Source: Algoriphagus sp. (GTDB taxonomy: Bacteria; Bacteroidota; Bacteroidia; Cytophagales; Cyclobacteriaceae). From it: a stretch of 44,438 nt of DNA. Positions 1 to 44,438 of this stretch are shown piece after piece; position 1 is the first letter of the stretch, and each line of letters opens with the position of its first letter. Under the pieces are notes generated by a model. That model did not search any database, was not told the DNA's origin, and was given only the letters and a program-made list of their open reading frames with translations. The stretch lies in assembly GCF_024642405.1 (NCBI RefSeq), contig NZ_JAHEBC010000002.1, positions 1 through 44,438 of the forward strand, given 5' to 3'. The position numbers were made by a program, and so were the translations under genes.

Positions 1-265
1 TGGAAGTTCCAGAGAAAGTATTGGTTTCAATGATATCTGCTCCTGCTTCCATGTACTCAGCATGAATAGCCTGGATAATATCCGGACGGCTGAGAGATAA
101 CAAATCGTTATTTCCTTTTAGTGCTTTTGGATGATTGGCCAATTCAGGAGTTCTAAAATCTTCTTCCAACAAAGAATAGCGTTGGATCATGGTACCCATA
201 GCACCATCCAAAATTAGAATTCGTTTAGAAATTTGCTGAAGTAATAATTCTGTTCTGTTTTGCAT
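1..265 (-). CDS. metH: Methionine synthase, homocysteine S-methyltransferase domain (N-terminal fragment)
   Basis: Only the first 88 codons are inside the window; the gene runs off the left edge. The start is the ATG at 265-263, giving a protein that begins [20 protein letters not shown]. It continues with the [10 protein letters not shown] motif and then [13 protein letters not shown], both typical of the zinc-dependent homocysteine-binding barrel at the N-terminus of cobalamin-dependent methionine synthase (MetH). The enzyme transfers a methyl group from methylcobalamin to homocysteine to make methionine. In many Bacteroidota this domain is a separate protein from the cobalamin-binding part; the window cannot show which applies here. 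A SAM-I riboswitch lies directly upstream, which independently supports a methionine-synthesis role. BhmT/YbgG-type methyltransferases share the fold, but the motif set and riboswitch favour MetH. Confidence 0.9.
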
Positions 266-327
266 TTTAGTTTATCATTCAAAAAGCTAATCGAGCAAAA
301 CACGGAAAAAAGTACTAGGACTCTTCC

Positions 328-424
328 GCTCATCTATTTCCGCAAATTCGGAATGGGAATTAGCACCTTGATTACAGGTTGCTAAGACGTCGTAGGGCCC
401 TTCCCTCAGTCTTTCTCGATAAGC
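328..424 (-). promoter_or_regulatory. SAM-I (S-box) riboswitch
   Basis: Read on the minus strand this stretch carries the S-box landmarks in order: a P1 arm GCTTATC (424-418), AGAAAGACTGAGGGA, GGGCCCTACGACG, the invariant TTAGCAACCTG, AAGGTGCTAATTCC, and the closing P1 arm GATGAGC (334-328), which pairs with the first arm including one G-U. This class binds S-adenosylmethionine and represses methionine genes when it is abundant. The start codon of metH is 62 nt further on. A GGAAGAGT/ACTTTTTTCC hairpin at about 303-326 follows, but the U-run after it is weak. Control by termination or by blocking translation therefore cannot be decided from sequence. Confidence 0.93.
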
Positions 425-428
425 TGTT

Positions 429-436
429 CAAAGGTA
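429..436 (-). promoter_or_regulatory. Bacteroidota -7 box for the metH riboswitch transcript
   Basis: The minus strand reads TACCTTTG, a full match to the TAnnTTTG box of Bacteroidota primary-sigma promoters. A start 4-7 nt downstream would fall at about 422-425, which is where the riboswitch P1 stem begins. This agreement is the main support. The -33 element is not clear. Confidence 0.65.
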
Positions 437-508
437 ATATCATTTTGCTAATAAAACAGGCTACTTAATCAATTTTGATCAACGGAATCAAACAATTGCT
501 CCAAATTA

Positions 509-1825
509 TTAAGGTCTTACACCTATCCCAAAGCTTAGATAGGGTGCTGACATGTATGTAGCCATATTGTAATCCCCTAGTTTATAATTGGCTAGCGGTA
601 ATTCATACCCGAAAGAGGTATTCAACACAAGGTCAAAAAGATTCCTTTGTCCAATGGGGATGCCGTACTCCACAAAAACCTCTGGTTTAGCCATTAATCC
701 ACTATTCTTTAAATATCCATCGAAGGTTCTTTGTTCAAATAGTTCGGGGAAATTAGGCTTTTCTTTCTGAGTGATGGTATAGCGAATATTTCCAAACCCT
801 AAACCAGCCAATCCACCTATAGCCATGTTTTTGAATTGAATAATTTTCATCCCTAAGTTTCCATAAACCCTTAAACTATTTAAGGAATGATTTCGAAGAT
901 TATTTGCCGACCCACTCATTGCTAGATTATATACATCTGCTCCATAAAGCAGGTCTCCACTTTCACCTAAAATTCTTAAACCCAAATTTGAAGGAGAACC
1001 ATCAAATGGGTTTAGTCCTGCCTCTTCCAATTTTTTATTAAAGCCTGAAGGACTAGTAAAATGAATTCCGTTGACCAAATAAAACCCAATACTTGCATCT
1101 TTATAAAAGAAATTTCTATCAGGTAAAGTCAATCCTGCCCCTACCCTAATAAAAGCTCCACTTTGAGTATTTTCAAATGATAGATCATTCAAATTCCATT
1201 TACCCTCAAACGGACTAAAGGCATATCCTAACTTCAGTAAAACTTCCAGTGCTTCTTCCCTGCCAGGTAAATCAAAATCATAACTCAACTGGAAACCTGT
1301 TTCTGTTAAAAAATTCCCATAGTACTGGCTTCCTTTTTGGATATTTCGCTTACGTAAAATAAATCCTTCAGCAGGATCAGCCAAAAACTCCTCTAGATTT
1401 TGAGAAGGATTTTGTGGTAACATTTGAAAATTCAGAAACCCTGCCCCGATGGACATGTAATGGATTAATTGAAACTTAGATTCCTCAATAAAAGCATAAC
1501 CAATATTCAACAAGGCTCTTGAGGTTCTATAATTTATTTTAAAATCATCAAACTCACTTTTTAATCCTCTGTTATGGTAAAGTTCCATCCCAATAACAAA
1601 GTCATTGTATCGAGCTTGATAGCCTAAACCTATCGTATGATATTTATTTCGGAGCCCGGTCAATCCCCGATCTTCCATTAATTGATCAAATTGCCTCAAT
1701 TTTGATCCTGAAGTCCCTGCCAAAACATAAAACGAAGATCGTTTTGTGACAAGGCTTTGAGCAGATAGTTTATAGGAAAAACCTATAAACAGAAAAAAAA
1801 GAAAAAAACGCGAAAAAAGGGGCAT
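509..1825 (-). CDS. Putative outer-membrane beta-barrel protein, unknown function
   Basis: A 438-residue protein of no family I recognise. It starts with a signal peptide (hydrophobic FFLFFLFIGF, cleavage expected after KLSAQ near residue 23). The rest has no hydrophobic helices but many alternating stretches rich in Gly and aromatic residues, for example YGNFLTETGFQLSYDFDL and YMSAPYLSFGIGVRP at the very C-terminus, as in outer-membrane barrels. LNIGYAF, LLKLGYAF and NTSFGYEL recur as strand-like segments. Two similar halves are possible, each with a glycine-rich 'G(A)GLT/GLGFG' strand, but I could not confirm a duplication. The gene lies 58 nt below the start of the large kinase gene on the same strand, without an evident terminator between. 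Localisation is reasonably supported; substrate and role are not known. Confidence 0.75.
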   Translation of the reverse strand: MPLFSRFFLFFLFIGFSYKLSAQSLVTKRSSFYVLAGTSGSKLRQFDQLMEDRGLTGLRNKYHTIGLGYQARYNDFVIGMELYHNRGLKSEFDDFKINYRTSRALLNIGYAFIEESKFQLIHYMSIGAGFLNFQMLPQNPSQNLEEFLADPAEGFILRKRNIQKGSQYYGNFLTETGFQLSYDFDLPGREEALEVLLKLGYAFSPFEGKWNLNDLSFENTQSGAFIRVGAGLTLPDRNFFYKDASIGFYLVNGIHFTSPSGFNKKLEEAGLNPFDGSPSNLGLRILGESGDLLYGADVYNLAMSGSANNLRNHSLNSLRVYGNLGMKIIQFKNMAIGGLAGLGFGNIRYTITQKEKPNFPELFEQRTFDGYLKNSGLMAKPEVFVEYGIPIGQRNLFDLVLNTSFGYELPLANYKLGDYNMATYMSAPYLSFGIGVRP

Positions 1826-1883
1826 GAAGTTACTCTGTTTGAAGTTGACTCATTGGTCTTGAGCTTTGCAGGCAAAATTAATG

Positions 1884-4800
1884 CTAAACAGAAATTCCCG
1901 GATAATCTTTACGATTTAGTTGCTTAATTAATTTTTCGTAGAGTATGTCTGGAATAAATGGTTTTGGGATAAAATCATTAAACCCAATTTCCATCATTTC
2001 ATTTTTCACTTCATGTAAAGAGGTAGCTGTCAGAGCTAAAATCGGAACCTCTCTCTTTTCCTTATCAGAATGAGATCGAATGGCTTTTGCTGTGGAAAAC
2101 CCATCTAAAACAGGCATTTGAAGATCCAATAAAACCAGATTAAAATTTCCTTTTTCAAATTCTTCTAAAGCTTGTTCCCCATTTGATGCAATCACTAAAT
2201 TGCCAACATTCCATTTATTAAGGAATTTTTGAATAAGAATCTGATTTACATAATTGTCTTCAGCAACTAATATAGAGGCATTTTGAAGGGACTTAACACC
2301 ATTGATAGTCAGATTTTTACTTCTAGAAATAGCAGACTCATCAATTTTAAATTTCGCAAAAAATCTAAACTGACTTCCCTTTCCTTCAATGGAACTTACA
2401 GAGATTTCACCTCCAAAAAGAGCAACCAGCCTTTTCACAATGGCTAATCCTAATCCTGTCCCTCCATACTTCCTTGTCGTGGAAGTGGATGCTTGGGTAA
2501 ATGCTTCGAATATCGTTTCTATTTTGTCCTCTGGTATCCCGATCCCTGTATCCTCAATAGTAAATTCTATAACTGTATAATCTGATTCACGAAGTTGTTC
2601 TTTCAGTATGATTTTCACGTATCCATTTTCCGTGAATTTGATAGCATTAGAAATTAGGTTATTGATTATTTGACCTAGTCTGATAGGATCTCCTATGACC
2701 TGATTTGGTATTTTGGGATCTATTTTGAATTCAACTTTAATCAGTTTTTCACTTGCCTGAAAGCTATGTGAATGTACAATTCTGGAGATAACATTCTGCA
2801 AATCAAAAGGCACTAATTCAAGCTCTACCTTTCCAGAATCAATTTTAGTGAAATCCAAAATATCATTGATCAGAGCCATCAAATTCTCAGCTGAAAACTG
2901 TAGAGTTTTTAAATTTTCTAGCTGGTCAGGCCTAGGGTTTCCCTCTACCAGTAAATGGGAAAGTCCTATAACTGCATTCATGGGAGTCCTGATTTCATGA
3001 CTCATAATTGAAAGAAACTGCGATTTGATTAAAGACGCCTGTTCTGCATTTTCTTTGGCTTTCAGCAATTCACCTTGGGCTTCTTTTAATCTTGAAATAT
3101 CCCGGGCGATTCCAGTATAATATTTAGACTTACCATCTTTATCCAGAATCAATTTTCCATTGGAATTAAATACTTTGTACTCTCCATTTTTATGAAGTAA
3201 TCTAAATTCCAAAAACTGATTCTGTGCAAGGAAATTCTCTGTGGAGTCTAGCATTTTTTGAAACTCTCCCATGTCATCGGGATTTAAAAAATCAAAAATG
3301 CTTCTCCCTATCACTTCCTCGGTTTTATATCCAAGATATTGATATACGTTTGGTGAAACATATCTTAGGACAAATGTCTCAGTTAATGAAAAAATTATTT
3401 CAGTTGATTCTTCTACTAAAGTCCGGTATTTTTCCTCGGATTGAATAAGATCAATTTTTGCTTGGTGTTCATCTGTAATATCCCGAATGATACTAAGAAC
3501 AAACTCCACTTGTTCATTGATGATAATTGGCCTAAAAGTTCTTGAATAATATCTTCCTTTAATTGGAAACTCTGATTCAATTATTTCCCGCTCATAGTAG
3601 ACTCGATCTAGAAGAGAATTTACTTCTTCATAAGAAGTGAGGAAAATTTCCCATAGAAATTTTCCTTCAAAATCTTCCCGTGTAATACCCCAGTGATCAA
3701 AATTTGTCCCCTCAGCAACTATATATTTACGCTCCTTATCTAAAAGGAAAATATTGGTTCCGGGGATATTTGAGGCAAGAAGTCTATACTGCCTATCTCT
3801 TTGTTCATTGATTACTTCCAGGTTCTTTCTGTCATTAATATCCTGGAGGATTCCTTCATGTAGATAAATCTCACCTGTTTCATCTAACACTTCTCTGGTT
3901 TGATCTTCAACCCAAATATATTGCCCATCAGATTTCTTCAATCTATAGGATCCTGAAAATGACTTTATCCCTTTGCTTGTCTTTGTTGAATAAGCTTTTT
4001 CTCGGATTCTTCTCGCATCTTCAGGATACAATAAATCAAGAATTGATTTCTTCTTATCGATTAATTCTTTTGAATTATATCCAAAACGATTAATGTTTTC
4101 AGAGATATATACTATTTGAAAATCATTATTCGGATCAACTCTGAATAAAATCGTGGGGCTATTTTCCACAATCATTTTGGCTCTGTTCGCCAATTTTTCA
4201 GCTTCGTATTTTTCAGATAAATTTCTTAAGACAAAAGAAAAACCGATCTTCTCCTTTTTTTCAGAAAAAATTGGTTGAAGCGATAATTCAAAAGGTTCTT
4301 TTTCTTTCCCAGATATTTTAATGAAAATTTCCTTTTTCCAGACTGATGAATCTCCTTGCACAGAGATAAAATTTTCTAAACTTTCTTCCGGATCATAAAA
4401 TTCAAAATACTTGTAAATACTCCCTTTCAAAGGTTCATTGTCTGGTGATCCACATAGCTTTTTCGCAGCCTCATTCACATAAATGAGATTTAAATCAAGC
4501 CCAGTCACTACAATTGGATCATTTACCTGCGTCAATATTTGCGATTGCAACAAAAGATATTCTTCTGAAGCTTTCTTTTGAGTGATGTCCGTACAAAATC
4601 CAAAAACTTCTACACTATGATTAAAAAAATGATCTCTTGCATCAATTTCATAACTCAAAATCACATCTCTATTCCCAGGTGATAGCATCCTAAACTCACC
4701 CGATGTAGGTTTTCGTGTTTCGATAGTCAGTCTTATATTATTAATAAAGCTATTCCTATCTTCTTTCTGAATATTATAAATTAAAGTAGAAATCTTGGCA

Positions 4801-6179
4801 TAGGTTGGTTTATCTCCTAATCCAAACATACGAGCCAAACCACCTGAAAAATGAAAGCTATTTCTATTTGGACTGTATCTCCATGATCCCGACTTAGCTA
4901 ATAGTTCTGTGGTGGCAAGCAAATTCTCATTTCTCTCAATTTTTTGGAGCATCTGTCCCCCCTGATAAGCCCCATACAAAATATCTCCTAACTGCCTAAG
5001 AATTTGAAGCTCACTTTCATCAGAGAAAATATCTTCATTTTTGAACTCTATCACCAAAACACCTTTCAACTGCAGAGTGGATATCATTGGGATAAGAAGT
5101 ACTGATTTTTTATTCAAAGACTTTATCAATTTTACTTTACCGAAATTTGGTGAACTAGGTTGATCTTCAACCATTCCATCCAAGTCATTCACATCAAAAG
5201 TTAGATTGACCTCCTCATTTAGATTTTGCCATTCAGTCAAAATCTCAAACTTTTTATTTTCCAAATTTCTGAGGAGGACTTTGGAGCAATTTGCTTTTAA
5301 CGAAATGCTTAATATTGTAAGTGCCTCTGTAAAATTTTTATATAAATCTTTTAAATTCTCATTAATTAAATGATGTGAAATTTTATTGATAATGTTTTCA
5401 AGATCTAACCTCTTTTGAAGGGAGATATCCATTTGAACATAATCCGTGATATCTCTTCCACTGAAAAGGATTCCTTTGATGTGTGGGTGATTTTGAAGGT
5501 TTTTAGCATAGCTTTCTATGTATATTTTCTCCTGCCCTTCTTTATGAACCCAAAAATCAATATTAATTTCTTCTTCTGAATTTAGAACACTTTCGAAGTT
5601 GCCTTTGACTAATTCAATAATCCCTGCATCTATGAATTGTCTGAAATTTCTACCAACAATATCTTCGACTTTAAAGCCTAATTTTTTACCGACATTTGGG
5701 CCAACAAATTTATAATTCCCTTCTACATCGAGTATTGATATCAAATCATGGGTATTATTAAGAATACTTTCCAAATATCGAAGGTTATAACTTTCACTCT
5801 CTATGGTCCTAGGCTGAGGGTTTAGGAGCATAGATTCAGTGTAGAATTTTGATCTGACTCCTTTTAAAATTAAAAATCGATCCTGATAGCTAGACGGTAG
5901 CGGGACAAAACTCCATTCAAACAAAACATACTCGGACGATTTCGATTGTAAGGATTTGAAAAATGTAAATGGCTCTAGTTCCTTCCCTTTGAAATATTCC
6001 TCTATCTCTATAATCACATTAGGATACTGAACGAATTTCTTCCAGTCCTCTTCTAGAAATTTAAAGTTTGATTTAAAATGAGCATTAAAAAAAATTATTT
6101 CTTCAGAATCGATCATAAATAGCGGTTCGCTCATCTGATCGAAAAAATCTGAAATATCAAATTGTTGAAACATTGTCAT
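1884..6179 (-). CDS. Hybrid sensor histidine kinase/response regulator with seven PAS domains and a GAF domain
   Basis: A 1431-residue hybrid kinase. Approximate domain order: degenerate PAS (8-110), PAS (130-250), GAF (255-405), PAS (415-535), PAS (540-655), PAS (660-780), PAS (785-905), PAS (910-1035), HisKA with SHEIRTPMNAVIGL and phospho-acceptor His1061, HATPase (NLISNAIKFTENG, EDTGIGIPEDK, GGTGLGLAIVKRL), and a C-terminal receiver with VLLDLQMPVLDG (phospho-acceptor Asp1352), conserved T in LALTATS and K in PKPF. Several PAS domains end in the DIT/DIS-linker pattern typical of PAC. No signal peptide or membrane helix is visible, so it should sense cytoplasmic or membrane-diffusible signals. 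There is no output domain after the receiver and no dedicated response regulator nearby, so phosphate probably passes on to an unlinked Hpt protein or regulator. The ATG at 6179 and another at 6173 are both possible starts. Confidence 0.95.
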   Translation of the reverse strand: MTMFQQFDISDFFDQMSEPLFMIDSEEIIFFNAHFKSNFKFLEEDWKKFVQYPNVIIEIEEYFKGKELEPFTFFKSLQSKSSEYVLFEWSFVPLPSSYQDRFLILKGVRSKFYTESMLLNPQPRTIESESYNLRYLESILNNTHDLISILDVEGNYKFVGPNVGKKLGFKVEDIVGRNFRQFIDAGIIELVKGNFESVLNSEEEINIDFWVHKEGQEKIYIESYAKNLQNHPHIKGILFSGRDITDYVQMDISLQKRLDLENIINKISHHLINENLKDLYKNFTEALTILSISLKANCSKVLLRNLENKKFEILTEWQNLNEEVNLTFDVNDLDGMVEDQPSSPNFGKVKLIKSLNKKSVLLIPMISTLQLKGVLVIEFKNEDIFSDESELQILRQLGDILYGAYQGGQMLQKIERNENLLATTELLAKSGSWRYSPNRNSFHFSGGLARMFGLGDKPTYAKISTLIYNIQKEDRNSFINNIRLTIETRKPTSGEFRMLSPGNRDVILSYEIDARDHFFNHSVEVFGFCTDITQKKASEEYLLLQSQILTQVNDPIVVTGLDLNLIYVNEAAKKLCGSPDNEPLKGSIYKYFEFYDPEESLENFISVQGDSSVWKKEIFIKISGKEKEPFELSLQPIFSEKKEKIGFSFVLRNLSEKYEAEKLANRAKMIVENSPTILFRVDPNNDFQIVYISENINRFGYNSKELIDKKKSILDLLYPEDARRIREKAYSTKTSKGIKSFSGSYRLKKSDGQYIWVEDQTREVLDETGEIYLHEGILQDINDRKNLEVINEQRDRQYRLLASNIPGTNIFLLDKERKYIVAEGTNFDHWGITREDFEGKFLWEIFLTSYEEVNSLLDRVYYEREIIESEFPIKGRYYSRTFRPIIINEQVEFVLSIIRDITDEHQAKIDLIQSEEKYRTLVEESTEIIFSLTETFVLRYVSPNVYQYLGYKTEEVIGRSIFDFLNPDDMGEFQKMLDSTENFLAQNQFLEFRLLHKNGEYKVFNSNGKLILDKDGKSKYYTGIARDISRLKEAQGELLKAKENAEQASLIKSQFLSIMSHEIRTPMNAVIGLSHLLVEGNPRPDQLENLKTLQFSAENLMALINDILDFTKIDSGKVELELVPFDLQNVISRIVHSHSFQASEKLIKVEFKIDPKIPNQVIGDPIRLGQIINNLISNAIKFTENGYVKIILKEQLRESDYTVIEFTIEDTGIGIPEDKIETIFEAFTQASTSTTRKYGGTGLGLAIVKRLVALFGGEISVSSIEGKGSQFRFFAKFKIDESAISRSKNLTINGVKSLQNASILVAEDNYVNQILIQKFLNKWNVGNLVIASNGEQALEEFEKGNFNLVLLDLQMPVLDGFSTAKAIRSHSDKEKREVPILALTATSLHEVKNEMMEIGFNDFIPKPFIPDILYEKLIKQLNRKDYPGISV

Positions 6180-6411
6180 ACTCTAATCACTTCAGTTTTT
6201 CTAAAGTCATAGCACTAAAGTTATTAAATGAAGCTTAATTTGGCTAAAAGTAAACTAACTTTCCAATAGTGCTTCTCATAATTTATTTTAACCTACCACA
6301 ATCTGAAATTAATATTCCTTTTTTCTGGTAGAAATAAAAAAGATTAAAAACTCTATTTTCATTTTTTCGTGTTAAAGTGAATAGTGTCAATATTAATAAC
6401 AAAACTAATTT

Positions 6412-6732
6412 ATGATTATTTCTACTACCCCAAGCCTTGATGGATATCGAATCGAAGAATATTTAGGAGTTGTTTCTGGCGAAACAATTATTGGAGCAAA
6501 CGTTTTTAAGGATTTTTTTGCAAGTATTACCGATATAGTAGGAGGAAGATCATCTGCCTATGAGCAAGTTCTACGGGAAGCAAAAGCAACAGCAATGGCT
6601 GAAATGGAAATTCAAGCCAGAACTTTTGGAGCAAATGCGGTGATTGGAATTGATTTAGACTATGAGACAATTCGGGATGGCATGTTGATGGTCACCGTCA
6701 GTGGTACCGCCGTAAAAACAGTCAAACTTTAA
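6412..6732 (+). CDS. YbjQ/UPF0145 family protein
   Basis: A 106-residue soluble protein matching the YbjQ (UPF0145, Pfam PF01906 'putative heavy-metal-binding') family over its full length. Recognisable features are the N-terminal [21 protein letters not shown], the [18 protein letters not shown] helix, the [17 protein letters not shown] signature and the closing [12 protein letters not shown] strand. Family members form pentameric rings in crystal structures; a metal-binding role has been suggested but not established. The gene is divergent from the large kinase (232 nt apart) and converges on the [2Fe-2S] protein gene, with which it shares a terminator hairpin. Family assignment is firm, function is not. 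Confidence 0.93.
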
Positions 6733-6735
6733 ACT

Positions 6736-6763
6736 AAAAGTCCTGAAAAATCAGGACTTTTTT
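6736..6763. terminator. Bidirectional intrinsic terminator
   Basis: AAAAGTCCTGA, a 4-nt A loop, then TCAGGACTTTT and more Ts on the plus strand; the left arm's As give a U-run on the minus strand. It sits between the convergent genes, and the stop codon of the minus-strand gene lies inside the right arm. Confidence 0.85.
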
Positions 6764-6993
6764 ATTTGAGAAATCACTTTCTCAAAAGTTGCCTTTTTAC
6801 AAAAATATTCTCCAATTATTACCACCGGGGCTGATTTGCAACAATCCATACATTTTGTTTTAATCAATTTGAATTGCCCTTTCAGACCTTTAGAGTTTAT
6901 TTCTTCCTTTATTTTTTTGTTTAGGCTTTTGGATCCTGATTTCTTACAATCAGATCCTTGACAAATAAATATAAGTTTTCTTTTAGATTCCAT
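6751..6993 (-). CDS. Thioredoxin-like [2Fe-2S] ferredoxin family protein
   Basis: An 80-residue protein with the pattern of thioredoxin-fold [2Fe-2S] ferredoxins (as in NuoE C-termini and Aquifex-type Fd): IFICQGSDCKKSGSKSL near the N-terminus, then TKCMDCCKSAPVVIIG. Cysteines in CxxxxC and CxxCC supply enough ligands for a [2Fe-2S] cluster. The small size means it contains only this domain. Its ATG (6993) directly follows the stop codon of the DUF819 gene, with no gap, so the two are probably co-transcribed and translationally coupled. The stop codon lies in the shared terminator. A small electron carrier or a cluster-delivery role is inferred; its partner is not identified. Confidence 0.85.
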   Translation of the reverse strand: MESKRKLIFICQGSDCKKSGSKSLNKKIKEEINSKGLKGQFKLIKTKCMDCCKSAPVVIIGEYFCKKATFEKVISQIKKS

Positions 6994-8247
6994 TTATCCC
7001 CCAGAAATAGCTTGCATCATTAAACCACATAGATAGGCTCCATAGGTTCCTGCAGCATAACCAAGCACAGCTAATAACACTCCCACAGGAGCTAAAGATG
7101 GATCAAAAGCTGAAGCTACAATCGGTGCAGAAGCCGCACCACCCACATTGGCCTGCGATCCAACTGCCACATAAAAAAACGGAGCTTTAATAATAAAAGC
7201 TACAATTAACATGATCAGGATATGAAAAAACATCCATAAGATCCCAATTAAAAATAAAATCGGTGAATCTAATACGGCACTTAGATCCATTTGCATACCG
7301 ATCGAAGCAACTAGGACGTATAACAAAACACTTCCCATTCTAGAAGCCCCAGAACCTTCTAGATTTCTGGCTTTTGTAAATGAAAGTAATAATCCCAAAG
7401 TGGTGGAAACAACAACAATCCAAAAAAATGTAGAGTCTAAAGAATATTGACTTAGATAAGGATAATTCTCTCCGATCCAGGGTGCCATCTCATCTGCTAT
7501 CCAATGTGAAAAACCGGTAATTCCAAACCCTACTCCCAAAACTATCATGGTATCAGAAAGACTTGGAATCTTCATAATCCCAGCCCTAAATTTTTCAATC
7601 TTATCCCTCAATTCATAAATAGCTGAACTATCAGCTTTGAATTTCCTATCAATAACCTCTGGTTTTGCAGCCCAATACAATAAAACAGCCATCCATAAAT
7701 TCGCCACTAGAACATCCACAGCAATCATTTGACTGAAAAGTGAAGGACTAGCTCCAAAAACTTCAAGCATCGCAGTTTGATTTGCACCGCCTCCAATCCA
7801 AGAGCCAGCTATTGTAGCCAATCCTCTCCAAATTTCATCAGGCCCATTTCCTCCTAATAACTCAGGTTGTATAAAACCTACTGTAGCGAGTGCTAAAGGT
7901 CCACCTATCATAATTCCTAAAGTACCAGCCAAAAACATGGTCAATGCCTTAGGACCTAGCTTTAAGATACTTTTTAAATCAATACTTATGGTAAACAAAA
8001 CTAGAGATGCAGGAAGCAAGTATCTACTTGCCACTTGGTAAATTCCAGATGTTTCTCCGGAGATCCAACCAAAAGAATTAAATAAGGCAGGTATGAAATA
8101 ACAAAGAAGAACGGTTGGTACTATTCCATAAAATTTTCTCCAAAAAGTATTTGAACTTGCAGATGTGGCAAAGACGAAGGCCAAAATGGACATTAGGATA
8201 CCAAAAACAATAGCATCATTTGTAAAAAAGGGGATATTTTCTTCCAT
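6994..8247 (-). CDS. DUF819 family integral membrane protein
   Basis: A 417-residue multi-pass membrane protein matching DUF819 (YjcL-like, Pfam PF05684). About ten to twelve hydrophobic helices are visible, beginning AIVFGILMSILAFVFA. Conserved-looking loops include SWIGGGANQTAMLEVFGASP (about 150-170) and the C-terminal VGSQANVGGAASAPIVASAF (about 364-383); the paired Gly-rich 'GGGANQ' and 'NVGGAASAP' segments in two halves resemble the inverted-repeat layout of secondary transporters. No substrate is established for the family. It lies 64 nt downstream of the Nudix gene and abuts the [2Fe-2S] gene. Coupling of a transporter-like protein to a ferredoxin is unusual but the link is by position only. 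Confidence 0.88.
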   Translation of the reverse strand: MEENIPFFTNDAIVFGILMSILAFVFATSASSNTFWRKFYGIVPTVLLCYFIPALFNSFGWISGETSGIYQVASRYLLPASLVLFTISIDLKSILKLGPKALTMFLAGTLGIMIGGPLALATVGFIQPELLGGNGPDEIWRGLATIAGSWIGGGANQTAMLEVFGASPSLFSQMIAVDVLVANLWMAVLLYWAAKPEVIDRKFKADSSAIYELRDKIEKFRAGIMKIPSLSDTMIVLGVGFGITGFSHWIADEMAPWIGENYPYLSQYSLDSTFFWIVVVSTTLGLLLSFTKARNLEGSGASRMGSVLLYVLVASIGMQMDLSAVLDSPILFLIGILWMFFHILIMLIVAFIIKAPFFYVAVGSQANVGGAASAPIVASAFDPSLAPVGVLLAVLGYAAGTYGAYLCGLMMQAISGG

Positions 8248-8311
8248 GGTTCGAAATACGGAGTGAATTGCTATAATACCAATAATTATTTCCAGAAAAT
8301 AAAATGTTTAC

Positions 8312-8947
8312 TTACTTTCCATTTTCCATGATTCGGAGAAATTCCCCTAATATCATTGCCGTTGCTCCCCAAACTATCTCTTTTTCAATATCAAAATATG
8401 GAGTATTCAGCCTGAAAGACTCGCTAATGTCTAGTGTTTTTTGCTTCAGAATATCGGGAGAAGACAGATGCCTGATGGTAGTTTGAATAATTCTTTCTAC
8501 TTCTTTTTCTTCTGGAATGAAAACCGGCTTGGATGTGGTAAATCCCAATACTGGAGTTACTAAAAAATTGCTAGGAGCAATATATAAATCAGTCATTTTA
8601 CCCAAAATCTCTACTTCGTCAGGATTTATCCCAACTTCTTCTGAGGCTTCTCTTAAAGCGGTAAAAATTAAATCTGGATCTTCAAGCTCCATTTTCCCAC
8701 CAGGCAATGCAATTTGGCCGCTATGAACTCCATCATATTCAGGTCTTTTTATCAAAGGGAAATACACTTCTTTTTGATCTGGATAGAACAATAATAATAC
8801 AGCGCCTTTCCTGTGGTTTTTAGGTCTTTCCGGATCAAACCTTTTTCTATTAATGGGTCTAGGAGACATATTAATATGCGCTTCAACCCCAGGCAATGGG
8901 GCTTCTAATCCATTTTTTATAATCCTGATGAAATCATGAAACTCCAT
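8312..8947 (-). CDS. CoA pyrophosphatase-type Nudix hydrolase
   Basis: A 211-residue Nudix hydrolase. The catalytic motif LPGGKMELEDPDLIFTALRE followed by ASEEVGI has the two-residue-longer spacing between Glu and Arg-Glu found in the NudL/YeaB CoA-pyrophosphatase branch, and the upstream GAVLLLFYPDQKEVYFPLIKR and HSGQIALPGG segments fit the UPF0035 signature. Enzymes of this branch cleave CoA or acyl-CoA to 3',5'-ADP and (acyl-)phosphopantetheine. The ATG at 8947 lies 14 nt inside the preceding lipoprotein gene, implying an operon and translational coupling. Substrate preference for CoA is inferred from the motif, not shown. Confidence 0.9.
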   Translation of the reverse strand: MEFHDFIRIIKNGLEAPLPGVEAHINMSPRPINRKRFDPERPKNHRKGAVLLLFYPDQKEVYFPLIKRPEYDGVHSGQIALPGGKMELEDPDLIFTALREASEEVGINPDEVEILGKMTDLYIAPSNFLVTPVLGFTTSKPVFIPEEKEVERIIQTTIRHLSSPDILKQKTLDISESFRLNTPYFDIEKEIVWGATAMILGEFLRIMENGK

Positions 8948-9632
8948 TTGAACTCAAATCTACTTTTTTGATTTTTTGGTTTATGTAAGATTCAGTCTCA
9001 TAATCCGAAGTAACCTTAGTTAATTGATACCTGTGTACTTTATGATCCTCAAGTTCTATAACCCATGCCATTGGTCGAAAACCAGCCTCTTCCTGAAAAA
9101 AGCCAAAAACGACGAAAGTAGTATTATTGATCCAAAGTCCATCTTCAAACATACCAGAGGGTCCCATAAACAACAACCTTTCTTTCATCCCATCCTCTCG
9201 ATACCAAATCACTTCTGAATCCGGATTGAGAAAAGGAGTTTCTAATCCGTCTTGGGCTTCTACTTTATAGCTATAAATATCCATTGTACCGTTTCCTTCC
9301 GGATGAGGAATTTGGTAAGGAAAAAGCGGATCGTCTTTAAGGATTGGATTTTTCTCAGGCATTTCCATTGGATCAATAGTATCTGTCTGAATCAACAAAA
9401 AGTCCTGCGCTTCAAAAACATCAATTTCATTTTCCCAATGAGATTTCCACTCAGATTTCTTTCCCAAGCCAACTTCAAGAAAACTTCTCAATTTTTTGGC
9501 TTCTACCTCGTCGACTGATAGAATAGAGTCAGGATTCTCAGTCTCCGGCTCCGTAGAATCACAAGAAAAAAATAGCCCTGCACATGCCAGTAAAACGGTA
9601 ATTTGAAGCTTATTTATGTTGGAAACTTTCAT
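8934..9632 (-). CDS. Putative lipoprotein, unknown function
   Basis: A 232-residue protein with a lipoprotein signal peptide: KLQITVLLACAGLFFSC with the lipobox Cys at residue 24, followed by an acidic linker DSTEPETENPDS. The mature part is soluble, rich in Asp/Glu and aromatic residues (PYQIPHPEGNGTMDIYSYKV, TTFVVFGFFQEEAGFRPMAW), and resembles a small beta-rich periplasmic domain. I do not recognise a family. It is the first gene of the minus-strand run that continues into the Nudix gene with a 14-nt overlap. A terminator-like hairpin stands 51 nt before its start codon (see the candidate RNA). Confidence 0.75.
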   Translation of the reverse strand: MKVSNINKLQITVLLACAGLFFSCDSTEPETENPDSILSVDEVEAKKLRSFLEVGLGKKSEWKSHWENEIDVFEAQDFLLIQTDTIDPMEMPEKNPILKDDPLFPYQIPHPEGNGTMDIYSYKVEAQDGLETPFLNPDSEVIWYREDGMKERLLFMGPSGMFEDGLWINNTTFVVFGFFQEEAGFRPMAWVIELEDHKVHRYQLTKVTSDYETESYINQKIKKVDLSSNGVS

Positions 9633-9682
9633 GTAACAATAATAGGAGAAGTTGAAACTAATCTAGAGTTATTAAAAAACAA

Positions 9683-9711
9683 AAAAGGCCTGGATAAAAT
9701 CCTGGCCTTTT
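9683..9711 (-). terminator. Intrinsic terminator upstream of a start codon
   Basis: Minus strand: AAAAGGCC-A-GGAT, TTT loop, ATCC-A-GGCCTTTT followed by TTGTTTTTT; twelve pairs with one A-A mismatch. The U-run is longer on the minus strand than on the plus strand, where it is TTTTCC. Its place before, rather than after, the minus-strand gene is unusual. Confidence 0.7.
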
Positions 9712-9812
9712 CCTGCTCTCAAACCTATTAAACCTATTGTAGATATTCAATTCATGAATACCTGCGAAAAGTAGAAAATGTTTTCATTTCCTCCAAACAA
9801 TCGATTGCGAAA
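9683..9812 (-). ncRNA. Candidate small RNA or attenuated 5' leader
   Basis: The 316-nt gap between the divergent lipoprotein and aceK genes holds, on the minus strand, a TAATTTTG box, then about 130 nt without an ORF, then a terminator. The intervening RNA can form an 8-bp hairpin AGGTATTC/GAATATCT (loop ATGAATT) and a small GAAAA/TTTTC hairpin. Since no minus-strand gene lies upstream, a terminator here would end either a separate small RNA or a leader of the lipoprotein gene. I do not recognise a known RNA family. Ends are predicted only. Confidence 0.35.
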
Positions 9813-9818
9813 GATTTT

Positions 9819-9826
9819 CAAAATTA
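9819..9826 (-). promoter_or_regulatory. Possible -7 box for the candidate RNA
   Basis: TAATTTTG on the minus strand matches TAnnTTTG. No convincing -33 element is seen at the usual distance (TGTTAAC lies somewhat too far upstream). In this AT-rich gap the match could be chance. Confidence 0.35.
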
Positions 9827-9948
9827 TATTTCCCCTTAATTATTTTATGTTAACAGCCTAAAAATCAGGATAAATAATTTCTCTCAATCTCAAAATATTT
9901 TTATCTGTGTTAACTTAACAAGTTCAATTTTGAAATTTATCTTTTCTC

Positions 9949-11676
9949 ATGTCAAAATCCCTTGATTATCAGATCGCAGAAAAAATCTTTAATGGGTTCC
10001 TGACCTACATAAAATCCTTTAATGCATACACTAGATTAACTCCAAAATATTTTAGTGAAAGAAATTGGCAAGCTATTCAATTAAACCACAAACAAAGACT
10101 TCGCCTTTACAAGGATTTACTCTTTCCTCTTGCTGCATCATGTAAAAAATCTCTAGCCGATAGAAGCACAGACCGAGCGCTTTGGACTACCATAAAAACT
10201 GAGTATTCTCACCTAATATCAACTTTGCCTGAGCTAGAAATAGCAGAAACTTTTTTTAACTCAGTAATTCGGAAAACATATGAAAACGTTGATATTGATG
10301 AAGACCTCATGTTTGTCATGGAAGGCCATGATTTTTGTAGTATTAGAGAAAATTCAGATTTGATAAGAAACTATCCCAAAGGTTTGGGTTTAGACAAAAT
10401 TATTCTTCAAATACTGGATGATTTTGATTTTGGAGCTCCTTTTATGGAAAAGGAAAAAGATATTAAGTTTTTAATCGAGGGTGTCCAAAAAGTCATTTTA
10501 ACACGATATAAAATAGATTCGGAAACAAGAACCCAAATTTTAAAATCAATTTTTTATAGAAACAAAGCAGCCTACTTGATAGGAAGAACTTTCGTTGGAA
10601 AAAAATGGATGCCTTTTATTATTCCCATTATGCACTCCAAAGATGGGATATTCGTGGACACTCTGATTTTTGACCCGAATCTTATGAGTCACTTGTTTAG
10701 CTTTACCAGATCTTATTTCATGGTAGAGGCAGAAGTTCCTTCAGAAATCGTGGCTTTTCTAAGTTCGGTGATCCCTCATAAAAAGATACACGAACTTTAT
10801 AATGCAATTGGTTTTAATAAACATGGTAAAACTCTTTTTTATAGAGATTTTCTCCACCATTTAGATAATAGCAAAGATCAATTTGTGGTTGCTCCCGGCA
10901 TTAAAGGAATGGTAATGACAGTCTTTACATTACCTTCATTAAACATCGTATTCAAATTAATAAAAGATCATTTCGAGCCTCCGAAAAATATGACTCGTCA
11001 GGAGGTTCGGGAGAAATATAAACTTGTCTCGCTTCATGATAGAGTTGGAAGAATGGCCGATACCCATGAGTTTGAATATTTTAAAATTCCAAAAGACAGA
11101 ATCAGTCCTGATTTGATTCAAGAGTTGAGAAATACAACTAATTCTTTATTGAATTTCACAGATACTCATCTGGTTATTAAACACTTGTATACAGAAAGAA
11201 AAATGGAACCTTTAAATCTGTACCTTGAACATTGTGGTACAGAAGAAGGAAAAAAAGTGGTTGAGGATTACGGAAGAGCAATCCTCCAACTAGCTCAGGC
11301 TAATATTTTCCCTGGAGATATGATGACAAAAAACTTTGGGCTAACCAGGCAAAAAAGAGTGATTTTTTATGATTATGATGAAATTGAATTTCTAAATGAC
11401 ATGAACTTCAGGGTTAAACCAAAAGCAGAGACATACGAGCAGATTTATGCTCCGGAACCTTGGTATTCTATTGCTAAAAATGATGTGTTCCCGGAGGATT
11501 TTAAAAGATGGATGATTGGAAGAAAAGATTTAAAAGAACACTTTTTAGATTATCATTCTAATCTGTTTTCACCAGAATATTGGCAGGGAATTCAAGTTAG
11601 AATAGAAAAAGGCGAATTGATACATGCTTACCCCTATCCAGAAGAAATAAGGTTTAGACCCGAGCTAAAAGTCTAA
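9949..11676 (+). CDS. aceK: Isocitrate dehydrogenase kinase/phosphatase
   Basis: A 575-residue protein matching AceK over its normal length (E. coli enzyme 578). The N-terminal regulatory domain begins with the typical AEKIFNGFLTYIKSFNAYTR and RNWQAIQLNHKQRLRLY segments; the kinase domain carries the nucleotide-binding VAPGIKGMVMTVFTLPSLN and FKLIKD, and later GDMMTKNFGL and VIFYDYDEIEFLND with the acidic catalytic/metal residues. The enzyme phosphorylates and dephosphorylates isocitrate dehydrogenase to divert isocitrate into the glyoxylate shunt. Isocitrate lyase and malate synthase genes are not in this window, unlike the aceBAK operon of enterobacteria. It has its own 5' region and stands 78 nt ahead of the esterase gene. 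AceK is patchy in Bacteroidota, so transfer is possible, but base composition matches the neighbours. Confidence 0.95.
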   Translation: MSKSLDYQIAEKIFNGFLTYIKSFNAYTRLTPKYFSERNWQAIQLNHKQRLRLYKDLLFPLAASCKKSLADRSTDRALWTTIKTEYSHLISTLPELEIAETFFNSVIRKTYENVDIDEDLMFVMEGHDFCSIRENSDLIRNYPKGLGLDKIILQILDDFDFGAPFMEKEKDIKFLIEGVQKVILTRYKIDSETRTQILKSIFYRNKAAYLIGRTFVGKKWMPFIIPIMHSKDGIFVDTLIFDPNLMSHLFSFTRSYFMVEAEVPSEIVAFLSSVIPHKKIHELYNAIGFNKHGKTLFYRDFLHHLDNSKDQFVVAPGIKGMVMTVFTLPSLNIVFKLIKDHFEPPKNMTRQEVREKYKLVSLHDRVGRMADTHEFEYFKIPKDRISPDLIQELRNTTNSLLNFTDTHLVIKHLYTERKMEPLNLYLEHCGTEEGKKVVEDYGRAILQLAQANIFPGDMMTKNFGLTRQKRVIFYDYDEIEFLNDMNFRVKPKAETYEQIYAPEPWYSIAKNDVFPEDFKRWMIGRKDLKEHFLDYHSNLFSPEYWQGIQVRIEKGELIHAYPYPEEIRFRPELKV

Positions 11677-11754
11677 GCAATCATTTTTTTCTTCTTACAT
11701 CGGTAACAAAAGCCTATTTTTGCAATCTGCATACCCGCCCAGTTCGCCCTATCT

Positions 11755-12882
11755 ATGAGTATTGAAGTAAAATCTAAAATCAAACCAGTGACTAAACTAG
11801 GAAGGAAAATCATTCTCCATACAGCCCAGGATGATGATAGACCTGTTTATATTTCCGGAAACTTCAATAACTGGGAAACTCAAGACTTTAAATTTTTGAT
11901 GACAAAACTTGGGAAAGGGAAGTATGAATTTTCCTTTCCCGATGAACCTCAATTTCAGGAAGAGTTAATTTATAAATTCACGAAAGGTGATTGGTCTGAA
12001 GTAGAAATAGATAAATACGGAAACAGAACTCCAAACCGACACTGGGATGATAATAAAACATCTAAAATCGAGAAAGTTGCAAAATGGAGAAAAAACTGGC
12101 TTCCATATCGTCCCAGCCAGCTACCAAAAATCCATTTGATATCTGAAGAATTTGAAATTCCTCAATTAAATAAAACCAGAAAAATTTGGGCGTTGCTACC
12201 TCATGATTATGAAACCAGCGAAGAAAACTATCCCGTTTTATACCTTCAAGACGCACAAAATCTTTTTAACGAAGAAGCTGAATTTGGTAATTGGCAGATA
12301 GATAAAAAATTAGCTGTCATGTCTGATTATGGTATTGGGAAAATTATTATCGTAGCCATTGAACACGGGGAATCTGAAAGACTTCAGGAATATAATGTAG
12401 GAAAAACCTTACTTGGTAAGGGTCATGGGAAAGAATATATCCGTTTTATTACCGACACTTTAAAACCATTTGTAGATAAAACTTTTCGTACAAAAAGTGA
12501 AAGAGAATTTACCGGAATTGGAGGGAGTTCCATGGGAGGATTAGTGAGTATTTTTTCTGGTCTCATTTATCCTGAAGTATTTGGAAAACTCATGATATTC
12601 TCCCCTTCCCTCTGGGTAATTCCTAAAATTAAATTGGGTTTTTTGGATTTTTTCGAACCTATGGATACCCGGATTTATTTATATGCAGGAGGAGATGAAA
12701 GTGAAACGATGGTTAAACATGTAACCAAATTTCGAAATAGGATTTTGAAAAGAGAAAGTCTTCAAGGTAAAATGAAAGTCCATTTGAGTATTAACCAAGA
12801 AGGAAAACATAACGAACAATATTGGAGCGATGAGTTCCCTAAAGCCATAGAATGGCTGTTTTACAGCAATAAAGAAGATTAA
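11755..12882 (+). CDS. Alpha/beta-hydrolase esterase (Fes/IroE-like) with N-terminal CBM48-like domain
   Basis: A 375-residue cytoplasmic protein without signal peptide. Residues about 15-110 look like a carbohydrate-binding/E-set domain (RPVYISGNFNNWE, with FPDEPQFQEELIYKFTKGDW), as found in CBM48 and AMPK-like modules. Residues about 125-370 are an esterase of the putative-esterase (Esterase D/Fes/IroE) family: IWALLPHDY, YPVLYLQDAQNLF, IIIVAIEHG and the nucleophile elbow GIGGSSMGGL with Ser259; a late His in EGKHNEQYW would be the triad base. The natural substrate is unclear; relatives hydrolyse siderophore or feruloyl esters. The stop codon is followed after one base by the M17 aminopeptidase ATG, so the pair is an operon. 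Confidence 0.85.
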   Translation: MSIEVKSKIKPVTKLGRKIILHTAQDDDRPVYISGNFNNWETQDFKFLMTKLGKGKYEFSFPDEPQFQEELIYKFTKGDWSEVEIDKYGNRTPNRHWDDNKTSKIEKVAKWRKNWLPYRPSQLPKIHLISEEFEIPQLNKTRKIWALLPHDYETSEENYPVLYLQDAQNLFNEEAEFGNWQIDKKLAVMSDYGIGKIIIVAIEHGESERLQEYNVGKTLLGKGHGKEYIRFITDTLKPFVDKTFRTKSEREFTGIGGSSMGGLVSIFSGLIYPEVFGKLMIFSPSLWVIPKIKLGFLDFFEPMDTRIYLYAGGDESETMVKHVTKFRNRILKRESLQGKMKVHLSINQEGKHNEQYWSDEFPKAIEWLFYSNKED

Positions 12883-12883
12883 A

Positions 12884-14302
12884 ATGCAATTTTATATAAA
12901 CCCGAGTGATTTCGCTAAAAGTTCTCTTTTTGTAATCCCAGTTTTGGAGAAGAGAATTGATGAGATTTTGGAAGAAAAAATCCAAAAGAAAATTAAGACT
13001 TCTCTTTTTTCAGGTAAAAAAGATTCAACCTTTCTTTTAGAATCGGAAGAAAAAGTTTTTCTCTTAATAGGATTAGGAGAATCTCCTGACCCTTGGGAAA
13101 TAGAAAAATCGTTTCGGAGAGTATTGACCAAAAACAAAGAATTGGTTGAAAAGCATATCACCTTGGATTTTCATGATTTATGCTCCAAAAATTTAATTGA
13201 AAATGCCTTAGTAGGCTTTCAATTGGGGTCGTATTCATTAGGTTTCTATAAAAAAGAAAAATCAAGGGATTTTGGTGATTTAAAGGTGAACATTCTATCC
13301 CAAAATAAAGATATTGACCAAATATTTTTAAAATCTCAGAAGATTGCCAAAGCAAAAATAGAGGGATTTAAGTTGGTAGATCTTCCTCCCAATGAGTTAA
13401 CCCCCGAATACTTAGCTAACTGGGCTATAGAAAAGGGAAAAAATCTAAAAATCAATACCAAAGTATTTAATGAGGAAATTTCTAAAAATGAAGATTTAAA
13501 AGCTTTTCTGGCAGTTGGCAGAGGCAGCTCAAAACCTTCAAAATTCATTATCCTAGAATACAGAAATCCCAATGCAAAATTTCATATCGGTCTGGTCGGT
13601 AAAGGTGTGACCTTCGATACCGGAGGATTAAATATCAAAACTGCTGGAATGGTTCATATGAAGTCCGATATGGGAGGAGCTGCTGCTGTTCTAGCGGCCA
13701 CACAATTAATTGCTGATCTGGAACTAGAGATTAATCTGACCACCATAGTACCAGCAGTTGAAAATGCGGTGGACAAAGACTCTTATTTACCTAGTGAAGT
13801 TATTGGGTCTCATGCTGGCTTAAGTATTGAAGTTATAGATACAGATGCAGAAGGTAGGCTAATCCTTGCAGATGGCCTTTCCTATATGGTAAAAAATTAT
13901 AATCCAGATCAGTTGATAGACTTTGCTACTTTAACCGGAAGTAGTGTTTCAACATTTGGATACGAATGTGGTGCATTGTTCTCGAATGACGATAACCTTT
14001 CCAAATCTCTACAAGATGCTGGCATGGAAAGTGGAGAAAAAGTATGGCCTCTCCCACTTTGGGAAAAGTACAGAACCGAAATGGATTCAGAAATTGCGGA
14101 TATTAAAAATTATAATGGAAAGCCTATAGCAGGAGCTATCACTGCAGCAAAGTTTTTAGAAGCGTTTATTCATGAGCACAAAAAATGGGCTCATATGGAC
14201 ATAGCAGGTGTAGCGTACGGAGACAGCGAATTTTCTAAAACCAAATCGGGAACTGCTTTTGGTGTGGGATTATTGCTTAAATTCATTGAAAATCAACTTT
14301 AA
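12884..14302 (+). CDS. M17 family leucyl aminopeptidase
   Basis: A 472-residue cytosolic aminopeptidase of family M17 (PepA-like). All di-metal and catalytic residues are present: Lys240 and Asp245 in VGKGVTFDTGGLNIK, Lys252, Asp262 in MKSDMGGAAAVLAA, and Asp321, Glu323 and Arg325 in VIDTDAEGRLILADGL. The N-terminal domain (about 1-160) is divergent, as usual for the family. Such enzymes form hexamers and remove N-terminal residues from peptides, with some members acting on Cys-Gly or other dipeptides. The start is one base after the esterase stop and the stop is two bases before the ATP-grasp ATG, so it is the middle of a tight three-gene unit. The specific peptide substrate cannot be read from the sequence. 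Confidence 0.95.
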   Translation: MQFYINPSDFAKSSLFVIPVLEKRIDEILEEKIQKKIKTSLFSGKKDSTFLLESEEKVFLLIGLGESPDPWEIEKSFRRVLTKNKELVEKHITLDFHDLCSKNLIENALVGFQLGSYSLGFYKKEKSRDFGDLKVNILSQNKDIDQIFLKSQKIAKAKIEGFKLVDLPPNELTPEYLANWAIEKGKNLKINTKVFNEEISKNEDLKAFLAVGRGSSKPSKFIILEYRNPNAKFHIGLVGKGVTFDTGGLNIKTAGMVHMKSDMGGAAAVLAATQLIADLELEINLTTIVPAVENAVDKDSYLPSEVIGSHAGLSIEVIDTDAEGRLILADGLSYMVKNYNPDQLIDFATLTGSSVSTFGYECGALFSNDDNLSKSLQDAGMESGEKVWPLPLWEKYRTEMDSEIADIKNYNGKPIAGAITAAKFLEAFIHEHKKWAHMDIAGVAYGDSEFSKTKSGTAFGVGLLLKFIENQL

Positions 14303-14304
14303 GT

Positions 14305-15522
14305 ATGGAAAATCAAGGAAAAACCTTTTTATGTATTTCTAATTTCTTTAAGGGTAATGCATTTATAACACAGCTTAAAAAGCAGGGAAATAGAGTGTTT
14401 CTTATCACTTCTGAGAAATTAAAAGACAAACCCTGGGCATTTGAATACATAGATGAAATTTTTTATATGCCGGGTCAGGATCTGGATTGGGACCTGAACC
14501 TATTGCTAAAAGGTGTAGGGGGGCTAATGAAATCCCATAAAATTGAAAGTATCATTTCATTGGATGATTATGACGTAGAAAAAGCCACATTCCTCCGGGA
14601 GAATTTGAGAATATCGGGCATGGGACAAACTACGGGTAGATATTTTAGAGATAAATTAGCCATGAGAGTAAAGGCCAAAGAATCAGGTATAAAAGTTCCT
14701 GCCTTCTCTTCATTGTTCCATGATGATGACATCAACCATTTTGCAGATAATGTGGCAGCTCCTTGGGTGTTAAAGCCAAGATCCGAAGCTTCGGCTAATG
14801 GCATTATTAAAGTTCATGATAAAGATTCTCTTTGGAAACATATTCATGAGCTTGGAGAAAACAGGCTATATTACTTGGTGGAACAATTCAAACCAGGTGA
14901 TGTCTATCATGCAGATGGACTTCAGCTAGAAGGAAAAAATTTATTCTGTTGTGTATCCAGATATTTAGCTACACCTATGGAAATTTCACAAGGTGGTGGA
15001 ATATTCAGAAGTGCAAACATTCAGTATAATTCAAATGATGACAAAGCGATCAAAAAGGCAAATTCTGAGATAATGAAAGCCTTTGGAATGAAATCAGGGG
15101 CTACACATACAGAATTCATTAAATGTAAAGAAGATGGAGAAATATATTTCCTTGAAACTTCTTCACGGGTTGGTGGAGCACATCTCGCAGAAATGGTAGA
15201 AGCAGCATCAGGCATCAATCTTTGGGAAGAATGGGCAAAAATAGAAGATTGCCAAGCCAAAAATTCAAAATACAATCTTCCTAAAGTCAGTAAAGACTAT
15301 GCCGGAATTGTTTTGACTTTAGCAAATGTGGAACACCCGGATTTAAGCAGTTTTGATGATGACGAAGTTTATTTCAGAGTACCGCTTGAATACCACGCAG
15401 GATTAATTGTAAAATCCAAAAAGCAAGAACGCGTTCTTGAGTTATTGGATAATTATGCTGCTAGACTTTCAGATGGAATCTCTACCGTTGCAGATGCGCC
15501 TGAGTTGAAAAAGTTTCATTAA
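14305..15522 (+). CDS. ATP-grasp domain carboxylate-amine ligase-like protein
   Basis: A 405-residue protein with ATP-grasp architecture. An N-terminal Rossmann-like part (about 1-110; TFLCISNFFKGNAFITQL, IESIISLDDYDVEKATFLRE) is followed by DKLAMRVKAKESGIKVPAFS, the nucleotide-binding lysine strand PWVLKPRSEASANGIIKV, the YYLVEQFKPGDVYHADGLQ segment, and the metal-binding ETSSRVGGAHLAEMV region (Glu and Arg). These enzymes activate a carboxylate as acyl-phosphate and join it to an amine or thiol. The closest general type is the family of carbamoyl-phosphate-synthase-like or dipeptide ligases; the substrates are unknown. It is the last gene of the esterase/M17/ATP-grasp unit and its end overlaps the convergent TIGR02757 gene by 4 nt. 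Confidence 0.88.
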   Translation: MENQGKTFLCISNFFKGNAFITQLKKQGNRVFLITSEKLKDKPWAFEYIDEIFYMPGQDLDWDLNLLLKGVGGLMKSHKIESIISLDDYDVEKATFLRENLRISGMGQTTGRYFRDKLAMRVKAKESGIKVPAFSSLFHDDDINHFADNVAAPWVLKPRSEASANGIIKVHDKDSLWKHIHELGENRLYYLVEQFKPGDVYHADGLQLEGKNLFCCVSRYLATPMEISQGGGIFRSANIQYNSNDDKAIKKANSEIMKAFGMKSGATHTEFIKCKEDGEIYFLETSSRVGGAHLAEMVEAASGINLWEEWAKIEDCQAKNSKYNLPKVSKDYAGIVLTLANVEHPDLSSFDDDEVYFRVPLEYHAGLIVKSKKQERVLELLDNYAARLSDGISTVADAPELKKFH

Positions 15523-16286
15523 AACTTTTCTTCTATTCCCAAACCGAATAGTGCGAAATCATACTTAACAGGATCGATTGGGTCATATTCACGCAATCTT
15601 GAGGTGAGTTCGATAGCAGTGAGCCAATCGGTCTGTTTTCTGGTTATCAATCCCAATTTCCTCCCTACTCGATCCACATGCAAATCGCAGGGACAAATGA
15701 GCTGGGCTGGCTTGATGTTTTCCCAAATCCCAAAATCAACACCGTTATCATCCTTCCTTACCATCCACCTCAAATACATATTGATTCTTTTGCATGCGGC
15801 TTTCCTTGCTGGGGTAGCAATATGTTTTCTTGTTCTTAGAGGTGCATCCGGTAAATGAAAAAAATATTCATGGAAAGATTTTAAAACACTTTCCATCGCA
15901 TTTTCATCATTATTCCAGCCAATTAGAAATGCTTCCTCCAATGAATCATGATTTCTGTAAAACCAGGACAAAAAGTGGATAAAATATAATGTATCAATAT
16001 CATTGAAAGTCCGATGCTTGAAACTTAGGAATGGTTTCAAATCCTCTTCCTTATGATTTAACAAAAATTCATGGGGAGCATTATCCATGAGAAGGAAAAG
16101 CTCATTGCATTTATTAATAATAGTTTTTCGCTGACCCCAAGCCAAAATAGCGGCAAAAAATCCTGAAATCTCTATATCCTGTTTTTTTGAAAACTTATGA
16201 GGAATTGAAATCGGGTCATTTTGGATAAACCCATGTTGATTATATAACGCTACTTTTTCATCTAAAAAGCCCTTTAAATCCTGCAT
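15519..16286 (-). CDS. TIGR02757 family protein (DUF2400)
   Basis: A 255-residue soluble protein of the TIGR02757 family, common in Bacteroidota and some other phyla. Recognised by DPISIPHKFSKKQDIEISGF, FAAILAWGQRKTIINKCNEL, SFKHRTFNDIDTLYFIHFLS, the CKRINMYLRWMVRKDDNGVD segment and the C-terminal DLHVDRVGRKLGL. The combination of helix-rich layout and the NMYLRWMVRKDD...D segment recalls HhH-GPD DNA glycosylase-like folds, but no activity is established. The start is the ATG at 16286; a TTG one codon earlier is less likely. That ATG overlaps the stop of the preceding gene as TGATG, indicating translational coupling. Confidence in the family is high, in function low. Confidence 0.92.
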   Translation of the reverse strand: MQDLKGFLDEKVALYNQHGFIQNDPISIPHKFSKKQDIEISGFFAAILAWGQRKTIINKCNELFLLMDNAPHEFLLNHKEEDLKPFLSFKHRTFNDIDTLYFIHFLSWFYRNHDSLEEAFLIGWNNDENAMESVLKSFHEYFFHLPDAPLRTRKHIATPARKAACKRINMYLRWMVRKDDNGVDFGIWENIKPAQLICPCDLHVDRVGRKLGLITRKQTDWLTAIELTSRLREYDPIDPVKYDFALFGLGIEEKF

Positions 16287-16840
16287 CAAAGAGCAACTTT
16301 CACTTCTCCACCCTGAGTCCCATCAAACCACTTGAAAGACAACTCATTGTCGACTTTTTCGGATACATGCCAATCAAAGCATTTGATATTCGTAAGAGAC
16401 TTTAGACTGTCTTCTTCAGGATTATAAAGACAAATATCAAAATCTGGTAAATTTTTAGATTCAGTGCTGTTCCATTTTTCTATGATAAAACCCTCATCAA
16501 TAATTCGCACTTTATTCCCGAACACAAAATCACTTAAAACAGTCGGAACCCCATCTTTCCTTCTAAGCTTAAATCCCGACGGTCCAAACATGATTTGTTT
16601 AAAAAGCTTTGCCTCCAATAAATCATTTGAAAAGGGAAGGGTTTCCCATTCAACATCCTTCAGCACTACCTTCCTACCCTCTGGTTTAATTCGCATCAAA
16701 ACACTTGAGATTAAAGAAAATACATAGGTAATCCCAATAAACAATATTCCAAAACTTGCTAGAATAGGATAACATATCACAAAAATCAGGTTCCAGATGA
16801 ATCTGAATAAGTGATGAAAGAATAATTGAAATTTGTTCAT
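16286..16840 (-). CDS. Membrane-anchored protein, unknown function
   Basis: A 184-residue protein starting at the ATG 16840 (an in-frame TTG seven codons upstream exists but is unlikely). The N-terminus has two adjoining hydrophobic stretches, FIWNLIFVICYPILASFGIL and IGITYVFSLISSVLM (about 12-47). The remainder is soluble and basic to neutral, with a run of beta-strand-like segments (VVLKDVEWETLPF, NKVRIIDEGFIIEKW, DFDICLYNP, NIKCFDWHVSEKVDNELSF). The cytoplasmic side is favoured because positive residues (RIKPEGRK) follow the second helix. I do not recognise a family. Its stop overlaps the ATG of the TIGR02757 gene, so the two are probably made together. Confidence 0.7.
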   Translation of the reverse strand: MNKFQLFFHHLFRFIWNLIFVICYPILASFGILFIGITYVFSLISSVLMRIKPEGRKVVLKDVEWETLPFSNDLLEAKLFKQIMFGPSGFKLRRKDGVPTVLSDFVFGNKVRIIDEGFIIEKWNSTESKNLPDFDICLYNPEEDSLKSLTNIKCFDWHVSEKVDNELSFKWFDGTQGGEVKVAL

Positions 16841-16914
16841 GAGCACGAATACTAAATGCAAAATTAGCCCTCAATAGAGGATAAACAAAAAAATAGACCT
16901 ATTTACAAAATAAA

Positions 16915-16935
16915 AAACCCGGCAAAACCGGGTTT
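16915..16935 (-). terminator. Intrinsic terminator of the LysM gene
   Basis: Minus strand AAACCCGG, loop TTTTG, CCGGGTTT followed by TTTATTTTG. It lies 23 nt past the stop codon of the LysM gene and separates it from the next minus-strand unit. Confidence 0.85.
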
Positions 16936-16957
16936 GATGATTCTATTTAATTAAGAT

Positions 16958-18139
16958 TTAGTACATAACCTCCACTGGGAATCTAGGATTTACCGCCTTC
17001 AATTGGTCATAAGCAGCCTGAGAAAGTTTAATCACTAGTTTTGCATTATCTCCTGTTTCTGGAAGAGTGCCTACTACCCTTGCAAAGATTGTTACATCAT
17101 TCTCTTCATTCTTTATCCTCATGATCGTACCAACTGGCGCAGTTCTATGTAATACCAAATATTTTTTATGCCCACCTGTACCTTCTATCAATTCAGCTTG
17201 TCCCGTTTCCTTTATATTTTTAAAACCTCCGGATGTATTTCCAGAACTTTCTGGAATATTCATTTCATCTGCGTTTGACACAACTCTTGGAGTTCCTACT
17301 ATAGGTACACTTGAAGGCCCAACTTCACCTCTACCTACTTTTAGAGATTGACCAACTCTCACATTATTGGAAGTTAACGCATTCCAATTAATCAAATCTT
17401 CTACTCTTGCCTGATAAAGATTTGCTATTGAGAAAAGCGTCTCCCCTGATTTCACTTCATGCGAAACCCATTCTCCCGGAGCGATGGCAACGCCATTTTC
17501 TACTGTTTTGGTAGGTACAGACTCTCTGACCTCAATTTTTTCAGGTTCAGGCTTTACTTTTTCTTCCTTCTTTTCTACCACTTTTGGTGATTCTACTTCG
17601 CTTTTTTTAACAGATGCCGTAGAACTTGTTGCTACCACTTGAGGTTTTGGTTTTTCTTCAGGAACTACCTCAACTTTTGCTGGGGTTTCTTCCACTACAA
17701 CTGGTTTTTTAATTATTAGTGCCTGCCCAACGCTAAGATCATTTCCTTTGAGTTGATTCCAATCCATAACTTCAGCCACTGAAACTCCATATGATTTTGA
17801 AATTGAAAAAAGAGTTTCTCCTGGAACAACTTTATGTAAACTTGCGCCATCAGGAATTTCAGATTTTGCAATGAATGGAACGCGGATTGTTTGGCCTATT
17901 TTAAGCCCTTGCTTTAATACTTCGTTGGATTCAATGATTTCACTTACCGGAGCTGCATATCTTCTGCTAATTCCAAAAAGTGTCTCTTTTGGCTCCACAG
18001 CATGAAGTATGTAGGTTTTATCTCCGACTTTCTCTACCCCTACAGAATCAACATTCGCAGTACCAAAGGCAAATGAATAGGAAGAAATAAGAAGTAAAGC
18101 TGAAAATAAGAATAAATTGGATTTCGATCCGAAAATCAT
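16958..18139 (-). CDS. Secreted LysM-domain protein with C-terminal double-psi beta-barrel-like domain
   Basis: A 393-residue secreted protein when started at the ATG 18139; the TTG start further upstream is rejected because it would bury the signal peptide FLFSALLLISSYSFAFG. Three LysM modules bind peptidoglycan glycan: two in tandem (YILHAVEPKETLFGISRRY and HKVVPGETLFSISKSYGVSV, within about residues 20-130) and one after a Pro/Lys/Glu/Val-rich linker (SHEVKSGETLFSIANLYQAR). The C-terminal 85 residues (KKYLVLHRTAPVGTIMRIKN, FARVVGTLPETGDNAKLVIK) resemble the RlpA-type double-psi barrel. The protein probably acts in the periplasm on or around the cell wall; enzymatic activity is not proven. 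It is divergent from the NfeD gene, 206 nt apart, and ends in a clear terminator. Confidence 0.9.
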   Translation of the reverse strand: MIFGSKSNLFLFSALLLISSYSFAFGTANVDSVGVEKVGDKTYILHAVEPKETLFGISRRYAAPVSEIIESNEVLKQGLKIGQTIRVPFIAKSEIPDGASLHKVVPGETLFSISKSYGVSVAEVMDWNQLKGNDLSVGQALIIKKPVVVEETPAKVEVVPEEKPKPQVVATSSTASVKKSEVESPKVVEKKEEKVKPEPEKIEVRESVPTKTVENGVAIAPGEWVSHEVKSGETLFSIANLYQARVEDLINWNALTSNNVRVGQSLKVGRGEVGPSSVPIVGTPRVVSNADEMNIPESSGNTSGGFKNIKETGQAELIEGTGGHKKYLVLHRTAPVGTIMRIKNEENDVTIFARVVGTLPETGDNAKLVIKLSQAAYDQLKAVNPRFPVEVMY

Positions 18140-18345
18140 AATTATAGTTGGACTGGTAAATAAACGTACTCTAAATACTAGACTAATCTGTCTTTTAAAT
18201 GGGAACAAGAATTATGCTAGAAAACAATTCTTTCAAGATTAATCAATTCTAATAAAGAATATCAAATTAAGAATCAAAAAATGATAAAATCACTAGTTTC
18301 CAGCTCCTTTTTGTATATTTTCTCAGCAATCTCGTACTAGTAAAT

Positions 18346-19695
18346 ATGAAGACCCTATTTATCTGCATTTTCTCTTTATTCTTGGCTTTACCAACAGTCT
18401 CTTTTGGCCAACAAACACCTATAGATAAAATTTTCACATTTAAAATCGACGAAAACATTGATCCAGCAATGAATAGAAGAGTGAAACTGGCGCTGGAAAA
18501 AGCCGAAAGCGAAGAATCAGACCTGATAATCATTGAAATGGATACGTATGGAGGAGCGGTAAATGATGCAGATGATATCCGTACAATGATTCTTGAATCC
18601 AAGATTCCCATTTACGTATTTATCAATAAAGATGCTGCCTCTGCAGGAGCGTTGATTTCAATTGCCTGTGATAAAATTTTTATGGCACCAGGAGGAAGTA
18701 TTGGTGCAGCTACCGTGGTCAATGGCACTGATGGAGCTGCAGCTCCGGATAAATATCAATCCTATATGAGATCCATGATGCGAAGTACTGCCGAAGCAAA
18801 AGGAAGAGATCCTAAAATAGCCGAAGCTATGGTCGACGAAAATATAGAAATAGAAGGAATCAGTGAGGCGGGTTCAGTTATTACATTTTCAGTTTCTGAA
18901 GCAGAAAAATATGGCTTTTCAGATGGAGAATATGATTCGCTCGACGACCTCATTCAGGGACAGGAATTATCCAACGCAAAGGTTATCGCTTATGAAACTG
19001 ATGTGGTAGAACAAATTATTGGCTTTTTTCTCAATCCTGCAGTAAGCGGATTTCTTATTTTGATCATCATTGGAGGAATTTATTTTGAGTTACAAACTCC
19101 TGGAATTGGCTTTCCGATTTTAGCTTCTATTATTGCTGTAATTTTATATTTCACTCCTTACTACCTAAACGGACTAGCTGAAAACTGGGAAATTATCGTT
19201 TTTGTAGCCGGAATAATCTTATTAGCCATAGAGTTGTTTGTGATCCCAGGCTTCGGGATTTTTGGAGTCTTAGGAATTACCTGCATCCTCGCAGGATTGG
19301 TTTTAGGTATGCTCCCTAATCAAAATTTTGATTTTGAATTTGTTCCTGCTGCCGACCTTTTTGCCGCCTTACTAACTGTGATTTTAGCTGCAATAGCCTC
19401 TGTGGCTTTAGTTTTCTGGCTCACACCTAAAGTAAACGAATGGAAAGCATTTAGTGCAATTACTTTAGCAGGCACTCAACAAAGGCAAGATGGTTATACT
19501 TCTAGCTTTTACTCCAATGATTTACTTGGGAAAATGGGCACTGTACATTCTCGTTTGAGACCAAGTGGAAGAGTGGAAATCGAAGGAGAAATCTTTGATG
19601 CTTCCTCCAGAGGTGAATTTTTAGATAAAGGGGAACAAATTATTGTGATTTCCACGGAAGGCACCTCTCTAAAAGTAAAAAAATACGAGCCGTAA
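18346..19695 (+). CDS. NfeD-family membrane serine protease (ClpP-class, long form)
   Basis: A 449-residue protein. Residues 1-22 are a signal peptide (FICIFSLFLALPTVSFGQ). Residues about 30-215 form a ClpP-class serine protease domain with the MDTYGGAVNDADDIR oxyanion segment, nucleophile Ser99 in KDAASAGALIS and a candidate base Lys136 in PDKYQSYM, like the Ser97/Lys138 dyad of the archaeal 1510-N protease. Residues about 225-365 hold several membrane helices, and the C-terminal about 80 residues (LLGKMGTVHSRLRPSGRVEI, DASSRGEFLDKGEQIIVIS) are the OB-fold NfeD domain. Relatives cleave membrane proteins and often pair with stomatin, but no stomatin gene follows here. The next gene starts 28 nt later. 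Confidence 0.93.
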   Translation: MKTLFICIFSLFLALPTVSFGQQTPIDKIFTFKIDENIDPAMNRRVKLALEKAESEESDLIIIEMDTYGGAVNDADDIRTMILESKIPIYVFINKDAASAGALISIACDKIFMAPGGSIGAATVVNGTDGAAAPDKYQSYMRSMMRSTAEAKGRDPKIAEAMVDENIEIEGISEAGSVITFSVSEAEKYGFSDGEYDSLDDLIQGQELSNAKVIAYETDVVEQIIGFFLNPAVSGFLILIIIGGIYFELQTPGIGFPILASIIAVILYFTPYYLNGLAENWEIIVFVAGIILLAIELFVIPGFGIFGVLGITCILAGLVLGMLPNQNFDFEFVPAADLFAALLTVILAAIASVALVFWLTPKVNEWKAFSAITLAGTQQRQDGYTSSFYSNDLLGKMGTVHSRLRPSGRVEIEGEIFDASSRGEFLDKGEQIIVISTEGTSLKVKKYEP

Positions 19696-19723
19696 ACTTT
19701 TTGGAAATCACTAAGTTTGTGGC

Positions 19724-20101
19724 ATGAATCCTTTTCAGTCAGTTTATGAATTAATCGGAGAAGATCAAATCCGACAACTCACCCATCTTTTCTATCTGGA
19801 AGTAAGGAAAAATGAGTCGCTTCGTAGCTTATATCCTGAAAAAGATTTAGCTCCTGCAGAAGAGAGACTGTTTCTATTTTTACTTCAGGTATTTGGTGGA
19901 CCACAAACTTATTCTGAACAAAGAGGGCATCCAAGATTACGAATGAGGCATCTTAAATGGAAAATCAATGGAGATATGAGAAATCACTGGCTCAATGCGA
20001 TGATGACTGCAATAGATCAATTGAACTTAGATCCAAATGTGAAAGAGCTCATGCTTGGGTATTTCATCAAGGTTGCAAATCATATGATCAACCATGAATA
20101 A
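19724..20101 (+). CDS. Group II truncated haemoglobin (trHbO-like)
   Basis: A 125-residue haem protein of the 2/2 globin group II. The group signature is complete: LYPEKDLAPAEERLFLFLLQ, FGGPQTYSEQRGHPRLRMRH, and MRNHWLNAMMTAID. His76 in LRMRH is the proximal (F8) haem ligand, Trp89 corresponds to the group II G8 Trp and Tyr24 fits the distal B10 Tyr, both of which hydrogen-bond haem-bound oxygen. Related proteins bind O2 tightly and act in oxygen/peroxide chemistry or nitric-oxide detoxification; the exact role here is open. The gene overlaps plsC by 8 nt, so it is expressed with membrane-lipid synthesis. Confidence 0.95.
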   Translation: MNPFQSVYELIGEDQIRQLTHLFYLEVRKNESLRSLYPEKDLAPAEERLFLFLLQVFGGPQTYSEQRGHPRLRMRHLKWKINGDMRNHWLNAMMTAIDQLNLDPNVKELMLGYFIKVANHMINHE

Positions 20102-20834
20102 CTTACCGAGAAGGATATATTCGATATATGCTGCTGTTGTATTTGCATTCAGTTTTCTTATAATTTTCCCTTTTATTCTAGTTTGTATCTGGGTCCCCGG
20201 TTTTAAGAAATTCGGAAGAAAAATCAATAGGTACTGGGCAAGAGTTTATTTTACGCTCATCTTTCTTCCTGTAAAAATTGAAAATAAAGCGAAGCCTAAA
20301 AAGGGTGAATCCTATATCTACATGGCCAATCATTTTAGTTATTTAGATATTCCTATGATGGGATTTATTCCAGGAGATGTACAATTTGTAGGTAAAGCAT
20401 CAATCAGAAAGGCCCCACTTTTTGGTTATTATTTCAAGCAATTACACATTGCTGTGGACAGGGAGAGACTTAAAAGTAGAGCTGAAACTATGAGAAGGGC
20501 ATCTTTGGCTCTAGAAAACGGAAGTAGCTTGGTTATATTTCCAGAAGGTGGTATTTACACGAAACATCCACCAAATATGATTCCTTTTAAAAATGGAGCT
20601 TTTAAAATTTCAATTTCTAAACAAATCCCGATAATCCCTGTCACTTTATCTTATAATCATCTAATTTTACCCGACGATGGAAAGTTTTTGTTAAATCGAA
20701 TGCCCGCAAAAATGGTACTTCATGAAGCAATTTTACCATCTGAAGATGACACAGAAGAGACCCTCAACCGGAGATGTTTTGAGATAATTCAAAATCAATT
20801 GAATAAAGACTCTGAAATCTATGAAAATCGATAA
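20094..20834 (+). CDS. plsC: 1-acyl-sn-glycerol-3-phosphate acyltransferase (PlsC-like)
   Basis: A 246-residue membrane-associated acyltransferase. An N-terminal hydrophobic helix (AAVVFAFSFLIIFPFILVCI) is followed by the catalytic HX4D motif NHFSYLDIPM, the GKASIRKAPLFGYYFKQ block, the FPEGGIYTKHPPNMIPFKNG substrate-binding motif and the IPIIPVTLSYN block; these are the four classical LPLAT motifs. The enzyme transfers a fatty acyl chain to lysophosphatidic acid to form phosphatidic acid, or does so for a related acceptor. It overlaps the haemoglobin gene at its start by 8 nt and the gatC gene at its end by 14 nt. Related lysophospholipid acylating enzymes cannot be excluded. Confidence 0.9.
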   Translation: MNNLPRRIYSIYAAVVFAFSFLIIFPFILVCIWVPGFKKFGRKINRYWARVYFTLIFLPVKIENKAKPKKGESYIYMANHFSYLDIPMMGFIPGDVQFVGKASIRKAPLFGYYFKQLHIAVDRERLKSRAETMRRASLALENGSSLVIFPEGGIYTKHPPNMIPFKNGAFKISISKQIPIIPVTLSYNHLILPDDGKFLLNRMPAKMVLHEAILPSEDDTEETLNRRCFEIIQNQLNKDSEIYENR

Positions 20835-21108
20835 AACAACGATAAAGAAAATTTCCCATTTGGCACGACTTGAATTTGACGAAAGTGGTGCAGAGAAAAT
20901 GTCAAAAGACATGAGTCAAATTCTGGATTGGGTAGAAAAACTCAATGAAATTAATACTGAAAACATTGAGCCATTGACGACTATGTCTTCCGAAATAAAT
21001 GACATGCGGGAAGATATTAAAGGAACTCATTTAGATCATGAGGCCGGATTAAAAAATGCCCCAAAAAGAGATTCTGATTACTTCAGGGTTCCTAAGGTGA
21101 AGGAGTAA
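20821..21108 (+). CDS. gatC: Asp-tRNA(Asn)/Glu-tRNA(Gln) amidotransferase subunit C
   Basis: A 95-residue GatC, the small subunit that holds GatA and GatB together in the tRNA-dependent amidotransferase. The motifs are KKISHLARLEFDESGAEKMS, ILDWVEKLNEINTENIEPL and, near the end, APKRDSDYFRVPKVKE, which match the family over its whole length. GatA and GatB are not in this window, so the subunits are scattered. The gene begins 14 nt inside plsC and its stop (TAATG) overlaps the next start, so the three genes are translated from one message. Confidence 0.95.
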   Translation: MKIDKTTIKKISHLARLEFDESGAEKMSKDMSQILDWVEKLNEINTENIEPLTTMSSEINDMREDIKGTHLDHEAGLKNAPKRDSDYFRVPKVKE

Positions 21109-23888
21109 TGGAGAGAAAAAAAACCGAGATTTCATATTTATTCAAAAATATTCCAGCCCTCCTATTAATTATCTCTGGAGGGCTTTTTGCGTTAAATTAT
21201 CTATTATTTGATCCCCTTCCTTATCAGATCATTGAAAGTTCCACTTTCCTAGATAGAATCATCATTCCATTTGACTTTGTCCAGATTGGCCCTATTTCCT
21301 TTCCTATTAATGTCGATAATTACCTGATTTTTCAAGAATTTCAAGCTTTCCCAAATTCACCCCAAATTCTGGAAGCTTATATATTTTTCGGAATCGTTTT
21401 TCTCGTTTCTGTTTCTTTCTTGGCTATTCTTACAGAATTCAAGAAGCTCGCTGTAGTAGCTGGAGGAATAGGATGGATCGTACTGATTACCTTATGTAAC
21501 TTAAATGGACTGAATATCGGTGGAGCCAATGCCAATATCCCACTTATCATTGTTTTAATAGGAACTTTAGGTCCAGTAATAACCATCCATATTTGGGGAC
21601 AAAATCTATCATTCATCCTGAAATGGATTTCTGTTTTTCTCAGCTTTGGGATTTCAATTTTTCTTCTTTCCAAATTGAGCCCAATAGATAATCCGATAAT
21701 TTACATTTCAGAATATTCAACCATTCTTGCTTTAGGGTTATCCATAGCCTGGATTTTTTGGAATGGACACAGTCTTGTTTCTGGAAGCTATATTCTTTTG
21801 GCAAGAATAAATAAAAATGTAGGAATCAAGATTTCAAGGCAAATTGCAGTTATTTCCTTAGGCTATCTGACAGCATTATTTATCCTTTTTATGGAAATGA
21901 CTGGAGATTTAGCCAATCCTTTTTTCGGATTCTCACCCCTTTTATTACTTATTCCAACAGGCGTTTTGGGTTGGTTTTCTTTGGACTCGAAAATAGCTCA
22001 GATACCAAATCTGGCTACTTCCGGGAGAAACTTGAGAATATTACATTTATTAGGCTTCGGTTTAGTTCTTTGGCTCTGTTGGAAATTGATAATTACAGGA
22101 AATCAACCTGGTGAGGAGTTTTTAAAACACCTGTTTTTATACAGTCAAATAGGTTTTACTTTATTTTTCATAGTCTACCTTTTTAGCAATTTTTTATCGA
22201 TTATGAATTCAGGAAAAGAGATTGATAAAATACTCTACAAGCCTTATTCTCTTCCTTATTATCACTTAAGAATTGGCGGCTTAATGGCTATTTTAGTCCT
22301 GACTATTTATGCAGAAGGTATCATTGGGGTTCAGCTTAACTCCCTCACAAATAATATTTTAGGGGATTATTATTATCAAACTGATCAGAAGTTGGAGGCC
22401 AGTATTTTATATGAAAACTCCTGGGCCAAATACCGAAAAAACCATAAGGCTAAGCATCTTACCGCACAACTACTTTTTGAATTGAATCAGCCAACTCTCG
22501 CTAAACAACATTTGGAAGAAAGCTTTGCTGAATACCCTCAGGTAGATAACATCATACTTCTGAGCAATAGACTTCATAGAGAAGACAAAATCTTTGAATC
22601 TATTTTTTATTTAGAGAAAGGGCTCAATGTATTTCCTGATGAACCCCATTTGACTAATAATTTGGCGCTTTTTTACATTAAGGTAAATAAACCTAATGAA
22701 GCTTTGAGGTTATTGGAGGATGGAAATCAAAATCATAAAATCTTAACATCAAATCTTCAGGCGATACAAACTAAACTTGGAGTAAAAGGTGACAAAAACG
22801 ATGAACCTGAAGATTTAATTGGTCAGATAAACTTATTGGTACATAATAATACATTAGCAAACGTTTCCAGTGAAGAACTTAAAAAGGAAATTAAAAGCTC
22901 ATTGCAAAAAACCAGAAGTCCAATGCTTATTCATGCTGGTTGGAGAAGTTTTTATTCCGAAAAAAATAATTCTGACCCCACTGCTGATTTGCAGTTTCTA
23001 GATTCACTGAGCAAAGATCCCATTATGAGTGATTATATAATGGATATACAGGAAACTGCAGTTATTAGAAGTTTGGGAGCAGGAAGAGTAATCGAAGCTG
23101 TAAAAAACCTCAATGGTTTAGCATTTAGAAATCCAAATTCGGCGGGATATTACTTAAGCTTAACTTCTCAGATACTTGCTCAAAACCTTGATTTCAAAAA
23201 ATCAGCGAAGGAATTATTAGTAGCAGAAGAAAAAGGATTTCAGGCTTTTCAACCTCATCATTTGGCCATTTTACTTTTAGCAGGATTTGATGAAAAGATG
23301 GAAGAAATAAGAGAAAAATATCAGGTGATTTCACCCTCTTATTTGCGAGATCCTGAGAATACCATTAACCGATACTTACAGCTCATCACAAACTTTCATG
23401 AGTCATTCCCCCAAGACTTGTTTCTGTCTTGGGATAAATTTCCGGATTCTGAGTTGAAAACTGATTTATCGCTACGTCTATTAAGCTATAAATCTCATGA
23501 CTTAAATAAATCCCAAATGGAAATGTTAGGTAACTATGTGAAAACAAAAATTAATACTGATGAAAATTTGGATTCTTTTTTAGCAGATCCAAACTGGGAA
23601 AATGAAAATTCTTTGAATGCTTTTGCAAACTGGCTTAAAATCGGGAATGATTTAACAGCAAACCCCTATTTTACTCCTTTGGTGTTAACTGCAGCAGAAA
23701 GAATTGAGGATCCTTTAAATCAATATGAATTATTAAATGAGATGTCTCAGTTTAATCATGATCCATTACTATGGTTTAAAAAAATACAGGCAGCCAAAAA
23801 CTTAAAACTTGATAATTATGCAAATGATGCTTTGATAGAAATGAGCAAATGGGTACCTGAATCAGAACTGGAAAAATTTAATTATTGA
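21108..23888 (+). CDS. Polytopic membrane protein with C-terminal TPR region, unknown function
   Basis: A 926-residue protein. The N-terminal half (to about residue 415) contains roughly eleven hydrophobic segments, for example ALLLIISGGLFALNYLLF, AYIFFGIVFLVSVSFLAIL, IISLGYLTALF-like and LRIGGLMAILVLTIYAEGII. The C-terminal half is helical with tetratricopeptide-like motifs (GDYYYQTDQKLEASILYENS, LAKQHLEESFAEYPQVDNII, ESIFYLEKGLNVFPDEPHLT, NNLALFYIKVNKPNEALRLL). The topology suggests a membrane protein with a large periplasmic or cytosolic TPR scaffold for protein contacts. I recognise no family; similar architectures occur in exosortase- or O-antigen-related proteins, but no matching motif is visible. 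Its ATG overlaps the gatC stop by one base. An 86-nt gap separates it from the ABC ATPase. Confidence 0.8.
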   Translation: MERKKTEISYLFKNIPALLLIISGGLFALNYLLFDPLPYQIIESSTFLDRIIIPFDFVQIGPISFPINVDNYLIFQEFQAFPNSPQILEAYIFFGIVFLVSVSFLAILTEFKKLAVVAGGIGWIVLITLCNLNGLNIGGANANIPLIIVLIGTLGPVITIHIWGQNLSFILKWISVFLSFGISIFLLSKLSPIDNPIIYISEYSTILALGLSIAWIFWNGHSLVSGSYILLARINKNVGIKISRQIAVISLGYLTALFILFMEMTGDLANPFFGFSPLLLLIPTGVLGWFSLDSKIAQIPNLATSGRNLRILHLLGFGLVLWLCWKLIITGNQPGEEFLKHLFLYSQIGFTLFFIVYLFSNFLSIMNSGKEIDKILYKPYSLPYYHLRIGGLMAILVLTIYAEGIIGVQLNSLTNNILGDYYYQTDQKLEASILYENSWAKYRKNHKAKHLTAQLLFELNQPTLAKQHLEESFAEYPQVDNIILLSNRLHREDKIFESIFYLEKGLNVFPDEPHLTNNLALFYIKVNKPNEALRLLEDGNQNHKILTSNLQAIQTKLGVKGDKNDEPEDLIGQINLLVHNNTLANVSSEELKKEIKSSLQKTRSPMLIHAGWRSFYSEKNNSDPTADLQFLDSLSKDPIMSDYIMDIQETAVIRSLGAGRVIEAVKNLNGLAFRNPNSAGYYLSLTSQILAQNLDFKKSAKELLVAEEKGFQAFQPHHLAILLLAGFDEKMEEIREKYQVISPSYLRDPENTINRYLQLITNFHESFPQDLFLSWDKFPDSELKTDLSLRLLSYKSHDLNKSQMEMLGNYVKTKINTDENLDSFLADPNWENENSLNAFANWLKIGNDLTANPYFTPLVLTAAERIEDPLNQYELLNEMSQFNHDPLLWFKKIQAAKNLKLDNYANDALIEMSKWVPESELEKFNY

Positions 23889-23974
23889 ACTTCATTGAAC
23901 ATTTCACGTAATTTCACAAGACTCTTTTTACTTTTCTCACTGACAAAACTTATCTTGATCAAAATTTAATATTC

Positions 23975-24691
23975 ATGGCCAGAGTAATAGAAACCCACGA
24001 AATAAACAAAACCTATAAAATGGGAGCTGAAATAATTCAAGCTCTTAAATCCATTTCTATAACAGTAGATAGAGGAGAATATGTAGCATTTATGGGGCCA
24101 TCTGGATCTGGTAAATCAACTTTGATGAATATTATTGGTTGTTTAGATACCCCTACTTCCGGCACCTACATATTGAATAATAAAGATGCCAGTGATATGA
24201 GTGAAAATGAATTGGCTGAAATCCGAAACAAAGAAATTGGTTTTGTATTTCAAACATTCAACTTATTACCGAGAGCATCCTGCCTTGAAAATGTGGCATT
24301 ACCATTGGTTTACGCTGGTTTCAGCAAAGAAGATCGTGAAGAACGGGCTTTTCAGGCCCTTTCAAATGTAGGTTTAGGAGATAGAACTAAACATAGACCT
24401 AATGAACTTTCAGGTGGTCAAAGACAGAGAGTTGCGATTGCCAGAGCTTTGGTGAATGATCCAAGTATTATTCTAGCGGATGAACCAACAGGAAATCTAG
24501 ACTCCAAAACTTCGTATGAAATCATGGAGTTATTTCATGAATTACATTCAAAAGGCAATACCATTATTATGGTGACTCACGAAGATGACATTGCACATTA
24601 CGCGCATAGGATTGTAAGATTAAGAGATGGGTTAGTAGAATCAGATACGATCAATCCAAATCCTACTCGAGGAATTACGATGCACGCTTAA
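23975..24691 (+). CDS. ABC transporter ATP-binding protein (MacB/LolD-type)
   Basis: A 238-residue ATPase with a full set of ABC motifs: Walker [17 protein letters not shown]-loop [18 protein letters not shown], signature [15 protein letters not shown], Walker [13 protein letters not shown], and the switch His in [12 protein letters not shown]. The [11 protein letters not shown] and EPTGNLDS segments are typical of the MacB/LolD/FtsE group, which power type VII transport of lipoproteins or periplasmic substrates. No matching permease gene lies next to it, so the partner membrane protein must be encoded elsewhere. It has its own 5' gap of 86 nt and a 58-nt gap to the next gene. Confidence 0.93.
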
Positions 24692-24749
24692 TATTCCCTT
24701 TTATTTACAAATAGATTCTTATTTTTGTCAGAACGAAATATAGTTCTGA

Positions 24750-25298
24750 ATGAAAATCTATACAAAAACGGGAGACAAAGGAATCACCTCTTTATTAGGA
24801 GGTAAAAGAATCCCCAAATCTGATTTAAGAATAGATGCTTATGGGACAATCGATGAGCTCAATTCATATATGGGTTTATTGAGAGATCAGGAGGTAAATG
24901 AAAAAAGATCTGAATTACTAAAAGAGATCCAAGATAGATTATTTACCATTGGAGCAGATCTAGCCACTGTACCGGGAAAAGAAAAGGTGAAAAAACCCGA
25001 TCTTCATGATGAGGATATTGAGCTTTTGGAAAATGAAATGGACAAAATGGAAGCTTTACTTCCTCCTTTGACTGCCTTTATATTACCTGGGGGAAATCAA
25101 TCCGTTTCATTCTGCCACTTAGCAAGGACAGTTTGCAGAAGAGCTGAAAGAATAGTGGTGGAGTTGGCATCCTATGAGCACGTTTCAGAATTAGTAATTC
25201 AATATTTAAACAGGCTATCAGATTTTCTTTTTGTTTTGGGAAGGTCAATGAGTCAAGAACTTGGAGCTGACGAGGTTACTTGGAAGCCAAGAATTTAA
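24750..25298 (+). CDS. Cob(I)alamin adenosyltransferase, PduO type
   Basis: A 182-residue ATP:corrinoid adenosyltransferase (PduO/MMAB family). The N-terminal MKIYTKTGDKGITSLLGGKR binds ATP, followed by SDLRIDAYGTIDELNSYMGL; further motifs are PGGNQSVSFCHLARTVCRRA and the C-terminal YLNRLSDFLFVLGR. The enzyme makes adenosylcobalamin, the cofactor of methylmalonyl-CoA mutase and class II ribonucleotide reductase, and its presence agrees with the cobalamin-dependent MetH at the left end. No cobalamin riboswitch fits in the 58-nt gap upstream. A TATTTTTG sequence at 24720-24727 could be the -7 box of a separate promoter. Confidence 0.95.
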   Translation: MKIYTKTGDKGITSLLGGKRIPKSDLRIDAYGTIDELNSYMGLLRDQEVNEKRSELLKEIQDRLFTIGADLATVPGKEKVKKPDLHDEDIELLENEMDKMEALLPPLTAFILPGGNQSVSFCHLARTVCRRAERIVVELASYEHVSELVIQYLNRLSDFLFVLGRSMSQELGADEVTWKPRI

Positions 25299-25342
25299 TT
25301 AGAAAATGATGCTGGACAGTTCCAGTAATAAGGCATAATATT

Positions 25343-26410
25343 ATGAAAACATCACTTGCCATACCGGTAGAAAAAACCGCCTCTTCTCGCCTTCCACAGA
25401 CAGATTTTTCCAACTTAGTTTTTGGAAAATCAATCAGTGACCACATGTTTGTTGCTGATTATATAAATGGCGAATGGACTGATTTTAAAATTGAGCCTTA
25501 TGCACCATTAATGCTGAGTCCGGCAAATGCCACTTTGCATTACGGACAGTCAATTTTTGAAGGATTGAAAGCATACAAAAATGACCAAGGTGAAATTTTA
25601 GTATTTAGAGCTGATGCCAATTGGTCAAGAATGAATGAATCAGCAGAAAGGATGTGTATGCCTTCTATTCCTGAGGAAATATTCATGGAAGGTATGATGC
25701 AACTTTTGGAATTGGACAAAGCCTGGGTGCCGAGTGGGAAAGGTTCATCGCTTTACATCAGACCATTTATGTTTGCAATGGATGATTATATAGGAGTAAA
25801 ACCTTCAGAGAAGTATAAGTTTATCATTTTTACATGTCCGGTTGGAAATTATTATAGCAAACCTGTCAGCGTTAAAGTAGAGACTGTATTCACTCGTGCT
25901 AATGAGGGAGGTACTGGAGCTGCAAAGACCGCAGGTAATTATGCTGCGTCCTTATATCCTGCACGAAAAGCTCAAAAGGACGGATATGATCAATTACTTT
26001 GGACAGATGGGAAAAGCCACAGTAAAATTGAAGAAAGTGGAACCATGAATGTCATGTTTAAGATCAATGGGAAAATAATTACGGCTCCCATTGATTCAGG
26101 TACTATCCTAAAAGGAATTACAAGAAATTCGGTAATCCAACTAGCCAAAGACTGGAATCAAGAATTAGAAGAAAGATTTTTGACTGTCTCTGAATTAGAA
26201 ACCGCTTTAAAAGAAGGAACCTTGGAAGAAGCTTTCGGTACTGGTACAGCCGCTACGATCGCACATATCGAAAGGATCAATGTAAATGGTAAAGACTATT
26301 CTCTTCCTTCTATATCCTCAAATTCATTTTCAAAGAAGGTGCTTGCAGAATTGGATGGTATCAAATACGGATCTATTAAAGATCCTCACAACTGGATTAT
26401 TAAAGTTTAA
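25343..26410 (+). CDS. ilvE: Branched-chain amino acid aminotransferase
   Basis: A 355-residue fold type IV PLP aminotransferase of the longer BCAT group, as in mammals and many Bacteroidota. Key motifs are LHYGQSIFEGLKAYK, LYIRPFMFA, GTGAAKTAGNYAASLYPARK with PLP-lysine Lys195, QLLWTDG, ESGTMNVMFKING and GTGTAATIAHIERI. It exchanges amino groups between Leu, Ile or Val and their 2-oxo acids. It stands alone, 44 nt after the adenosyltransferase gene, without other ilv or leu genes nearby, and ends in a strong terminator. Confidence 0.95.
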   Translation: MKTSLAIPVEKTASSRLPQTDFSNLVFGKSISDHMFVADYINGEWTDFKIEPYAPLMLSPANATLHYGQSIFEGLKAYKNDQGEILVFRADANWSRMNESAERMCMPSIPEEIFMEGMMQLLELDKAWVPSGKGSSLYIRPFMFAMDDYIGVKPSEKYKFIIFTCPVGNYYSKPVSVKVETVFTRANEGGTGAAKTAGNYAASLYPARKAQKDGYDQLLWTDGKSHSKIEESGTMNVMFKINGKIITAPIDSGTILKGITRNSVIQLAKDWNQELEERFLTVSELETALKEGTLEEAFGTGTAATIAHIERINVNGKDYSLPSISSNSFSKKVLAELDGIKYGSIKDPHNWIIKV

Positions 26411-26417
26411 CAAGAGG

Positions 26418-26444
26418 CGGGAATTTAGATTCCCGTTTTTTTTT
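26418..26444 (+). terminator. Intrinsic terminator after ilvE
   Basis: CGGGAAT, loop TTAG, ATTCCCG, then nine Ts. A perfect 7-bp stem 7 nt past the ilvE stop codon. Confidence 0.92.
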
Positions 26445-26496
26445 ATAATTATGAGAAAACTCTGTTTTGCTAACTATTAATTGTTTAATTAGCTAA

Positions 26497-27003
26497 ATGA
26501 AAAAACTGATCCTTTTTTCTTTTTTTATTCTTCTCAGTTCGATTGCCTTTTCGCAATCCAAAGACTTTATTTTATTAAAAAGAGGAGCCAATCAAAAATC
26601 CCAAATTCGCTATTACCCTGGAGAAGAGATTACCTACAAAAGCAAGAAAATAGGCTATTTCATTACCGATGTAATTGAAAAGGTAGATCAGGATTTTATC
26701 TACATGAGTGAAAATATTATTTCTCCTTTAGATATTGAAGAAATTGATATTAGACAAAAGGATAAGAGAAATAGAACCTTAAGAGCATTTAACTCATTAA
26801 TCCTCGGAGCTGGTGTTATTTTAGTTTCAGTAGATATGATCAACAGTATATATCACAATGGCGAAATTTCTATTGATAAAGGGGTGGGAGTAACTTCTGG
26901 AATATTATTAGCTACTGGTCTGGCGATGTTACCTTTAAGGTATAAAACCTTCAAACATACAGGTCGAAATCATATTCAAATAATTCTGATGCGAATGGAT
27001 TAA
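26497..27003 (+). CDS. Exported or membrane protein, unknown function
   Basis: A 168-residue protein with a signal peptide (ILFSFFILLSSIAFSQ, cleavage near residue 20). After it comes a basic beta-rich segment (LLKRGANQKSQIRYYPGEEI, YKSKKIGYFITDVIEKVDQ) and then two hydrophobic helices (FNSLILGAGVILVSVDMIN and GVTSGILLATGLAMLPL) before a basic tail. The layout, a small domain outside followed by two inner-membrane helices, recurs in many Bacteroidota hypotheticals. I recognise no family. It lies 53 nt after the ilvE terminator, so it has its own promoter, and 67 nt before prfB. Confidence 0.7.
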   Translation: MKKLILFSFFILLSSIAFSQSKDFILLKRGANQKSQIRYYPGEEITYKSKKIGYFITDVIEKVDQDFIYMSENIISPLDIEEIDIRQKDKRNRTLRAFNSLILGAGVILVSVDMINSIYHNGEISIDKGVGVTSGILLATGLAMLPLRYKTFKHTGRNHIQIILMRMD

Positions 27004-27070
27004 TCAAAATCCTTTAGCATTAACAGATTTTTTTTCTGAATTTTGCCACCTAAATTTCACACCTAGACAG

Positions 27071-28172
27071 ATGACTTCAGAACAACTGAAAGACTTGAAA
27101 GCTCGCACCTCGGCTTTAAGGAGGTATCTTTGACTACGATCGTAAGAAAGCAGAAATAGAAGATTTTGAGGCCGTTTCAGCCCAATCTGACTTTTGGAAT
27201 AATCCGGAAGAAGCAGAAAAAACAATGAAACAAATCCAAGCTCGGAAGACATGGACATCCGCTTTTGAAAACCTCGCAACAATAATTGGAGATCTTGAAG
27301 TACTGTATGAGTTTTACAGTGCCGATGAAGTTTCCGAAGAGGAAATCAAATCAGAATTTGAAAAAGCCAAAAATGTCGTCGAAGAACTCGAACTGAAGAA
27401 AATGCTTTCTTCAGAAGAAGATCAGCTCAATGCAGTTTTGGAAATTAATCCTGGAGCTGGTGGAACAGAAAGTAATGACTGGGCCTCAATCCTCATGAGG
27501 ATGTATATTATGTGGGGAGAAAAAAATGGGTATAAAGTCAGAGAGGTGGACGTTCAGCAAGGGGACGTAGCAGGAATCAAATCCTGTACCCTGGAATTTG
27601 AAGGCCCACTGGCTTATGGATTTTTGAAATCTGAAACAGGAGTGCACCGTTTGGTCCGTATTTCTCCTTTCGACTCTGGAGGAAGACGCCATACCTCATT
27701 TGCATCGGTGTATGCGTACCCTGAAGTTGATGATTCTATCGAAATCGATATTAACCCGGCTGATATTGAATTGCACACTTCCAGATCGGGAGGAGCAGGT
27801 GGTCAAAATGTGAACAAGGTTGAAACCAAAGTTCAATTGACCCATAAGCCAACAGGAATCGTGGTAGTATGTCAGATAGAAAGATCCCAGCTTGCCAACA
27901 GAGAAAAGGCGATGCAGATGTTGAAATCAAGACTATTTCAATTGGAAGTTGAGAAGAGAAATGCTGAAATCGCTAAAATCGAATCTTCTAAATTGAGAGT
28001 GGATTTTGGATCTCAAATAAGAAACTATGTGCTTCACCCTTATAAACTGGTGAAAGACGCAAGGACTGGATTTGAGACTTCCGATACGCAACATGTATTA
28101 GATGGAGGTTTAAATGAATTTATGAAAGCCTATCTCCTAGCACAAAGTGAAGAAGAAGTGAATAAAGAGTAG
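27071..28172 (+). CDS. prfB: Peptide chain release factor 2, programmed +1 frameshift
   Basis: Release factor 2, reading UGA and UAA stop codons. The gene begins at the ATG 27071; after 20 codons an in-frame TGA (27131-27133) interrupts it, and translation continues after skipping base 27131, giving a 366-residue protein (27071-27130 joined to 27132-28172). The frameshifted reading restores [20 protein letters not shown] followed by [15 protein letters not shown], matching RF2. Stop-codon recognition motif Ser198-Pro199-Phe200 is in [15 protein letters not shown], and the peptidyl-tRNA hydrolysis motif GGQ (243-245) in [10 protein letters not shown] start inside the gene at 27225 would lose the N-terminal domain and is rejected. 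The neighbouring genes are unrelated. Confidence 0.97.
27119..27134 (+). promoter_or_regulatory. RF2 autoregulatory +1 frameshift site
   Basis: AGGAGGTATCTTTGAC: a Shine-Dalgarno-like AGGAGG, then the slippery CTT codon, then TGA and C. This is the classical RF2 arrangement: low RF2 lets the ribosome slip on CUU-U and read GAC. A Shine-Dalgarno sequence is notable because most genes in this window lack one. Confidence 0.96.
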
Positions 28173-28230
28173 AGAAGTTTTCAGTCGGTAGTGAAACAGT
28201 GATCAATAGACAGTTGGACAGTTCTGTTTT

Positions 28231-28280
28231 GATTTAAGTCATTTCGACCGAAGAGCTTGCCTGCAGAAGGCAGGAAATCT
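28231..28280 (+). repeat. GTCATTTCGACC-type intergenic repeat, copy 1
   Basis: A 50-bp repeat beginning GATTTAAGTCATTTCGACCG and ending GGAAATCT. It carries an inserted small hairpin TGCCTGCAGAAGGCA. It aligns without gaps to copy 3 with 43 of 50 identical bases. Confidence 0.85.
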
Positions 28281-28305
28281 ATATTATTCTGCTTTGTGTT
28301 TTTTA

Positions 28306-28331
28306 GTCATTTCGACCGGAGGGAGAAATCT
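28306..28331 (+). repeat. GTCATTTCGACC-type intergenic repeat, copy 2 (short form)
   Basis: 26 bp, GTCATTTCGACCGGAGGGAG then AAATCT. It equals copy 1 without the inner 17-bp hairpin insert, showing that the family exists in a short and a long form. Confidence 0.85.
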
Positions 28332-28366
28332 TTGTTAAAAAATTAGATACATAAAGAACAATCATT

Positions 28367-28395
28367 AAGGCTAGGATCGAATCCTGGCCTTTTTT
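28367..28395 (+). terminator. Intrinsic terminator downstream of prfB
   Basis: AAGGCTAGGAT, loop CGA, ATCCTGGCCTT followed by TTTT: an 11-bp stem with one G-U pair. It is about 195 nt past the prfB stop codon, with repeats lying in between. Confidence 0.8.
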
Positions 28396-28430
28396 CTGAT
28401 CACTTTTTTTTCAAAAGTACTAAGGGTCTT

Positions 28431-28480
28431 GATTTAAGTCATTTCGTCTAGGGAGCTTGCCTGCGGAAGGAAGGAAATCT
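28431..28480 (+). repeat. GTCATTTCGACC-type intergenic repeat, copy 3
   Basis: 50 bp, long form. Differs from copy 1 mainly in the central six bases (TCTAGG for ACCGAA), so the flanks are more conserved than the middle. Confidence 0.85.
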
Positions 28481-28498
28481 CTTACTACCCAAAAGAAA

Positions 28499-28615
28499 GA
28501 CCCGGAAGGGGGTCCCATGTTTATAGAAAAGATAAATAATCGAATCTTACGACCCCATCGGGGTCGAATGGGCAGGATATTCCCATAGCTATAAACATAC
28601 AATCCCTTCGGGATT
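28499..28615. repeat. Composite palindromic repeat unit 1 (REP-like)
   Basis: 117 bp with four symmetric elements in order: GACCC/GGGTC hairpin (28499-28514), ATGTTTATAG (28517-28526) whose inverse CTATAAACAT is at 28589-28598, a central GACCCC-ATC-GGGGTC palindrome (28551-28565), and AATCCC-TTC-GGGATT (28601-28615). The outer inverted repeat could close a cruciform or cloverleaf around the central palindrome. The order matches unit 2. Confidence 0.85.
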
Positions 28616-28725
28616 TTGCAGAAGTACAATTTCTAGCCTAGAAAAAATGAAATGCTTAGTTTCGCAAAATAAGCTTTACCTACTAAAAACTATATCAGGC
28701 TAGCACCACAGATAGGATAGTTTTT

Positions 28726-28751
28726 TAGCCTCAGCTTTTAACCTGAGGCTA
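28726..28751. repeat. Isolated 9-bp inverted repeat
   Basis: TAGCCTCAG, 8-nt spacer, CTGAGGCTA. Preceded by a T-run but not followed by one on the plus strand; on the minus strand the arm is followed by AAAAAAC's complement, so TTTTTT lies upstream and not downstream of the hairpin in plus reading. A terminator role on the minus strand is not supported. Confidence 0.6.
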
Positions 28752-28874
28752 GAAATGGGATTGCAATGATGGTTATTGATTTTTCCACAGCTTAAAGCAA
28801 ATCACAACTTAAAAAGTTTGAGATTATAATTCCTTAGATCAAAGTTCGAGATGACAAATCTAGAACAGCTGGAA

Positions 28875-28992
28875 GACCCAGAATGGGTCATATATTTATA
28901 GAAATAGAATTAAGATTAAAATTCGACCCCGATGGGGTCGAATTATGATTAGGCATCGGTAATTCTAAAAATGTGAAATCCCTTTAGGATTT
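28875..28992. repeat. Composite palindromic repeat unit 2 (REP-like)
   Basis: 118 bp with the same order as unit 1: GACCC-AGAAT-GGGTC (28875-28889), TTTATAG, a central 11-bp stem AATTCGACCCC-GAT-GGGGTCGAATT (28920-28944) and AAATCC-CTTTA-GGATTT (28976-28992). The stems are kept while the linkers differ, and the left-right TATAG pairing of unit 1 is lost. Confidence 0.85.
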
Positions 28993-29101
28993 GGTAGAAA
29001 ATCATTTTTCGGCTAAAAAATAAGAAACCCCATTTTTCCAGCCAAAACATGAAAATCTTTTTCATTCATTACCCTAAAGCACGGGGCTACTCATTCATTT
29101 A

Positions 29102-29121
29102 CCCCGGGTTTAAACCCGGGG
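29102..29121. repeat. 20-bp perfect GC-rich palindrome
   Basis: CCCCGGGTTTAAACCCGGGG, a perfect palindrome without a spacer, in an otherwise AT-rich gap. GC-rich palindromes of this sort recur between genes in Bacteroidota; an AAGCACGGGGCT word lies 30 nt before. Confidence 0.9.
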
Positions 29122-29225
29122 ATATGGAATTCCTTTCATTAGAGATTCTTGTCTCTTGATTCTTGTTACTAATGTCTTGCTACTTGATTCTCTATCCCAA
29201 CCTTTTTTCTTAATTTCGAGGCCTG

Positions 29226-30407
29226 ATGCGCATCCTCCCCTCCTTTTTTACGCTTGATTTTTTTCTCCTTTGCTTAAGTTCCTTTTTATTTTTTTCATCC
29301 TTCAATATGATTATCCCTGAATTACCAGCCTATTTAAGTTCGCTGGGTGGTGAAGAATATAAAGGATTAATCATTTCATTATTTACTCTTTCGGCAGGTT
29401 TGTCAAGACCATTTAGCGGCAAGCTGGCGGATACCGTCGGTAGAAAACCTGTAATGGTCTTTGGAGCCACGGTTTGTTTTATCTCTGGGCTTCTTTATCC
29501 TATTTTAAGTTTTGTTGGAGGTTTCCTTTTCTTAAGATTCCTCCATGGCTTTTCTACCGGATTTACCCCTACAGGGATCTCTGCCTATGTTGCTGATATC
29601 ATCCCTTATCAGAAACGAGGAGAAGCATTAGGTCTTCAGTCGCTTTTCGGCTCTTTAGGAATGGCAGCAGGACCAGCTATTGGCGGATGGATTGCTACTT
29701 TTTGGCCCATTGAAATCTTATTCTATTGTTCCGCTTTTACCTCTATACTTTCAATCCTGATCATAATCAGATTAAAAGAAACTTTACAAAATCGGGAAAA
29801 AGTATCTCCTCAATTATTCAAGCTAAAAAAAGGTGAAATTATTGAAAAAAGAGTCATTCTTCCTTCTATTGTTCTCCTGCTCTGTGTGTTTTCTTTTGGA
29901 ACAGTCCTTACAATTATCCCTGATTTTTCAAGCTATCTGGGAATTCAAAATAAGGGATTGTTTTTTGCGGTTTTCACTATCTCTTCTTTAGGCATTAGAT
30001 TACTCGCAGGAAGAGTCTCTGATAAATTTGGAAGAATCCCTGTTCTGAGAGTGGCGAGTCTTTTGATGGTTTTAGCAATGATTTCCATTGCTTTTTCAAC
30101 GGACAAAACCTTTTTCTTGACTTCGGGAGTACTTTTTGGTTCAGCCGTTGGAATGTATAGTCCCACAGTGACTGCCTGGGTTGTTGATTTATCCTTAGAT
30201 AATTTTAGAGGAAGAGCCCTTGCTACCATGTATATAGCATTAGAGGCAGGAATAGGCATTGGAGCAATTGTCTCTGGCTTCTTGTTTTCCAATCAGCCAG
30301 AGAACTTTAATTTGGTATTCTTGACAGCAGCTGGGTTTGCATTTATAGCATTTATACTATTACTTTTCTCAAGAAGAAATGGCAAACTCAGTCTATCATT
30401 TTATTGA
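29226..30407 (+). CDS. MFS transporter
   Basis: A 393-residue major facilitator superfamily protein with twelve predicted membrane helices. The motif-A-like segment GKLADTVGRKPVMVFG lies between helices 2 and 3, repeated in the second half as AGRVSDKFGRIPVLR, and the motif-C-like GMAAGPAIGGWIA in helix 5 points to an antiporter/exporter type. The N-terminus begins with a membrane helix, without signal peptide. Substrate is not identifiable. It comes directly after the repeat region, and its 3' end overlaps the convergent M24 peptidase gene by 7 nt. Confidence 0.92.
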   Translation: MRILPSFFTLDFFLLCLSSFLFFSSFNMIIPELPAYLSSLGGEEYKGLIISLFTLSAGLSRPFSGKLADTVGRKPVMVFGATVCFISGLLYPILSFVGGFLFLRFLHGFSTGFTPTGISAYVADIIPYQKRGEALGLQSLFGSLGMAAGPAIGGWIATFWPIEILFYCSAFTSILSILIIIRLKETLQNREKVSPQLFKLKKGEIIEKRVILPSIVLLLCVFSFGTVLTIIPDFSSYLGIQNKGLFFAVFTISSLGIRLLAGRVSDKFGRIPVLRVASLLMVLAMISIAFSTDKTFFLTSGVLFGSAVGMYSPTVTAWVVDLSLDNFRGRALATMYIALEAGIGIGAIVSGFLFSNQPENFNLVFLTAAGFAFIAFILLLFSRRNGKLSLSFY

Positions 30408-31753
30408 TTCAGATAATTTGTAATTCTTGGGATAGCTAAGATTTTTTTCTGGCGACCATTGAAATAATGTACTTTTTCACCATCGAATAAAGCACCTTCC
30501 TCCAGCATAATTCTCACTTCTTTGTTCCACTCCTCCACAAAAACAACCGCATTAAGTTCAATAGCATAGCCTGTATTTGCATGAAGTGGAAAATCTCCGG
30601 CACCTGGGGTATCTCCTTGGTTATCCCACATTCCTATGGTGGGACCAGCTGAGTGACCATAATATCCCAGTGGATGGGTATAAATGCTTCCATTTATCCC
30701 TTCGGCATCCATTTGCTTCCTAGACTCTCTAAGAATCTCATTCCCAGTTCTACCTAAGACAAAATTTTGAGTCAATATATCCTGAACCCGATTTCCAGCC
30801 TCAAAAGCCTTTTGTAAAAATTCAGGAACTTCCGTTTCCCCAAATTTCAATACATAAGCCATTTCTTGAGTATCAGTATTCAATCTGAGATAGGTAATAC
30901 CAAAATCTATGTGAAGAAGATCCCCTGGCATAATTACTTGAGAAGCAGGTTTGCTGGCAAAAGACCTATTTGCTTCCTGAGAGGCAGGATCAGGTCGTTG
31001 AATATCAACTGAAGGATGAAACCAAGTATCAAGTTTCATTGATTTAATTTTCTCTCTATACCACCAAACCACATCATCTGTGGTTGTGACGCCAGGTGTA
31101 ATTACGCTTTCTGATAAACCCTCTTGAACAATCTGATGCGCTATCTCCTGAATATGACGATAGGTTGCAATCTCAGAAGAAGTTCTGGTTTCAAGCCATC
31201 TTACTGCCAACGTTTGGGCAGAAACTATATTTGGTTTAAGGTTTTCAGGAAGATAATCATGAAAAATCTGATATTCATTCATAGTCAATCCATCTGCATG
31301 ACCATAATCTTTGGCATAATTCAATCCAATCTTTTTCGGATTTTTGGCTCTAATCAAATCCATTAGGGCTTCCCATTGATCTGGTTGACTTTCTGGATCC
31401 CAAGCTCTCTTAAATGCTTTTCCTACATCATACCTTGCCACTGCGTAAGTTTCTACCGCTGCATTTGGAGCAGGTTGATACATGACTAAAATGGTTCTCC
31501 TTCGAGCTGCCATCCATGTTGCAGGAAGAAGTTTTCGAATCACCGGATCTTCATTATACTCTCTTGAAATCACAACCCACATATCAATCCCAGTCTCTGT
31601 CATAAGTTCGGGTAGAAGGTTTGTGATCCTATCATCTAACCAACCATCAATAACTTCTGCTTGCTCTCTCTGGGTGAGAACTGCGAAATCCTGTGCAGAA
31701 ACACTTTGAAAAACTAATAGCACGAATACCAGTGCAAGAAAATTTTTAATCAT
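30401..31753 (-). CDS. Secreted M24 family metallopeptidase (Xaa-Pro aminopeptidase-like)
   Basis: A 450-residue exported peptidase starting at ATG 31753. The longer TTG-started frame is rejected because a clear signal peptide MIKNFLALVFVLLVFQSVSA begins at that ATG. The C-terminal pita-bread domain carries the five metal ligands expected in M24: Asp in LLHIDFGITY, Asp in NTDTQEMAYV, His in YGHSAGPTIGMW, Glu in YAIELNAVVF and Glu in IMLEEGALFDG. The N-terminal half has a creatinase-like fold (TGIDMWVVISREYNEDPV). Relatives release the N-terminal residue before proline; here it would act in the periplasm. It follows the MATE gene on the same strand (68-nt gap). Confidence 0.9.
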   Translation of the reverse strand: MIKNFLALVFVLLVFQSVSAQDFAVLTQREQAEVIDGWLDDRITNLLPELMTETGIDMWVVISREYNEDPVIRKLLPATWMAARRRTILVMYQPAPNAAVETYAVARYDVGKAFKRAWDPESQPDQWEALMDLIRAKNPKKIGLNYAKDYGHADGLTMNEYQIFHDYLPENLKPNIVSAQTLAVRWLETRTSSEIATYRHIQEIAHQIVQEGLSESVITPGVTTTDDVVWWYREKIKSMKLDTWFHPSVDIQRPDPASQEANRSFASKPASQVIMPGDLLHIDFGITYLRLNTDTQEMAYVLKFGETEVPEFLQKAFEAGNRVQDILTQNFVLGRTGNEILRESRKQMDAEGINGSIYTHPLGYYGHSAGPTIGMWDNQGDTPGAGDFPLHANTGYAIELNAVVFVEEWNKEVRIMLEEGALFDGEKVHYFNGRQKKILAIPRITNYLNQ

Positions 31754-31821
31754 ATCAAGAATATTTAATTCGTTAATATAATTCAATATTCTTTCCAAGA
31801 GGATAAAAATGAAATGAAAGG

Positions 31822-33180
31822 TTAAACTATTGGTAATACTGGCTTGGATAGCATTATTCTCTTTTGGCTTAGTTTTCTGAATCTGAAGTAAAGTAGGAAG
31901 GCTGTAATGCTGAGTCCAATCAATAATCCATACCAAATTCCTTTTTCTGCATAGTCAAATTTAAAAGCCAAAAGGTATCCAAGTGGCAGTCCTATTACCC
32001 AATAAGCAACCAAGGTCACCAGAGTTGGTATTTTCACATCTTCCATCCCTCTCAATACGCCTAATCCTATCACTTGTGCACCATCAGATAACTGAAATAA
32101 CCCTGCAATAATCAACAGTGAAGCTGAAAGAGAAATAACCTCTGGATCATCTATATAGAGAGTTGGCAGGTAGGTTCGAAATATGATAAATATCAAAGCC
32201 GTTGTAAACATGAAAATCATGGCCATGGCATAAACAACCATTCCAGCTTCTTTCATTGCTTTGAAATTACCCCTTCCAATCTGATTACTTACCCGGATCA
32301 TACCAGCCGTAGAAAGGCCCGCTGCCATCATATAACTTATTGACGCCAAATTCAATGCAATTTGGTGTCCAGCCAAAGCATTTACTCCTAACCAACCCAT
32401 CATAATTGCTGCAGAACTAAAGGCACTTACTTCAAAAATATATTGGAAACCTGTTGGTATTCCTACATTAAGAATTCGACTAAACATAGGTAAGCTCCAG
32501 TTTTTGAGCCACATGGAAAGATGAAAAACTTGATATCGCTTAGACTTTAGGACGTACCAGCCCATCATAATAGGCATTAATAATCTTGAAATTAAGGTAG
32601 CCCATCCAGCACCTAATAGTCCCATTTCAGGGGCACCTAATTTCCCAAAAATCAATACCCAGTTAAGAAAAACATTAACCAGATTGCAAAAAATGGTAAT
32701 ATACATTGCCTGTTTGGTCTGCGATAAACCCTCCGCAAATTGCTTGAAGGTTTGAAAAATCATGAAAGGAAATAAAGATGCTGTAATAATAAACAGGTAT
32801 GGCACTGTCAATGCCACTACATCATCGGGTTGATCTAAAAAATGCAAGCCCTGTACTATAATTAGGACAAATGAAGTAAGTAAAAAACTGGTAAAAATAT
32901 TTATCCAAAGACTATGTTGAAACAAATTGAAGATTCTCTTATTTTTTCCTTTTCCTTCAGCTACAGAAACCAAAGGAGTAACTCCCATTGAAACCCCCAT
33001 TCCAAACATCAGAATTACAAAAAAAATACTGTTCCCTAAGGACGCAGCAGCAAGGGGTAATGCTCCCAGTCTACCTACCATCATAGAATCCGCAACGCCA
33101 ACGGAAACTTGCCCCAGTTGGCTAAGCATGACTGGAAAAGCAAGATTGAAAGTGATTCGGAAATGATCCTTAATCGTCAT
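31822..33180 (-). CDS. MATE family efflux transporter
   Basis: A 452-residue protein with twelve hydrophobic segments and the two-fold repeat of multidrug and toxic compound extrusion proteins. The N-terminal LAFPVMLSQLGQVSVGVADS with MVGRLGALPLAAASLGNSIF and, in the second half, VGIPTGFQYIFEVSAFSSAA with GWLGVNALAGHQIALNLASI are hallmark segments of the NorM branch. Such proteins export cationic compounds using Na+ or H+ gradients. The ATG comes 3 nt after the stop of the Nudix gene, so the two are co-translated. Confidence 0.94.
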   Translation of the reverse strand: MTIKDHFRITFNLAFPVMLSQLGQVSVGVADSMMVGRLGALPLAAASLGNSIFFVILMFGMGVSMGVTPLVSVAEGKGKNKRIFNLFQHSLWINIFTSFLLTSFVLIIVQGLHFLDQPDDVVALTVPYLFIITASLFPFMIFQTFKQFAEGLSQTKQAMYITIFCNLVNVFLNWVLIFGKLGAPEMGLLGAGWATLISRLLMPIMMGWYVLKSKRYQVFHLSMWLKNWSLPMFSRILNVGIPTGFQYIFEVSAFSSAAIMMGWLGVNALAGHQIALNLASISYMMAAGLSTAGMIRVSNQIGRGNFKAMKEAGMVVYAMAMIFMFTTALIFIIFRTYLPTLYIDDPEVISLSASLLIIAGLFQLSDGAQVIGLGVLRGMEDVKIPTLVTLVAYWVIGLPLGYLLAFKFDYAEKGIWYGLLIGLSITAFLLYFRFRKLSQKRIMLSKPVLPIV

Positions 33181-33183
33181 TAG

Positions 33184-33726
33184 TTATACTCCTAAAATAC
33201 GCGCTACCTTTAGGATACCCGCAATACTGATTCCATCTGTAATTTCACCATTTAAAACCATTTCGAGTGCTTTTTTGAATGGTAGTTTTTTAATGCTTAA
33301 TACCTCTGTTTCTTCAAATTCAGTTTCTCCTTCTTCAAGATCTTCCGCTAGGAAAACAAACCCTTCCTCATCGGTTACAGAATTGGAAGTATGAATTCTT
33401 AATACTTCGGTCCATTTTTGAGCTTTCATACCGGTTTCTTCCTTAAGCTCTCTTTTTGCACTTTCCAAAATATCAACTTCTAAAGGCCCTCCTCCCATCG
33501 GAATCTCCCAGGAATAGCAATCTAAAGGATACCGGTATTGCCCAATAAGCCAAGTATTTCCCTGACTATCAACCGGGATTATGCCCAAAGCTTTATTTTT
33601 AAATTGGACTTTACCATAGATACCTGGATTTCCAGCTGGATTTATTACTTCATGCTCCTCTACTTTGATCCATGGATTTTCATAGATCTCTTTTATTTTT
33701 TGGGTTTTCCAAGGGTTTTGTTCCAT
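33184..33726 (-). CDS. Nudix hydrolase (ADP-ribose pyrophosphatase-like)
   Basis: A 180-residue Nudix enzyme started at ATG 33726 (MEQNPWKTQ). A GTG eleven codons upstream would place the start inside a transcription terminator and is rejected. The Nudix box MGGGPLEVDILESAKRELKE followed by ETGM has the classic G-x5-E-x7-RE-x2-EE-like spacing. The N-terminal IKEIYENPWIKVEEHEVINP, YGKVQFKNKALGIIPVDSQG and VGQYRYPLDCYSWEIP segments are those of ADP-ribose or GDP-mannose pyrophosphatases. It cleaves a nucleoside-diphosphate linked moiety. First gene of the unit that continues with MATE and M24. Confidence 0.9.
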   Translation of the reverse strand: MEQNPWKTQKIKEIYENPWIKVEEHEVINPAGNPGIYGKVQFKNKALGIIPVDSQGNTWLIGQYRYPLDCYSWEIPMGGGPLEVDILESAKRELKEETGMKAQKWTEVLRIHTSNSVTDEEGFVFLAEDLEEGETEFEETEVLSIKKLPFKKALEMVLNGEITDGISIAGILKVARILGV

Positions 33727-33739
33727 ACTATTCAAAAAA

Positions 33740-33765
33740 AAAGGGGTGACAGATAGCACCCCTTT
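33740..33765 (-). terminator. Intrinsic terminator of the Lrp gene
   Basis: On the minus strand AAAGGGGTG, 8-nt loop, CACCCCTTT followed by TTTTTT. It lies 19 nt after the Lrp stop codon. Confidence 0.88.
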
Positions 33766-33783
33766 AATAATCTTTATTAATTC

Positions 33784-34266
33784 TTACGCAGGGATTGGCA
33801 AAACTTTCGAATCTTTGAACGTAGACAAAATCACCATTGACTGCATTGAATCTACTTCTTTGATTTCAGAAACTTTCTCCAACATTAGTTTTTGATAAGC
33901 AGTAATATCTTTAGAAATAATTTTAAGGATAAAATCTCCTGTACCGGTTATATGATGACACTCGATCACTTCAGGAATTCCATTAATTTCCTTCATGAAT
34001 GCATCAATATTCCCTTTATTATGTCCGATCAAACTTACTAATACAAATGTGCTTACCCCTAAACCTATTTTTTCTGGATCAAGTTTAGCATGATAGCTCT
34101 TAATAATCCCAGATTGCTCTAATTTTTTCACTCTCTCTAAAGTAGGTGCAGGTGAAAGTCCAATGTCTTTGGATAGTTGAGCGTTTGTAATTTTAGCATT
34201 ACCCTGAAGAATTTCCAGAATTCTTCTATCAATTTTATCAAATTTAATTCTTACGCTATTATCCAT
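33784..34266 (-). CDS. Lrp/AsnC family transcriptional regulator
   Basis: A 160-residue regulator. Residues about 8-60 form the winged helix-turn-helix (IDRRILEILQGNAKITNAQL, DIGLSPAPTLERVKKLEQSG), and residues about 75-150 the RAM ligand-binding domain (VSTFVLVSLIGHNKGNIDAF, VIECHHITGTGDFILKIISK). Lrp/AsnC proteins form octamers or larger and respond to amino acids. TAATTTTG at 34298-34305 lies 32 nt before the start. The target genes are not known; ilvE, an obvious candidate, is 8 kb away. Confidence 0.95.
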   Translation of the reverse strand: MDNSVRIKFDKIDRRILEILQGNAKITNAQLSKDIGLSPAPTLERVKKLEQSGIIKSYHAKLDPEKIGLGVSTFVLVSLIGHNKGNIDAFMKEINGIPEVIECHHITGTGDFILKIISKDITAYQKLMLEKVSEIKEVDSMQSMVILSTFKDSKVLPIPA

Positions 34267-34297
34267 GATTTCCTTTTTTACAAAATTTTCTGTTGTG

Positions 34298-34305
34298 CAA
34301 AATTA
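34298..34305 (-). promoter_or_regulatory. Possible -7 box of the Lrp gene
   Basis: TAATTTTG on the minus strand, a full TAnnTTTG match 32 nt before the start codon. The -33 element is not convincing. Confidence 0.45.
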
Positions 34306-34475
34306 TAATAATTGCTTAAAATTTTAAAGCGTTACAATTTATTTTAATACTCAAATTCGAAATTTTATTAATAAAACAAAGGCTTTTGACAAAGATTCCT
34401 ACAAAAATACCTCAGCTCTACAAAAATATTCAAATTTTCTCTTGTACTACCATGGAAATTACGAGAGAAATTAAT

Positions 34476-35675
34476 TTAAAGTTTATTCTTTTTGATAAAA
34501 TCTCTTGCTTCCTGATGAGCGGGGTGTTTTCGCTTTGCATAACGTTTTACTTCTTTAAAATACTGCTTTGCTAAAGCTTTATTTCCTGCTGCTGTTTCCA
34601 TTTTTCCTAGTTGAACTAAAGAATGCAAGTAATATCCACTTTCTTGAGACTCCGACTCCTCTCCATATGAAACTGTTTTTAAATAATACTTTTTGGCTTC
34701 AGCCATATCCCCTATCCTTCTGTTGTATTCTGCAACATAAAATGCTGCATACCTTCCTGAGTTTGCTTCATACCCAACTTGTCCGGAGTCAATACGATCT
34801 AATATTTCCATGGATTGATCAAAAGACTCTACCCATCTTCCTACAGTATATAAATGTCTTGCATATGATCTATGGAAATAAGGATTGTTAGGAAATTTCG
34901 AATGCAGATATTCTGAAATTCTCAATGCTTCGTATGGCTTCTTTTCCTCAGATGCATAAAGTCTGAATAAAAAATATTGAGCTTCTACTCTGGTATAAAA
35001 AGCATTTGTGGCTACTTGTTCCAATTGTTGGAGTCCTAACTCTTTGTCTCCTTTTGGAAACAGCGCCAAAACGGGTCTTAAGAGCGGATAATTTTCTGGA
35101 ATCCATACTGAAAAATAATTAAACAATGCATCCCCTAATAATAACTCCGGGTTAAATTCTTCTTCTCCTCTACTTAACTCCATGTATTTTAGAGCATTCC
35201 TGCCTCCCCAAGCTGCTTTTGTCCATTTCTTTCTTTCTGAATATAATCTACTTTGAAAACCATATCCCGCAGCTAAAAAGAAAGCGGCTTCTTTATTAGT
35301 TTCATCTTCATCATAAATAACTTCCGCCTTTTCGATAGCTCTATCGAGGTATTCGATAAAAATATCATCATACTTTTCATTGGTCACATCGACCTCTATT
35401 CTCCACCAATAACCTAAAGCCATTAAAAAATCCGGTAATGGATGATCAGGATATTGATACGCCAAAACAGCAAAATCCCTTTCAGCTACAGGAAAGTTAA
35501 AATCATACATGCTATTTATTGATTTTGTAACTCTAAACTGTAAGCCTTTATCAAGAAGTAAATATCGAGAAGGCTCAACTCCAAATGTATCTATCGGAGC
35601 TGATTGACTAAACGCTATTACTTTGCTGAAAAGTAATATTGAAAACAAACAAATAGTTAATATCTTTTTGTGCAT
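34476..35675 (-). CDS. Exported TPR-containing protein, unknown function
   Basis: A 399-residue protein with a signal peptide (ICLFSILLFSKVIAFSQ, cleavage near residue 24). The mature part is helical, with repeated tetratricopeptide-like units, e.g. ALRISEYLHSKFPNNPYFHR and MAEAKKYYLKTVSYGEES, and a near-C-terminal GNKALAKQYFKEVKRYAKRK. Aromatic-rich segments (YRLLLDKG-like, DHPLPDFLMALGYWWRIEVD) come early. No family is recognised; such proteins serve as periplasmic scaffolds. TAATTTTG at 35694-35701 (minus) fits its -7 box, 19 nt before the start. The gap to the Lrp start downstream (34267-34475, 209 nt) shows only AT-rich sequence. Confidence 0.78.
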   Translation of the reverse strand: MHKKILTICLFSILLFSKVIAFSQSAPIDTFGVEPSRYLLLDKGLQFRVTKSINSMYDFNFPVAERDFAVLAYQYPDHPLPDFLMALGYWWRIEVDVTNEKYDDIFIEYLDRAIEKAEVIYDEDETNKEAAFFLAAGYGFQSRLYSERKKWTKAAWGGRNALKYMELSRGEEEFNPELLLGDALFNYFSVWIPENYPLLRPVLALFPKGDKELGLQQLEQVATNAFYTRVEAQYFLFRLYASEEKKPYEALRISEYLHSKFPNNPYFHRSYARHLYTVGRWVESFDQSMEILDRIDSGQVGYEANSGRYAAFYVAEYNRRIGDMAEAKKYYLKTVSYGEESESQESGYYLHSLVQLGKMETAAGNKALAKQYFKEVKRYAKRKHPAHQEARDFIKKNKL

Positions 35676-35693
35676 GATTTTTTAATGACTTTG

Positions 35694-35701
35694 CAAAATT
35701 A
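35694..35701 (-). promoter_or_regulatory. Possible -7 box of the TPR protein gene
   Basis: TAATTTTG on the minus strand, 19 nt before the start codon. TAGATTTG at 35724-35731 on the plus strand likewise lies 19 nt before the divergent membrane-protein gene, so this 74-nt gap may hold two face-to-face promoters. Confidence 0.4.
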
Positions 35702-35749
35702 GATGATATCCCAAACATTATTTTAGATTTGGAATAGAAACCTCTAAAA

Positions 35750-36400
35750 ATGGCTAAACCACTCACTCCAGAAGCACAACGTCTTAAAGACATAATTGAT
35801 TTCGATAAAAGGACTTATTTTTTTATTTTAGTAATTTTATTCCTGACAATCAGATATTTAACTAATTCTCTGATCTTAGAATCTATTCCAGATTACGATT
35901 CACTTGAAAGCAGAGGAGATTTTATGATTTTTCATATTTTCAATGCTCTCAATTATATCTGGACTCCTTTTGCCTTACTCTGGAAGTTCACAGCAATTGC
36001 CTTTCTTTTTTGGGTAGGAGCATTTTTTCTTGGATTTAAAGTACCCTATAAAGAGCTCTGGAAGTTTGCTTTGGTGGCCGAAGTGGTTTTTATTTTTCCC
36101 GAACTCTTGAGACTATTGATTTTTTTAAACCCATCATCTTCTGTTACTTTTCAAGAAATAGATGAGTTTAGAGCCTTATCATTACTTTCTCTATTGGGTC
36201 CTGAAAATATTGCTGACCAATTTCATTATGCTTTAGGTACCATCAACATTTTTGAAATCCTTTATGGAATACTCTGGCTTTACGGTTTTCACATGATCAG
36301 TAACAGGAGTCTTGGAGAGAGTTCGATGGTGGTAATTGTTTCCTACTACGTTCCTTTAGCAATTTGGCTTACTTTTTATGTCTTAGTATATAAAGGTTAA
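35750..36400 (+). CDS. Polytopic membrane protein, unknown function
   Basis: A 216-residue membrane protein with about five hydrophobic helices (TYFFILVILFLTIRYLTNSL, FTAIAFLFWVGAFFLGFKV, LWKFALVAEVVFIFPELLRL, IFEILYGILWLYGFHMI, VIVSYYVPLAIWLTFYVLVY). The overall layout and the FALVAEVVF and FEILYGILWLYG helices recall the YIP1 membrane-domain group, but I cannot assign it firmly. The N-terminal soluble stretch is basic and Pro-rich. It stands alone between divergent TPR and convergent rhodanese genes and ends in a bidirectional terminator. Confidence 0.75.
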   Translation: MAKPLTPEAQRLKDIIDFDKRTYFFILVILFLTIRYLTNSLILESIPDYDSLESRGDFMIFHIFNALNYIWTPFALLWKFTAIAFLFWVGAFFLGFKVPYKELWKFALVAEVVFIFPELLRLLIFLNPSSSVTFQEIDEFRALSLLSLLGPENIADQFHYALGTINIFEILYGILWLYGFHMISNRSLGESSMVVIVSYYVPLAIWLTFYVLVYKG

Positions 36401-36402
36401 AA

Positions 36403-36424
36403 AAAAGAGCCTGATGGCTCTTTT
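36403..36424. terminator. Bidirectional intrinsic terminator
   Basis: AAAAGAGCC, loop TGAT, GGCTCTTTT: perfect 9-bp stem. It directly follows the plus-strand membrane-protein stop and lies 21 nt past the rhodanese stop on the minus strand. Confidence 0.9.
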
Positions 36425-36444
36425 ATTATAAATAAGTTTTTCAT

Positions 36445-36801
36445 TTAGACTATTCCAAATCTCCAGGAAATCAAACCTTTTTCAAGGTTTTTCACATTTT
36501 CAAATCCGAGATTTATCATAATTTCGCAAGCTGTTTTACTTCTATTTCCAGATCTACAGTAAACCAAATAGATTTTTTCTTTGGGAAGTTCTTCAACTTG
36601 AATTTTGAAGTCGCTGCGCGAAACATCAATATTTATTGCCCCGGGAATCTTTCCTACTACATACTCCCCAAAAGACCTTACATCTATTAAAACACTATTG
36701 TTAGAAAGGAATAGATCATAAAATGGACCTGAAGGTAGGTTCTCGTAATTCTTAGGAAAGGAATTTGAAGAGTTAATGACTATATTATTTATGGTTTTCA
36801 T
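36445..36801 (-). CDS. Single-domain rhodanese-like protein
   Basis: A 118-residue rhodanese. The active-site loop YCRSGNRSKTA holds Cys82, which carries the persulfide; NSVLIDVRSFGEYVVGKIPG with the conserved VR and the GAINIDV strand completes the fold. Rhodaneses transfer sulfane sulfur, for example from glutathione persulfide or thiosulfate. It starts 28 nt after the stop of the TauE/SafE gene and therefore shares its promoter, which is preceded by a Crp/Fnr-type palindrome. The SQR gene 3 kb away gives its probable sulfur donor. No signal peptide, so it acts in the cytoplasm. Confidence 0.93.
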   Translation of the reverse strand: MKTINNIVINSSNSFPKNYENLPSGPFYDLFLSNNSVLIDVRSFGEYVVGKIPGAINIDVSRSDFKIQVEELPKEKIYLVYCRSGNRSKTACEIMINLGFENVKNLEKGLISWRFGIV

Positions 36802-36829
36802 GTATCATCAATGAATTACTAACCTAGAA

Positions 36830-37636
36830 TTATACAAAAATCAATTCTTTAGAAATAATATAGATTCCCATTGCTAGTACAAACCAACCAAATCCTTTTT
36901 TCAACACTTTATCATTGATTTTTTTAGATAATGCGCTTCCAATAAAAATCCCCACAATAGATAATCCAGTGAAAATTAGTAGCATCATCCAATCAATTGG
37001 TTGATTGGATACATCGCCCAGAAAACCAATAAGCGACTTAGCCGCAATGATCAACAAGGAAGTGCCAACTGCCTTTTTCATAGGTAGTTTGGCTAATAAT
37101 ACTAATGCAGGAATAATCAAAAAACCACCACCTGCACCTACTATCCCTGTCACTAAACCTACGAGCAGTCCCTCTATTGCAATTAAAGGGAAATTGAATT
37201 TTAATTCAGAATCCTCTTTACTTTCATTATTCTTTTTCTCTTTGATCATGGAATATGATGCTGCCAACATGATCAGGGAGAAAAACACCATTATTCCTAC
37301 ACTTTTTGAAACTTCAAATCCTCCTGCTGTGAATAAGGGATCAGGAAGAGCTGGAACAAGAAATTTTCTTGTTAAAAAAACTGCTATAAATGAAGGAATA
37401 GCAAAAACTAAAGCAGTTTTATAGTCAACCAATTGTTTTTTCATGTAAGTAAAAGAACCTACAAGAGAGGTACTACCTACGACGAAAAGTGAATAAGCCG
37501 TCGCTAAAACCGGCTCAACACTTAAAATATATACAAGAACAGGTACAGTAAGAATAGAGCCGCCTCCCCCTATTAGTCCAAGTGATACTCCGATTATTAC
37601 TGCAGCCGCAAATCCTATTAAATTAACTAAGTCCAT
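36830..37636 (-). CDS. TauE/SafE family sulfite/sulfur-compound exporter
   Basis: A 268-residue membrane protein with about eight helices in two halves. Each half starts with the family's Gly-rich motif: GVSLGLIGGGGSILTVPVLV and GLVTGIVGAGGGFLIIPALV, as in TauE/SafE (Pfam PF01925). Members export sulfite, sulfoacetate or thiosulfate-type anions. First gene of the tauE-rhodanese unit. A TACTTTTG box and a GTGAC-N4-GTTAC palindrome precede it (see sites). The link with SQR suggests export of an oxidised sulfur product; this is inferred. Confidence 0.92.
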   Translation of the reverse strand: MDLVNLIGFAAAVIIGVSLGLIGGGGSILTVPVLVYILSVEPVLATAYSLFVVGSTSLVGSFTYMKKQLVDYKTALVFAIPSFIAVFLTRKFLVPALPDPLFTAGGFEVSKSVGIMVFFSLIMLAASYSMIKEKKNNESKEDSELKFNFPLIAIEGLLVGLVTGIVGAGGGFLIIPALVLLAKLPMKKAVGTSLLIIAAKSLIGFLGDVSNQPIDWMMLLIFTGLSIVGIFIGSALSKKINDKVLKKGFGWFVLAMGIYIISKELIFV

Positions 37637-37661
37637 ATTTTTTTATCCATCATTGACATGA

Positions 37662-37669
37662 CAAAAGTA
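37662..37669 (-). promoter_or_regulatory. -7 box of the TauE/SafE-rhodanese unit
   Basis: TACTTTTG on the minus strand, a full TAnnTTTG match 26 nt before the start codon. Its centre is 33.0 nt from the centre of the adjacent palindrome. Confidence 0.65.
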
Positions 37670-37691
37670 CAATTGGAATATGCCGTATGTA

Positions 37692-37705
37692 GTGACAAAA
37701 GTTAC
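37692..37705 (-). promoter_or_regulatory. Crp/Fnr-type operator, TauE side
   Basis: GTGACAAAAGTTAC, centre 37698.5: TGAC-N4-GTTA with one mismatch between half-sites. Placed 33 nt upstream of the -7 box, i.e. close to position -40 relative to the expected start. Confidence 0.6.
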
Positions 37706-37793
37706 ATTTGATTTTAAAAACTAACTCCTTAAACTAAAAACAACTATGACAATTTTAAGAAACTGATAATAATAAAAATTATAGATTCAATCC

Positions 37794-37805
37794 TGATTTA
37801 TATCA
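37794..37805 (+). promoter_or_regulatory. Crp/Fnr-type operator, universal-stress-protein side
   Basis: TGATTTATATCA, a perfect TGAT-N4-ATCA palindrome, centre 37799.5, 54 nt before the start of the Usp gene. The best -7 candidate is GTAATTTG at 37828-37835 (a weak TTTG-type box), 32 nt from the palindrome centre. Confidence 0.6.
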
Positions 37806-37853
37806 TAAATCGGTGAAAACATTTTTTGTAATTTGATTGAAAATTAAACGATC

Positions 37854-38657
37854 ATGAAAATTTTAGTCCCCATTGATTTCTCTGAAAATTCGAAAAAAGC
37901 ATTGGAATTTGCAGTTTCCCTGGCAAAAAGGAAAAATGGATCAATTACTATATTACATGTAATCGAGGCTATTTATGATTTTGCTGCCCAAGCAGCTATC
38001 GTCATAGAAGGAATGCATAAAGATGCGGAATCCTATCTCGATGAATTAGTAACACATTACAAAAAAGAAGACGTTCAGGTGCAAGGAATGATAAAAGATG
38101 GTACAGTTTCAATTATGACTTCTAAAACAGCTGAAGAAATTAATGCAGATCTCATCGTTATAGGTACTCAAGGTTTAACTGGAATCAAGCGTACCTTACT
38201 AGGAAGTACTTCAATCGATGTAATTAAAGCCTCCGAATGTCCTGTTTTACTGATACCTGCCGATGCAAAGGTTAAAAATATAGAGAAAATGACGCTGGCA
38301 TTAGAGTTTTCTGATCATGAAGAGCCTTTTTTAGAAAGGGTAATTAAAATAAGCAAAAGTTGGGAATTGAAAATAGATTTCCTCCACATTGAGATTCGTC
38401 ACAATTTTAAGGAAGAATTAACAGTGCTTGGTCTAGAAGCATATGTTCAAAATAAATATCCTGAACTTGACTCAAAATTAGAAACTTTGAAATCCGAAAA
38501 CTTAATTGATGGTCTGGACAAATACCTTGGAAGAAATAAAAATGTAATATTAGTCATGTGCCATAACCAAAAAAATATTTGGGATCAGATCTTATCCAAG
38601 AGCAAGACAATCCAGATGGCATATCATACCCATGTTCCCTTGTTAATTATGAATTGA
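37854..38657 (+). CDS. Universal stress protein with tandem UspA-like domains
   Basis: A 267-residue cytoplasmic protein. The first domain (1-139) has the ATP-binding UspA signature: MKILVPIDFSENSKKALEFA, the central IGTQGLTGIKRTLLGSTSID with G-x2-G-x9-G-S, and CPVLLIPAD. The second half (about 140-267) repeats the fold in degenerate form, without the glycine loop, ending in CHNQKNIWDQ and THVPLLIMN. Usp proteins bind ATP and modulate stress survival under energy or oxygen limitation. It is preceded by a perfect TGAT-N4-ATCA site and its stop codon abuts the stop of the crp gene, which converges on it. Confidence 0.93.
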   Translation: MKILVPIDFSENSKKALEFAVSLAKRKNGSITILHVIEAIYDFAAQAAIVIEGMHKDAESYLDELVTHYKKEDVQVQGMIKDGTVSIMTSKTAEEINADLIVIGTQGLTGIKRTLLGSTSIDVIKASECPVLLIPADAKVKNIEKMTLALEFSDHEEPFLERVIKISKSWELKIDFLHIEIRHNFKEELTVLGLEAYVQNKYPELDSKLETLKSENLIDGLDKYLGRNKNVILVMCHNQKNIWDQILSKSKTIQMAYHTHVPLLIMN

Positions 38658-39314
38658 TCATTTATTAATCAATTCTTCGAAATCATCCCGAATATAAATC
38701 ACATTTCGGCCTAATTCTATCCATTTCTTTTTTTCAAGTTGTTTTAATAACCTTGATATCACTTCTCGTGAAGTCCCTAACTCATTTGCTATTTCTTGGT
38801 GAGTTGTGTGCAGTTCATTTGCCTTATGCTGCTTCATTTTAGTAACGATATACCGCATCAAACGCTCATCCATTCTTTTAAAAGCTACAGCATCCAATGC
38901 CACCAACATCTCTTGAAATCGGCTTTGATAGGTATTTGAAACAAAATCTTTCCATTGTCTATACTGTTCAGTCCATTGTTCATGGACAGAAACAGGAATC
39001 CCTATTAAAGTAGTTTCTTCCTCAACTATTGCTTTGATTTCACTTGGTTTCGATGCTGAACAGCAGGTTAAAGAAAGTGCGCAGGTCTCCCCTGCATCCA
39101 AGTAGTATAAAAACAATTCTTTACCCTCTTCATCCATTCTCAAAATCTTAATTGATCCTTCCAAGACTATGGGTACCATCTTTATAAATTGCCCTGGTTC
39201 CATTAATATTTTACCTGGAGGCAAATGAAGGATCTGACCTTTATCCAAAATTTCCTGAAGTAATTTTGGGTCGGTAAAATTAGGCAAATAAGATTTAAGC
39301 TCTTCTTGATTCAT
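38658..39314 (-). CDS. Crp/Fnr family transcriptional regulator with a Cys cluster
   Basis: A 218-residue regulator from ATG 39314; a TTG eleven codons upstream is rejected. Residues about 20-115 form the cyclic-nucleotide-binding-type sensor domain, but the cAMP-binding phosphate cassette is absent. Instead, ETCALSLTCCSAS carries Cys78, Cys84 and Cys85 near the start of the expected effector loop. Residues about 145-215 are the DNA-binding domain with helix-turn-helix THQEIANELGTSREVISRLL; Glu184-x-x-Ser187-Arg188 matches the E-xx-SR recognition helix of Fnr, which reads TGA half-sites. No N-terminal Fe-S Cys set of Fnr is present. A TGAT-N4-ATCA palindrome and a TAACTTTG box in front of the gene point to autoregulation. 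Confidence 0.94.
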   Translation of the reverse strand: MNQEELKSYLPNFTDPKLLQEILDKGQILHLPPGKILMEPGQFIKMVPIVLEGSIKILRMDEEGKELFLYYLDAGETCALSLTCCSASKPSEIKAIVEEETTLIGIPVSVHEQWTEQYRQWKDFVSNTYQSRFQEMLVALDAVAFKRMDERLMRYIVTKMKQHKANELHTTHQEIANELGTSREVISRLLKQLEKKKWIELGRNVIYIRDDFEELINK

Positions 39315-39331
39315 ATTAGTCAGTAAAAAAT

Positions 39332-39339
39332 CAAAGTTA
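39332..39339 (-). promoter_or_regulatory. -7 box of the crp/fnr gene
   Basis: TAACTTTG on the minus strand, a full TAnnTTTG match 18 nt before the start codon; centre 33.0 nt from the upstream palindrome. Confidence 0.65.
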
Positions 39340-39361
39340 AGTTTCAATAAAAAGGATATAG

Positions 39362-39375
39362 GTGATTTGCATCAC
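39362..39375 (-). promoter_or_regulatory. Crp/Fnr-type operator, crp gene
   Basis: GTGATTTGCATCAC, a perfect 14-bp palindrome (GTGAT-N4-ATCAC), centre 39368.5. It sits 33 nt upstream of the -7 box and suggests autoregulation. Confidence 0.68.
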
Positions 39376-39832
39376 ATATTGCAAATAAAACCAATCTTTT
39401 TAAGGTACAAAACGCTACCTAAATAATTCTGTTCAAAACAAAGTCCATTCTCATGATATGTTACATGCTAGACAACTGAAGGTATTGAATTCAAAAACCC
39501 TTCTATCTATTTCTATAATTAATTTCTATAAATAACTGAATTTCATATTATTATATTATGGAAGATATGAATTATTTGAAATTCAAGGCGGCAGATAAAA
39601 CTCGTCATTTCTTTAACTATGTATTTGAATAACAGGAAGAAGAGGAAAGCTAAAAATGTCGATTTAATCTTAGTGTTTATTCTTTTTTTGGTATTTAATT
39701 CCAACTTCCTCAAAAAATCAAACAATGAATCTTTTTCATATTGATTCACAATAAAATTTCATAGTAAAATGGCCTTTTAGAAAATCAGGCAAGGAAAGAA
39801 TTGAAACAAAAAAATATAGAGAATTTTCTGTA
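39376..39832. other. AT-rich gap between crp and SQR genes
   Basis: 457 nt without a supported gene. A 68-codon minus-strand frame with a GTG start (39543-39749) and a 24-codon plus-strand frame (39558-39632) are too weak to call. The sequence is very AT-rich and shows no clear hairpin or RNA family. Its length exceeds what two promoters need. Confidence 0.5.
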
Positions 39833-39848
39833 GGTGATAAATGTCACC
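39833..39848 (+). promoter_or_regulatory. Crp/Fnr-type operator, SQR gene
   Basis: GGTGATAAATGTCACC, centre 39840.5, GTGA-N6-TCAC with matching outer bases. TAAATTTC at 39870-39877, a near -7 box, is centred 33.0 nt downstream. Confidence 0.65.
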
Positions 39849-39869
39849 TTTTACTTCCCAAAGTCTTTT

Positions 39870-39877
39870 TAAATTTC
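39870..39877 (+). promoter_or_regulatory. Near -7 box of the SQR gene
   Basis: TAAATTTC, one mismatch (last base) from TAnnTTTG, 21 nt before the start codon. A weak box fits a promoter that needs an activator. Confidence 0.5.
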
Positions 39878-39898
39878 TCAAAATCAAGTTATCAGCAA

Positions 39899-41161
39899 AT
39901 GAACCATTATCAAATACTTATTATCGGAGGAGGAACAGCAGGAATAACTGTTGCAGCTCAACTTAAAAGGAAAGATAAATCCCTTTCAATGGCGATCATA
40001 GAGCCTTCTGAAAAACACTACTATCAACCTGCTTGGACACTGGTTGGTGCAGGCACCTACGATTTTAAAGACACCGAAAGAAATGAGGCTGATTATATAC
40101 CAGATGGAGTGGACTGGTTGAAAGATTATGCCACTGAGATAAATCCTGATTCAAATTCGATTAATACAAAATCTTCAGGTACCATATCTTACGAATACCT
40201 AGTAATCGCACCAGGCTTAGTGATGATGCCTGAATTATTACCAGGATTGCCTGAGGCAATGGAAAAAGGAATTGTTTGTAGCAATTATACTGACCCCGAA
40301 CATACTTGGGAATTACTTCAAAAATTTGAGGGAGGAAATGCAGTTTTCACTCAACCTACCACTCCGATTAAATGTGGTGGAGCACCCCAGAAGATTATGT
40401 ATTTGGCGGAAGAGCATTTCAGGAGAGCTGGTGTCAGAGAGAAAACAAATGTCATTTTCGCGACTCCCGGAACAGTCATATTTGGAGTGCCAGATTTCGC
40501 CAAAACTCTAAATAAAATTATTCATGACCGTGATATTATTTTCAAACCATTTTATGCACCAGTCCGAATTGACCCAGAGAAAAAAGAGATCTTTTTTAGA
40601 TATTCCAAACCTGGGGAAAATGGATGTGTAGTAACCGAAGGAAATAAAATAGGTGAAGAGATCGTCGGTGAATCAGAAATAAAAATTTCTTTTGATTTTC
40701 TTCATTTAGCTCCGCCACAAGGCGCTCCGAAATTCATTAGGGATTCTATAGTATCCATTCAAGATGGAGCCAATAAAGGTTGGATAGATGTCGATATCCA
40801 CACTTTGCAGCACAAAAGATTCTCAAATATATTCTCTCTCGGAGATGTCGCTGCTTTGCCAACTGCAAAAACTGGAGCAGCCATCAGAAAACAAGCACCT
40901 GTAGTGGTAGAAAATCTATTGAAATTGATTCACAGCAACCAGGTAGGTTCTGCATCCTATAATGGGTATTCCTCTTGCCCACTGGTAACAGGATATTCAA
41001 AAATGGTCCTAGCAGAGTTTAAATATGATAATGTCAGAGATAGTGATCCCTTGATTTCAAAATTCGTGGATACCACCAAGGAACAATATTCCATGTGGCT
41101 ACTCAAAAAATATGGGCTGCCCTTTATGTATTGGAATCTAATGCTTAAAGGAAAAGCTTAA
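39899..41161 (+). CDS. Type II sulfide:quinone oxidoreductase-like flavoprotein
   Basis: A 420-residue FAD enzyme of the sulfide:quinone oxidoreductase family. The N-terminal IIGGGTAGITVAAQL binds FAD. The two catalytic cysteines of the type II (mitochondrial SQRDL-like) group are present: Cys159 in PIKCGGAPQKIMYLAEE and Cys360 in SSCPLVTGYSKMVLAEF. The enzyme oxidises sulfide to sulfane sulfur (persulfide) and passes electrons to the quinone pool at the inner membrane. The C-terminal MWLLKKYGLPFMYWNLMLKG would give the amphipathic membrane anchor. It is a single-gene unit under a Crp/Fnr-type palindrome, with a terminator after it. No persulfide dioxygenase gene is within the window, so the fate of the sulfur must rely on the rhodanese or distant genes. 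Confidence 0.94.
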   Translation: MNHYQILIIGGGTAGITVAAQLKRKDKSLSMAIIEPSEKHYYQPAWTLVGAGTYDFKDTERNEADYIPDGVDWLKDYATEINPDSNSINTKSSGTISYEYLVIAPGLVMMPELLPGLPEAMEKGIVCSNYTDPEHTWELLQKFEGGNAVFTQPTTPIKCGGAPQKIMYLAEEHFRRAGVREKTNVIFATPGTVIFGVPDFAKTLNKIIHDRDIIFKPFYAPVRIDPEKKEIFFRYSKPGENGCVVTEGNKIGEEIVGESEIKISFDFLHLAPPQGAPKFIRDSIVSIQDGANKGWIDVDIHTLQHKRFSNIFSLGDVAALPTAKTGAAIRKQAPVVVENLLKLIHSNQVGSASYNGYSSCPLVTGYSKMVLAEFKYDNVRDSDPLISKFVDTTKEQYSMWLLKKYGLPFMYWNLMLKGKA

Positions 41162-41166
41162 TGCGG

Positions 41167-41194
41167 AACCGGTCTAAAATAGACCGGTTTTTTT
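41167..41194 (+). terminator. Intrinsic terminator after SQR
   Basis: AACCGGTCTA, AAA loop, TAGACCGGTT, then TTTTT. A perfect 10-bp stem right after the stop codon. Confidence 0.93.
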
Positions 41195-41306
41195 ATTTTT
41201 ATGCCTTCCAAACCAATTAATCACTTTCTATCTAAAGGAAGATTTATTTGTAATTTCAAACATTTACTTTTCAATATCCAGACCTGTTTAATTCCCTTAA
41301 ACTTCT

Positions 41307-43721
41307 ATGAGGAAGAAATATTTATTCCTGTTTTCTTTTATCTTTTTCATTTGCTCTTCCTCTTTTGGGCAAATCTTAACAGTCTTTGAAAAAAACACAA
41401 ATCTTCCTTTACCAGGAGTATTAGTTTTTGGCAATGAGCCCTATCGAAGTTCAGTAACTAATGGAAAAGGCCAAATAGATATTGAGATTTTTTCCAATCA
41501 GGGAGAAATTCACTTCCAATTAATGGGATACGAATCTTCTTCATTTTCAATCAAAGAACTAAAAGAGAAAGGTTTTAATGTTTATCTAACACCCGGTCTT
41601 ATCCTAATGGATCAAGCAATTGTCTCTGGCAGTAGATGGAGGCAAAGCAATCAAGATATACCTGGAAAAGTCAGCGTATTAAACAAAGATTTACTTCAAT
41701 TAAGATCCCCTTCCAATACCGCAGACTGGTTGGGAAGCAATGGCGATGTTTTTATTCAAAAAAGTCAACAAGGAGGCGGAAGCCCAATGATAAGGGGGTT
41801 TTCTGCAAATCGCTTACTTTATGCTGTGGACGGCATACGAATTAACACAGCCATTTTCCGAGGGGGCAATCTTCATAATGTAATTTCTATTGATCCTTTA
41901 GCGGTACAAAATACGGAGATTTTATTTGGTCCTGGCTCCGTAATGTTTGGAAGTGATGCTTTAGGAGGCGTCATGGCCTTTGAAACCATAAAACCAAGTT
42001 TTTCAGATTCAGGACTTTCAGTCGGCGGGAATCTATTTAGTCGTTTTTCTTCATCTAATAATGAAAAGTCTTTCCATGGAGATATTTCTTTTGCAAAGGA
42101 AAAGTGGGCATTCTTAACCAGTGTTTCTCATGTTGATTATGGAGATCTGAAAATGGGTAAAAATGGATCTGATGACTATTTACGGCCTTGGTATGTGATT
42201 CCTTCTCGAAACCAAGATCAGGTTTTAGAAAATCCAGATCCTCAAAAACAAAAGACAAGTGGGTATTCTCAGTTGAACATAATGCAAAAAATCCGATTTA
42301 AACCTTCCAATAAAACGGATTGGGAATATGCATTTCATTATTCGAAATCTTCAGATATTCCCAGATATGATCGATTGATCGAGGGAACTTATGAAAACCC
42401 AAAATATGCGATTTGGAATTACGGGCCTCAGATCTGGATGATGAATCAATTAACATTGAATCAATTAGGAAATGGCAGATTATATGATCAAATGAGTATA
42501 AAAATTGCCCAGCAATATTTTGAAGAAAGCAGGCTCAATAGACGATTTAACAACTCTAGTTTATTTGACCGAGTAGAAAAAGTAAATGCTTGGTCCCTAA
42601 ATGCAGATTGGGTAAAAAATATAAATCAGGAAAGTTTTTTAAGCTATGGAATTGAAACAGTTTATAATAATGTAGAGTCAACAGGAACAGAAATCAATAT
42701 CCAATCTATGGAGGAAATTCCGGCATCATCCCGATACCCTAAATCAGATTGGACCTCCTTAGCCATTTATAGTACTTACCATGCCCATTTATCAGAAAGT
42801 TTAAAATTGCAGACTGGATTACGATATAATCAGGTTTTACTCTCAGCTGATTTTTTATCTAATGATGACTTTTTCCCTCTTCCATATCAAAAGACAACCA
42901 ATAATAATAATGCATTAACAGGGTCTATTGGCTTAATTTTTAAACCAACTTCCACATGGCTAATTTCTCCACAGCTTTCTACTGGATTTAGAGCTCCCAA
43001 TGTCGATGACCTAGGTAAATTTTTTGACTCTGAACCAGGAGCTATAATTGTCCCTAATCCAGATTTAAAACCAGAATATGTTTACAATGCAGAAATCAAC
43101 ATCAATAAATTTTGGGGGAATTTCTTAAAAATTGATGCTTCTTTATTTTACACTTTAATGGATAATGCTATGGTAAGAAGGCCATTCCAATTAAATGGAT
43201 TGGATAGCATCCCTTATGAAGGCGTACAAAGTAAAGTATTGGCAATTCAAAATGCCGCAACCGCTACAGTGTATGGAATTCAAGCTGGAATTGAGTGGTC
43301 ACCTACCCAAAATTGGCTTTTTTATTCTAAAATAAATTGGCAGAAAGGTGAAGAAGAACTCGATGATGAAAGCACAAGCCCTTCAAGGCATGCCGCTCCC
43401 TTATTCGGTTTAACTAGGCTAACTTATTCTAAAAAAAGATTAAAAATTGATTTTAGCAGTATTTACAGTGGAGAAGTTAGTTATGAGGAGATGCCTCTCG
43501 ATGAAAAAGGTAAGCCTCAACTTTACGCAAAGGATGAAAATGGGAATCCATATTCGCCTTCGTGGGTGACATTCAATCTTCATAGTACTTTTAAAGTGAC
43601 GAATTTTATTGACCTCATGGCAGGATTAGAAAACATAGGAGATAAAAGATATAGACCCTATAGTTCTGGACTTACTGCATCAGGTAGAAACTTTATTTTT
43701 TCATTAAAAGCTAATTTTTAG
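41307..43721 (+). CDS. TonB-dependent receptor, haem/haemoglobin-receptor-like
   Basis: An 804-residue outer-membrane receptor. Residues 1-21 are a signal peptide (YLFLFSFIFFICSSSFGQ). Residues about 22-100 form a carboxypeptidase-D-regulatory-like beta-sandwich, common at the N-terminus of Bacteroidota receptors. The plug (about 105-235) includes RSPSNTADWLGSNGDVFIQK, GGGSPMIRGFSANRLLYAVD, GIRINTAIFRGGNLHNVISI and GPGSVMFGSDALGGVMAFE, strongly resembling the HmuR-type haem/haemoglobin branch. A 22-strand barrel ends in a terminal Phe (SGRNFIFSLKANF). It imports a ligand across the outer membrane with energy from TonB. Substrate, haem or another metal complex, is inferred from the plug only. 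A Cys-rich lipoprotein gene follows after 74 nt. Confidence 0.92.
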   Translation: MRKKYLFLFSFIFFICSSSFGQILTVFEKNTNLPLPGVLVFGNEPYRSSVTNGKGQIDIEIFSNQGEIHFQLMGYESSSFSIKELKEKGFNVYLTPGLILMDQAIVSGSRWRQSNQDIPGKVSVLNKDLLQLRSPSNTADWLGSNGDVFIQKSQQGGGSPMIRGFSANRLLYAVDGIRINTAIFRGGNLHNVISIDPLAVQNTEILFGPGSVMFGSDALGGVMAFETIKPSFSDSGLSVGGNLFSRFSSSNNEKSFHGDISFAKEKWAFLTSVSHVDYGDLKMGKNGSDDYLRPWYVIPSRNQDQVLENPDPQKQKTSGYSQLNIMQKIRFKPSNKTDWEYAFHYSKSSDIPRYDRLIEGTYENPKYAIWNYGPQIWMMNQLTLNQLGNGRLYDQMSIKIAQQYFEESRLNRRFNNSSLFDRVEKVNAWSLNADWVKNINQESFLSYGIETVYNNVESTGTEINIQSMEEIPASSRYPKSDWTSLAIYSTYHAHLSESLKLQTGLRYNQVLLSADFLSNDDFFPLPYQKTTNNNNALTGSIGLIFKPTSTWLISPQLSTGFRAPNVDDLGKFFDSEPGAIIVPNPDLKPEYVYNAEININKFWGNFLKIDASLFYTLMDNAMVRRPFQLNGLDSIPYEGVQSKVLAIQNAATATVYGIQAGIEWSPTQNWLFYSKINWQKGEEELDDESTSPSRHAAPLFGLTRLTYSKKRLKIDFSSIYSGEVSYEEMPLDEKGKPQLYAKDENGNPYSPSWVTFNLHSTFKVTNFIDLMAGLENIGDKRYRPYSSGLTASGRNFIFSLKANF

Positions 43722-43795
43722 AAAGTTATCTCGTGAAAAGCTAAAAAATATTCATTGAATTTTACAAATTTGAATAATTCGAATGTTTAGTTTCT

Positions 43796-44422
43796 GTGAG
43801 AAAGACTTATAAAAATTCATTAGCAACAGCTTTTCTATTTATGCTTTTAGCATTGCTTCCTATTTCATGTGATATAGTATGCAATGATACATGTGGTTGT
43901 GGTTCTCAGACACAAGTAAATGATTTCAAAATAATTTCTTTTGAGATGCTGACAGTAAATACTCAAGGAGAGGAAGTTAACCCTGAAATACCACAACCCT
44001 ACCAACAGATTTTAAAAACTTTCAAAATTAAAGACATTGAAGTGCTTTCTAATATTGAGTCTTCCACTTTTGGTGTGCCAGGTGTGGTTTATGCTTGTTC
44101 ACCAATACCACCCAAATCTCAAGAAAGACTGGAAGATTTAAAATTATTTAATTTAAAAGAGGTAACACTGGGAGATGGAACCGTTTTAAAAGCCGGTGAT
44201 ATCCTAAATGATTTATTTCAAATCAATTATTACTTCGTTTCAGAGACAAAACCTATTGAAGAGTTTCTTTCTGAAAACAATACCCTCTATTTAGATGATT
44301 ATTACAAATTAACTTTTATTAAAGACCCTAAAAAAGAGGTTATTATTGAGTTCAGTTTGCAGCTCATTTTTGAAAATGGAAGGACTATTTCAGTAAATAA
44401 TGAGCAACTAAACATCAAATAA
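43796..44422 (+). CDS. Cys-rich putative lipoprotein downstream of the TonB receptor
   Basis: A 208-residue protein from a GTG start; there is no in-frame ATG upstream. The N-terminus KNSLATAFLFMLLALLPISC is a lipoprotein signal with the modified Cys at residue 25. Right after it come Cys29, Cys33 and Cys35 (CDIVCNDTCGCG), an arrangement able to bind a metal or form disulfides at the membrane surface. The remainder is a soluble beta-rich domain (VNDFKIISFEMLTVNTQGEE, EVIIEFSLQLIFENGRTISV). I do not recognise a family with certainty. Its closeness to the receptor gene suggests a surface or periplasmic accessory lipoprotein. It ends 16 nt before the window end. Confidence 0.75.
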   Translation: MRKTYKNSLATAFLFMLLALLPISCDIVCNDTCGCGSQTQVNDFKIISFEMLTVNTQGEEVNPEIPQPYQQILKTFKIKDIEVLSNIESSTFGVPGVVYACSPIPPKSQERLEDLKLFNLKEVTLGDGTVLKAGDILNDLFQINYYFVSETKPIEEFLSENNTLYLDDYYKLTFIKDPKKEVIIEFSLQLIFENGRTISVNNEQLNIK

Positions 44423-44438
44423 TTCAAAGTTTTAAAAA

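Follow-up and report, generated by a model that had tools for sequence, protein, structure and literature searches.

Sulfide and persulfide sensing has been described for regulators of the ArsR, CsoR and Fis/NtrC types (PMC9774590), and also for OxyR and MarR proteins. FisR of Cupriavidus is presented as a sigma-54 activator of sulfide oxidation genes in which three conserved cysteines sense reactive sulfur (PMC9774590). SqrR/BigR (ArsR) and CstR (CsoR) are described as thiol-based regulators of sulfide-oxidation or sulfurtransferase/dioxygenase genes (PMC9774590, PMC5823870), and as repressors (PMC9774590). In Acinetobacter baumannii, a Crp-like protein that has a Cys opposite the ligand pocket is reported to be persulfidated when cells are exposed to sulfide (PMC7315123). 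Our literature search found no sulfide-oxidation regulator of the Crp/Fnr family in Bacteroidota. CRP recognizes GTGA half-sites, and its cAMP-binding loop (G-E-L...R-S) includes a phosphate-binding Arg; FNR recognizes TTGAT half-sites, arranged as TTGAT-N4-ATCAA, and has four Cys for a [4Fe-4S] cluster. For the Crp/Fnr family, binding at −41.5 is the classical mark of a class II activator.

We analysed a stretch of 44,438 nucleotides from Algoriphagus sp. (the 44.4-kb window), which likely contains the core of an autoregulated Crp/Fnr sulfur-oxidation regulon that works by class II activation and probably answers to a sulfide-derived signal (Table 1). A dimer of the regulator would bind GTGAy-N4-rTCAC, or the variant GTAAC-N4-RTCAC, with its centre near −41.5 or −42.5, where it would occupy the position of the Bacteroidota −33 element and touch RNA polymerase in class II fashion. 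It would thereby switch on its own gene, sqr and the tauE-rhodanese unit, and usp more weakly. Its targets at other places in the genome would be a TsdA/SoxA-like cytochrome c and a SoxB-like enzyme; the whole set would provide for sulfide and thiosulfate oxidation and product export.

Table 1. Genes, candidate operators and −7 boxes of the cluster (positions in the window)
Feature	Position	Strand	Remarks
Single-domain rhodanese	36445..36801	−	Pfam PF00581, E 1.4e-17; second in tauE unit
TauE/SafE-family exporter-like protein	36830..37636	−	Pfam PF01925, E 3.4e-48
tauE −7 box	37662..37669	−	TACTTTTG, 6/6; centre 37665.5; predicted start ~37657
tauE operator	37692..37705	−	GTAACTTTTGTCAC, read towards gene; centre 37698.5; 33 from box
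usp operator (weak)	37793..37806	+	CTGATTTATATCAT; centre 37799.5
usp probable −7 box	37829..37836	+	TAATTTGA, 4/6; 33 from operator; register from orthologues
Universal stress protein (usp)	37854..38657	+	Pfam PF00582, E 4.5e-33
Crp/Fnr-family regulator (crp)	38658..39314	−	218 aa; helix SREVISRLL; Cys 78, 84, 85
crp −7 box	39332..39339	−	TAACTTTG, 6/6; centre 39335.5; predicted start ~39327
crp operator (predicted autoregulation)	39362..39375	−	GTGATGCAAATCAC; centre 39368.5
sqr operator	39834..39847	+	GTGATAAATGTCAC; centre 39840.5
sqr −7 box	39870..39877	+	TAAATTTC, 5/6; centre 39873.5; predicted start ~39882
Sulfide:quinone oxidoreductase-like flavoprotein (sqr), type III-like	39899..41161	+	Pfam Pyr_redox_2

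The sqr product has NF049943 (SQR type III seleno) as its best NCBIfam match, at 237.6 bits, below the SQR_III cut-off of 525, which is that of the selenoprotein subtype. The SoxB-like protein scores 201.4 bits against TIGR04486 (cut-off 550) on a 463-aa piece (L306) and is therefore named SoxB-like only. The regulator starts at the ATG at 39314, in agreement with its orthologues; a TTG at 39347 precedes the predicted transcript start. The rhodanese gene begins 28 bp after tauE, and no operator of its own was seen upstream of it in this genome.

The initial annotation had proposed one TGA-N6-TCA-like palindrome before each of the four units, placed near −40 and, for tauE, crp and sqr, 33.0 nt from a TAnnTTTG-like box (32 nt for usp). 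All four palindromes were found again at the same centres, the tauE site being a TAA-N6-TCA. The boxes were recovered for tauE, crp and sqr, each matching at least 5/6 and lying exactly 33.0 nt downstream and facing the gene; for usp another placement is more likely (see below). With the Bacteroidota −7 box at −12 to −5, as mapped in a flavobacterial relative of another order (PMC9723704), a spacing of 33 puts the site centre at −41.5, the class II position. The operators would thus lie at about −41.5 from the predicted starts and in fixed phase, the arrangement that defines a class II promoter.

A search for the motif and its spacing in related genomes found both recurring before orthologues. 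The tauE gene had site and box in 53/53 named loci, at a spacing of 33 (19) or 34 (34), and the rhodanese gene had a site of its own in 29 of 36, with the best box at 33 (11) or 34 (18); promoters of orthologues are not independent of one another. A full consensus site precedes crp in 65 of the 80 named loci (15 without), and sqr has a site within 260 nt in 33/33, with the best box at 33 in 15, a count in which some sites may be those of crp, the intergenic region being shared. The description of the regulon as compact proved too narrow, further members lying on other contigs. Site and box were found before three unlinked genes: the TsdA/SoxA-like cytochrome c (30/30 promoters, 28 at 33 or 34), the SoxB-like gene (27/30, 18 at 34; in our own genome an equally good alternative box lies at 25) and an MBL-rhodanese dioxygenase-like gene (25/30, the five without a site all coming from small drafts). 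In sister genera they occur upstream of SulP, at 33 or 34. Regulon membership is supported in that most nameable genes behind other copies of the motif are sulfur-oxidation genes. Among 365 other neighbour genes, 24 matches at 33 might have passed for expected noise, an explanation rejected on the identity of the genes, SulP (21) and SoxB-like (3); the rest had none at 32–34.

The regulator carries PF00027 and PF13545 above cut-off, which assigns it to the Crp/Fnr superfamily, and scores 56.7 bits with the NCBIfam CRP equivalog (cut-off 266) and 26.3 with Fnr (cut-off 228). Its AlphaFold model (pLDDT 81.8, pTM 0.60) retrieved CRP-family structures, the best being 4ev0 (E 7.8e-16). It resembles E. 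coli CRP in fold, size, the R-E of its helix, GTGA half-sites and the −41.5 centre, but differs in the end of the helix motif (S-R, against G-R in CRP), in a promoter with the Bacteroidota −7 box and in the cAMP-binding loop, which is replaced by C-A-L-S-L-T-C-C (in full CALSLTCCSASKPSEI); when aligned with CRP, this loop shows no equivalent of the phosphate-binding Arg. With FNR it shares E-x-x-S-R; unlike FNR, it has an R before the E, GTGAy-N4-rTCAC rather than TTGAT sites, and three effector-loop Cys without an N-terminal Cys cluster.

Cys 78, 84 and 85 are invariant in 81/81 orthologues and, in an alignment with CRP, fall on the cAMP loop, which suggests that the regulator is a thiol sensor with a putative requirement for these cysteines. 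They would read the signal that we infer, probably persulfide, other sulfane sulfur or thiol redox. Of 44 distant homologues, all have Cys 78 and 25 have the CC pair (20/24 of the nearer versus 5/20 of the farther ones); the pair is also kept at loci with no sulfur gene found within about 3 kb (for example L396, L397, L404 and L408). The loop (81–88) has pLDDT below 50 in the model, so we claim no inter-cysteine distances. FisR likewise has three conserved cysteines and activates sulfide-oxidising genes, as is predicted here, but it is described as acting at sigma-54 promoters and belongs to a different, unrelated family. SqrR/BigR and CstR, which are similar in their thiol-based control, have other folds (PMC9774590). 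The A. baumannii protein shares the Crp fold and a Cys opposite the ligand pocket, but is close to E. coli CRP and, in the account of PMC7315123, is not tied to a sulfur regulon. Alternatively, the regulon may be real and its signal oxygen, nitric oxide or general redox, with the sulfur genes forming part of a micro-oxic response. A metal or cluster could also sit on three cysteines, usp lies within the cluster, and cytochrome bd and a peroxiredoxin are targets of a paralogue; however, inorganic-sulfur genes make up most of the targets found and the cysteines number only three, all in one loop, against four in FNR. We regard this alternative as rather unlikely.

With the site–box spacing left free from 19 to 49, a scan of 72 genomes of the genus yielded 114 pairs in 55 genomes, against 7 in all for a reversed-pattern control. 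Of these pairs, 82 fell at 32–34 (13, 37 and 32, respectively) and none at 31 or 35. A palindrome scan without bias, run on 22 distant loci, gave 8 matches, five of them at 33. The single fixed spacing first proposed holds as exactly 33 for our own tauE, crp and sqr, but becomes 33 or 34 across species, and 32 for a target of the paralogue. A repressor on the same sites, excluding RNA polymerase from −41.5 and released when its cysteines are oxidised or persulfidated, as in SqrR/BigR and CstR, would fit the comparative site evidence, that position included, as well, and the known sensors of those two types do repress (PMC9774590). So sharp a spacing is, however, expected of polymerase contact and less of occlusion. 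TTTG is mostly absent from the −33 region (present in 10/114 and 10/93 promoters, counted in these promoters alone), so that the promoters look weak without help, and −41.5 is the family's textbook activator position. We infer activation rather than repression, the latter being improbable.

The helix had been called Fnr-like for its E-xx-SR; the S-R is indeed of FNR type, but the motif is a hybrid, R-E-V-I-S-R, that also has the R and E of CRP, which fits a CRP-like GTGA half-site and not the TTGAT of FNR. Of the three Crp/Fnr proteins found in the genome, only this one has R-E-x-x-S-R (the others have TATESVIRLL and SSRQTVTKTL). At the 44 distant loci, RE helices were accompanied by 18 GTGA or mixed sites, one GTAA site and eight cases of none, and RV helices by 0, 6 and 11, respectively. 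A change from E to V thus accompanies a change from GTGA to GTAA, although the regulator tree shows about three helix changes, too few independent ones for significance in a paired test. Among the 20 later distant loci, three were picked because of an adjoining GTAA site. For the regulators beside three GTAAC...GTTAC matches, the forecast of V for E was right at L450 and L456 and wrong at L451, where an RE-helix regulator has a GTAA site.

Direct binding of the sites by this regulator is thus supported by comparison. Instead, the sites could be targets of a different Crp/Fnr protein or of a general cAMP-type regulator, the neighbouring gene being a bystander. Class II geometry with a spacing of 33 is widespread in the order (43/91 site–box pairs outside the genus), and the paralogue, 40–45% identical and present in 14 of the 72 genomes, uses this motif too, upstream of cytochrome bd and peroxiredoxin genes. 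The different helices of the other two proteins, the agreement of helix and operator in homologues and the presence of the crp site in single-match genomes too (G017, G043, G008 and our own) make this very improbable.

If the regulon reading is right, it names the regulator of sulfur oxidation for Algoriphagus and its relatives, offers a motif of near-fixed spacing for locating targets in draft genomes, and provides a clean test of class II activation on a TAnnTTTG promoter. More tentatively, and with appreciable doubt, a Cytophagales Crp/Fnr lineage may have exchanged the cAMP pocket for a C-x5-CC thiol sensor that reads sulfane sulfur derived from sulfide and become a main activator of inorganic-sulfur oxidation in that order (sqr, dioxygenase-like, TauE, SulP, TsdA-like and SoxB-like genes), with a one-residue helix switch, E/V, setting a GTGA or GTAA operator.

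On sequence comparison, usp is the weakest member of the predicted regulon. A box at 32 nt had been proposed; a 4/6 match is present there (GTAATTTG), but the frame at 33 also matches 4/6. A TGA-N6-TCA-like site (7/8 letters) lies 53–58 nt before the start in 22 of 50 usp orthologues (28 without), and in all 22 the box at 33 scores best, tied with 32 in one case and with 36 in two, making 33 the likelier register here too. The spacing of 32 was displaced on this evidence, although a less strict scan upstream of usp (sites in 47/68 regions) gave no clear spacing peak.

Within the window, GTRAYN4RTYAC occurs only as the tauE, crp and sqr sites, each with a box at 33 (3/6 oriented sites); a 5/6 or 6/6 TAnnTTTG match has a frequency of 0.0104 per given position in the window. 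The 4.36-Mb assembly contains 11 copies of GTGAYN4RTCAC (reversed control, 3), two of which, 472 bp apart, are the crp and sqr sites. A box of at least 5/6 lies at exactly 33 in 5/22 site orientations (those of crp, sqr, the TsdA-like and SoxB-like genes, and a fifth near an aldehyde dehydrogenase); without the crp and sqr sites, this is 3/18 versus about 0.19 expected. That these are chance palindromes in AT-rich intergenic DNA has a negligible probability: plain TGA-N6-TCA, with 29 copies in the window, is not rare, but the extended sites are rare, oriented, exactly spaced and conserved, and conservation rules chance out for crp, sqr and tauE, and least firmly for usp. As a separate observation, the FNR-type TTGATN4ATCAA has 45 copies in the genome, versus 4 for its reversed control.

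All four palindromes of the initial annotation lie exactly where it had placed them, as do three of its four TAnnTTTG-like boxes; the usp (universal stress protein) box differs. The plain TGA-N6-TCA with which it described the sites is common (29 in the window) and by itself not distinctive, so that the strength of the evidence rests on the longer half-site and the spacing. GTRAYN4RTYAC has only three copies in 44.4 kb, at tauE (TauE/SafE exporter-like), crp (the Crp/Fnr-family regulator) and sqr (sulfide:quinone oxidoreductase-like), and in 3/3 a box scoring 5/6 or 6/6 stands at exactly 33 nt, centre to centre, on the gene-facing side; such a box has a base rate of 0.0104 at any given place. 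The whole assembly, a draft of 4.36 Mb in 509 contigs (89% complete; the window is contig C61), holds 11 copies of GTGAYN4RTCAC. It also holds 45 FNR-like TTGATN4ATCAA palindromes, versus 4 in a reversed-pattern control, which may be owned by some other factor.

The nearest named relatives belong to Algoriphagus (e.g. A. lutimaris, regulator identity 92%). In many relatives (e.g. locus L048) a fatty-acid-hydroxylase-family gene of ~292 aa, absent from the window, lies between rhodanese and tauE. The regulator was matched in 112/145 genomes searched, including 69/72 within the genus, counting G011, where the 57% match is partial and interrupted by stops; the three genus genomes without a match are all incomplete drafts.

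In 80 named loci the motif and spacing recur before tauE, rhodanese, sqr and crp orthologues, although the spacing, initially annotated as exactly 33 nt for three of the four units, is 33 or also 34 in related loci. tauE, present in 53 loci, has a site in 53/53, with the best box at 33 (19) or 34 (34), and rhodanese, present in 36, has one in 29 (box at 33 in 11, at 34 in 18). sqr, present in 33, has a site within 260 nt in 33/33, with the best box at 33 in 15; in the remaining loci, the scan may instead have picked up the site of crp, with which sqr can share its intergenic region. The crp promoter carries a site in 65/80 loci; its best-box tally, in which sites and ties are counted, is 36 for spacing 33 and 18 for spacing 34. 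At usp, a site precedes 22/50 orthologues, and a looser scan found sites in 47/68 with no clear spacing peak. Among 18 non-Algoriphagus loci, 13 have the crp site, 10 of these with a box of at least 5/6 at 33/34; the site is missing in Mariniradius, three Cyclobacterium and Belliella aquatica. Among 365 other genes of the 80 loci, a control set that in the end added to the evidence, 24 combined a full site with a box spacing of 33, other spacings giving 0–5 each and zero at 32 and 34. By their N-termini, all 24, from sister genera, are SulP sulfate permeases (21) or SoxB-like (3); Pfam analysis of one of each confirmed SulP and identified the SoxB-like protein as of the metallophosphatase/5'-nucleotidase type, shared with SoxB.

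Scanning the 72 genus genomes for a site with a perfect box, at any spacing from 19 to 49, yielded 114 pairs, as against 7 for the reversed control. Of the 114, 82 lie at 32, 33 and 34 (13, 37 and 32, respectively), while 31 and 35 are both empty. We fetched 60 of the 82, clustered the downstream genes by BLAST and checked one representative per main cluster with Pfam. Clusters comprised MBL-fold proteins with rhodanese domains, i.e. persulfide-dioxygenase-like (22), 1-Cys peroxiredoxin (13), cytochrome bd subunit I (6) and TsdA/SoxA-like dihaem cytochrome c (3), and singletons included a thioredoxin and a SoxB-like protein. Called ORFs enclose six of the sites, and one of these ORFs is over-extended; some sites may be there by chance, such as the four in a CusA-like transporter (named by eye).

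Thirty loci were returned for each of three families. Site and box occur jointly in 25/30 dioxygenase-like loci (21 at 34 and 4 at 33, two of these four being an alternative pick, L283/L284) and were not found in five, all small drafts; the counts are 30/30 for TsdA-like (28 at 33/34, 2 at 23) and 27/30 for SoxB-like loci (18 at 34, 9 scattered, including our genome's own gene). TsdA-like genes are present in 70/72 genus genomes, SoxB-like in 41/72 and dioxygenase-like in 39/72, the last with no match in our 89% complete draft. This draft has a site with a 5/6 box at 33 before its TsdA/SoxA-like (C48) and SoxB-like (C422) genes. Near one contig end, a third such site, with the box TATACTTG at 33, lies upstream of an ORF that by eye is aldehyde dehydrogenase-like. 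A different MBL-rhodanese protein (473 aa) is encoded ~5 kb from the TsdA-like gene, and a GTGAC site without a box at 33 just follows it.

The recognition helix, S-R-E-V-I-S-R, has R183, E184, S187 and R188 invariant in 81/81 sequences. R-E is a CRP-type feature and S-R an FNR-type one; the helix, initially read as Fnr-like E-xx-SR, does contain S-R but joined to the CRP-type R-E, and is not purely Fnr-like. This combination is in keeping with the GTGA half-site. Of three Crp/Fnr proteins in the genome (PF13545 search), only the window's has the R-E-x-x-S-R helix. In 44 distant loci, counting sites ≤700 bp from the regulator with a box of at least 4/6 at 32–34, RE helices accompany GTGA or mixed sites in 18, GTAA in 1 and none in 8, and RV helices in 0, 6 and 11, respectively. 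The idea of a link between helix and operator was drawn from the first 24 loci (RE 12, 0, 7; RV 0, 4, 1); the next 20, three of them taken in for a GTAA site adjoining the regulator, gave RE 6, 1, 1 and RV 0, 2, 10. The CRP glutamate contacts the base pair that differs between GTGA and GTAA. The one exception is L451, whose regulator carries the RE helix although the site next to it is a symmetric GTAAC-N4-GTTAC, with a perfect box 33 nt away. Across the order, GTAAC-N4-GTTAC shows a spacing peak of its own, likewise at 33 (27/54). The regulator tree contains three helix changes, two with site data, too few for a significant independent test. Direct binding of the sites by the neighbouring regulator is well supported.

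In a Flavobacterium psychrophilum start-site map, the sigma-A TAnnTTTG box spans −12 to −5 (PMC9723704). Arithmetic then puts the middle of the box at −8.5 and the predicted site centre, 33.0 nt further upstream, at −41.5, which bears out the initial estimate of near −40. Predicted leaders of the four genes are 13–21 nt; the crp ORF from TTG 39347 starts ahead of the predicted transcript start, the conserved ATG being 39314. Class II activation is likely, since the operator would take the place of the −33 element, TTTG is rare there (10/114 and 10/93 distinct promoters with a perfect box) and the spacing is tight.

The regulator's only cysteines, Cys 78, 84 and 85, are invariant in 81/81; in an alignment with CRP they fall in the loop that binds cAMP there, a low-confidence loop in the model. 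Homologues of 31–65% identity keep Cys 78 in 44/44 and the CC pair in 25/44 (20/24 first, 5/20 next). Because most targets are inorganic-sulfur genes, our first choice of signal is a sulfur species read by these cysteines. A TauE homologue occurs in 7 of the first 24 distant loci. SulP, small rhodaneses and YgaP-like membrane proteins are among the products of genes that directly follow distant regulators and are preceded by a site and its box at 33. Sulfide/persulfide-sensing regulators named in a review's section on sensing are CstR, SqrR/BigR, PigS and FisR (PMC9774590). An Acinetobacter Crp-like protein is persulfidated in sulfide-exposed cells, its functional effect not being established there (PMC7315123). 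Our literature search, with subscription journals and preprints mostly outside its scope, found no Crp/Fnr regulator of sulfide oxidation for Bacteroidota.

The gene for a paralogous Crp (40–45% identical; 14/72 genus genomes) and cytochrome bd genes are arranged divergently, and the same motif stands there at spacing 32; it recurs, at 33, with a 1-Cys peroxiredoxin gene ~3–9 kb away. A smaller group of 16 pairs in the genus scan, at 21–22, is another control element; a recurring form resembles GTGATCGTAATCAC, then ATACGTATATTTG, at 21, once on both strands of one place. GTGAC-type sites also occur in groups of two or three within ~1–4 kb, each with a box at exactly 33.

Features of the window, in gene order, and elements elsewhere (G, genome, G000 being our own; C, contig; L, fetched locus)
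Feature	Strand	Location	Remark
rhodanese + tauE	−		
usp	+	stop codon 38657	adjoins crp stop codon
Crp/Fnr regulator	−	stop codon 38658	
sqr-like	+		
Site before aldehyde dehydrogenase-like ORF		G000:C466:55-68 (L308)	
473-aa MBL-rhodanese gene and GTGAC site		G000:C48 (L298)	
Paralogous Crp		G047:C1, G068:C1, G045:C8 and others; L142, L157, L403	
Spacing-21 element		G063:C7:81193-81238, G049:C54, G027:C11, G020:C1, G036:C1, G016:C1 and others	
GTGAC-type site groups		G223:C1, G266:C3, G283:C47, G242:C17, G277:C1	a different family within the order
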